Source of the DNA: Verrucomicrobiota bacterium
GTDB lineage: Bacteria > Verrucomicrobiota > Verrucomicrobiia > Limisphaerales > JADLHS01
Length of the DNA stretch: 40,140 nt
Reading direction: 5' to 3'
Assembly (NCBI GenBank): GCA_025350905.1
Contig: JANXWY010000275.1
Span: 1 to 40,140 of the forward strand
Positions 1 to 40,140 of this stretch are shown here, piece after piece (within the stretch, counting starts at the first letter, position 1; each line of letters opens with the position of its first letter). The notes under the pieces are model-generated. The model was given only the letters and a program-made list of their open reading frames with translations. It ran no database searches and was not told the DNA's origin. Position numbers and translations under genes: made by a program.

Positions 1-168
1 GGGCTTGTTGACGTTCCGGATCACGTTGGCAATCGTGAAGGTCTTGCCCGAACCCGTGACCCCGAGCAGCACCTGATGCTTCGCCCCGGACAGCACGCCC
101 GCCGTCAGCTTCGCAATGGCTTGCGGTTGATCCCCCGCGGGCGCGTAGTCGGAGACGAGTTCAAACAT
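1..168 (-). CDS. uvrB: UvrABC system protein B, N-terminal part (runs off the window)
   Basis: This is the first 56 residues of UvrB, the damage-loading helicase-like subunit of nucleotide excision repair. The protein starts [20 protein letters not shown] and carries the Walker A motif [12 protein letters not shown] (about residues 34-45), followed by [11 protein letters not shown]. Both blocks are hallmarks of UvrB. The ATG at 168 is chosen because it gives the family's usual N-terminus (F-x-L-x-S-x-Y-x-P-x-G-D-Q-P). In-frame GTG at 174 and TTG at 204 are also possible, and a stop lies at 207-205. The gene is divergent from the membrane protein at 336, so both promoters must lie in 169-335. 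I saw no obvious SOS operator there. Confidence 0.95.
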
Positions 169-335
169 CGCCACATGCTTGGCAGTGTGGGGCTCAACCG
201 TCAATTAACCGGCTTGCGACTTACAGTGCCATCACACGCCCCGATTCTTGCCTGCAGCTTGTGATCCTGCTGCCTGCCAGTCTCGGGTATTAGTTTTTTA
301 TTGCTGCCACGCCCGCGACGCCCATTAATTCCGCC

Positions 336-1091
336 GTGGCCACCTTATATCAGGAAGAATGTGAAGCGGGGACGATTGGTTCTGCGGGAATTTTTCGCTG
401 GACGATCCGCTTCTCCACCGCGGGGAGTTTGGCGGTGATTGCATTCGTACTGCATCAGTGGGGCGCTGTCGAAGTCCGGGCGAATGCCGGCGAGGATTTG
501 TTTCTGACGTTTTTGGGCGGTGTTTGGCTGATGGTGGCAAAGGCTTCGTTTCCCTGGCTTGGTCTAAATGTGCGTGACGACGCGGTCGAAAGGAAAAACC
601 CCGCCGCACTGGTCGCGCTCTGCGGCGCGATGATGGCGGTGGCGTTCACATTCGCGGGCGGCAATATTGGCGAGGGACCTTCGTCCTGGAACAACGTGTT
701 TTCGGCCGCGGTTGCAACCGGCGGACTGTTCGGCTTGTGGCTGCTGCTCGAACTGGGTGCGCGAGTTTCCGTCTCGATTGCCGAGGAGCGAGACCTCGCC
801 TCGGGGGTGAGGCTTAGCGGTTTTCTGATCGCGCTCGGGTTGATTTTTGGGCGCGCTGCGGCGGGCGACTGGCATTCGGAGTCCGCCACCTTGCAGGATT
901 TTGTGCATGAGGGTTGGGCGGCGGTTCTTCTCTGGGTCGTTGCGTTGGTCGTCGAACGGTCGGTGCGACCAAGTCGGCAGCGTCCGTTTCCAGCCTGGGC
1001 CCGGTGCGGATTGCTGCCGGCATTGCTCTACCTTGCGTTTTCGGTTGCCTGGCTGTGGCATCTCGGCGCGTGGGAAGGCATGCCGCAATGA
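336..1091 (+). CDS. Seven-helix integral membrane protein, first gene of the permuted ATP-grasp trio
   Basis: A 251-residue polytopic membrane protein that I do not recognise as a named family. Hydrophobic segments lie near residues 28-46, 54-77, 90-109, 118-141, 159-174, 192-209 and 224-244, so about seven helices. There is no cleavable signal peptide and no clear catalytic motif. The start is GTG at 336; no in-frame ATG lies near it, so the exact start is uncertain. The stop TGA (1089-1091) overlaps the ATG of the next gene (1088) as ATGA, which implies translational coupling. By context it may be the membrane partner, exporter or anchor of the ATP-grasp enzyme that follows; this is inference only. 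Confidence 0.75.
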   Translation: MATLYQEECEAGTIGSAGIFRWTIRFSTAGSLAVIAFVLHQWGAVEVRANAGEDLFLTFLGGVWLMVAKASFPWLGLNVRDDAVERKNPAALVALCGAMMAVAFTFAGGNIGEGPSSWNNVFSAAVATGGLFGLWLLLELGARVSVSIAEERDLASGVRLSGFLIALGLIFGRAAAGDWHSESATLQDFVHEGWAAVLLWVVALVVERSVRPSRQRPFPAWARCGLLPALLYLAFSVAWLWHLGAWEGMPQ

Positions 1092-2362
1092 CAGCCATCG
1101 TCGCAAGCCAACGCCGGCTGATGAGATCTGCGATTGAAGCCCGGGACGCTCACGACCTCCGCGCCGAATGCCCACTCGATAGCGTCGTGTTTTCGACCCT
1201 GCGTCGGCGGGCCATGCTCGAAGGTTGCAAGTGGGACCCGCAGGTCGGCGATGTGGACACGCTGGCGCCCTTTCCGCTCGTGATGAAGCGCGAGGTCTGG
1301 CAGCGCCTTGCTTCACTCGCCGAACAGCTCACCGCGGAAACCGTCGCGGCCGAAGCAGAGATTGCGGGTCGGCCCGAATTGCTTGGTGAGCTGGGTTTGC
1401 CGGCCGCGTTGCGGCGCGTATTGGCCGACCCCACGACCACGACGCCTGCCGCCGCCCGGGTCATCCGATTCGATTTTCATTTTACGACCCAAGGCTGGCG
1501 CATTTCAGAGGCGAACAGCGACGTGCCCGGTGGTTTCAGCGAGGCTTCGCATTTCACGGCCATGATGGCGGCGCATTATCCAAAGCTGGAGCCGGCGGGC
1601 AATCCGGCCGATGCGTGGTGCCTTGCGATCGTTGCGGCCGCCGGCTCGCGGGGAGTGGTCGCGTTACTCTCCGCCGCCGGCTTCATGGAGGATCATCAAG
1701 TCATCGCCTTTCTCGCCGCGCGACTCCGCGAAAGCGGTTGCCGCACGCACCTGGCCAAGCCTGAACAAATCATCTGGCACGATGGCATCGCCCATCTCGA
1801 CACGACGTGGCATCGCGGACCGCTCGATGCCATCGTTCGATTCCATCAGGCCGAGTGGGTCTCAAGGTTGCCGAAGGGAACAGAATGGAAATTATTTTTC
1901 CGCGGCGGCCGAACCCCGGTCGCCAATCCCGCGCTCGCCGTTATTTCAGAAAGCAAACGCTTTCCCATTGTGTGGGGCAGGCTGTCCGCGACCCTCCCGA
2001 CCTGGCGCGCCTTGTTGCCCGAAACCCGCGACCCGCGTGACGTCCCGTGGGCGCACGACGACGGTTGGTTGCTGAAGACGGCAATGTGCAACACGGGTGA
2101 CACGGTCAGTGTCCGCGAATGGATGCGGCCTGAGGCATGGTGGCGGACGCGACTAAATGTGCATCTGCTGCCCGGTAATTGGGCGGCGCAACGACGCTTC
2201 GAATCCCTGCCCGTGGCCACTCCCATCGGGCTGCGTCATGTGTGTATCGGCGTTTACACCGTGAACGGGCGGGCGGCGGGAGCTTATGCTCGGATGTCCG
2301 AAAAACCAGTGATTGATTTTGCCGCAATGGATGTTGCTTTGCTTCTCGAAGAAAATGACTAA
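1088..2362 (+). CDS. Circularly permuted ATP-grasp ligase, glutathionylspermidine-synthase-like
   Basis: A 424-residue protein resembling the glutathionylspermidine synthase/circularly permuted ATP-grasp family, which forms amide bonds between a carboxylate and an amine via an acyl phosphate. The middle region has the family-like block RFDFHFTTQGWRISEANSD followed by VPGGFSEAS. Further on are WLLKTAMCNTGDTV, which fits the ATP-binding lysine and glycine loop, and WAAQRRFESLPVATP with IGVYTVNGRAAGAYAR, which fits the C-terminal metal/phosphate-binding strands. The ATG at 1088 overlaps the upstream stop as ATGA and is preferred over longer starts inside the upstream gene. The 3' end overlaps the next gene by 8 bp. 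Substrates cannot be read from sequence; a thiol-polyamine or peptide conjugate is possible. No amidase domain is present, unlike the bifunctional E. coli Gss. Confidence 0.8.
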   Translation: MTAIVASQRRLMRSAIEARDAHDLRAECPLDSVVFSTLRRRAMLEGCKWDPQVGDVDTLAPFPLVMKREVWQRLASLAEQLTAETVAAEAEIAGRPELLGELGLPAALRRVLADPTTTTPAAARVIRFDFHFTTQGWRISEANSDVPGGFSEASHFTAMMAAHYPKLEPAGNPADAWCLAIVAAAGSRGVVALLSAAGFMEDHQVIAFLAARLRESGCRTHLAKPEQIIWHDGIAHLDTTWHRGPLDAIVRFHQAEWVSRLPKGTEWKLFFRGGRTPVANPALAVISESKRFPIVWGRLSATLPTWRALLPETRDPRDVPWAHDDGWLLKTAMCNTGDTVSVREWMRPEAWWRTRLNVHLLPGNWAAQRRFESLPVATPIGLRHVCIGVYTVNGRAAGAYARMSEKPVIDFAAMDVALLLEEND

Positions 2363-3140
2363 GGAAGAAATATTTGCCGCCTGGGTGCCGGACGCATCGG
2401 TCTGGTCGCGCTGGGCCAAACCGGTTTTGTTCGCGCATCTGGACCTGACCCAATCGAGCTTTCCGGTGGCGGAGCCGGTCCCCGAGGCGAGTTGGTCACC
2501 ACCGCCGGAAGAAAGGGTCGTGCTCGTGCTGGATCTGCCGGGTGCGGAAGGAGTCCTGGCTGGAGTGGCGCTGGCCGCGAAAGGCTATCGCCCGGTGCCC
2601 CTTTACAACGCAGTGCCGATGCCGTCGGCGGAACCGATTTTTGAACCATTGACCGGCAGGGCGGTGGCGGCGGTGAATGTGTTGCCAATCATGAACGCAC
2701 TGAGGAACGGCGCCGGGCTGGTTTTAGCCAGGAATCTTCCATGCGATGCCCCACCCGTTTTTCTGCTTGATGCGAACCGGCGGGGTGAAGGCCGCAAAAT
2801 GCAGCCGGACGAATTTGACAATCGTTCGGTCTGTTTCACCACGGATTTCCCATCGGCAAACTTTCTCCTGGCTCATGGAATTCAACGCGTGTTGTTGGTT
2901 CAACGAACCAGGGGCCAGCCACAATCAGATCTCGCCCACCCATTGCTTCGGTGGCAGGAGGCGGGGCTTGGGCTTGAACGAATTCAGTTCGAATTTCCCC
3001 GCCGGCCCGAGCCTTTGGTTGTTCGTCGGCCTTCATGGTATGGCGCGATGTTCCAGCGGGCGCTTGCCGCGGTCGGTCTGCGCCGCGCCGATACCGGCGG
3101 TTTCGGTGCCTGGGTTCCGGACTCGTCAGCCGGAGGCTGA
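2355..3140 (+). CDS. Unknown protein, third gene of the ATP-grasp trio
   Basis: A 261-residue, probably cytosolic protein with no family I recognise. The ATG at 2355 lies 8 bp inside the ATP-grasp gene, so it is almost certainly co-translated with it. Visible features are an alpha/beta-like stretch (VVLVLDLPGAEGVLAGVALA, about residues 59-78), PVFLLDANRRGEG, and a matched pair of short motifs: AAWVPDAS near residue 8 and GAWVPDSS at the C-terminus. A hairpin (CGTCAGCC/GGCTGACG, 3124-3142) spans the stop codon. The protein may bind a nucleotide or sugar, but nothing in the sequence proves this. Strict overlap with the ligase suggests it is a subunit or the next step of one pathway. Confidence 0.75.
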   Translation: MTKEEIFAAWVPDASVWSRWAKPVLFAHLDLTQSSFPVAEPVPEASWSPPPEERVVLVLDLPGAEGVLAGVALAAKGYRPVPLYNAVPMPSAEPIFEPLTGRAVAAVNVLPIMNALRNGAGLVLARNLPCDAPPVFLLDANRRGEGRKMQPDEFDNRSVCFTTDFPSANFLLAHGIQRVLLVQRTRGQPQSDLAHPLLRWQEAGLGLERIQFEFPRRPEPLVVRRPSWYGAMFQRALAAVGLRRADTGGFGAWVPDSSAGG

Positions 3141-3179
3141 CGCTGCCGGACTCGAAGTCTCCACAGCAGCTCCAATTGT

Positions 3180-3210
3180 AAAAAAAGAGCGCGCCATTGC
3201 TGGCGCGCTC
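3180..3210 (-). terminator. Rho-independent terminator of the SPFH gene
   Basis: A perfect 10-bp stem (GAGCGCGCCA 3187-3196 with TGGCGCGCTC 3201-3210) has a four-base loop. On the minus strand it is followed by seven T (complement of 3180-3186). It lies about 25 bp beyond the stop of the SPFH gene. On the plus strand only a short T stretch follows, so it may act weakly in both directions between the convergent genes. Confidence 0.85.
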
Positions 3211-3234
3211 TTGTGGTTCCACTCTTACATCAAC

Positions 3235-5040
3235 TCAATTCTGTTGCGCTGGCGTTGCTTCTTTCGCCTGACTGCGCAGCATCACGCCGAGCAGTCCGTC
3301 CACCAGGCCGGTGCTGCCGCCCGCACCGGTCACCGCCACATCAGGCACAATGCGCACGTTGCGCTCGCCGACGATCTGCATGAGTTGCATGACGGTGTAG
3401 CCTTGCGCGCCAATCGCCGCAACGCCCACGCGGTAGGCTTCCGCCTTCGCCTGGCCGGTGGCGCGGATGGCTTCCGCTTCACCCAGCGCATGGAGGCGCG
3501 TGGCCTCGGCTTCGCCGGTGGCCTGCTTCACGTTCGCGTTGGCTTGCAACTCGGCGATGTTCACGCCTTGTTCCGCTCCGACAACTTGTTGCTGGATGTC
3601 GGCGAGCGAGGTCTGGCGCACCAGTTGTTGGCGCTGGATTTGCGCGGCTTCCTGCACCTGATAGGTCTTGCGCCGTTCCTCGGCGATCTTGCGATCGGTC
3701 TGGGTCTGCATGAGCTCGGCGGGCGGATTGATGTCGCCGATGAGCGAATCAATCGCCTGTACGTCATACGTCCCGATGGCGGCGCGGATGTGCGCGGCGG
3801 CATCCACTTGCCGCTGGCTGCGGGCGCCCAGGAAGTCGAGCGCGGTGAAATCCTGCGCGGAGTTGCGGAAATAATTTCCCACAATCGGTTGCAGGACGTG
3901 ATCCACGAGGTTCTGCATCGAACCCACGCGCGAAATCACCTTCGGCGCATCGAGGGCGCCCACATGAATGATTTGCGCCACGTCGAGGTTGAAGGCGAAC
4001 CCGTCCTTCGAGCGCACGGTGATGGACGAGAGTTTCGCGTCGTAGTTGTGCGCCTCGGTGCGCGAGGCCCAGTTGAGCACAATGTTCGTCGTGGGCACGA
4101 GTTCCACCTTCATGATGCGGGTGTTGATCGGATGTTTGCCGGGATAAAGTGGCGTCACCCAGACGCCTTCGTGACCGACGTTGACGAGGTCGCCGTGTTT
4201 GAACTCCAGGCCGCTCACGTCTTCATGTGCCTTGCCGACGAAGGAGATGACCACGCCGACCGAGCCGATGGGAATCTGCACCATCGGGACTTGTTCCACC
4301 TGCACGAACCACGGATTCAAGTTCCAGGAACCGGACAACAGCACTTGATCCTGCAAGCCGCGCCGTCCGCCGCCCGTCAGGAACGCCTGGGCGTTCTGGA
4401 AGTTTTCGTGCCCGGCGATGACCGGCCCGGCAATTTCGCCGGCTTCGATGGATTGTCCATCCAGTGTGATGACGATGCCCACCATGTCCGACTCGACGCG
4501 TTGCAGCAGCAACTGGTCGCTCAACATGCCGTGCTCCGGTGCGTTCGCCGCATTGATGACGGCGAACATCGCCGTGTTGATGCGATAGGTGCCCGCGGTA
4601 AGGATCCCGAGCTGGCGACCTTTCTCGCCGCCGTACAACAGGAACTTCCGGGCGTCCTGGAAGGCATCGCACGCGACGACTTTTCCCAGGATGTGCTCGG
4701 TGGGCATCGTCGTGCCGTCCGCCGCGATGACCAAGGCGATTTCGCCCTGCGGCACCACGGTGACCGGGACTTTAAGGACGCGGTATTGCCACGGCCAATA
4801 GCCGAAGTGCAGTCCGGGCGCGAGGGTGTCCGCCTGATAACCTGCCTCGCCATCCAACGCCACCAGCCGGCCCGGCGCGAGGCTGCGGCGTGCGAACCGC
4901 TTCACCACTATCCCCACTTGTCGCTCGCGAATCAGCACGAGACTGGAGAGCAGAACCAGGCAAGTCAGGGCCAGCAGATAATGATACCAAGCCACGCTCA
5001 GCCAATTGCCTCCGATCGCCACCATGATGTTCATTGTCAT
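3235..5040 (-). CDS. Flotillin-like SPFH/band 7 domain protein
   Basis: A 601-residue SPFH (stomatin/prohibitin/flotillin) protein expected to scaffold membrane microdomains. It has one N-terminal transmembrane helix (WYHYLLALTCLVLLSSLVLI). A first SPFH-like region follows (RQVGIVVKRF to LAPGLHFGYWPWQYRV), then a central region with the typical PGKHPINTRI and DGFAFNLDV blocks. The C-terminal part is Glu/Ala/Gln-rich and probably coiled coil, with flotillin-like GEAEA repeats (ATGEAEATRLHALGEAEAIR). The tail is Gly/Ala-rich. The ATG at 5040 is chosen because GGAG (5048-5051) lies 7 bases upstream; an in-frame upstream extension to 5097 has no such support. It is monocistronic, with its own terminator at 3180-3210. 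Confidence 0.9.
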   Translation of the reverse strand: MTMNIMVAIGGNWLSVAWYHYLLALTCLVLLSSLVLIRERQVGIVVKRFARRSLAPGRLVALDGEAGYQADTLAPGLHFGYWPWQYRVLKVPVTVVPQGEIALVIAADGTTMPTEHILGKVVACDAFQDARKFLLYGGEKGRQLGILTAGTYRINTAMFAVINAANAPEHGMLSDQLLLQRVESDMVGIVITLDGQSIEAGEIAGPVIAGHENFQNAQAFLTGGGRRGLQDQVLLSGSWNLNPWFVQVEQVPMVQIPIGSVGVVISFVGKAHEDVSGLEFKHGDLVNVGHEGVWVTPLYPGKHPINTRIMKVELVPTTNIVLNWASRTEAHNYDAKLSSITVRSKDGFAFNLDVAQIIHVGALDAPKVISRVGSMQNLVDHVLQPIVGNYFRNSAQDFTALDFLGARSQRQVDAAAHIRAAIGTYDVQAIDSLIGDINPPAELMQTQTDRKIAEERRKTYQVQEAAQIQRQQLVRQTSLADIQQQVVGAEQGVNIAELQANANVKQATGEAEATRLHALGEAEAIRATGQAKAEAYRVGVAAIGAQGYTVMQLMQIVGERNVRIVPDVAVTGAGGSTGLVDGLLGVMLRSQAKEATPAQQN

Positions 5041-5476
5041 AACCCAACTCCGATGTGGTTGCGACGAAACGTGGCTTTTCGCCACGCCACGACGCAACGC
5101 GTTTCATTGGGGTGACCGTGGTGTCCCGCACACGCGGGGACTAGAGGATCGCCCTTCCAAAGGCCGACGAGGTTAGCTGACGGGCTCGGTCTTGAAAGTG
5201 ACCGCGACGATGGTTCGCCATCGCCGTTCGCCCCGCCCCCGGACTTTCGTCCAAGGATTTGGGTCCCCCGCGTTGACTTGCAGGAAGGCAAGCCAACTTA
5301 GGCTGCTACGAGCCAAGCTTATCTCATGACGCCGTCCAACCGTCAAGCTGGCCAGACGGAACGACTTGACCAGCAAGCCAATAAAATCAGCTTCCTGGGG
5401 TGTCGTGGTTGAAAACCGAATTTGAAACCGACGCTAAAGCCGGGCGGCGGACGGTTGCACCGGATGCGGGTTCGGC
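5041..5476. other. Gene-free stretch between the SPFH gene and the RDD operon end
   Basis: About 436 bases without a convincing gene. It must hold the SPFH promoter (minus strand) and the end of the long minus-strand operon. Bases 5048-5051 form the SPFH ribosome binding site. I see no clear promoter boxes, no T-tailed hairpin for the operon, and no repeat array. Confidence 0.5.
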
Positions 5477-6262
5477 TCAAGCCAAGACCTGGTCCCTTCG
5501 CGCTTCCGGACGCGAGCGGTAGATCACATCCACGACATTGCGCAGGTACTGTTCGTCGGCGATCCCGTCGGTGGCCTCGGGCGGAAATTCAACCTTGGCG
5601 CGAAAATGCGCGGCCAGTTCGGCGAACAACTCGATGCGAGCGATGGGATCGAATTCGTCGCGACGCACCAACGACTGCAACGCCACGGCGGCTTCGTCGG
5701 GCGAAACACTCTGCCGGAGGCGCGCGGCCAGGTGCGGATGCTGGCGCAGCGAATTGAATTTTCCCGCGAGCAGTTGATCAAGGTCGGGTTCGGTGACGTG
5801 CGGGTTGCAAATGACGACCGTATTGGCCGCGAGATCGCCGAGGCGCTGGCATTTGGGACTGAACCAGCACGCGAGGCCCCCGACGAAATAAGCTGCCGGC
5901 AAAGCATCCACGAAGCGCAGCAGGTTGCGCGTGACAATCTGGTTGAACTGTAACCGCATGCCTTCGACGTCCACGACGCGCAAGCGGAAGAATCTTTTCC
6001 CAATCGTTTGTCCGCGCCAACCCCATTCGCAGGCGATGCCGTAGCCGATGCTGATGACGAAGTAGGCAAGCGTTGAGAACGCGCCGGCCAGGTTCCAGCT
6101 CAGGAAGCCCACGACCAGGGATAACCAGCTGACCACCCAGAGCAGCAATCCGATGCACAGCAGATCCAGGAACCACGCCAGGAAGCGGGTGACCGGCCCC
6201 GCGAGTCGCTGCGAAAACACCACGCCCTCGACCGTGCGGATTTTCAGCGTGCTGGTTCTCAT
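5477..6262 (-). CDS. RDD family membrane protein, last gene of the MoxR operon
   Basis: A 261-residue RDD-family integral membrane protein. The first half has the family's Arg and Asp residues (VTRFLAWFLDLLCIGLLLW), further helices, and the conserved RGQTIGKRFFRLRVVDVEG loop. The Asn-Leu-Leu-Arg-Phe-Val-Asp segment follows in the next helix. The C-terminal 110 residues are soluble, helical and Arg/Glu-rich, longer than the minimal RDD domain. The ATG at 6262 overlaps the stop of the SpoIIM-like gene as ATGA (6259-6262), showing co-translation. RDD proteins beside MoxR/DUF58 genes are thought to be membrane partners of those chaperones; transport of ions or solutes is another possibility. Confidence 0.9.
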   Translation of the reverse strand: MRTSTLKIRTVEGVVFSQRLAGPVTRFLAWFLDLLCIGLLLWVVSWLSLVVGFLSWNLAGAFSTLAYFVISIGYGIACEWGWRGQTIGKRFFRLRVVDVEGMRLQFNQIVTRNLLRFVDALPAAYFVGGLACWFSPKCQRLGDLAANTVVICNPHVTEPDLDQLLAGKFNSLRQHPHLAARLRQSVSPDEAAVALQSLVRRDEFDPIARIELFAELAAHFRAKVEFPPEATDGIADEQYLRNVVDVIYRSRPEARRDQVLA

Positions 6263-7296
6263 GGCTTTCGCGTTTCCACGACGGCGGGCGCCGGGATTTC
6301 TCCCGCGCCACCTTTCGCCCCTGATTTCGCGAGGAACAGTGTGAGCAGCGTCAGTTCAACCAAGCCGAAGCCGATCTTCAAGTCGTACGGAATCATCGGT
6401 TCATGGTATTGCGACAGGAATGCTTCCACGAATCCGGCCCAGACCAGCATGATCCCGACGCCAAGGATCAGGGTGGTGAGGTCGCGGGAGACTTCGCGCA
6501 CGCGCGCGGTGAAGGGGCGGCGTTTCCCCCAGCCGATCAGCGCGAAGGCCAGCACCAGTCCGGCCTGGCCGGCAATGAGGATGGCTGGAATTTCAATCAC
6601 CCCGTGGGGCAACAACCAGCCGAGTAGAAATTTGGTCTGCCCAGCCTGGACATAATCCACGGCGATCGCGCCGAGCGTGACGCCATTCGTGAACAGCATC
6701 AAGATGGTGCCGACGCCCCAGGTCATGCCGAGTGCGAGTGTGAAGATGGAGACCTTCGTGTTGTGGGTCATCAGGAAGGCGGAAAAAGAAGTCTTGCGCC
6801 CATCCAGCCGGTCCTCCGTGGCTTGTTCCTCCTGGCGCACACGTTCTTCCGGCGTCAATTGGTCGTGGCCGTAGGCCATGGTCGCGTGCCGCGAGTCCGG
6901 GTCCAGGATCAACGCGAACCCGCCGAAGGCGCAGCCGGCGAGCGTGATTGCTAGGGAAAGATAGAAGGCGCGGAGGTGACGGCGGAAGGTGCGGGGGAGC
7001 GTCTCCAAGAACCACTTCCGCGGCGCCAGCCGGCTGCGGCGCGCCCGGGTTTCGTGGATTTCACTGTAGCCGCGCGCGACGAGCCGCTCCAGATAGCGCC
7101 GGGTTTCCGGCTCCGCGGAGAACGTCGTGAGCTTCGCCAGGTCCGCGGCGGCGCGTTCGTAAAGTCGTTGAAAACGCGTGAGTTGCTCCAGCGACATCGT
7201 GGAGGCCGCCTCCGCCTCCAGCCGGTCCAGGATTTTCTCCAAGTCCGACCAGTACGGCCGCCCGGCGGCCACGAATCGTTGGAGGTCGATGATCAT
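6259..7296 (-). CDS. Stage II sporulation protein M-like (SpoIIM/DUF95) membrane protein
   Basis: A 345-residue membrane protein of the SpoIIM family. The first 100 residues are soluble and helical (MIIDLQRFVAAGRPYWSDLE). A membrane region follows with the family signature NTKVSIFTLALGMTWGVGT, then LMLFTNGVTLGAI, LLPHGVIEIPAILIAGQAGL and a last helix near the C-terminus. This is not sporulation machinery here, since the family is widespread in non-spore-formers beside RDD and MoxR genes. The ATG at 7296 is preferred over the upstream extension, whose residues are encoded by the period-7 repeat array. Its stop overlaps the RDD start by four bases. Confidence 0.88.
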   Translation of the reverse strand: MIIDLQRFVAAGRPYWSDLEKILDRLEAEAASTMSLEQLTRFQRLYERAAADLAKLTTFSAEPETRRYLERLVARGYSEIHETRARRSRLAPRKWFLETLPRTFRRHLRAFYLSLAITLAGCAFGGFALILDPDSRHATMAYGHDQLTPEERVRQEEQATEDRLDGRKTSFSAFLMTHNTKVSIFTLALGMTWGVGTILMLFTNGVTLGAIAVDYVQAGQTKFLLGWLLPHGVIEIPAILIAGQAGLVLAFALIGWGKRRPFTARVREVSRDLTTLILGVGIMLVWAGFVEAFLSQYHEPMIPYDLKIGFGLVELTLLTLFLAKSGAKGGAGEIPAPAVVETRKP

Positions 7297-7310
7297 GAGT
7301 TCGGAAAAGG

Positions 7311-7438
7311 CACCAAACACCAAGCTCCAATATTCCGAGAACCACAATACCTCAAACCCCAAGGCCGGGTGAATCCGCTCGGAGCTTGGACTTTGGTGCT
7401 TCGCCGGAGTTTGATGGTTGGTACTTGGTGCTTCATAA
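7311..7438. repeat. Period-7 short repeats arranged as an inverted pair
   Basis: The units CACCAAA, CACCAAG, CTCCAAT (7311-7331) face TTGGACT, TTGGTGC (7386-7399) and TTGATGG, TTGGTAC, TTGGTGC, TTCATAA (7411-7438). Bases 7311-7328 are an inverted repeat of 7381-7398 with 16 of 18 matches, so the transcript can fold between the DUF58 and SpoIIM-like genes. The right end reaches the stop codon of the DUF58 gene. Confidence 0.75.
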
Positions 7439-8818
7439 AAGCTGCCTCCGCTTCACGTTGAGATACTGTGCGACGAGCTCCGCGCTGAGGCGCTCATTCC
7501 GGAGCAGCGAAAAGGCCACGCCTCGCCGTTTCAAAATTGTTTCCAACTCGCGCAGCTTTTGCCACTGCAAGTGTCCGCCCAGATGTTGATACAACTGGTC
7601 CACCGTCGCCACGTTCGGCTGGCTGAACACTGGCGATACGCCCGGCGGTTGAATCATATTCACCAAAACCAGATGCTGGTGGCGGATCAAATCCAGGTTG
7701 CGCACAAAACTTTCCGCGAGCACCGGGTCGTCCAGCGCGGTGAGGAAAAACAGCAGCGTCCGCCGGCGCAACCGGAGCCGGATGAAGGTGCAGAGTTCTT
7801 CGAAATCTGGCGAAACGATCTGCGGTTGGAGGGTGTACAGCGCCTCGCGGCAGCTGCCGAAATGCGCCTGGCCGTTTTTTGCGCGGACGAATCGCTCCAC
7901 CCGGTTCGTAAAGGTGAGCAGGCCGAACAAATCACCTTGCCGCTCCGCCGCCAGGCCAAGCATGAGTCCGGCCGTGATGAAGCGCTCGAGGGTGGAGTGG
8001 CTGCTCGGCCGTCCGGCATCCCCTTCCGTGGCTCCGAGCGACGGCTCCCCGAGTTCGAGTTCGGTGCCCGGCGTGCGCGCCGTGAGCCGGGAGGCGTCGA
8101 TGACGACGTAAATCTCCTGCGTCTTCTCGATTTGAAAAACCTTGGTAATGGGTTTGCCGCGCCGGGCCGTGGCTTTCCAGTGGATTTCGTCGTAGCCATC
8201 CCCCGGCACGTATTCGCGCAGCTTTTCGAACTCTCGACCCTTCCCGACTTGCCGCTGCGCGTGCAGGCCGAAGGCCCCGCGGTTCAGGAATAGCGCGGCG
8301 AGATTTTTCCGGTCGCTCAACAGGTTTGGGTAAACGCGAAGCTCAGTGCGCGCCGGCAACGTCTGGCGCACGGCCCAAAAGCCGAGCGGCGACATACCCT
8401 CCACGTACGCAGCGGCGAGCGGAAAATTCCCCCGCTGGCGCGGCACGCACGGCCACGCCAGGCGCGACCATTCGCTCGCCGCCGGTAATTCCACGAGCAC
8501 CTCTTCCTGCGGTGATTCAATTTCGCGCGGCCACGCCAGGGCCAGGCGCAGCCGCCGTTTCGTCCGGGGCTCGTTTCGGAGGCGCAACTCCAGTTTGGCT
8601 TCCCGGTCTTTCGACAACCGGACGATTGCAGGCAGTTCCACCTCGAGGCCCGCCAAGCTGGTGCGCGCGCGCAGCGCGTCCGCCAGGGTCACCAGGACGA
8701 ACAAGCCAATGCTCGCGAGTGCCACCACCAGCGCCGCCGGTTCGACCGCGCCGAGCAAGGCAAACGGCAGCACAACGAGCGCGAACCACCGCAGCAGCTT
8801 GAAACTGGGAACGATCAT
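7433..8818 (-). CDS. DUF58 domain-containing protein
   Basis: A 461-residue DUF58 protein, the usual partner of MoxR ATPases. Two N-terminal hydrophobic segments (residues about 5-45) anchor it. The large soluble part has the family core: GREFEKLREYVPGDGYDEIHW followed by KATARRGKPI, then VVIDASRLT in the place of the von Willebrand A metal site. The signature RxYxxGD is present. The start is ATG 8818, with AAGG six bases upstream; TTG 8824 is possible. It lies 94 bases downstream of moxR, with no T-tailed hairpin seen between them. The MoxR partner is thought to remodel this protein in a metal- and nucleotide-dependent way. Confidence 0.92.
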   Translation of the reverse strand: MIVPSFKLLRWFALVVLPFALLGAVEPAALVVALASIGLFVLVTLADALRARTSLAGLEVELPAIVRLSKDREAKLELRLRNEPRTKRRLRLALAWPREIESPQEEVLVELPAASEWSRLAWPCVPRQRGNFPLAAAYVEGMSPLGFWAVRQTLPARTELRVYPNLLSDRKNLAALFLNRGAFGLHAQRQVGKGREFEKLREYVPGDGYDEIHWKATARRGKPITKVFQIEKTQEIYVVIDASRLTARTPGTELELGEPSLGATEGDAGRPSSHSTLERFITAGLMLGLAAERQGDLFGLLTFTNRVERFVRAKNGQAHFGSCREALYTLQPQIVSPDFEELCTFIRLRLRRRTLLFFLTALDDPVLAESFVRNLDLIRHQHLVLVNMIQPPGVSPVFSQPNVATVDQLYQHLGGHLQWQKLRELETILKRRGVAFSLLRNERLSAELVAQYLNVKRRQLL

Positions 8819-8912
8819 TGACAACCTTGGCTCGGCCGCCCGCCTTCGCCCCGGCCCGCTCCTCCGGGGCGAGAAGGTCGGGGAGCGGTCGCGCGTTGAA
8901 TAAGGAGCGTTT

Positions 8913-9872
8913 TCATCTCGGCACGGCGAGTTGCTGCAGAATCTGTTGAATGACTTCCGTCACGCTCAAGCCCTCGATTTCAAATTCCGGCCGCAGCATC
9001 AAGCGGTGCTCCAGCACCGGCACGGCCATGGCTTTGATGTCGTCCGGCGTGACAAAATCGCGGCCGGACAGTACGGCGTAGGCGCGCGCGGCCATGATGA
9101 GCGATTGCGTGGCGCGCGGTCCGGCGCCAGTCATGACGCTTTCGTGCGAACGGGTGGCGCGTACCAGGTCCACGAGATAGGCCGTCAGTTCGTCGCGCAG
9201 GACGACGCGGGCGAGCTGCTCCCGCAATGCCACGATGTCCGCCGCCTGGATGACCGGCCGCACGACGCCCCGGGCGAGCAGGGTTTCCGGGGCTTCCTCC
9301 GTCATGGTACGCTGGGCGAGGGCGAGTTCATCCTCGCGTCCCGGCGCCCGCATCGTGATCTTGAGCATGAAGCGGTCTTTCTGCGCTTCGGGTAGCGGAT
9401 AGGTGCCCTCGTACTCGATGGGATTCTGCGTGGCGAACACGGTGAAGTTCGCTGGCAACGGGTGCGTGTCGCGATCAATCGTCACACATCGCTCCTGCAT
9501 GGCTTGCAAGAGCGCAGACTGAGTCTTCGCCGGCGCCCGATTGATTTCATCCGCGAGCAGAAACGAGGTGAAGATCGGCCCTTTGATCAACGAGAATTCA
9601 TTGCGCTGCAAATTGAAAACATTCGTGCCCGTGATGTCGGCCGGCATGAGGTCGGGCGTAAACTGGATGCGGGCGAAGTCGGTACCGAGCACATGAGCCA
9701 GGGTCCGCACGAGCAAGGTCTTGGCGACGCCCGGCACGCCTTCGATGAGCGCGTGGCCCCCGGTGAATATGGCGATGAGCGCCTGCTCAATGACCTCGTG
9801 CTGCCCGATGATGATTTTGCCGGTTTCGTGCCGGGCTTGGGCCAGGATTTCCTTCAAACGTTCTGGATTCAT
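8913..9872 (-). CDS. MoxR-family AAA+ ATPase
   Basis: A 319-residue MoxR AAA+ ATPase, a chaperone-type motor for metal insertion or activation of VWA/DUF58 partners. It has Walker A GVPGVAKT (about residues 45-52), the MoxR block FTPDLMPADITGTNVF, Walker B with FLLADEINRAPAKTQSALLQ, sensor 1 in FAQTNPIE-like form (VFATQNPIEYEGTYPLPEAQ) and the lid signature. The C-terminal DDIKAMAVPVLEHRL is also typical. The ATG at 9872 overlaps the stop of the DUF4350 gene as ATGA, and its length is usual for the family. Confidence 0.96.
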   Translation of the reverse strand: MNPERLKEILAQARHETGKIIIGQHEVIEQALIAIFTGGHALIEGVPGVAKTLLVRTLAHVLGTDFARIQFTPDLMPADITGTNVFNLQRNEFSLIKGPIFTSFLLADEINRAPAKTQSALLQAMQERCVTIDRDTHPLPANFTVFATQNPIEYEGTYPLPEAQKDRFMLKITMRAPGREDELALAQRTMTEEAPETLLARGVVRPVIQAADIVALREQLARVVLRDELTAYLVDLVRATRSHESVMTGAGPRATQSLIMAARAYAVLSGRDFVTPDDIKAMAVPVLEHRLMLRPEFEIEGLSVTEVIQQILQQLAVPR

Positions 9873-11167
9873 AATTTTTGCTCGGGTTGGGAAGCCGGGT
9901 TGGGTGTGGGAGTCGCCGTTGGTTTCAACGCGCGACAAATATCCTGATACGCCCGGACTGGATTGCGGTCACGCGGTGGGCGCGCGTGTTCGGCCTCCAT
10001 GATCGCCTGGGCCTGATCCACGCTGGCGATCCGATAATTGTCGCGCTGCCGGAGGGATTTAGTCCATTCGTGGAAACAAACGTCCAGGATGGCGCGGGGG
10101 GCGATGTTGCGGCGCAACAAATTCACAAACCCGGACGCGGCGTCCTTGCCGACGATAAACTCGCTGCGCGCCGCGTCGGCGGTGGGCGGCACGAGGCTGA
10201 AGGCATTTTGCCAGATGAACAGGAGCGCCAACAGCAGCAGGCCGCCGAGCACGGGGTGGAGGCGGTATTTGCGCATCAACCCCGCCACGCCCGCGGATTC
10301 CGTCACGCCCAGATGCGCTTCGTCGAAGACCACCTGATTCGCGTTGCCGATGAGCCAGGCCAGCAACGCGGGGTGGCGAGCTTTCCACAGCGCTTCATTG
10401 CTGACAAAATAGGAATCGGTGGCGAAGACGATCGAGCCGCGACCAAAGGTGCGTTCGACGACGACGGGATTACTGCCGCGGGAGTAAATCGTGCGCCACC
10501 GGGAGTCGAGATTGGTGAGCACCAAGGCGCTTTGCCAGGCGAGTTCCGGGGGCAATGGCAGGTCAGTCTGGTTCACCACCACCACCGGTTCGTAAGCGTT
10601 CTCGTTGCCCAGTTTGAGTTTCACTTGAGTGAACGCCAAGCCCCAACGCTTTGGAAGCGACACGGAATCGAGCGCGGCGTCGTCGCGCAAAATGGGTTTC
10701 GGGCGCGAACCTTTCCGGCCTCCCTTCAGTCCCGGGGCGTTGGTGGCAGCGGAACTGTTGGTCGAGACGGGGAATCCCAGTCGCGAGCCGGACCAGAAAT
10801 CCGGGCCGTGAACTGGCCGCATCGTGATCACGAGCCGGCCCCCGCGCGTGGCGAATGCTTCAATTTCGTGGAACATATCGGCCGGCAGCCAGCGCCAGTC
10901 GGAGGCTTCCGCGGCGAGGTGGAGATACGTCGTATTCTTTTCCTCCGGCAATTTGCTCGTGGTGCTGACATCGCGGCGCACCTCGAGGTTGGGTAGTCGG
11001 GCCAGGCTTTCGGCCAACCCCATCGTGCCGAGCGGATCGGCCCGGAGGGATGAGTAGGGCGGATAAATGTCGCCCGCCTCGAAGCGTAGGGTGAACAAGT
11101 GTACCACCCCCGCCACGAACGTGGTCGCAACCAGGAACAACGCGAGCATGGGAAGCTGCCGTTTCAT
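9869..11167 (-). CDS. DUF4350 domain-containing membrane protein
   Basis: A 432-residue protein with an N-terminal hydrophobic anchor (LPMLALFLVATTFVAGVVHL) and a large extracytoplasmic-like part resembling DUF4350. This begins with a TMGLAESLARLPNLEVRRD segment, typical of the family's search for a stuck or 'low' partner. It includes GGRLVITMRPV, FGRGSIVFATDSYFVSNEAL and NQVVFDEAHLG. A second hydrophobic helix (VLGGLLLLALLFIWQNAFSL) precedes a cytosolic C-terminal tail of about 110 residues. Both ends overlap neighbours by four bases (11164-11167 and 9869-9872). DUF4350 proteins recur with MoxR, DUF58 and DUF4129 genes, so it is probably part of the same envelope complex. Confidence 0.85.
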   Translation of the reverse strand: MKRQLPMLALFLVATTFVAGVVHLFTLRFEAGDIYPPYSSLRADPLGTMGLAESLARLPNLEVRRDVSTTSKLPEEKNTTYLHLAAEASDWRWLPADMFHEIEAFATRGGRLVITMRPVHGPDFWSGSRLGFPVSTNSSAATNAPGLKGGRKGSRPKPILRDDAALDSVSLPKRWGLAFTQVKLKLGNENAYEPVVVVNQTDLPLPPELAWQSALVLTNLDSRWRTIYSRGSNPVVVERTFGRGSIVFATDSYFVSNEALWKARHPALLAWLIGNANQVVFDEAHLGVTESAGVAGLMRKYRLHPVLGGLLLLALLFIWQNAFSLVPPTADAARSEFIVGKDAASGFVNLLRRNIAPRAILDVCFHEWTKSLRQRDNYRIASVDQAQAIMEAEHARPPRDRNPVRAYQDICRALKPTATPTPNPASQPEQKL

Positions 11168-12840
11168 CCGCCGGTTTTAAGGCCGTCCACATTGGCCGCG
11201 AACAGCGTGACCAGTTCGCCCGTGGCTTCGTGCGTGCCGTACCAAACGCGGTCGAACGCGCCGACGTTTTCACCGAAGACTCGCCGCAAGGCCGGCAACG
11301 TATGCGCGCGGCGGCTCAGTTCCAGTTCATAGTCGTGATTCGACTTGAAGCGAGCCAGGCTGATCAGGTTGCGCTGGGCCAGATGCGCGAGACTGGCGAG
11401 GTAAAAGGCCCGCAGGGCGAGCCGGAATTCGCCGCGCGCGGCCAGTTCGCGTGCCAGTTTGGTCCAGCCGTCCTCGGGCAACGCGTCCGCGCCCACGTTT
11501 TCATCAGTGATATCCGGTACTGGCTGGATGGCTTCAGTGGCGACCAGTTGCGGTGAGCGGCGACGGCTCCGCCACAGCCGGTGCAGCAGAATGGCCACCG
11601 TTGCGAGTACCAGCGCCAGGAGCCCGGACAGCAGCACTTGCGGCAATTGCGCCCAGTCGAGGCTGGGAGGGGAAGCCGTGCGACGGCCAATCGTTTTTTG
11701 CAGGAGCTTCCCGATCCAGTCGACGAAGCTGCCAAGTGCATCGCGAATCAGCTGGCCGATACGTTGGAAAAATTTTGCGAACAGTCCCGCCTCACCGGCC
11801 TCGGCGTCGGTGACTTTTTCACGCGGGAGCCGCCAGGTGTATTTGCGCTGTCCCATGACCTCGTCAATCGCATGGTCGAGTTCCGCCGGCGAGATGATCG
11901 TCGGGACGCTGGAGTGTCCGGGCGGGGTGTCGGCGGCGTGGAGGGGCGTCGCGCCGGCGAGCGTCAGGGCGAGGAGGCAGCTAGCCATCAGCCGCGCGCC
12001 CGGCGTGGCGCGGCGCCGCAGTTCGGCCCGCAGATCCGCGCCCGAAGCGACCGCTTCGCCGTGGAAACAGCGGAGTACGTAAACCGCCTTCAACAACGGG
12101 TCCAGGCACAAATAGGCGATGCCAGCCATGGCGGCAAAGAACGTTGTGTTCAACAGCGCCGCACCGCTGCGGGAGAACACGGTTTCAATTCCCAGCAAAG
12201 ATTTCAAGAGTAAGGGCAGCGTGGCGCCGACCATGGCGCAGTTGAGAAAAACGAAAAGGCCGAACGCGGCCAGGTAGAGCAACCCAAGGACATTTTGCCG
12301 TGGCCACATTCCCGCGTGCCGCGCGGCTTGGCGGAACAAAGTCCCCACGCCCGGTGCGTCGGTGTCGGCGAGCGCCGTGAGGTTTTGGTAAAACGCGTAC
12401 ACGATGGCAAAGGGCAGCACCGGCAAGGCGGCCAACGGCATCAGGAATAGCCCGGTGGGTTGCAGGGTGGCTTGGGTCAGCAGGATGTGGAGGTAGCGCG
12501 CGCCGCCGGCCGACGGAAGTTTTTCTCCGGTCAAATGCGCCCGAAGCCGGCGCGCGAAGAGGGCCTGCCAGAATTTCAACCACACAAATAACAGGCTCAC
12601 CCCGAGCGCGGCTTCGACCACCCGCTGCCGTGCAAACGGACTGCGGCTCATGTCGGCCCAAAAGTAGAGCCCGCCCAGCACAAACGGCAGGCTGCCGACG
12701 TAGTAGGTCGCCAGCGCGGTCGCAGGCGCCGTGCGCAGCAAGTGAACTGCGGCCTCGATGAGATCGAGTGCAGGGCGGCCCTGCTGACGCCGGTGGGCAG
12801 GTTTCATGTTGCCGGTGGACGGCGGAAAATCACCCGACAT
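11164..12840 (-). CDS. DUF4129-like multi-pass membrane protein
   Basis: A 558-residue protein with about six helices in its first 310 residues. A second segment follows with a hydrophobic stretch and a processing-like site (LMASCLLALTLAGATPLHAA), then a periplasmic linker. A further helix (LPQVLLSGLLALVLATVAIL) and a C-terminal cytosolic DUF4129-like domain come last (WTKLARELAARGEFRLALRA followed by FYLASLAHLAQRNLISLARF). The start at ATG 12840 is preceded by AGGG seven bases upstream; ATG 12807 lacks such a site. The stop overlaps the DUF4350 start. The combination with DUF4350, MoxR and DUF58 is common in bacterial genomes, but its biochemical role is unknown. Confidence 0.8.
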   Translation of the reverse strand: MSGDFPPSTGNMKPAHRRQQGRPALDLIEAAVHLLRTAPATALATYYVGSLPFVLGGLYFWADMSRSPFARQRVVEAALGVSLLFVWLKFWQALFARRLRAHLTGEKLPSAGGARYLHILLTQATLQPTGLFLMPLAALPVLPFAIVYAFYQNLTALADTDAPGVGTLFRQAARHAGMWPRQNVLGLLYLAAFGLFVFLNCAMVGATLPLLLKSLLGIETVFSRSGAALLNTTFFAAMAGIAYLCLDPLLKAVYVLRCFHGEAVASGADLRAELRRRATPGARLMASCLLALTLAGATPLHAADTPPGHSSVPTIISPAELDHAIDEVMGQRKYTWRLPREKVTDAEAGEAGLFAKFFQRIGQLIRDALGSFVDWIGKLLQKTIGRRTASPPSLDWAQLPQVLLSGLLALVLATVAILLHRLWRSRRRSPQLVATEAIQPVPDITDENVGADALPEDGWTKLARELAARGEFRLALRAFYLASLAHLAQRNLISLARFKSNHDYELELSRRAHTLPALRRVFGENVGAFDRVWYGTHEATGELVTLFAANVDGLKTGG

Positions 12841-12889
12841 CCAAAGACCCTGACGCGCCGCTGATTCAGCCCGGCGGATTGGATGATTG

Positions 12890-12910
12890 AGGTTCGAGGT
12901 TGGAGGTTCA
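12890..12910. repeat. Three period-7 units between operon genes
   Basis: The units AGGTTCG, AGGTTGG and AGGTTCA follow each other without gaps, directly before the stop of the small B-box protein gene. They belong to the same period-7 class as arrays at 7311, 26768, 33343, 37886 and 40087. Confidence 0.75.
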
Positions 12911-13237
12911 TCATTCCTTGTCCCGCCAGTTGACTTGCCAAAGCGTGCCTTCGTGAAACGGCGTGGGCAGAGAGAGCAGGGCGGCGCCAATCAGATAGAA
13001 AAAAAACCACGCAGTCATCAGGCCGAGCAGACCTTGCGCGGCGCGCAGCGTCCCGGCGAACCCGGGGCGTTGCAACAGGGGAACGCGGACGAGTTGCTTC
13101 AAGCAGGCCGCACAGATCACGCGGTCGTCATGTTCGGTCACGCATTCGCGGCAAAAAAACTGGAGGCACGCCGGGCAACGGGCCACGGCTTCACGCCGAG
13201 CGTGGTTGAGGCAGCGTTGATGAGTGAGGGTGGGCAT
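12911..13237 (-). CDS. Small B-box-type zinc finger membrane protein
   Basis: A 108-residue protein. The N-terminal half is a B-box-like zinc finger: CLNH, CPAC, CREC, then H and CAAC (spacing C-x2-H, C-x2-C, C-x2-C, C-x2-C). The C-terminal half has a transmembrane stretch (GLMTAWFFFYLIGAALLSL) and a short polar tail. It is a paralogue in layout of the protein at 13849-14424. The ATG at 13237 is chosen; a GTG at 13261 would overlap the upstream stop as GTGA and is also plausible in this operon. Bacterial B-box proteins are probably protein- or metal-binding adaptors here, not ubiquitin ligases. Confidence 0.8.
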   Translation of the reverse strand: MPTLTHQRCLNHARREAVARCPACLQFFCRECVTEHDDRVICAACLKQLVRVPLLQRPGFAGTLRAAQGLLGLMTAWFFFYLIGAALLSLPTPFHEGTLWQVNWRDKE

Positions 13238-13257
13238 GGCGGGCAAAGTATCGGGCC

Positions 13258-13845
13258 TCACGACAGGCGCGGCGGCTCTTCAGCTATTCCTGCGGTGGGC
13301 GCTTCACCGATCGTCGGCGTCGGCGTCGGGGCCGGACCGGGCTGCGGGAACGGCGGCGGAATTTCTTCGGCGCTCAGCTGGCCTTGCGCCTCGGCGATGA
13401 GCGGACGGAGGCGGGCGAGGATTTTGGCCACCCGCCGGACGCGGCCCAGGGAAGGCAGGTCCTCGGTCTGCACTGCCGTACGCAACTGGCACGCGCAGGT
13501 GGGGCCGTACAGCAAGTTCAAGCTAAAGGGCACGGCACAGATTCCGGCGAGGAGGCCGAAGACCCATTTGGCTTCGATGGCGTCCCAGGCCAGCGCGACG
13601 ATACCACACAACCCGCAAAGGCACCCGGTCACGATGGCCAGGACCACAAGCCGTCCGGTTTTGCGCATCGTGATGGCCTGAATGTCGCGGAAGTAAAAGC
13701 GTTTGTAGCTTTCGGTGTAACCTTCCGACTCGACGGATAGCAAATGATCCGGTCCGAGCCAGAGACTGGAGCGGCACGCGGAAACGACTGCGAAACCGCC
13801 TCGCTGCCGCGGGGAGGTCAACTTGATGTACTCGGGTTCAGTCAC
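13258..13845 (-). CDS. Unknown membrane protein with proline-rich tail
   Basis: A 195-residue protein that I do not recognise. The first 75 residues look like a small soluble beta domain (SLWLGPDHLLSVESEGYTES, YKRFYFRDIQAITMRKTGR), reminiscent of a PH-like or YcxB-like module. Two hydrophobic segments follow (LVVLAIVTGCLCGLCGIVAL and WVFGLLAGICAVPFSLNLL). The tail is Pro-rich (PPPFPQPGPAPTPTPTIGEA). It starts at GTG 13845, three bases after the stop of the zinc ribbon gene, so it belongs to the operon. Confidence 0.75.
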   Translation of the reverse strand: MTEPEYIKLTSPRQRGGFAVVSACRSSLWLGPDHLLSVESEGYTESYKRFYFRDIQAITMRKTGRLVVLAIVTGCLCGLCGIVALAWDAIEAKWVFGLLAGICAVPFSLNLLYGPTCACQLRTAVQTEDLPSLGRVRRVAKILARLRPLIAEAQGQLSAEEIPPPFPQPGPAPTPTPTIGEAPTAGIAEEPPRLS

Positions 13846-13848
13846 GGC

Positions 13849-14424
13849 TTACTTCGTGAGCAGGGCGATCAGCAGCGTCGCCCAGCCGGCGATTTGCAGG
13901 CTGGCAATCACCGCCGCCAGGACCAGCTTGCTGCGCGATCGTTGGGTCAAACCGAGCGGCGCTTTCCAGTGACGGAGCACCACGTAGATCGTTATGGGCG
14001 CGGTGATAATCGTGAAATAAAAAAGCAAGCAGGGGAGCAAGGCGAGCGCAAAGGCGAGGCGGTCGTACCGCGTCCGCTTCGATTCCAGGCTTTTGATTTT
14101 GCCTTTCGTGCGGCCGGTTTCCAAGCAGGACGGGCAAAGGTGCTGCCCTTGGTGTTCACAATCGCACAGCGCGCACAAGAAGCGGCCACAACCTTCACAG
14201 GGCTGGATGGCTTTTTTCTGCGGGTGATAAAAGCAACTCGCTTCCCCTTCCGTCAGGATCCCTTCGCCGGCGCGGCCCGCTTCCGGGCGCCGGAACAGTG
14301 CGGGAAAGATTTCAATCTGCAGCAGCGCATTGCAGGAGGCGCACGGTTCGAAGGTCCCCTGGTTGAAGGCTTGGGGCAACAGCTCGGCCTGGCACTTCGG
14401 GCAATGAATCAGCGCCGGGCTCAT
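13849..14424 (-). CDS. Zinc ribbon plus B-box membrane protein
   Basis: A 191-residue protein with two metal-binding modules and two helices. Residues 8-31 form a zinc ribbon (CPKC ... CASC). Residues about 64-101 form a B-box-like finger (CFYHPQ, CEGC, CALC, H, CPSC). Hydrophobic helices follow at LAFALALLPCLLFYFTIITA and LVLAAVIASLQIAGWATLLI. It is three bases from both neighbours (14425-14427 and 13846-13848). Its second half parallels the smaller B-box protein downstream, suggesting duplication within the operon. Confidence 0.82.
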   Translation of the reverse strand: MSPALIHCPKCQAELLPQAFNQGTFEPCASCNALLQIEIFPALFRRPEAGRAGEGILTEGEASCFYHPQKKAIQPCEGCGRFLCALCDCEHQGQHLCPSCLETGRTKGKIKSLESKRTRYDRLAFALALLPCLLFYFTIITAPITIYVVLRHWKAPLGLTQRSRSKLVLAAVIASLQIAGWATLLIALLTK

Positions 14425-14427
14425 GGG

Positions 14428-15204
14428 TCACTTCAGGACCACGCGGGTATCGCAAATGCGGTCGTGCAGCGCGCGCCGTTCTTCCTGATCGAAGATGGCC
14501 ATGAGATAACCGATGAAACAGATCATGCCGCTGAGAAACTTCGCGAAGTAACGCCCCAGGGCGCGACTGTAGGAAACCGGTCCGCCGTCCGCGGTTACCA
14601 CTTTGATTTTGACCGCCATTTTTCCGAGCGTGGCGCCGTATTTGCCGATCATGAAGGTTTCGTACGAGAGGCCGATGGCCATCCCGACCAGAAAGAGAAT
14701 GATTTGAATCACGATGGCCAGGTTGGGTTGCGAGCGACTGGTGGAGGCCATCACCGCCATCAAGAGCATCTGGGTGACAAAACTCACGATCCAAAGCAAA
14801 ATGCCATCCAAGACGGCCGCGCCGAACCGCGTCCCGATGCTGGCGTAATCCAGCTTACCCGTGTTGAGCTTCGCACCCTCTGCTAGTTTTTGCAGGAACA
14901 CCGGTTTGCAGCCCGCGCAAATAAAAACATTCCCATGGGGCAGCATTTCGTCCCGACGGAAGATGCCGCCGCATTCCGCGCAAGCGCTTTCGTCGCCGGT
15001 GACGGCTGGATCCGTGGCCGCCGGGGCGGTCAGCGTGGCCGCGAATTCCTGCGGGCACGCGGCACTGAACGGCTCCCAGTTAGCCATGCCCTCGCGCCAA
15101 ATGAGCGTGTCGCCGCGGAGCTTTCCGAGACGCACCAGACGGGGGAACTCGGTTTCTTCGATCGGGCCGGCTTGCTGGCCGTTTTCAACGTAGAACCATT
15201 TCAT
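14428..15204 (-). CDS. GYF-domain, zinc-finger and RDD membrane protein, first operon gene
   Basis: A 258-residue fusion. Residues 1-50 form a GYF_2-type domain (MKWFYVENGQQAGPIEETEF, then GDTLIWREGMANWEPF). Residues about 76-105 have CAEC and CAGC pairs, likely a zinc knuckle. The remainder is an RDD domain with helices (RFGAAVLDGILLWIVSFVTQ) and the loop KYGATLGKMAVKIKVV. GYF modules bind proline-rich peptides, and a Pro-rich tail is present in the protein encoded by 13258-13845, so an internal partnership is possible. The ATG at 15204 gives the usual GYF start M-K/W-F/Y. The gene heads the ten-gene run that ends at 5477. Confidence 0.88.
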   Translation of the reverse strand: MKWFYVENGQQAGPIEETEFPRLVRLGKLRGDTLIWREGMANWEPFSAACPQEFAATLTAPAATDPAVTGDESACAECGGIFRRDEMLPHGNVFICAGCKPVFLQKLAEGAKLNTGKLDYASIGTRFGAAVLDGILLWIVSFVTQMLLMAVMASTSRSQPNLAIVIQIILFLVGMAIGLSYETFMIGKYGATLGKMAVKIKVVTADGGPVSYSRALGRYFAKFLSGMICFIGYLMAIFDQEERRALHDRICDTRVVLK

Positions 15205-15541
15205 AGAATTTAGAGCGCGGGCGTGTTCACTATGGTTGCTTGGGTCTGCTGACGTTGTCGTTTGTGCCATAGGTGGCGACCGAAAGCCAACGGAAAACTC
15301 AAGGAACTTGGATTTCCACGCCGCATGCCGGCGCGCGCCGTCTTGGCGCTCGCCCTCAAGTGCAGTCTGCCAAACGCTCCAGGTTGGTTAAGGGGCGTAA
15401 AAACCTGTCGGTTCGTTGAACCGATCGAAGTCGGAGCTGGGCTGCGGCAACGGCCGGGGCACCCGTGATTCCACACCGGCCGGGCGCGGTGGGTAAATGA
15501 ACTTGAATCCACGACAGGCCCCGTCAAGAATTAGGCGACAC
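15205..15541. other. Divergent promoter region of the MoxR operon and the propeller gene
   Basis: About 337 bases separate two divergent genes, so they must hold at least two promoters. A short inverted repeat (CGGTTC GTT GAACCG, 15410-15424) could be an operator. I cannot assign -35 and -10 boxes with confidence. Confidence 0.45.
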
Positions 15542-16861
15542 ATGAAATTCTTCCGGAATCTTTTGTTTGGCGTGCTGGCGATCGGTTGCGTGGGTAGTTC
15601 GTTATCCGCGGAAAACTGGCCGCATTGGCGCGGGCCGCATTTCGATGGCTCGGCCAGCGAGCAAAAGCTCCCGGCCGATTTTTCCAAAACGAACCATGTG
15701 CGGTGGGTCGCGACCTTGCCCGGTCCCGCCGCCGCCACGCCGATCATCTGGGGCGACCACGTCTTCGTCAGCTCCACGGATTTGCGCACCAAGACGCTGC
15801 ACGCGCTGGCGTTGGATCGCCGGACCGGGAAGGAGCTATGGAATCAGGAAGTGGCCTCGGGCTTCAACTTGGATAATAAGAGCAATCTGGCGTCGCCTTC
15901 ACCGGTGACGGACGGGCAAATGGTTTACTTTCTCTATGGCACGGGAGACCTCGTGGCGTTTGACTTCGCAGGGAAGCAAGTTTGGGCGCACAATCTGCAA
16001 AAGGATTACGGCCAGTTCGCCTATCAATGGACTTACGGCGCCAGCCCGACCCTTTTCGACGGGAAACTGTTTATCCAGGTTTTGCAACGCAACGTGCCGG
16101 TGCATGGCCGCGGGCAGAAGGACGGACCAAACGATTCCTACCTGCTGGCGTTGGCGCCCAAGACCGGCACGGAGATCTGGAAACACATCCGTCCCAGCGA
16201 AGCGCATGAAGAATCCCACGAAGCGTACAGCACGCCGATTCCCTTCGAGCATGCCGGCCGTCGGGAAATGTTGGTGATCGGGGGCGACTGCATTACGGGT
16301 CACAGTCTCAAGGACGGCGAAGAATTATGGCGTTGGGGCAGTTGGAATCCCACCCGGATCACGCACTGGCGGCTCGTGCCCTCGCCGGTGACCGGTGGCG
16401 ACGTGGTGCTGGCGTGCGCCCCCAAAGGTTCGCCCGTGTTTGCGATCAAGGCGGGCAGCCAGGGCGCCTTGGATGATTCGGGTTTGGCGTGGACCATCCC
16501 GGAGCGCGAAGTCTCAAGCGACGTCGGCACGCCGTTGTTTTATCAGGGCCGATTTTACGTGCTGAACGGGGACAAAAAAAACCTCGCGCGGATTGATCCG
16601 GCCACGGGCAAGGCGGATTGGATTGGCGACCTGGGCACGCGGGTCAAACTTGAGTCGTCCCCCACGGGTGCGGATGGCAAAATCTTTTTTCAGAATTTTC
16701 GCGGCGAGGTATTCGTCGTCGCCGCGGCGCCGGAGTTCAAGCTGTTGCATGTGGCGGCCATGGGGGATGACGGCGACGAGGATCTCCGCGCCACGGTGGC
16801 GGTCGCTCAAGGCAGTCTCTTCATCCGTACCGGGAGCAAGCTTTACTGCGTTGGTCAGTAA
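15542..16861 (+). CDS. Secreted PQQ-like beta-propeller repeat protein
   Basis: A 439-residue exported propeller protein. A signal peptide (FFRNLLFGVLAIGCVGSSLSA) ends near residue 23, followed by ENWPHWRGPHFDGS, the usual start of planctomycete/verrucomicrobial propellers of this type. Repeats carry WGDHVFVSS, TGKELWNQEV, AFDFAGKQVWAHNL, TGTEIWKHI and DGKIFFQNF, like BamB and quinoprotein blades. Residues needed for PQQ binding by true dehydrogenases are not evident, so it is more likely structural or binding. Start ATG 15542 is chosen for the signal peptide, with AGG seven bases upstream. Downstream lies a perfect 21-bp inverted repeat. Confidence 0.88.
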   Translation: MKFFRNLLFGVLAIGCVGSSLSAENWPHWRGPHFDGSASEQKLPADFSKTNHVRWVATLPGPAAATPIIWGDHVFVSSTDLRTKTLHALALDRRTGKELWNQEVASGFNLDNKSNLASPSPVTDGQMVYFLYGTGDLVAFDFAGKQVWAHNLQKDYGQFAYQWTYGASPTLFDGKLFIQVLQRNVPVHGRGQKDGPNDSYLLALAPKTGTEIWKHIRPSEAHEESHEAYSTPIPFEHAGRREMLVIGGDCITGHSLKDGEELWRWGSWNPTRITHWRLVPSPVTGGDVVLACAPKGSPVFAIKAGSQGALDDSGLAWTIPEREVSSDVGTPLFYQGRFYVLNGDKKNLARIDPATGKADWIGDLGTRVKLESSPTGADGKIFFQNFRGEVFVVAAAPEFKLLHVAAMGDDGDEDLRATVAVAQGSLFIRTGSKLYCVGQ

Positions 16862-16884
16862 CGGCGTCCGGCTCTTAATCTTCA

Positions 16885-16970
16885 TCTTACTCTTAATCAT
16901 AATCTCGGAACGGTCGCGGAAGCTCGGATCGGGGAAGCGATTAAGAAAAAGATTATGATTAAGAGTAAGA
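16885..16970. repeat. Perfect 21-bp inverted repeat of period-6 units
   Basis: Bases 16885-16905 (TCTTACTCTTAATCATAATC plus T) are exactly complementary to 16950-16970, with 44 bases between. Both arms are built of TTAATC-, TTCATC- and ATAATC-like hexamers, with further units at 16874-16884 and 16939-16949. The element follows the stop of the propeller gene and can form a very stable RNA stem, so it may stop or stabilise that transcript. No T-run follows. Confidence 0.85.
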
Positions 16971-17055
16971 ACGGGCGCTGACGCTATCTGCGCGAACCAG
17001 TGCCGATGTGACAGGTTGCTTGCCTAAGCCGCACCGTGCCTGCTTCACTGCGCGG

Positions 17056-17571
17056 GTGAAGTTGCCGTACAAAATCGCCACCTTGCTCTATTGCTTCAAC
17101 GAGCGCGACGACATATTGCTGCTCGAACGCGCCCAGCAGCCCAACCTTGGCTTCTGGAGTCCCTGTGGCGGCAAGCTCAAGACCGACATTGGCGAGTCGC
17201 CCTACGCCTGCGCCGCGCGCGAAGCGCACGAGGAACTCGGCTGGGCGTTCGCCCCGACCGATTTCCATCTCGCGGGCCTCGTAAGTGAACACGGCTTTCA
17301 AGGGCAGGCGCATTGGCTCATGTTCCTGTTCGAACTGAAACCCAAGCTCCAGCAACTCCCGCCGCCCATGAGCGAAGGGCGCTTTGAATTTTTCCCGCGC
17401 GCGGCGCTGGACGACTTGCATATCCCGCAGACCGACCGCGAACGCATCTGGCCTTGGTTCTGGCAGTATCGCGGAAGTTTCTTTGCCGCGCACTGCCATT
17501 GCCATCCCGACGGGCGCAACGACTGGACGCTGGAACAATCACCCGTCGCCGCCGACGGGCGGAGGCTCTGA
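17056..17571 (+). CDS. Nudix hydrolase
   Basis: A 171-residue Nudix hydrolase, probably acting on an oxidised or otherwise unwanted nucleoside diphosphate derivative. The Nudix box is GGKLKTDIGESPYACAAREA followed by HEELGW, with the catalytic R-E-x2-E-E-x-G core intact. The loop before the first Glu is two residues longer than the classical G-x5-E, as in an MTH1-like subgroup. The start is uncertain: GTG 17056 gives the compact domain start (LPYKIATLLYCFNERDDI), and GTG 17008 would add 16 residues without homology support. The C-terminus has a His/Cys-rich segment (HCHCHPDGRNDW). Confidence 0.88.
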   Translation: MKLPYKIATLLYCFNERDDILLLERAQQPNLGFWSPCGGKLKTDIGESPYACAAREAHEELGWAFAPTDFHLAGLVSEHGFQGQAHWLMFLFELKPKLQQLPPPMSEGRFEFFPRAALDDLHIPQTDRERIWPWFWQYRGSFFAAHCHCHPDGRNDWTLEQSPVAADGRRL

Positions 17572-17826
17572 CTGAAAAGCAGTGCTAGATCTGAGCCGCT
17601 CCACCCTCGCGGCTACAGTCAGATTGGATGCCGGTATCCGGTCCTGCGGCGACTTCCGCGGCGTACCTTTCGGCGAAATACCGAACAGCGCGGTTGTGTC
17701 GCAGTTTATCTGGCGCTTCCGCGGACAGTGGTCGGAAGGAAGTTGACGCGACGCGGGGTTCGCGTGGATGCTTCGTCTCCGTAGCGGAGCCGTCAAAAGT
17801 GCTCGGCCGTTGCGGGGGCCGACAAT

Positions 17827-18399
17827 ATGCAAACGATTCTACCCTCCGAGTTCAAACGCCAGATGGTTCTGCTGCTGGACGGCGCGCCCCATGTCGTCGA
17901 GGATATGCACACCAGCGGCACCGCCCAGACCCGGCATCGACTTCACACCCGCCTGCGCCATCTTACGACCGGTCGCCTGATCGACCGGGTGTTCGCCGAA
18001 AACGAACGCGTGGCCGTGGCTGACCTGGAGACCCGGCCCGTGACCTACAGCTACGCGCAGGCCGATCGGCAGATTTTTATTGATGCCGAAACTTATGACG
18101 AGTTCGAGTTCACAAACGAACAACTCGGGGAGCGCCGCGGGTATCTCAAAGAGAACGCTGAATACAAAGCCCTGCGGCTTGATGGCCGGCTGCTCGACCT
18201 CGTCTTGCCGCCCCAAATCGCGCTCAAAGTGGTCGACACCGTTCCGCCCGCGCGGGGCGGTTCGACTGCGGAGTGGAAGGAGGCGAAACTCGAAACGGGC
18301 CTCCAGATCATGGTGCCGCTCTTCATCGCCAACGGCGAAATGATCCGCGTGGACACCGCCGCCAAGAAATACCTCGGACGGGAATCGTCCGGGGTGTAG
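17827..18399 (+). CDS. efp: Elongation factor P paralogue (EfpL/YeiP type)
   Basis: A 190-residue three-domain EF-P family protein that relieves ribosome stalling at proline-rich stretches. The N-terminal KOW-like domain is followed by an OB domain (VTYSYAQADRQIFIDAETYD) and a C-terminal OB domain ending with IRVDTAAKKYLGRES. The tip of the first domain reads HTSGTAQTRHRLHTRL in place of the common PGKG motif, so the lysine that receives beta-lysine, hypusine or rhamnosyl-type modification is absent. Layout resembles YeiP/EfpL, which uses an unmodified Arg-containing loop. No canonical efp or epmA lies in the window. It could alternatively be the genome's only EF-P, working without modification. 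Confidence 0.9.
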   Translation: MQTILPSEFKRQMVLLLDGAPHVVEDMHTSGTAQTRHRLHTRLRHLTTGRLIDRVFAENERVAVADLETRPVTYSYAQADRQIFIDAETYDEFEFTNEQLGERRGYLKENAEYKALRLDGRLLDLVLPPQIALKVVDTVPPARGGSTAEWKEAKLETGLQIMVPLFIANGEMIRVDTAAKKYLGRESSGV

Positions 18400-18430
18400 T
18401 ACTGATTGCAAATGGGTTGCCCGACACCCG

Positions 18431-18480
18431 CTCGCGTCGTCAGGTTTCGGCTTGAGCATCACCAGGTCTGACTACGCGAG
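18431..18480. terminator. Large hairpin between convergent genes
   Basis: CTCGCGT and GTCAG (18431-18437, 18439-18443) pair with CTGAC and ACGCGAG (18468-18472, 18474-18480), giving 12 base pairs with one mismatch and a loop of about 24 bases. It lies between the convergent efp and acetylesterase genes. It has no T-run, so a factor-dependent or bidirectional stop is more likely than a classical terminator. Confidence 0.45.
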
Positions 18481-18487
18481 CACTGGT

Positions 18488-20725
18488 TCACTTGGATCGC
18501 ACTAAAATGCGGAGTCGCTTGGCCGACCACTTGCCGGCGTTTGCAGCGAAGGTCCAATCCGTGTTGGCCGCGTCCTGATTGCCGATCCCGAGGTCCGCAC
18601 TTTTACCCTGGCCCCAGTGGTTCACTGCAAACAAAGTCTGTTTGGCGTCGTGGTTGTGGATTTGCATGGAGCCATATCCTTCCGGTGGGTCGGCGGGTTC
18701 ATCGCCAAAGTCATAGACCTGATCGGAGGCGTTGATCACTTTCGCAGAGTTTGCCGTCCCGTAGTTGTTCGGCCAAAACTCGATGTTCCCGCCCGTCAAG
18801 TTGGTGCCCGTGACGATGCCGCGGACGTTGGAATACACATTCAGGCTCGCCACGCCCTGCTGGAAATGAGCGCCCGACGCCACGGTCGGTACGCCGATCT
18901 TGTCCAACGAATCAGTGAAGGCATTCATCGAAACATAGAGATACTGGACGTCACCATCGGCGGCCTGCAATTCGAGAAAATAGGCGACGCGATCAAAGGC
19001 AGCCGGAAGTTGCGCCCGGTTGTCCGTATCGTACGTGATGGTTGGGCCGAGTTTGGTCAGATCGAGATCATAGACCAACTGATATTTTCCGGCCTCGGGC
19101 ACCTTCAAGCTGAGCAAATCGCGCTTCGGCACCTCGCCGGCCCGGAACGCCCCGGCGGGCAGGCCGGCCGTGTTCTTCAGGTTTGGTTCGGCCAGCATGT
19201 GCCAGGCAAAGCGCATGGCCACCGGGTGCTTTATTTCCGGGGCCGACAACGTCACGGTCGCACCTTCGATGCGGGCGTCGGCTTTAGTGAACCCGCCTTC
19301 ATCTGCGTCAATGATTTCGAACCAGGTCAATGGCTTTCCGTCACGGCTCGCCAACCCGTTGGCGACGTGGTCAAACGCAACGCGCAACTTGTCGCCTTCC
19401 ACGCTCAGGGCTTTGAAGGTGGGGCCGGAATAAATCACCTCCCGTTGGCCGTACGTTTTTGCGAGCGCCCAGGCGGCCAACCGTTGGCCCACGTCCTGTT
19501 TGTTCGCGGGATGGATGTCTTTGAGATTTCCGATGTCGGTGATCACCGCCATGCCGGTGTTCGGAATCGTCTGGGCTTCGGCCTGTGCCTCCCAAAATTC
19601 ACCAATTCTTTCCCCGTTGCCGCCGTAATCGTATGGCGCGATCTGCACGTAGTAGAATGGGAAGTCTCCCTCGCTCCAAACTTGGCGCCAGCCTGCAATG
19701 AGAGCTTTCATCCGCTCGGTGTATAGCCGGCCTTCGCCGGAGTTGGACTCGCCCTGATACCAGATGGCGCCGCGCAGCGGGAACGGTTGCAACGGATGAA
19801 TCATGCCGTTGTAGAGGGCGGTGGCATTTTGCACGTCGTGCGGTGGCAGCAGTTCCGCCGGATACGTCGGCAGGTTGGGGACGAGTTGTTGCTGCTTCAT
19901 CGCCACGCGGGCCGCGGCCAGCCATTGCTCCATATCCCCGAGCGTTTGTTCGAGGCGCTGTTGATGTTGGGCCGTGCGCGGATCGCCGAGTTGCACGAGT
20001 TCGTATTCCGATTTTAGCGCCGGCACCGCGGCAAATCCCGCGGGCGGCGTCCACGACTCAATGCGCGTGCCGCCCCAGGTGGCGTCAATCAGCCCCACCG
20101 GCACGCGCAATTTTTGGTGCAGCTCGCGTCCGAAATAATAGGCGGCGGCGGAAAAGCCGTTCCAGCCCGCTTCGGCGATGGTTTGCGGGGTACAGACTTT
20201 CCAAGTGTTTTCCGGCTGGGGTTCGCCGGGTTTACCCGCTGCGAGATCCGACTGCGGTTCCGGACTCCAGCGGTTCGCCACCAGCAACAGCCGGATCGCA
20301 GGATAATTGGCCGCGGCAATCTCGGCTTTGCCCTCGCGCGCGGCGCCGATGCCCATCTCCATGTTGGATTGCCCCGAAGCCAACCACACCTCGCCGATCA
20401 GCACGTCTTCGAACACGATGGTGCTCGCTCCGCTGACTTTGAGCGTGAAGGGGCCGCCGGCTTGGCGGGCCGCCAACGTGACTTTCCATTCGCCGTGTTC
20501 GTTGGCTTGGGTGGATTGGGAATCAGAGCCGAGCGCCACCGTGATGGTTTCGCCCGCATCACTCCAGCCCCAGAAAATCAGCGGCTTCGCCTGTTGGAGG
20601 ACCATATGGTGGCCGAACACGCGGGGTAATCGTAGCTCCGCCAGTCCCGTCTGGCTGCAAGCCAGGTTGCTCGCCAGGAACAAGATGAGCCAGACCGACC
20701 GCCCACCGGAAATCGTGTATCGCAT
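18488..20725 (-). CDS. Sialate O-acetylesterase with extra C-terminal domain
   Basis: A 745-residue secreted SGNH-type esterase that removes acetyl groups from sialic acid or similar acetylated glycans. A signal peptide spans about residues 1-29. Motifs include ASGQSNMEMG with catalytic Ser120, GAIWYQGESN near residues 319-328, and DIHP with Asp403 and His405. An N-terminal beta domain (LPRVFGHHMVLQQAKPLIFW) is typical of the family. Beyond residue about 535 there is a roughly 210-residue module (KVPEAGKYQLVYDLDLTKLG to RLRILVRSK) that the minimal family lacks; it may bind carbohydrate. ATG 20725 is chosen because it starts the signal peptide. A downstream hairpin at 18431 faces efp. Confidence 0.92.
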   Translation of the reverse strand: MRYTISGGRSVWLILFLASNLACSQTGLAELRLPRVFGHHMVLQQAKPLIFWGWSDAGETITVALGSDSQSTQANEHGEWKVTLAARQAGGPFTLKVSGASTIVFEDVLIGEVWLASGQSNMEMGIGAAREGKAEIAAANYPAIRLLLVANRWSPEPQSDLAAGKPGEPQPENTWKVCTPQTIAEAGWNGFSAAAYYFGRELHQKLRVPVGLIDATWGGTRIESWTPPAGFAAVPALKSEYELVQLGDPRTAQHQQRLEQTLGDMEQWLAAARVAMKQQQLVPNLPTYPAELLPPHDVQNATALYNGMIHPLQPFPLRGAIWYQGESNSGEGRLYTERMKALIAGWRQVWSEGDFPFYYVQIAPYDYGGNGERIGEFWEAQAEAQTIPNTGMAVITDIGNLKDIHPANKQDVGQRLAAWALAKTYGQREVIYSGPTFKALSVEGDKLRVAFDHVANGLASRDGKPLTWFEIIDADEGGFTKADARIEGATVTLSAPEIKHPVAMRFAWHMLAEPNLKNTAGLPAGAFRAGEVPKRDLLSLKVPEAGKYQLVYDLDLTKLGPTITYDTDNRAQLPAAFDRVAYFLELQAADGDVQYLYVSMNAFTDSLDKIGVPTVASGAHFQQGVASLNVYSNVRGIVTGTNLTGGNIEFWPNNYGTANSAKVINASDQVYDFGDEPADPPEGYGSMQIHNHDAKQTLFAVNHWGQGKSADLGIGNQDAANTDWTFAANAGKWSAKRLRILVRSK

Positions 20726-20996
20726 AGGTGATTCTTTCGACCGCGAGTATTCTGGTGCGGCTGGTGAGCCGTCAAGATCGTTCAAAGCCGAGGAGCGCAA
20801 GCTGGGCCGACTCGTTCGCACGAGTTAGAGTCGACATAAGGCGCCGACTTGCACCGCGCGCAACGGTGTAACGCCTTCGCGGAAGCAATGCATGAGGTAG
20901 AAAAGGATTTCGTCCCTGCGCGGGCGTAAGACCCCGTGGGGGCCACGCCCCTTTACGGGGCCCGCGGTTAGTGCAGCGCGCTGAACCTACCAACCA

Positions 20997-21563
20997 CTAT
21001 TTGCCCGCCTTCAGGAGCGAAATGATTTCGTCCAGGCGCCGCTCGATCCCGCGCAGCGCGGTGAGCTGGTGGGCGGAATCGTCGTTGCTTGGTGCGCTCG
21101 GGGAGTCGGAATGCACTCGCATCGATTGCTGTTTCAGGGCGTCGCGTGCCTCAAGAATCCGGTTGCGAAAGTCATGGGCATCGATAATGCCCGACAGGTG
21201 CATATCGTTGGCCTGTCCGGCACTGTGGCCGGCGGTTTCAAATTTTAAAGTACTCAAATGGAAGTGACGCAGGATCGGGCCTTCGATGAAGGTCACATCC
21301 TGAATGTTCTCGAGCGGAATAGTTTTCTCCACCTGCACCAGGATGCCCTTGCGATAGCGCAGAGTTTTGTCGCCGAGCTGACATTCCAACTTGGCGAAGT
21401 AGTGCCGTGCCCACCATTGCCCCACGCCGAGAAACCAAATGACCGCGAAGGGAATGCCGATGATCATTACCACCATGGTGGCGCCGATCGTAATGACGAG
21501 GTACGGCCGGATGAGGGGGTTGAATTTGGCGTGCAGCGCCAGGTTGAGGGGCGGCGTAGACAT
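20997..21563 (-). CDS. PH domain-containing membrane protein (bPH_2/YdbS type)
   Basis: A 188-residue protein with two N-terminal hydrophobic segments (PYLVITIGATMVVMIIGIPF, AVIWFLGVGQWWA) and a bacterial PH domain of the YdbS type. The domain has the signature YRKGILVQVEKTIPLENIQD and ILRHFHLSTLKFETAG. The C-terminal 75 residues are charged and likely helical (RNRILEARDALKQQSMRV, GIERRLDEIISLLKAGK). The ATG at 21563 gives a normal family length. It is monocistronic; no partner gene is near, whereas YdbS usually sits with YdbT. Confidence 0.9.
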   Translation of the reverse strand: MSTPPLNLALHAKFNPLIRPYLVITIGATMVVMIIGIPFAVIWFLGVGQWWARHYFAKLECQLGDKTLRYRKGILVQVEKTIPLENIQDVTFIEGPILRHFHLSTLKFETAGHSAGQANDMHLSGIIDAHDFRNRILEARDALKQQSMRVHSDSPSAPSNDDSAHQLTALRGIERRLDEIISLLKAGK

Positions 21564-22386
21564 ATTCTATTGATCGGGCATCAGGTTTTTTTGGGCTGCA
21601 CCGCTCAAGGCGGATTCCCTTGGCGCCAGATTGTCGACGGCACTGTGCGCCGGGCCGTTTTTGGTGTCCAGCAGTTATTCCCCGGTTGCTTGTTGAACAT
21701 TGCGCGGAAGCAATAATTGGTCGGCGCGTGAGATCTCGTCCCTCTATCCGGAGTTGTCCGTATAGGCGGTCGAGGTCATTAAGCGACCGCGGCCGCAGGC
21801 GGGAAGCGGGAACACCACGGCGTAGCGGCAGTGCAAATTCAAGATCAGCGTCCAGAATGGGGAGGAAAAGCTGGACGCAGGCTGCAGCAAGGTGAAGCGC
21901 CGAAAGTTGAGAGGGGATTGCGTACAGAAAAAACCGGGTCAAGCAGCCAGAAGGTGGCGGAGAGACCCGGGGAATTTCGATTAGTTCAATGTAGGCTCTG
22001 GGTTCGTCTGGCGCCGACCTGAACTAGAGATACGGCACCGTAAATCTAAATCGCTTCAAAGATCAATCCGCTCGTTCACACCGGAGGCGTATTTTCGCGA
22101 GGGTATGACGCGCTTATGCGAGATTGGACACGCGCGCCGGCAAAACATTCACCAGCCGTCAGCGATTGAATGGCCCGTAATGCAAACGATGAGTGGATAT
22201 GGTGGGAGCCGGTCGGACTCAAATGCAGTACGGGGTGCGGAATTCACGGGACAATCTTTGTCGCGCGCGGCTGGATTTTGGTCTTCGAGCCGGACCGCCG
22301 GGTGCCGCCTGGCGCAGGTGAGCAACCCGAATCGCGACACGCCCCCGCCCCGGAGGGCGAAGCCAGTCGACCAGACCCGCACTCAT
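21564..22386. other. Gene-poor stretch with structured minus-strand RNA signal
   Basis: About 820 bases without a convincing gene. Open frames exist on both strands but lack recognisable domains or a ribosome binding site. The only clear structure is the pair of hairpins ending in a T-run at 21928-22026, described separately. Confidence 0.45.
21928..22026 (-). terminator. Two adjacent hairpins followed by a T-run, minus strand
   Basis: Read on the minus strand, TAGTTCA (22026-22020) pairs with TGAACTA (21988-21982). Next, CCGGGTC (21970-21964) pairs with GACCCGG (21940-21934), with an inner GCCA...TGGC stem, and six T follow (21933-21928). The last hairpin resembles an intrinsic terminator. 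The nearest upstream minus-strand gene ends at 22387, roughly 360-450 bases away, so the pair may mark the 3' end of a non-coding RNA or a long 3' leader. I could not match it to SRP RNA, 6S, tmRNA or RNase P RNA. Confidence 0.5.
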
Positions 22387-22770
22387 TCAGCTTTGAAACA
22401 CATCGTTGCACACGGGCTGCCAGCGGTGAATGAGATCCTGTTCCTCGGTGCAGCGAGCCCCGGGTCCCGCGGTACAATAGTGGGCATGCACATGCGTCGC
22501 GCCGTTGGCAATGGCATCCGCCAGCTTAACGTGGCCCTCCAGGCGTTGATGCAAGTCCCGCGTTTGCGCAATGTAGATCGGCGACCAGTCGCCGTCCGCC
22601 AATTCCTTGGCATAAATGTAAATGCCCGGTAACGGCCGAAAGACCGTGTCCACGGGATAGATCTCGTAGCGATATTCCGTGCCGGACTGTCCGGGCCAGT
22701 TGAAGGTAGCGACCGTCGCAGGCCGTGAATGGGAGTGGCGATTTAATAAGTTTTGTATAAAATTCACCAT
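22387..22770 (-). CDS. GIY-YIG domain protein (possible nuclease)
   Basis: A 127-residue protein with a GIY-YIG fold: GIYIYAKELADGDWSPIYIA in which the second motif is Tyr-Ile-Ala, not Tyr-Ile-Gly. Arg in TRDLHQRLEGH and Glu in CTEEQDLIHRWQPVCN stand where the catalytic Arg and metal-binding Glu occur. It may be a small endonuclease of the YhbQ/UvrC-N kind, or an inactive relative. The ATG at 22770 lies in an AT-rich patch; no good ribosome binding site is seen. Neighbouring stretches lack genes, so the protein is genetically isolated and may be a relic of mobile DNA. Confidence 0.8.
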   Translation of the reverse strand: MVNFIQNLLNRHSHSRPATVATFNWPGQSGTEYRYEIYPVDTVFRPLPGIYIYAKELADGDWSPIYIAQTRDLHQRLEGHVKLADAIANGATHVHAHYCTAGPGARCTEEQDLIHRWQPVCNDVFQS

Positions 22771-23342
22771 GTTAATATTAGATCACCGCGTCTGTTGCTT
22801 GTCAAATGAACGGGCGGTTGACGGTCAAGTTACGGATGAGCCCGGTGTCCGCTCCTAACGCCGCGAGTGGCCCGATTTACTTGTGGCTTAAACCGACGAA
22901 CGGCTACGAACCGGCTGGGCGCGGTGTCGCGTGCCTTCCAGGTGCCGATGCAATACGGCCCGGAGGTGCTGATCGGGGACACGGCCTTTGCTTCAATCAA
23001 CGTTGGGCCCGAAGTACGAAAACCTTGGCGCATTCGTTCCAGCCCAAGGCCTGACGGTTTTGGCCAAAGATTGCCCTTAAGAATGTGGCGCAAATTTGCC
23101 CCGGAGAACGATCAAGGATGTGACTTGCACCCGTACGCGGACCGGTTCCAGAATTCAAATCGCGCAAGCCACAGGTTTTCGCTGAGAAAATGCAGCCAAA
23201 CATTTTCGATCGCGACCGTCTTGGGGAACGCTGATACCTCAGTTTGGAAATGGAAATAAAGGTTCTGCCAACGACAGAATTTTAACCTGATTTGGCACCC
23301 TGTTCGGGGTGCTCGTTGTTGCCGCTTGGTTGGAAATCAGGA
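22771..23342. other. Gene-free stretch between GIY-YIG and EF-hand propeller genes
   Basis: About 570 bases without a recognisable gene. Overlapping open frames of 80-130 codons exist but encode no known motif. A short hairpin (GCACCC TGTTCG GGGTGC, 23295-23312) lies just beyond the stop of the propeller gene on the minus strand, without a clear T-run; it could be a weak terminator. Confidence 0.4.
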
Positions 23343-24866
23343 TTACCGCGCCACAAAAGCAAATAAATGTTTCTCGGTACGCACGTAAAGTTTGTCGTCC
23401 GCCATCGCCGGAGTGGCCGTGATGCTTTCTCCCAGCGCGTTGGTGGCCAGGACTTTTAGCTGGTTAGCACCAGCGTCAATCACGGTGATCGTTCCCGACT
23501 GCGAGGCAAAGTATACTCGGCCGTCTGCCGCGACCGGAGAAGCGGCATATCCCCCGGTCACCCCGAGGCGTTCCTGATAAATTACCGATCCGGAATCTGC
23601 CGCCAGACATTGGACCAATCCGCCGTCGCGTACCAGGAATAGTTTTCCCTGGTAGCAGACGGGCGAGGGGATTTCAGGAATTCCGCGGAGCACTTTCCAG
23701 GCAACCGGCTGCGGTCCGTCGTTTTTTTCAGCCCCGGGTCGCACGGCCATGACTACCGGCGCATCCATTTGCTCGAACTCCCCCATGGCCAAATCCCATT
23801 CTTCCTTGGTGGCCGCCCCGTCTTTGTCCTTGTCCATGCCTTCCAACATTCCTCGGACCGGGAATGGCAGGATGCGCCCCGGATGACCCACCGGCAATTG
23901 TGGTCTTTGCACCAAGCGATAGCTTTCCGGTACTTCCGTAATCTGGATCTTGCCATCCTGGTTCGAATCGAACTGCAATAATTCTGCCCATCCCGAGCCC
24001 TCGAATTTAGGGTTCGACCGGCCGCCGATCCCGGCCGACCCGGCGAAAACTTGCTGGTCGTCGAACGCCGGACTGGGACTGGTTTCGAGCGGAAACCCCG
24101 CCACCGACCAAAGTTCCTTGCCGTCCGCGGGTGCGTAAGCCGTGAGTTTCTTGGACCCGAGCAACACAATTTGCGGTTTGCCATTTCCGGGCCATACCAC
24201 CGGCGTGGACCAACCACAGGAAAACAGCGGTCGCGGGGTTTCCCAAGCCGTTTCCCCCGTCGCCCGGTTTAAGGCCAGAAGCCGCGATCCGCCTTCATCC
24301 GTATCCAACGCTTGCACCAAAAGGTCACCGCACAAAATTGGGGAGCTCGCGCTTCCGTAATTGCCCCGCGAAACCGGGGCCGGCAATTTGCGCTCCCAAG
24401 CCAGACGGCCGTCGTGCGTATAGGCCAGGAGTCCATAGGAGCCAAAATAGAAGACCACATGCGCCGCATCTGCGGCTGGGGTAGCGGCCGCCGGATTATT
24501 GAACGGATGCGTGGCTTCAATTTTCTCTGCCGGCACCGGCTTGGCCCAGAGCAGTCGGCCACTCGCGCGCTCATAAGCCCGACACTCCAATTTGTTCGTC
24601 TCGCAGGAGCTGAGGAAGATCCTATCACCCCACACGCAAGGCGATGAATGCCCGGGCGGCAATGCCGTGGCCCACAGTGCGTTGGTCATGGAAAAAGCCA
24701 GCGGCGGCCGTGCCCCGGTCGCGACCCCCTGGCCCGTCGGTCCCCGGAACTGCGGCCAAAACGGCTGGCCTAAGCCGGACCCGGTGAGCGTGCTGAGAGC
24801 CAGGATTTGCATCCATATCCGTGTGCCCGCGATACGGGGCCATGACTGGGTGGGGAATACTTTCAT
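23343..24866 (-). CDS. Secreted PQQ-like propeller protein with EF-hands
   Basis: A 507-residue exported propeller protein. An N-terminal hydrophobic region (TRIWMQILALSTLTGSGLGQ) serves as a signal peptide, followed by FWPQFRGPTGQG, the same opening as in the protein at 15542. Blades include DGRLAWERKLPAP, TGETAWETPR, DGKELWSVAGFPL and SGSVIYQERLGVTG. Between blades sit two EF-hand loops: DSNQDGKIQITE and DKDKDGAATKEEW, both with Asp/Asn ligands in register, so calcium binding is likely. The ATG at 24866 is the first in frame; an internal Met (24812) is less likely but would also give a signal peptide. It is divergent from the gene at 25024. Confidence 0.9.
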   Translation of the reverse strand: MKVFPTQSWPRIAGTRIWMQILALSTLTGSGLGQPFWPQFRGPTGQGVATGARPPLAFSMTNALWATALPPGHSSPCVWGDRIFLSSCETNKLECRAYERASGRLLWAKPVPAEKIEATHPFNNPAAATPAADAAHVVFYFGSYGLLAYTHDGRLAWERKLPAPVSRGNYGSASSPILCGDLLVQALDTDEGGSRLLALNRATGETAWETPRPLFSCGWSTPVVWPGNGKPQIVLLGSKKLTAYAPADGKELWSVAGFPLETSPSPAFDDQQVFAGSAGIGGRSNPKFEGSGWAELLQFDSNQDGKIQITEVPESYRLVQRPQLPVGHPGRILPFPVRGMLEGMDKDKDGAATKEEWDLAMGEFEQMDAPVVMAVRPGAEKNDGPQPVAWKVLRGIPEIPSPVCYQGKLFLVRDGGLVQCLAADSGSVIYQERLGVTGGYAASPVAADGRVYFASQSGTITVIDAGANQLKVLATNALGESITATPAMADDKLYVRTEKHLFAFVAR

Positions 24867-25023
24867 ATGCGTCAGAGAGTTCTACTGCGTATCGACGTTA
24901 CGATGCAACCTCATTCATTTTCATATCGACCGCCCTTCGTGCTTGTCCAAGTACGAACCAAGAACTATAGGTTTATGCAAGCCCGAAGGACCCGGCTGAA
25001 GACCGCTTTTCCGAAAGACTGTT

Positions 25024-26664
25024 ATGAAAGTTATCGTTCCGCTACTGGCCGCTTTAATCGTGCTGCCAACCCACGCCCGGGAGCGGCTGATCTATCATGA
25101 CATCCGCACCGACGCGAACGGCATGATCCTTCCCTGGTCCGCCAACGATCCGGGCCAAGCCTATGACCACGTCATCAACCTCGTCTGGACGTTTTGGGAC
25201 CGAATGCGGAAGGACCCGAACGGCTTGCCGTACTACATGAACCATCAGGTTTGGCGACCGGACCAGGATGATCCCCGGGGCCTGGGCGGCGATCAACTTC
25301 AGATGGCTCTCTCTTCCTGGCAATTGTTGTACGCTTATTCCGGCAATGAACGAGTGAAGCAGAACATGAAGTTCATCGCGGATTATTACCTCACTCACTC
25401 GCTTTCGCCCTCCAATTGTGCCTGGCCGGATTTGCCTTTTCCTTACAACACGTTGATCTATTCCGGCGAGTACGATGGCGACATGGTGATCGGGAAAGGC
25501 TTCCTCCAGCCGGACAAGGCCGGCTCGTTCGGGCTGGAGTTGGTACACCTCTACAAAATGACCAGCCGGGATTTTTATTTGCAATCAACCTCGGGCCGAT
25601 ATCTCGAAGCGGCGATCCGCATCGCGCATACGCTGAGCAGCCATCTCCAGCCCGGCGACGCGGACCACTCGCCGCTTCCATTCAAGGTGAACGCTGCCAC
25701 CGGTGAAACGGGCCAGTTGAAGAAAAACAACGTGGATGGCTCGATCGTGGGTGAAGCCAGTTACACTTCCAACTGGAGCGCCACGATGGAGCTGTTTCTC
25801 GAATTGGCGAAACTCGATCCCCGCAATGAAGCGGATTACCAGCAGGCATTCGCGACGCTGCTGAAATGGATGACGCATTACCCGCTGCCCCAAAACCGGT
25901 GGGGGCCGTTCTTCGAGGACGTTCAAGGCTGGAGCGACACCCAGATCAATGCGGTCACCTTCGCGCGTTTCATGCTGGAACACCGGGAGTATTTTCCGGC
26001 CTGGCCGGTCGAAGTGGAGAACATTTTCCAATGGGTTTATCAGACCCTGGGCAATCAGCAGTGGAAACCTTACGGCGTCACGGTCGTGAACGAGCAAACG
26101 GTTTATCAAACGCCGGGGGCGAGCCACACGGCGCGCGAAGGCGCGACCGAACTCCTCTACGTCGCCCTGGCGCACAATGACGCGAGAAAAGCCAACGCCA
26201 TTCGGCAACTGAACTGGGCCACCTACATGGTGGATGTGGATGGCAAGAATCGTTTCCCCCAGGATGAGAATTGGCTGACCGACGGTTACGGGGATTACGT
26301 GCGGCATTACCTGCGGGCCATGGCCGCCTGTCCGGAACTCGCACCCGCGTTCGCCGATCACATTCTTTCCAGCAGTTCGGTCATTCAGCAGGCCGATTAC
26401 CGGGGCCAGGCGAACAAATTTCTCGTGCCGTACATAAGCACAAATATGGTGGCCCGGGTCCGGGTTTTTTATCGTGCGTTTGACGACTTCGGAACGGAGG
26501 AGATTCGGATGACTCGCAAACCCTCCACGATCCTGCTCCTGGACCGACCCATGGTGGAATCTGCCGATCGCGCAGCGGAGGGTTTTACCTGGACGACCTT
26601 GTCGCGGGGTGGTTGCCTGCGGATCCATCGTTTGCACGGAACATCCGTGACCGTTCTCGATTAG
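25024..26664 (+). CDS. Secreted protein of unknown function, possible carbohydrate-active enzyme
   Basis: A 546-residue protein with a short signal peptide (KVIVPLLAALIVLPTHA) that I cannot place in a family. It is helix-rich, with repeated Trp/Tyr-rich segments (MALSSWQLLYAYSGNERVKQ, HLYKMTSRDFYLQSTSGRYL, AITLE-free spacing, YTSNWSATMELFLELAKLDP, WATYMVDVDGK) that fit an (alpha/alpha)6-barrel fold used by polysaccharide lyases, epimerases and glycosidases. A beta-rich C-terminal part follows from about residue 455. Divergent from an EF-hand propeller and followed by an MFS transporter and UxaA, so a role in sugar or uronate polymer use is plausible but inferred. ATG 25024 starts the signal peptide. 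Confidence 0.72.
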   Translation: MKVIVPLLAALIVLPTHARERLIYHDIRTDANGMILPWSANDPGQAYDHVINLVWTFWDRMRKDPNGLPYYMNHQVWRPDQDDPRGLGGDQLQMALSSWQLLYAYSGNERVKQNMKFIADYYLTHSLSPSNCAWPDLPFPYNTLIYSGEYDGDMVIGKGFLQPDKAGSFGLELVHLYKMTSRDFYLQSTSGRYLEAAIRIAHTLSSHLQPGDADHSPLPFKVNAATGETGQLKKNNVDGSIVGEASYTSNWSATMELFLELAKLDPRNEADYQQAFATLLKWMTHYPLPQNRWGPFFEDVQGWSDTQINAVTFARFMLEHREYFPAWPVEVENIFQWVYQTLGNQQWKPYGVTVVNEQTVYQTPGASHTAREGATELLYVALAHNDARKANAIRQLNWATYMVDVDGKNRFPQDENWLTDGYGDYVRHYLRAMAACPELAPAFADHILSSSSVIQQADYRGQANKFLVPYISTNMVARVRVFYRAFDDFGTEEIRMTRKPSTILLLDRPMVESADRAAEGFTWTTLSRGGCLRIHRLHGTSVTVLD

Positions 26665-26767
26665 GCTTGAGGCGGCTGGTGGTTGTGGCGGTGGCGTTAC
26701 GCCCGATAATTCCGGCTCACTCCATGCGCCGCTTTGGACTTTCCGGCTTGCGCTGTCGGGTTTGGCT

Positions 26768-26795
26768 TGAACCTCCAGCCCTGAACGCTGAACCT
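26768..26795. repeat. Period-7 repeat in the MFS leader
   Basis: The units TGAACCT, CCAGCCC, TGAACGC and TGAACCT lie in perfect 7-base register in the leader of the MFS gene, eight bases before its ATG. They replace any normal ribosome binding site. Confidence 0.7.
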
Positions 26796-26802
26796 CCCGG
26801 CC

Positions 26803-28080
26803 ATGCCACGCGAAATCACCCGCCTCCGCGATTTATCGAAGCAACAGGTTCGCGCCGGGTTTGCGGCGTGGCTTGGGTGGATGTTCGACGGACTGGACAT
26901 GCACCTCTACACGCTGGTGGCGACACCGTTCGTGGCGTCGCTGATGCAATTGAGCACGCTTGATCCGCAGGTGGATCACAAGGCGTCAATCATTCAGGCG
27001 GCCTTTCTCGTGGGCTGGGCGTTGGGCGGGGCGTTCTTCGGCCGGGTGGGCGACCTCTTGGGCCGCCGGAAGGCGCTGGTGCTCACCATCCTGACGTATG
27101 CCTGCTGCACCGGATTGTCCGCGATCGCGCAAACCTGGTGGCAACTGATGATTTTCCGCTTTCTCGCAGCCCTCGGGATCGGCGGCGAGTGGGCCGTGGG
27201 CGCCTCGCTGCTGGTGGAGACCTGGCCGAAGGCGTGGCGCCCGTGGATGGCGGCGACACTGCAATGCGCGGTGAACATTGGCGTACTGCTCGCCTGCTTT
27301 GCCGGATTGTTCTTCGAGGGCGATCGATCAAACCGCTACATCTTTCTGGTTGGCATCTTGCCCGCCCTCATCACGCTTTGGATCCGCCGCGCGGTGCCGG
27401 AGACGGAGGAATGGGAGCGCGCGCAAGGGGATGCTCCGCCGCCGCGCGTGCGCGAGCTCTTCGGACCGAAAGTCTGGGGCATCACCTGGCGTTCGCTGCT
27501 GATTTGTGGCATGGCGCTCACGGCCCACTGGGCGTTCATGTTCTGGCAACAAAAGCACATTCGCACGCTGCCGGAGATTGCCACTCTCGATGCGACGGCC
27601 AAGAATCACGCGGCGATCGTGGCGCTGTTCTGGATCATGATCGGCTCGCTCCTGGGCAATTTTCTTTGTGGCTGGCTCGCGAAGCGGATCGGCTACCGCA
27701 AGGCCATTGCGCTGGCGCTGGCGGCGTATTTCGGGTTCATGTTCTTCACGTTCGGCTGGAGCTGGGGTTATGTGGCCACGCTGCGCTGGTGGTTCGTCAT
27801 CGGTCTCGCCCAGGGTGTCTTCGGCCTGTTCACCATGTGCCTGCCGCCACTCTTCCCCACTTTGCTGCGCACCACTGGCGCGGGGTTCTGCTACAACTTC
27901 GGTCGCATCATTGCCGCGGGCGGCACGGTCTATTTCGGGCTGACCGCCGCGGGGCAGGTCGGTGGTTATGGGACGGCGCTTTATTACGCCGGTTTCCTAT
28001 TCCTCCCCGCCGCGCTCTTTGCGCTAATGCTGCCGGAGGAAAAGGAAACGGACAACGAAGTGAATTTGGTTGCGGATTAA
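26803..28080 (+). CDS. MFS transporter (sugar/organic acid type)
   Basis: A 425-residue, roughly 12-helix major facilitator protein. The N-terminus (RAGFAAWLGWMFDGLDMHLY) has the Asp-Gly-x-Asp motif of the aromatic acid/sialate-type proton symporters. The loop GRVGDLLGRRKALVLTI is the classic MFS motif A, and GEWAVGASLLVETWP is the motif of helix 5. An Asn-Phe-Gly-Arg motif occurs at CYNFGRIIAAGGTVYFG. Its stop abuts that of uxaA with no gap (28080/28081). Context suggests uptake of sugar acids such as galacturonate, altronate or sialate-related compounds, but substrate is not readable from sequence. No ribosome binding site is evident; a repeat array precedes the ATG at 26803. Confidence 0.9.
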   Translation: MPREITRLRDLSKQQVRAGFAAWLGWMFDGLDMHLYTLVATPFVASLMQLSTLDPQVDHKASIIQAAFLVGWALGGAFFGRVGDLLGRRKALVLTILTYACCTGLSAIAQTWWQLMIFRFLAALGIGGEWAVGASLLVETWPKAWRPWMAATLQCAVNIGVLLACFAGLFFEGDRSNRYIFLVGILPALITLWIRRAVPETEEWERAQGDAPPPRVRELFGPKVWGITWRSLLICGMALTAHWAFMFWQQKHIRTLPEIATLDATAKNHAAIVALFWIMIGSLLGNFLCGWLAKRIGYRKAIALALAAYFGFMFFTFGWSWGYVATLRWWFVIGLAQGVFGLFTMCLPPLFPTLLRTTGAGFCYNFGRIIAAGGTVYFGLTAAGQVGGYGTALYYAGFLFLPAALFALMLPEEKETDNEVNLVAD

Positions 28081-29736
28081 TTAGAGCGAGACCCCGCGCT
28101 TCCACGGCAAAAAATCATCGTGGCCGAGGGCGACGGCTTTGGGTAGGTACTTGCCGCTGGCAGTAGCGATGCTCAGCTCCAGCAGCTCCGCGCCCATTTG
28201 CTCCACGGTCTTTTCCCCGGTGATGATGGGGCCGGCGTCGAAGTCGATGATGTCCCCCATGCGCCGGGCGAGGGCAGTGTTGGTGGAGATTTTCAGCGTC
28301 GGGCAGGTGATGTTGCCGGTGGGCGTGCCCAGACCCGTGGTGAAGAGGATCAGGTTGCAGCCGCAGCCCGCGAGCGCGGTGGTGGATTCAAGGTCGTTGC
28401 CCGGCGTACACAGCAGGCTCAGGCCGCGCTTGGTAATGGGCTCGGGATAATCGAGCACGTCCACCACCGGCGAGGTCCCGCCTTTTTTCGCCGCGCCCGC
28501 CGACTTGATGGCGTCAGTAATCAATCCATCGCGAATGTTGCCCGGGGATGGGTTCGCCTCGAATCCACTGCCGCACGCCTCCGCCGCGCGTTGATAGCGG
28601 CGCATGAGGGCGGCGAACTTTTCCGCCGTCGCGTCGTCGATACAACGGTCGCAGAGGCTTTGTTCAATGCCGCACAGTTCGGGAAACTCGCTGAGTACCG
28701 GCGCGCCGCCCAGCGCGACGAGCAGGTCCGCCAGATGGCCCAGCGCCGGGTTGGCCGAAACCCCGGAGAACCCATCGCTGCCGCCGCACTCGACCCCGAC
28801 GATTAGGTCGCTGAGCGGCGCAGGGCGGCGCGTCTGGCGGTTCGCCTCGGCGACGCCAAGGAAGGTGGCTTTGATCGCGCGATCCAACATGGCGCTCTCC
28901 GAACTGCACTTCTGCTGCTCGAAGATGTGCAGCGGCTTGCGGAAGTTTGGATTACGCTTCGCGAGCTCCCGCTCCAGCAGGCTGACCTGCGCATTTTGGC
29001 AGCCGAGGCTGAGCACGGTGGCGCCGGCAACATTCGGGCTGTTGATGTAGCCCGCGAGCAGGCCGCACAGCGTTTCCGCGTCGTGGCGCGTGCCGCCGCA
29101 GCCCAGGCCATGCTCCAGGAATTTCACGCCGTCCACGTTGGGAAAGAGCCGGGGCCGGGTGGCACCGCCAACGTCATCAAACGCCACCGCCTCGACCGCC
29201 GCTCGCGAGGCCCCGCGCTGCCAGGTTTCCGCCAGCCTTGCAGCGAAGGTGTGATACGGCGTGCTCGGTTCATACCCGAGAATTTTCACCAAGGCCTCAC
29301 GCATGAAGCCCAGGTTCCGGTTCTCGCAAAACACCAGCGGGATCACGATCCAGTAGTTCGCCGTGCCCGCGGGGCCATCGGGTCGGATGAAACCGTCGAA
29401 GGTGCGCTCGCGCCAACGCGAGACCTCTGGCGGACTCCAGGCATACTCGCCGCGCTTCGCGCTGAAGTTGTCCGTGGCGTGTTGCACATTCTGTGGCGTG
29501 AGCATCGCCCCCGCGGCCACGCGTTGGGTTGCTTGGCCGACGGTCACCCCATACATCGTGATGCGGTCACCAACGTTGAAGTCGCGGGCGGCGAATTTCT
29601 GCTTGGCCGGGATGGCCTCGCGCAGGGTCCAACTCTGTCCTTCAAAAGCAATGTCCGCCCCGCCGGCGAGGTTTTGCAACGCCACGATGGCGTTGTCCGC
29701 GGGATGAATTCGGGTGACGAGGCGGTGGGTGGGCAT
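28081..29736 (-). CDS. uxaA: Altronate dehydratase (UxaA family)
   Basis: A 551-residue UxaA family dehydratase that converts D-altronate to 2-keto-3-deoxygluconate in galacturonate breakdown. The N-terminal SAF-like domain (residues about 1-90) contains VGDRITMYGVTVGQ. The main body has the family blocks GFIRPDGPAGTANYWIVIPL, HGLGCGGTRHDAETL, GYINSPNVAGATVLSLGCQN, ECGGSDGFSGVSANPALG and CPTLKISTNT. Cys residues in GCGGT and GLGTPTGN-type loops suggest an iron-dependent site. It is somewhat longer than the E. coli enzyme. A sister activity such as galactarate dehydratase cannot be excluded. It is convergent with the MFS gene; no uxaB or uxaC is in the window. Confidence 0.92.
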   Translation of the reverse strand: MPTHRLVTRIHPADNAIVALQNLAGGADIAFEGQSWTLREAIPAKQKFAARDFNVGDRITMYGVTVGQATQRVAAGAMLTPQNVQHATDNFSAKRGEYAWSPPEVSRWRERTFDGFIRPDGPAGTANYWIVIPLVFCENRNLGFMREALVKILGYEPSTPYHTFAARLAETWQRGASRAAVEAVAFDDVGGATRPRLFPNVDGVKFLEHGLGCGGTRHDAETLCGLLAGYINSPNVAGATVLSLGCQNAQVSLLERELAKRNPNFRKPLHIFEQQKCSSESAMLDRAIKATFLGVAEANRQTRRPAPLSDLIVGVECGGSDGFSGVSANPALGHLADLLVALGGAPVLSEFPELCGIEQSLCDRCIDDATAEKFAALMRRYQRAAEACGSGFEANPSPGNIRDGLITDAIKSAGAAKKGGTSPVVDVLDYPEPITKRGLSLLCTPGNDLESTTALAGCGCNLILFTTGLGTPTGNITCPTLKISTNTALARRMGDIIDFDAGPIITGEKTVEQMGAELLELSIATASGKYLPKAVALGHDDFLPWKRGVSL

Positions 29737-30191
29737 GGTGATTTACCGGGTGGCGGACTTGGTTTGAAATCCTGACGTAAATTTCTCCGCGGTGTTGCTC
29801 GAATATCCTGAGGGCGGTCCCTCAGCCTTTCCTGGTCGGAACTTTTTTTGAGCCTCCGTAGTTCCGGGAGAATTGGTTTTGTGCCGTGTTCATTTCGAGT
29901 TCATTATCTGGCTCCGCAGCCGCACCTCAAAGTCTTTTTGCCATGTTTGCCGCTCCCTGCCAGTTTGCCGGCGCAGGACCGACTGACGTTGGGCTATCAG
30001 GCGCTTTTGCTTCAGCGTTCGGCGGGTGAAGTGCAAGTCTCCCGTCCATCCCAGCTCTCATGAGCGCCCCAGACGTTTCACGAACTTCATTATTCATTTC
30101 CCGTCGCCATCTCGCTAACTTGCTATCAAACAAATACCTTTAGCTTTTATAGCTCGTTGAAGAAACTTTTAAACCAGTAGTCGAACCGTTC
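29737..30191. other. Gene-free leader region of uxaA and the small secreted protein
   Basis: About 455 bases between divergent genes. A perfect 7-bp hairpin (CTGAGGG CGGT CCCTCAG, 29808-29825) lies 72 bases before uxaA and could be an operator. The part next to the secreted protein (30100-30170) is AT-richer and may contain its promoter, but no convincing box pair was found. Confidence 0.45.
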
Positions 30192-30548
30192 ATGAAGACA
30201 AAACATCTCTTCGGTTTGGTGACAGTGGTTTCCGTTACTGGGTTCGCCGCCTCGGCGCAGGCGGGTTGGTCGGTGAACTTCTCCTTTGGGGTGCCGCTGT
30301 TGTTCCCGCCCCCCATGGTGGTGGCCGCACCGCGTTGTCTGCCGCCCGTCGTTTACTGCCCGCCGCCCGTACCGTATTGCCCGGCGCCAGTGGTTTACGC
30401 GCCGGCGCCGTGCCATCCAGTATTCTACGTCGCTCCGCGCTGCGCTCCGAATTACGGACACCATGCCTATCCCGGTCAAAGTCACTACCGCGACCAGGAC
30501 GGTTGGAATCAAAATAGTCGTGGCCACGATCGCGGTGGCCACCGATAG
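30192..30548 (+). CDS. Small secreted Pro/Cys/Tyr-rich protein
   Basis: A 118-residue exported protein with a signal peptide (KTKHLFGLVTVVSVTGFAAS AQA). The mature part consists of Pro-rich repeats with regular Cys and Tyr residues (CLPPVVYCPPPVPYCPAPVV, then YAPAPCHPVFYVAPRC) followed by a His/Gly/Arg tail (GHHAYPGQSHYRD ... RGHDRGGHR). It resembles low-complexity secreted proteins of planctomycetes and verrucomicrobia. Six Cys residues may bond it to the envelope. It is followed by a strong terminator, so it is a single-gene unit. Polyproline stretches would need EF-P help during translation. Confidence 0.8.
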   Translation: MKTKHLFGLVTVVSVTGFAASAQAGWSVNFSFGVPLLFPPPMVVAAPRCLPPVVYCPPPVPYCPAPVVYAPAPCHPVFYVAPRCAPNYGHHAYPGQSHYRDQDGWNQNSRGHDRGGHR

Positions 30549-30570
30549 CATCTCCACTCTGTTCCATTCA

Positions 30571-30606
30571 CCCGGAGGCCCATCAGGCGCTCCGGGCTTT
30601 TTTGTT
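30571..30606 (+). terminator. Rho-independent terminator of the small secreted protein
   Basis: CCCGGAG (30571-30577) pairs with CTCCGGG (30590-30596), with an inner GCC/GGC stem and a CATCA loop; the right arm is followed by CTTTTTT G TTTTT. It lies 22 bases past the stop codon at 30548 and is the clearest plus-strand terminator in the window. Confidence 0.92.
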
Positions 30607-31019
30607 TTTGCCTCCCGCTTGCCAGCCGTGCGAACCTCGCTGGGTTGAAATCCGCCGCCGTCAAATCGTTCCACAACTTTGCCCCGAGGGCGCTGCTGCG
30701 ATAGGAGGATTCCAACGCGGAAGCCATCCGCGCGATCCGCGCGGACCATTGGCGTCCACAGAAACCTCCTTCAACCGGTTGGGATGGGCATCGCATCTGC
30801 TGGAAATAAGCCAACGGGATTCGGGCGGCGGCCTACTCGCTTCGGCTACCCAAAAATAAACGGGCCGATCATCAGATGCTGCTGTCCGAATCCTGCGTTT
30901 GGATCACCAGCAACGACTCTTGAGCCTACCCCGCCCTCCGTCCTCCATGTGCATTTTGTATTTCGAAATTTTACCAGCTACCCCCGCCGTTGTCCTACCC
31001 CCGCGGCCAGACTGTGATC
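30607..31019. other. Gene-free stretch after the terminator
   Basis: About 410 bases without a supported gene. A GC-rich inverted repeat (CCGCGCG ATC CGCGCGG, 30728-30744) is the only structure seen. It must hold the promoter for the small protein at 31020. Confidence 0.45.
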
Positions 31020-31199
31020 ATGAAATTAAATCTATTGGCTCGGCTTAAACTCGACGACAGCGAACTCATCGCCAGCTTTGGCACAGCTCGCCTCGTGAAA
31101 AAACTCAGCGGCAAGATCGAACTGATTGGCGGCACGGCTGAAGATCGCGCCGAGGCTAGAGAATGGGCTTCCCTGTTTCTGCACGAGGCACGCGTTTAG
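31020..31199 (+). CDS. Small conserved-looking protein of unknown function
   Basis: A 59-residue protein (begins KLNLLARLKLDDSELIASFG) that I do not assign. It has no signal peptide, no Cys and a compact alpha/beta look (ARLVKKLSGKIELIGGTAED, then RAEAREWASLFLHEARV). Clean codon usage and ATG 31020 in the frame support it as real. It lies immediately before a broken type I restriction gene; I recall similar small proteins as stand-alone genes, but without a search this remains unverified. Confidence 0.65.
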   Translation: MKLNLLARLKLDDSELIASFGTARLVKKLSGKIELIGGTAEDRAEAREWASLFLHEARV

Positions 31200-31321
31200 T
31201 CGCGCCCGGGGCGACGGTTTCGCATTACCTAAATGCAGTTGCGCCTTAGGATTCCTGCCAATCGGCATGGCAACGGGAACTACTCAGAGGCGATTCGACG
31301 GCAACGACTAAGCCGCCCGCC

Positions 31322-31642
31322 ATGCCTGAACCCCTCGAACAACTCGCCCGTCAGCAGATCGAAGCGCAACTCGTCGCCGCCGGTTGGGTCGTTCAGGATT
31401 ACCGGCAATTCAATCCCGCCGCCGGCCGCGGCATCGCGCTGCGCGAAGCGCCGCTCAAATCCGGCACGTGCGATTATCTCCTGCTCGTGGATCGCAAAGC
31501 CGTCGGCGTCACCGAGGCGAAGACTCGCTTCCCGACGACGCAGGCTTGTTCCCAATTGTGTCGCCTGTCCCAAGGTTTCATCAGTAAAGCTGGAAATTGG
31601 GACTTTTGTGGGTTCGGCATTCATGGCAACTTCCGCGGGTGA
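31322..31642 (+). pseudogene. Type I restriction subunit HsdR, N-terminal fragment
   Basis: A 106-codon remnant. The first 68 codons match the N-terminal nuclease domain of EcoEI-type HsdR: LEQLARQQIEAQLVAAGWVV, then GRGIALREAPLKSGTCDYLL and LVDRKAVGVTEAK. It keeps the PD-(D/E)xK core (Asp in CDYLL and TEAK). After TEAK (about base 31524) the sequence stops resembling HsdR, and the helicase, modification and specificity parts are missing. The stop overlaps the larB GTG as GTGA, so the remnant may still be translated and coupled to larB. A full HsdR has about 800-1000 residues. Confidence 0.82.
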
Positions 31643-32403
31643 CGACGGCTGACGCCCTTCAACTCCTGGAACAATTTCGCGCCGGTGGCGTGAGCCGCGC
31701 TCAGGTGCTACGCGCGTTCCAAGCCGCGCCGGTGGCGGATCTTGGCTTCGCCCAGGTGGACACGCACCGGGCGCTACGCAAAGGTTTTCCCGAAGTGATT
31801 TTCGGCGCGGGCAAGTCCCCCGGTCAGGTCGTAAAAATTGCCACGACCCTGCTGGCGCACGGGCAACGGGTCCTCATCACGCGCATTACAACCGAACACG
31901 CCCGCGCCCTGCGGAAAAAATTCGAGCACGCCATCCATCACGAACTGGCGCGGTGCGTGACCATCGAGAAACGGCCCTTGCCCCGGCGCGCGGGCCGGAT
32001 CGCCGTGATCTGCGCGGGAACAAGTGATTTGCCCGTGGCGGAGGAAGCCGCCGTTACGGCCGAGATCATGGGCAATCGCGTGGAGCGCATCGTTGATGTC
32101 GGCGTGGCGGGTCTCCACCGGATCCTGTCGCAGCTCACCGCGTTGCAAAGCGCCAATGTTCTGGTGGTGGTGGCCGGCATGGAAGGGGCACTGCCCAGCG
32201 TGGTCGCTGGTTTGGTGAGCCAGCCGGTCATTGCCGTGCCGACCAGCATCGGTTACGGCGCCAGTTTCGGGGGCGTGGCGGCGTTGCTCGGTATGCTCAA
32301 CAGTTGCGGCAGCGGCGTGACGGTGGTGAACATAGACAACGGCTTCGGCGCCGGCTATGCGGCGAGCCAGATCAATGCCTTGGCGGCGGTAGCCCAAGCT
32401 TAA
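31639..32403 (+). CDS. larB: Nickel-pincer cofactor biosynthesis protein LarB
   Basis: A 254-residue LarB, which carboxylates and hydrolyses nicotinic acid adenine dinucleotide to begin synthesis of the nickel-pincer nucleotide. The C-terminal half is PurE-like: [57 protein letters not shown] and [20 protein letters not shown]. The first 90 residues match the LarB-specific part ([15 protein letters not shown]). The GTG at 31639 overlaps the HsdR remnant's stop and gives the typical length; the longer frame from 31597 has no similarity. larC follows 81 bases on. Confidence 0.93.
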
Positions 32404-32484
32404 TCGTTTTCTAATTCCTCCCCACCGACAATTCGTTGCTTGGATTAAGAATGGCTGCCGGATTACGATTGCGCGCGGAACGAA

Positions 32485-33852
32485 ATGAAAACCTTGTATC
32501 TCGACATCTTCAGCGGCATCAGCGGCGACATGTTTATCGGCGCTCTGATTGATCTGGGCGTGGACGCGCGCCGGTTGGAGCGCGAACTCGGCAAGCTCAA
32601 GCTCGATGGGTATCACCTTCACATCGCGCGCCAGCACAAGTCCGCGATCGAAGGTGTGAAATTCGACGTGCACCTCGCGCCGGAGCACCAGGCTGGACCG
32701 GATCATCACCATGACCACCACCACGATCATGGTGCTAAGCATCGGGAACACGGCCCCGCTCACCCGCACGATCATGGGCTGGAAGCGACGCCGGAGCACG
32801 ATCACGGTGATGATCACCACGCGGATGAACGGACGTTCACCGCGATCAAGAAACTCATCAACACCAGCAAGCTCTCGCCTTGGGTGAAACGGAAATCGAT
32901 TGCGGTCTTCCAGCGCATCGCCGGGGCGGAAGGGAAAATTCACGGCCGGCCACCGGCCCAGGTTCATTTCCACGAAGTCGGCGCGGTGGATTCCATCGTG
33001 GACATCGTGGGCGCGGCCATTGCGCTGGAAATGCTGGGCCGGCCGCGCGTGTTGGCGTCGCTGGTGGTGGAAGGCACGGGCTGGGTGAAATGCGCGCATG
33101 GCCGCTTTCCGGTGCCCACCCCGGCCACGCTTGCGATTTTGGGCGCGCGCGGCATCGGCCTCACGCAGTGCGCAGAGCCGCACGAGCTCGTCACTCCGAC
33201 CGGCGCGGCGCTGTTGGCGGAATTTGTTGAAAGTTTTGGGCCGATGAGCGGTCTGGTGGCGGAACGCATAGGGTTCGGGCTGGGCACGCGCGATCATCAG
33301 ACACGGCCGAATGTGCTGCGAGCCGTGTTGGGAACGCCGGCTAAAGTCCAAAGCCCAAAGTCCAAAGTTGCTCGCAACTCCGCGTCAGAACTTGATTGGG
33401 AAACCGACCGCGTCGCGGTGCTCGAAACCAATCTGGACGACGTCAGCGGCGAAATGCTCGGACGCTTTGTCGAAACGGCGCTCGCCGCCGGGGCGCTGGA
33501 CGTTTTCCACACCCCGATTCAGATGAAGAAGAATCGGCCTGGCATTTTACTCACCGTGCTCTGCGCCGAAGCGGCGGCGGACCGGTTCAGTGAACTGATC
33601 CTGCGCGAGACGACCGCCTTCGGCGTGCGGCGCACGATTGCCGAGCGCCGCAAGTTGCGCCGCGAATTTGCGACGGTGGAAACCCAGTTCGGCCGTGTGA
33701 CGCTGAAGTTGGGCCAGCTGAACGGCCAAGGGGTCCAAACCGCGCCGGAGTTTGAGTCCTGCAAAAAGCTCGCGCTGCAAAAGGGCGTTCCGTTGAAGCA
33801 GGTTTACGAAGCCGCGTTGTCAACTTTCGCCAAAGGAGCGCGCGGCTCCTGA
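32485..33852 (+). CDS. larC: Nickel insertion protein LarC, single-frame, His-rich
   Basis: A 455-residue LarC, which inserts nickel into the pincer cofactor. It begins YLDIFSGISGDMFIGALIDL and has HFHEVGAVDSIVDIVGAAIA, AHGRFPVPTPAT and HELVTPTGAALLAEF. The second domain has ETNLDDVSGEMLGRF and FHTPIQMKKNRPGILLTVLC. In lactobacilli larC is split by a programmed frameshift; here both halves are in one continuous frame. Residues 69-116 are extremely His/Asp-rich (HHHDHHHDHG), a likely nickel-binding segment. Residues 286-295 (VQSPKSKVA) are encoded by four heptamers, a visible in-frame repeat insertion at the domain boundary. No larA or larE is seen in the window. Confidence 0.95.
   Translation: MKTLYLDIFSGISGDMFIGALIDLGVDARRLERELGKLKLDGYHLHIARQHKSAIEGVKFDVHLAPEHQAGPDHHHDHHHDHGAKHREHGPAHPHDHGLEATPEHDHGDDHHADERTFTAIKKLINTSKLSPWVKRKSIAVFQRIAGAEGKIHGRPPAQVHFHEVGAVDSIVDIVGAAIALEMLGRPRVLASLVVEGTGWVKCAHGRFPVPTPATLAILGARGIGLTQCAEPHELVTPTGAALLAEFVESFGPMSGLVAERIGFGLGTRDHQTRPNVLRAVLGTPAKVQSPKSKVARNSASELDWETDRVAVLETNLDDVSGEMLGRFVETALAAGALDVFHTPIQMKKNRPGILLTVLCAEAAADRFSELILRETTAFGVRRTIAERRKLRREFATVETQFGRVTLKLGQLNGQGVQTAPEFESCKKLALQKGVPLKQVYEAALSTFAKGARGS
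33343..33370 (+). repeat. Four heptamers inside larC
   Basis: AAAGTCC, AAAGCCC, AAAGTCC and AAAGTTG are contiguous, in perfect 7-base register, and lie at the junction of the two LarC domains. Four units are 28 bases, so neighbouring changes must restore the frame. Confidence 0.88.
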
Positions 33853-33907
33853 GCCGCCCTGAACTATCGATTGGGCTGGCGTCAACGTCCGCCCCCACCC
33901 ATCCAAA

Positions 33908-35104
33908 ATGAAGAAATTCGACAGCATTGAATCCGTCATCGCCGATCTGCGCCGGGGCAAAATGGTCATTGTCGTGGACGACGAGGATCGCGAAAACGAG
34001 GGCGACCTGGTCCTGGCGGGGCAATACGTCACGCCGGCGAAGGTCAATTTCATGGCCAAACACGGGCGTGGGTTGATCTGTGTGCCCACCACGAGCGAGC
34101 GGCTGGATCAACTCGGCGTGGGACGCATGGTGCGGCAGAATCGCGAAAGCTTCCGGACGGATTTTCAAGTCAGCGTGGACGCCGCGCGCGGCATTAGCAG
34201 CGGCATCAGCGCCGCCGACCGCGCGAAAACAATTCTGTGCATGGCCGCCCCGACCGCGGTGTCCGAGGATCTCGTCCAGCCGGGTCACATCTTTCCGTTG
34301 CGGGCGCGCCCGGGTGGCGTGCTGCAGCGCGCTGGCCACACGGAGGCGGCCGTGGATTTGGTGTCGCTCGCCGGCGCCCGACCGATCGGCGTGATCTGCG
34401 AAATCATGAACGACGACGGCTCGATGGCGCGATTACCGCAATTGCGGTCGTTCGCGCGCAAGCACCGGTTGAAGCTTTGTACCATCGAGGCATTGATCGA
34501 GTATCGCCGGACGCGGGAGAAACTGGTCGAGCGGATCGAAGTGGTAAAGATGCCAACGGAGTACGGCGATTTTGATTTGTATCTGTATCGGTCCAAGTTG
34601 GACGATCAGAATCATCTCGCGTTGGTGCGGGGCGACGTGGCGGGGAAACCCGGGGTGCTCGTGCGCGTTCACAGCGAGTGCCTCACCGGCGACGTTTTTG
34701 GTTCGCGCCGCTGCGATTGCGGGCCGCAACTCCACCAGGCCATGCGGCAAGTGGCCGCCGTCGGTCGCGGGGTGATTGTGTATATGCGACAGGAAGGTCG
34801 GGGCATCGGCCTGGCCCCCAAGATCAAGGCCTACAAGCTGCAGGAGCAGGGCTATGACACCGTCGAAGCCAACCAAAAACTCGGCTACGGCATGGACCTG
34901 CGCGAATATGGTCTGGGCGCGCAAATCCTGACGGACCTCGGCTTGAAAACCATCCGGCTCATGACAAACAATCCCAAGAAAGTGGTGGGGCTCGAGGGCT
35001 ATGGCTTGGAAATCGTCGAGCAAGTGCCGATTCGCGTGAAGGCCAATCCGCACAACGCGCGCTATTTGAAAACCAAGCGCGAGAAGCTGGGCCACCTGCT
35101 TTGA
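33908..35104 (+). CDS. ribBA: Bifunctional RibBA: DHBP synthase / GTP cyclohydrolase II
   Basis: A 398-residue bifunctional riboflavin enzyme. The DHBP synthase half (about 1-200) makes 3,4-dihydroxybutanone-4-phosphate from ribulose-5-phosphate; motif DDEDRENEGDL lies at residues 24-34, with RAGHTEAAVDL further on. The GTP cyclohydrolase II half has the zinc site (ECLTGDVFGSRRCDCG), RQEGRGIGLAPKIKAYKLQE, YDTVEANQKLG and MTNNPKKVVGLEGYGLEIVE. Length is normal for the fusion. The ATG at 33908 follows larC by 55 bases; no FMN riboswitch fits into that gap. Confidence 0.96.
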   Translation: MKKFDSIESVIADLRRGKMVIVVDDEDRENEGDLVLAGQYVTPAKVNFMAKHGRGLICVPTTSERLDQLGVGRMVRQNRESFRTDFQVSVDAARGISSGISAADRAKTILCMAAPTAVSEDLVQPGHIFPLRARPGGVLQRAGHTEAAVDLVSLAGARPIGVICEIMNDDGSMARLPQLRSFARKHRLKLCTIEALIEYRRTREKLVERIEVVKMPTEYGDFDLYLYRSKLDDQNHLALVRGDVAGKPGVLVRVHSECLTGDVFGSRRCDCGPQLHQAMRQVAAVGRGVIVYMRQEGRGIGLAPKIKAYKLQEQGYDTVEANQKLGYGMDLREYGLGAQILTDLGLKTIRLMTNNPKKVVGLEGYGLEIVEQVPIRVKANPHNARYLKTKREKLGHLL

Positions 35105-35420
35105 GTTTTCGAATTTAGATTTAAAATTTGCGCGCGGTCGAGTTCTAACGGGTCTTGATGCTTCCATCACCGGCCAAAAGCTCGCGCTGTTCGCTTTTCT
35201 AAAATTCTAAGTCTCCAGGTGGTCGGCTGATTAGGTGAGTGATGCGTTCTGCCTGGATCAAAATTGGATGTCTCGAAAAACGGGAGTCCCACTTCATGCA
35301 GCGGGATTCCATGGGTCAGGGCAGCAACAGACCGGATTGACCTCACCGCCGCTCCGGAAGCCTGGCCGAATGGGGAAAAGTTGATTTCGACTCCAGTCGA
35401 AAGCCAGGTTGGCGAGCCGT
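35105..35420. other. Gene-free stretch between ribBA and the prepilin-like gene
   Basis: About 316 bases between convergent genes. Bases 35109-35129 (TTCGAAT, TTAGATT, TAAAATT) form a degenerate period-7 tract beyond the ribBA stop. An 89-codon frame on the minus strand shows no domain. No T-tailed hairpin was found. Confidence 0.45.
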
Positions 35421-36110
35421 TCAGTTGGGAAACCAAACGATGGAAGGATTGTTGGTGCGCCCCTTGTTGGCGGCGTAGTCCCAGTACTCTTTGCCATTGA
35501 ACCGGGCGGAATGGCCGTCGAGGAAGGTGAATTGAGCGCCGCCGGAGTGAAGGTTGGTGTGAGTAAAGTTGCCCGGATTATTTTCGTCGCTATGTACCGC
35601 CGGCAGATTCTTGCTGTCGAAAAAGTAAACCGTGGCCGCGGGCTGGCGAACCGTGGCCAGGCGCGTTGGCCGATCGGTGTCCCCGGCGCCGTCCACCAAA
35701 CCGTTCAGGCAATAGTGGAAAAGATTGTTCCCGTTACTCCGGCGTTTGTTGCCGGGACAAATCCACAGCGAACGCCCGGGTTCAATGCTGGCATTGGTTC
35801 GCCAATCCATCTCGAAATAAGTCCGTGTTCCCAGCACCTGGGGCAACAAGACATACCAACTGTTGGTGTGGGCCGGACTGCTGGGGGTCTCCGGCGGATT
35901 GGGCCACCCTTCTTGCGGCAGAAAGTCGTTGTGCTCCGTCGCATACAATTGGACGGCTTGGCCCCACTGTTTGAGATTGTTCAGGCAGAAAATAGCTTCG
36001 GCCTTTTCCTTCGCCCGGCTCAACGCCGGCAGGAGCAGCGCCGCGAGGATCGCGATGATCGCGATGACGACCAGCAGTTCGATCAGTGTAAAGGCGCGAT
36101 AATTTTTCAT
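35421..36110 (-). CDS. Type II secretion/pilin-like protein with H-X9-DG C-terminus
   Basis: A 229-residue prepilin-like protein. It has a class III-type leader ([20 protein letters not shown]) with the FTLIE processing motif and a long hydrophobic helix, followed by a globular domain. The C-terminal region shows the H-X9-DG signature ([13 protein letters not shown] and DG spaced by nine). Such proteins are numerous in verrucomicrobia and planctomycetes; their role is not known, though a pseudopilus-like or adhesive function is plausible. The ATG at 36110 gives the expected six-residue leader. Confidence 0.93.
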
Positions 36111-36189
36111 CGGCTCAAAAACTCGGATTGAATGGCAAAACTCTTACCACAGCTGCTGGCGCAGCGCAGCAAGTTTTTAGCTCAAACTT

Positions 36190-38604
36190 TCAACTCAAAC
36201 TCACCGGATCGATATCCACCGTCAGCGTCACGTCCTCGGGCAACACCAGCCTCGTCGTAATTTGCGCGAGCGCCCGGCTGAGGCGGCTCATCGCCCGGGT
36301 GCGCAGCATGAGTTGGTAGCGGTAGAACGTTTCGGCGCGCAACAAGGGCGCGGGGGCCGGGCCGGCGATGATCAGGTCGCGAAAGGGGGCCGGCGAGCCA
36401 ACCGGCGGAGGAGCCGGGGGGGAAAGGGGCAGGGGGGAGATTTGATCGAACAGGGTCGAGGTTTCCGTCTCCCCTTTTCTCCCTTGCTCCTTTTCTCCTC
36501 GGCCGGCGACCAGTTGGTCCAACTCCCGCCGTACATGCTCGGCCGAGAATTTCACTTTTTCCTCGTTGCGCCCCTTCAACGTTAGCAGCGCCACGCGGCT
36601 TACGGGCGGGTACTTCAGTTGTTCGCGGAACTCCAGTTCCTGGTCGTAAAAGCCGACGAAATCGTGGCGGCGCGCGTATTGAATGGCCGGATGAAAGGGC
36701 GTGAAGGCTTGCACGAACACTTCCCCTTCGATGTCGCCTCGGCCCGCGCGCCCGGCGACCTGGGTGAGCAACTGGAAGGTTCGTTCACCTGCGCGGAAGT
36801 CCGGCTGATGGAGCGCGAGGTCGGCGTAGATAATCCCCACCAGCGTCACGTTCGGGAAGTGCAGCCCCTTTGCGATCATCTGGGTGCCGATCAGAATATC
36901 GATCTTGCCGGTGCGAAAATCCCCGAGCACTTTCCGGTAGTCGTCCTTGCGCTTCATCACATCGGCGTCCATGCGTTTGACGCGCGCGTGCGGGAAGAGT
37001 TTACCCAGCGTCTCCTCGACCTTTTGCGTGCCCGTGCCCGCAAAACGAATGGCCGGATTTTTGCATTTGGGCTGCGGACACACCGCCGGCACGGGTTCGC
37101 TATGACCGCACAGATGGCAGCGCAACCGTTGCTCCGGGCGATGATAGGTGAGCGAGAGGCTGCAATTCGGACACGCGGCGACGTAGCCACAGAGCGGGCA
37201 TTGCAAGGACGTGGAGTAGCCGCGCCGGTTCAAGAACAGGATCGTCTGCTCCTTCCGTTCGAGGCGCTGCGTGATGGCTTCCTTGAGTTGCGGGGAAAAC
37301 AGGGGCGGGCCTTTACCGCCACGGGCGGCCTGCCGCATGTCCACCACGCGCACGTGCGGCAATTTTTGATTGTCGACGCGCTCGGGCAAGTCCAGCAACG
37401 CGTATTTGCCTTGCTTGCAATTGTAGTAACTCTCCAAGGAGGGCGTGGCCGAGCCGAGGACCACAACCGCACCTTCCATCTGGCCGCGCACGATGGCCAC
37501 GTCGCGTGCATGGTAGCGCGGGGCTTCCTCCTGCTTGTAAGTATGCTCGTGTTCCTCATCCACGATGACGAGGCCGAGCGGTTCGACGGGCGCGAAAATC
37601 GCCGATCGCGCGCCGATCACGATCCGCGCCCGGCCCTGGCGAATCTTGTGCCACTCGTCATGGCGTTCGCCGGCGGACAGGTGCGAGTGCAACACGGCCA
37701 CCAGGGTTTTTTGGGGGCCGGAACTGAACCGCGCCTTGAAGCGCTCGACGGTTTGCGGCGTGAGGGAAATTTCCGGCACCAGCACGATTGCGCCCTGACC
37801 CTGGGACAAAGCGTGCGCGATGGCCTGGAGGTAAACCTCCGTCTTGCCGCTGCCGGTGACGCCGTGCAAAAGAAAAGTCGAAGCCGGCGGTCGGCGGTCG
37901 GCGGTCGGACCGCCGGTTTCTGCCGGCTGGCTTCGGCCTTCTGCCTTCGGCCTTCTGCCTTCGGCCTTCGGGCCCTCCATCGCCGCTACGATCGCGGTCA
38001 GCGCCAGGGCTTGCGCGGGGTTCAACACCAGGGGTAAGGTCGGCAGAATTTCCTCGCGGGCGTAGGGATCGCGCTCGGTGATTTGCGGCGCGACTTCCAC
38101 CAGGCCGCGATCTTCCAGTTTGCGGACGGTGGCGGCGGTGCTCCCGGTGAGTTCCAGCAATTCGGCGAGCGCCAACTCCCGCCGCTCTTCGATCACGGTC
38201 CAGACTTCCTGCTGGCGCTTGGGCAATTTGGGCAACTCCCCGCGGGCGGGCAGCATGCGGACGAATAGCCGCTCACGCCAGCGTGCATCCTCTTTGCGGA
38301 CGGCTTCGGGGAGCACGGACTTCAAGGCGATCTCTGGCGCACAGCAATAGTAGTCCGCAATCCAGCGGGCGAGTTGGAGCACTTTCGGTGTCACCAGGGT
38401 TTGCGCCCCGATGACCTTCAGCATGGGCTTGAGTTTGGTCTGCGCGGACTCCTCGGCCAGCGCGGTCACGACGCCCAATACTTTGCGCGCCCCAAACGGC
38501 ACTTGCACGCGGCTGCCCACGTCCACCCGGCCCGCGAGTTCGGGCGGGATGGCGTAATCGAACTCCTTGCGGAGCGCGATTTCGAGGCTGACGCGGGCGA
38601 TCAT
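36190..38604 (-). CDS. priA: Primosomal replication helicase PriA with repeat-derived insertions
   Basis: An 804-residue PriA that restarts stalled replication forks. Features are the N-terminal 3'-binding domain (EFDYAIPPELAGRVDVGSRV), Walker [19 protein letters not shown], the VIVDEEHEHTYKQEEAPRYH box, RRGYSTSLQCPLCGYVA with eight zinc-binding Cys (CPLC, CPNC, CHLC, CPQPKC), and helicase motifs through QVAGRAGRGDIEGEVFVQ. Residues about 209-241 are a low-complexity stretch (EGPKAEGRRPKAEGRS and the Pro/Arg-rich TADRRPPAS) translated from heptameric DNA repeats. A second such tract is at about 701-741. Neither lies in a catalytic motif. ATG 38604 starts the typical domain (IARVSLEIALRKEF). 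Confidence 0.95.
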   Translation of the reverse strand: MIARVSLEIALRKEFDYAIPPELAGRVDVGSRVQVPFGARKVLGVVTALAEESAQTKLKPMLKVIGAQTLVTPKVLQLARWIADYYCCAPEIALKSVLPEAVRKEDARWRERLFVRMLPARGELPKLPKRQQEVWTVIEERRELALAELLELTGSTAATVRKLEDRGLVEVAPQITERDPYAREEILPTLPLVLNPAQALALTAIVAAMEGPKAEGRRPKAEGRSQPAETGGPTADRRPPASTFLLHGVTGSGKTEVYLQAIAHALSQGQGAIVLVPEISLTPQTVERFKARFSSGPQKTLVAVLHSHLSAGERHDEWHKIRQGRARIVIGARSAIFAPVEPLGLVIVDEEHEHTYKQEEAPRYHARDVAIVRGQMEGAVVVLGSATPSLESYYNCKQGKYALLDLPERVDNQKLPHVRVVDMRQAARGGKGPPLFSPQLKEAITQRLERKEQTILFLNRRGYSTSLQCPLCGYVAACPNCSLSLTYHRPEQRLRCHLCGHSEPVPAVCPQPKCKNPAIRFAGTGTQKVEETLGKLFPHARVKRMDADVMKRKDDYRKVLGDFRTGKIDILIGTQMIAKGLHFPNVTLVGIIYADLALHQPDFRAGERTFQLLTQVAGRAGRGDIEGEVFVQAFTPFHPAIQYARRHDFVGFYDQELEFREQLKYPPVSRVALLTLKGRNEEKVKFSAEHVRRELDQLVAGRGEKEQGRKGETETSTLFDQISPLPLSPPAPPPVGSPAPFRDLIIAGPAPAPLLRAETFYRYQLMLRTRAMSRLSRALAQITTRLVLPEDVTLTVDIDPVSLS
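36430..36500 (-). repeat. Degenerate C/T-rich period-7 tract inside priA
   Basis: The plus-strand tract CTCCCCT, TTTCTCC, CTTGCTC, CTTTTCT (about 36470-36497) and a G-rich partner at 36415-36440 encode the Glu/Lys/Gly-rich then Pro-rich region at residues about 701-741. Register is approximate, so these are called degenerate units. Confidence 0.55.
37886..37972 (-). repeat. Nine heptamers inside priA
   Basis: On the plus strand GGCGGTC occurs three times (37886-37906). Then CTTCGGC, CTTCTGC, CTTCGGC, CTTCTGC, CTTCGGC, CTTCGGG follow in perfect register (37931-37972). Together they encode an extra loop just before Walker A. Confidence 0.9.
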
Positions 38605-38615
38605 GCGCGGCTATT

Positions 38616-38648
38616 GAAACCACGAAACCCGCGAAACACACGAACGAA
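38616..38648. repeat. Degenerate heptamer tract between priA and acyltransferase genes
   Basis: Units such as AAACCAC, GAAACCC and GAAACAC follow one another in the gap upstream of priA. They are near-period-7 but imperfect. Confidence 0.5.
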
Positions 38649-38691
38649 AAGCACGTCCTACCCGGCGCGGCGGAAAATCCCGCCGGCCCCG

Positions 38692-39408
38692 TCAATCCCG
38701 CGTGATGGCGCGCAGTTCAGTTTCGAGTTGTTGCCGCAACACCTCGCGTTCGGCCTCGGTGGCCTCGCGGGGCACGCGCACCACGCGGCCCACGTTTATC
38801 TTGCAGAGCGCAAACGGCAGCGGCATTTGGAAACGATCCCAACTGTTCAAACAGATTTTCCAGTTGAGGTGATACGCGACCGGGACGATGGGGAGGCCGG
38901 TCAGCTGGGCGGTGGAAATCACGCCTTCCTGCACCACGTACCGCGGTCCGCGGGGACCGTCGGGGGTGATGGCCAGATCGTGGCCGCGCTCCCCCCACGA
39001 GACCATTTCGCGCAACGCCTGGGCCCCGCGCCGGCTGGAGGACCCGCGGACCGGCTCGACGCCGAAGTGTTCCAGAACGCGCGCCAGCATGCCGCCGTCG
39101 CGACTCGCACTGACCATCGCGACCAGCTTCCGGCTCGGGTCACGACGCGCGACGTAACGGCGATAAAGAATGAGCGCCAGGGCGAGCCGGTTGTGCCAGA
39201 TGGTGAAAATGATTTTGCCTTGCGGCGCGGCGGAAAAATAACCCGACGCGTCGTGCATCCGAAAGCGCACCGTGGCCGCCAGGCCGCGTGCCAGCGCAAA
39301 GATCAAGGCCGCCGCGAGCTGCTGATGCCACTTGGGCTTGTGGGGTACTACCACGCCGCTCGGGGGCGGCGGGCGGTGGCCGCGGGTTGGGGGACTGGCA
39401 GCCGCCAT
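38692..39408 (-). CDS. DUF374 lysophospholipid acyltransferase family protein
   Basis: A 238-residue DUF374 acyltransferase, likely adding an acyl chain to lipid A precursors or lysophospholipids at the inner membrane. The block IIFTIWHNRLALALIL supplies the HNRL active-site motif. GSSSRRGAQALREMVSW and ITPDGPRGPRYVVQEGVI are the other family motifs, and PVAYHLNWKICLNSWDRFQM follows. ATG 39408 shares its A with the ruvA stop in a TGATG overlap; GTG 39411 is the alternative. The N-terminal 35 residues are Pro-rich and poorly conserved. Confidence 0.9.
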   Translation of the reverse strand: MAAASPPTRGHRPPPPSGVVVPHKPKWHQQLAAALIFALARGLAATVRFRMHDASGYFSAAPQGKIIFTIWHNRLALALILYRRYVARRDPSRKLVAMVSASRDGGMLARVLEHFGVEPVRGSSSRRGAQALREMVSWGERGHDLAITPDGPRGPRYVVQEGVISTAQLTGLPIVPVAYHLNWKICLNSWDRFQMPLPFALCKINVGRVVRVPREATEAEREVLRQQLETELRAITRD

Positions 39409-40013
39409 CACGAGCCTTTCTTCAGCCCCGCGCGCACGAGTTGTTCGACCGTCGCGGCTGCCCCCAGCATCGCCTGCGCGGCGCGGACCGTATCGTGCGC
39501 TTCGATTTGTTTGAAGCCGAGCGCCATGAGTGCCAGCACGGCGTCGTTGATTTTCTGGTCGGCGGTGGAGAGCGAACGCGCGGCACTCGAAGCTTCCCAG
39601 ACGCCGGCGGCGCCGACTTTGTCTCGCAACTCGACTACGATCCGCTCGGCGGTCTTCTTGCCGACCCCGGAAATTTGCGAGAGTGATTTCACATCGCTGC
39701 CGGCCACGGCGCCGCGAAACGCCACCGGGTTCATGCCGCTTAAAATGTTCAGCGCGGTTTTCGGCCCAATCCCACTCACGTGGTTGATCAACAGGCGAAA
39801 CAAATCCCGTTCGGCCGCACTGGCAAAGCCGTACAATACGTGGGCATCTTCGCGGATGACCAGCTGGGTCAGCAACTTTACGTCGCCGCCGGGGGGCGGC
39901 AGCTTATCGTAAGACGACAGCGGGATGAGCGCCTCGTAGCCCACGCCGTTCACATCCACGACCACTTGCGTGGGTAGCGCTTCGACGAGTTTACCGTGGA
40001 GAAAGGTGATCAT
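39408..40013 (-). CDS. ruvA: Holliday junction helicase subunit RuvA
   Basis: A 201-residue RuvA that binds four-way junctions as a tetramer. It opens ITFLHGKLVEALPTQVVVDV, with the acidic-pin/OB region, then helix-hairpin-helix motifs (HVSGIGPKTALNILSGMNP, SQISGVGKKTAERIVVELRD) and the flexible C-terminal domain that contacts RuvB. ATG 40013 gives the universal MIxxLxG start. However GTG 40031 has a strong GGAGG (40039-40043) seven bases upstream and would add MDVSKK, so translation may really begin there. The stop overlaps the acyltransferase start, so the two are co-translated. Confidence 0.95.
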   Translation of the reverse strand: MITFLHGKLVEALPTQVVVDVNGVGYEALIPLSSYDKLPPPGGDVKLLTQLVIREDAHVLYGFASAAERDLFRLLINHVSGIGPKTALNILSGMNPVAFRGAVAGSDVKSLSQISGVGKKTAERIVVELRDKVGAAGVWEASSAARSLSTADQKINDAVLALMALGFKQIEAHDTVRAAQAMLGAAATVEQLVRAGLKKGS

Positions 40014-40086
40014 TTTCTTGGAGACATCCACCCGCGAACCTCCACCACTCCAGGATCTGCGGTTGCCGCCGGAATTCGAGCTGGAG

Positions 40087-40114
40087 GGTTCGTGGTTCGT
40101 GGTTCGTGGTTTTT
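40087..40114. repeat. Three GGTTCGT heptamers plus GGTTTTT
   Basis: GGTTCGT three times (40087-40107) then GGTTTTT (40108-40114) in perfect register, upstream of ruvA. Belongs to the same period-7 class as the other arrays. Confidence 0.85.
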
Positions 40115-40140
40115 ACAATCATCGTGCCCTGTTCAAATTC

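Follow-up and report, generated by a model that had tools for sequence, protein, structure and literature searches.

A conserved Verrucomicrobiota gene trio of a DUF350 membrane protein, a divergent GSP_synth ligase and a glycine-tailed candidate carrier

The glutathionylspermidine synthetase Gss acts on glutathione, activating its C-terminal glycine. Ligases resembling this enzyme, and DUF350 proteins, are widespread and mostly have no assigned job. Two such ligases of E. coli, YgiC and YjfC, are annotated as peptide-spermidine ligases, and a passage of PMC12568646 cites Pederick et al. 2023 for their activity. Operons combining DUF350 with a GSP-synthetase-like ligase, with PspA and band-7 partners, are described in passages of Ravi et al. 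2024 (PMC11237479), which removes the novelty that a preliminary description of the DNA studied here had allowed for when it considered a conjugate or envelope modification of an unreported kind. Here, we analysed a stretch of 40,140 nucleotides from a Verrucomicrobiota bacterium (the window), in which a ligase gene of this type (L) lies between the genes for a membrane protein (M) and a third protein (U), as listed in Table 1.

Layout and conservation of the trio

Table 1. Positions of the trio genes and their features in the window
Feature	Position	Strand	Remarks
M, DUF350 (YjfL-like) membrane protein	336..1091	+	251 aa, GTG start; Pfam PF03994, hydropathy, upstream of L in 17 loci
M stop/L start overlap, ATGA, 4 nt	1088..1091	+	
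L, divergent GSP_synth (glutathionylspermidine-synthetase-like) ATP-grasp ligase	1088..2362	+	424 aa, no amidase domain; ATG of ATGA is the start
Ligase Mg/ATP motif RFDF...SEANSDVPGGFSEA, residues R127-A153	1466..1546	+	alignment to Gss, YgiC and YjfC
L/U overlap, 8 nt	2355..2362	+	
U, proposed carrier protein	2355..3140	+	261 aa, alpha/beta core; no Pfam/NCBIfam family
U C-terminal tail RADTGGFGAWVPDSSAGG, proposed ligase substrate ending in a Gly carboxylate	3084..3137	+	

Translation of the M, L and U frames bore out the overlaps of 4 and 8 bases reported earlier. The accompanying claim of obligate co-translation was too strong, since in several relatives L and U are separated by 2-97 nt, although the overlap itself is compatible with translational coupling. 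L and U overlap in 15 of the 21 loci that could be evaluated, and the same M-L-U order occurs in genomes from two classes of the phylum. Chance falls far short of explaining this arrangement.

An initial search with U and L found both genes side by side in other families and in another class. Profile searches were carried out on 245 genomes of the window's order and 240 genomes of a second class, and the U profile detected homologues in 18 and 5 of these, respectively. Close ligases, defined in the order sample as those with E below 1e-25 with the L profile, were present in exactly the same 18 genomes of the order as U; if the two were independent, such co-occurrence would have a probability of about 1e-27, a figure that ignores phylogeny. 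U was directly downstream of L in all fetched loci where the contig allows, and M was upstream of L-U in 17 of the 19 loci able to show it, the two without a recognised M being L063 and L069. Outside the trio, gene conservation between loci was limited to pairs of close relatives, and U was absent from the plasmids and viral contigs searched.

The trio is a real unit, and the conserved system suspected in the preliminary description is borne out by the adjacency of U and close L in the same 18 of 245 genomes. That description had named two observations that would speak against a system, namely ligases normally found alone and partners absent outside this genome; we found that ligases of this clade never occurred without U in the 245 genomes and that the partners are present elsewhere. 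This check concerned the trio-type ligases and set aside the other GSP_synth ligases of the window's family (in G002, G004, G008 and G009), which fall on a distant canonical branch where they were placed in the tree. Genome G130 contains a lone, frameshifted U (L029, 8744-9429) with its tail coding stretch intact and no M or L nearby, which is probably a remnant of the cassette.

Two other regions of the window were noted by eye. A SPFH/flotillin-like gene at 3235-5097 on the minus strand, convergent with the trio, resembles the band-7 partners of PSP-type operons, but was dropped as a candidate partner because the other trio loci have no similar gene beside them. At 31597-33852, a LarB-like gene is followed by a His-rich LarC-like gene, both of the nickel-pincer cofactor type.

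The ligase and the membrane protein

L matches PF03738 (GSP_synth) in Pfam (E = 1.6e-12; 47.8 bits against a cut-off of 29.3), and its AlphaFold (AF2) model has a pLDDT of 88.6. A Foldseek search of the PDB with this model gave YgiC (7uk8 and 7uka) and YjfC (7uk6) as the best matches (TM 0.69-0.78; lowest E = 4.6e-18, with YgiC 7uk8), followed by Gss. At the sequence level, a profile built from the trio ligases also matched YgiC and Gss. The Gss residues R316, D318, E330, N332, K498, K533 and R598 have Mg/ATP and catalytic roles; their equivalents are invariant in 19 of 19 trio ligases, the first four falling inside L residues R127-A153. With this Pfam match and the fold and catalytic residues of YgiC, YjfC and Gss, the assignment of L as a GSP-synthetase-like ATP-grasp ligase stands, as does the statement that it lacks the amidase half of E. 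coli Gss: neither Pfam nor NCBIfam gave an amidase match, and the N-terminal CHAP amidase domain of the bifunctional enzyme is absent. The Gss serines S335 and S337 are replaced in the trio ligases by V (A in one case) and G, with a VPGG motif, suggesting that the acyl substrate of L is probably not glutathione. In the tree, the trio ligases form one clade (100/100 support) on a long branch apart from all sampled ligases of the YgiC/YjfC type.

Weak matches to the ligase profile in L117-L123 seem not to be ligases and were rejected. In L030 (13704-15008), from the window's own genus, a canonical GSP_synth ligase gene is followed by a DUF4178 gene that overlaps its end, DUF4178 being another association named in passages of the PSP literature. 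On a plasmid of Roseomonas haemaphysalidis (L086, 3926-6276), two tandem ligase genes precede those for DUF350 and DUF1190 proteins; the second ligase, from which several catalytic residues have been lost, resembles a pseudo-ligase.

M has about seven hydrophobic segments by hydropathy, in agreement with the seven-helix membrane protein first described beside the ligase, and matches PF03994 (DUF350) in Pfam (E = 2.7e-6; 27.9 bits against a cut-off of 26), whereas some of its relatives score under that cut-off. Linkage of its gene to those of L and U suggests that M may act at the membrane or envelope.

The third protein and its glycine tail

U has no match in Pfam, including DUF1190, or in NCBIfam, consistent with its earlier listing as a protein of no known family, and its relatives gave only sub-threshold family matches that are probably due to chance. 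Its AF2 model (pLDDT 85.7, pTM 0.82) predicts a confident alpha/beta core, for which Foldseek and VIA-align comparisons with the PDB yielded nothing significant (best E 0.024; best Z 4.6), so that we call it only a generic alpha/beta fold. In the alignment, the core residues D60, D139, R142 and D155-N156-R157 are invariant or nearly so. U has no recognisable signal or anchor, and no N-terminal lipobox was seen by eye.

The last 20 or so residues of U form a tail in which the pLDDT of the AF2 model falls from 53 to 34 and which is presumably flexible or disordered. Its pattern is GGFGxxxPxxSxGG, with RxxxGG[FY]Gxx[VI]PxxS..G in most rows of the alignment. Despite varied length after GG[FY]G, the terminal residue is glycine in 22 of 23 U homologues. 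The remaining one, L066, carries a frameshift, and translation in its other frame gives GGFGAMVPEVTQSSGSIGGWG; L029, likewise frameshifted, gives GGFGAIVPQPSESSGGTFHGGGFG in the other frame. A terminal glycine occurs in 0 of 22 L proteins, 0 of 17 M proteins and 19 of 272 (7%) flanking ORFs of the loci, and its combination with GG[FYW]G is found in 19 of 23 U homologues versus 0 of 272 flanking ORFs. Comparison of the tail codons of the window with those of AV7, which is 70% identical, revealed 7 that were the same, 7 with synonymous and 4 with nonsynonymous changes, a small sample in which change around GGFGAWVP is mostly synonymous. The tail is not explained by gene overlap, since in the window no same-direction gene of annotated size covers the 3' end of U and the gene converging on it stops at 3235. 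Together with its recurrence beside other such ligases, the conserved tail looks to be the most telling feature of the locus, and one that the preliminary description missed.

We found that tails of the form RGG[FYW]G...G/S/A end otherwise unrelated, mostly lipoprotein, neighbours of ligases in Proteobacteria, Actinomycetota and Deinococcota, and in E. coli. In E. coli K-12, YgiB ends TRGGFG...SMGG and YjfM ends SRGGYGRSSSARGHWGG (SRGGYG...HWGG), their genes each lying directly upstream of the ligase gene, ygiC or yjfC. An hhalign comparison of U with YgiB aligned only 14 residues of the tail GGFG stretch, which was not significant, and judged by sequence the two proteins are unrelated apart from the tail. 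The tails of U and of the DUF1190 proteins YgiB and YjfM both have GG[FYW]G and a terminal GG, with the arginine a few residues further upstream in U.

Among plasmid ligase loci, picked for diversity and not at random, tailed DUF1190 neighbours were found in Vibrio, Rhizobium, Sulfitobacter, Pseudomonas, Asticcacaulis and Roseomonas, tailed small proteins with no Pfam family in Pseudarthrobacter, Deinococcus, Sphingomonas and Acinetobacter, and a tail on an unannotated frame in Methylobacterium. Weaker, Gly/Ser-rich ends were seen at the ligase loci of Bacillus, Brevibacillus and Trichormus, and no tailed neighbour was found at the Azospirillum ligase locus or in the stretches around the canonical ligases of G002, G004 and G008, from the window's family. 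The association is strong, but not universal, as some genera have no tail. Most tailed neighbours have a lipobox-like start by eye, and the terminal residue of the carriers other than U is G, S or A. Within the window's order, L112 (G427; 1159-3381) comprises a DUF350 gene, a gene for a tailed small protein (SRGGFG...) and a canonical ligase gene, and L114 (G623; 929-1339) has a tailed lipoprotein (SRGGFG...) beside a canonical ligase; these small proteins are a second, independent candidate carrier type in the order.

Proposed conjugation and comparison with known systems

We propose, with a probability of roughly 0.6, that the trio is a protein-conjugation cassette, in which L joins the C-terminal glycine of U to a small, polyamine-like amine and M is the membrane partner. 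In this scheme, L would spend ATP on activating the glycine carboxylate at the end of the flexible GGFG...GG tail and would then couple the activated tail to a small amine, a polyamine or similar compound being the likeliest. U would be a protein carrier replacing glutathione, and replacing the tailed lipoproteins (DUF1190 proteins YgiB and YjfM, and others) encoded beside related ligases, and modified U would work together with the DUF350 protein M at the membrane. Because the ligase gene travels with that of a flexible glycine-tailed protein, the tail is most simply taken as the substrate, and ligation of an amine to its C-terminal carboxylate would be by analogy with the relatives of L; we infer the tail to be the substrate, and likewise the nature of the amine and a role at the membrane or envelope. 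No match to AdoMet decarboxylase or carboxynorspermidine decarboxylase (nspC) was found in the window's genome (95% complete), which has only two long Spermine_synth-like matches. With no match to these decarboxylases, spermidine is not assured, and uptake, another route or another amine has to be considered.

Several points run counter to the proposal. The terminal glycine is not universal, given the other ends of the non-U carriers, L is without the Gss serines S335 and S337, and no tailed neighbour was seen beside the ligase of Azospirillum or the canonical ligases of G002, G004 and G008. Most of the other carriers are lipoprotein-like, and their tails would be exported away from cytosolic ATP, a difficulty that U, with no recognised signal, would avoid. 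The chances are about even for a broader version, in which GSP_synth-type ligases would be a general bacterial C-terminal conjugation system with an amine-capped RGG[FYW]G...G tail, DUF350 partners and unrelated carriers, mostly lipoproteins and, in Verrucomicrobiota, a Rossmann-like cytosolic protein, the carrier having been swapped in the window.

The near-invariant residues in the well-predicted core of U seem to imply more than a passive carrier, and U may instead be an enzyme or regulatory subunit whose tail only docks to L, with L making a small peptide-polyamine metabolite. We regard this as unlikely, as it gives no account of why the last residue is kept as glycine while tail length varies, or of why a like tail is present on unrelated small lipoproteins beside other such ligases. 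It is doubtful, and more so than the docking role, that L joins the glycine of U to the amine of a membrane lipid or aminosugar, anchoring U beside the DUF350 protein much as lipidation anchors Atg8: although U has no recognised signal or anchor and yet is regularly encoded with a membrane protein, and the window's genome yielded no standard polyamine genes, YgiC and YjfC are annotated as spermidine ligases, and the characterised relatives of L, to our knowledge, use soluble amines. The Pfam family and a gene order like yjfL-yjfM-yjfC would also suit a conventional operon for YjfC-type glutathionylspermidine or peptide-spermidine metabolism, with the tail of U a by-product of low-complexity ends. 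This is the least probable of these alternatives, since the combined tail motif is frequent in U and missing from the flanking ORFs, the tail changes between the window and AV7 are mostly synonymous around the motif, and L belongs to a separate, fully supported clade.

Read as a conjugation cassette, the trio has its closest counterparts in E. coli, where yjfL-yjfM-yjfC (within yjfIJKLMC) and ygiB-ygiC likewise encode a tailed protein together with a GSP_synth-type ligase, where the yjf operon also encodes a DUF350 membrane protein, and where both ligases share their fold and catalytic residues with L. However, the E. coli tailed protein is a DUF1190 lipoprotein, whereas U is an unrelated alpha/beta protein without a lipobox; the E. 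coli ligases are only about 13% identical to L in structural alignment; and the flanks of the trio contain no conserved PspA, YjfI or YjfK-like gene. Gss resembles L in its ligase domain fold, in its Mg/ATP residues and, on the proposed reading of L, in activating a C-terminal glycine, but L differs in having no amidase domain, in its V/G residues at S335/S337 and in its proposed substrate, a protein tail. Ubiquitin-like and Atg8 conjugation also proceeds by activation of a C-terminal glycine, a likeness by analogy only: enzyme and carrier are unrelated to those of the trio, which has no E1 or E2 components and is not a member of these systems.

The PspA-linked polyamine operons in the passages of PMC11237479 resemble the trio in combining a glutathionylspermidine-synthetase-related ATP-grasp ligase with a YjfL-family DUF350 protein, one variant having band-7 proteins; unlike them, the trio has no conserved CesT/Tir, PspA, AdoMet decarboxylase or oxidase gene, and U and the shared tail are not described in those passages. 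Literature searches gave no description of U, of the trio or of the common tail, and Pederick et al. 2023 may already discuss the ends of YgiB and YjfM. The tail common to these unrelated neighbours points to a concrete candidate substrate, making the question of what these ligases modify testable. U itself would constitute a new protein family and a kind of carrier that the literature searched does not mention. In comparison with the known systems, the general kind is known and U is the new element.
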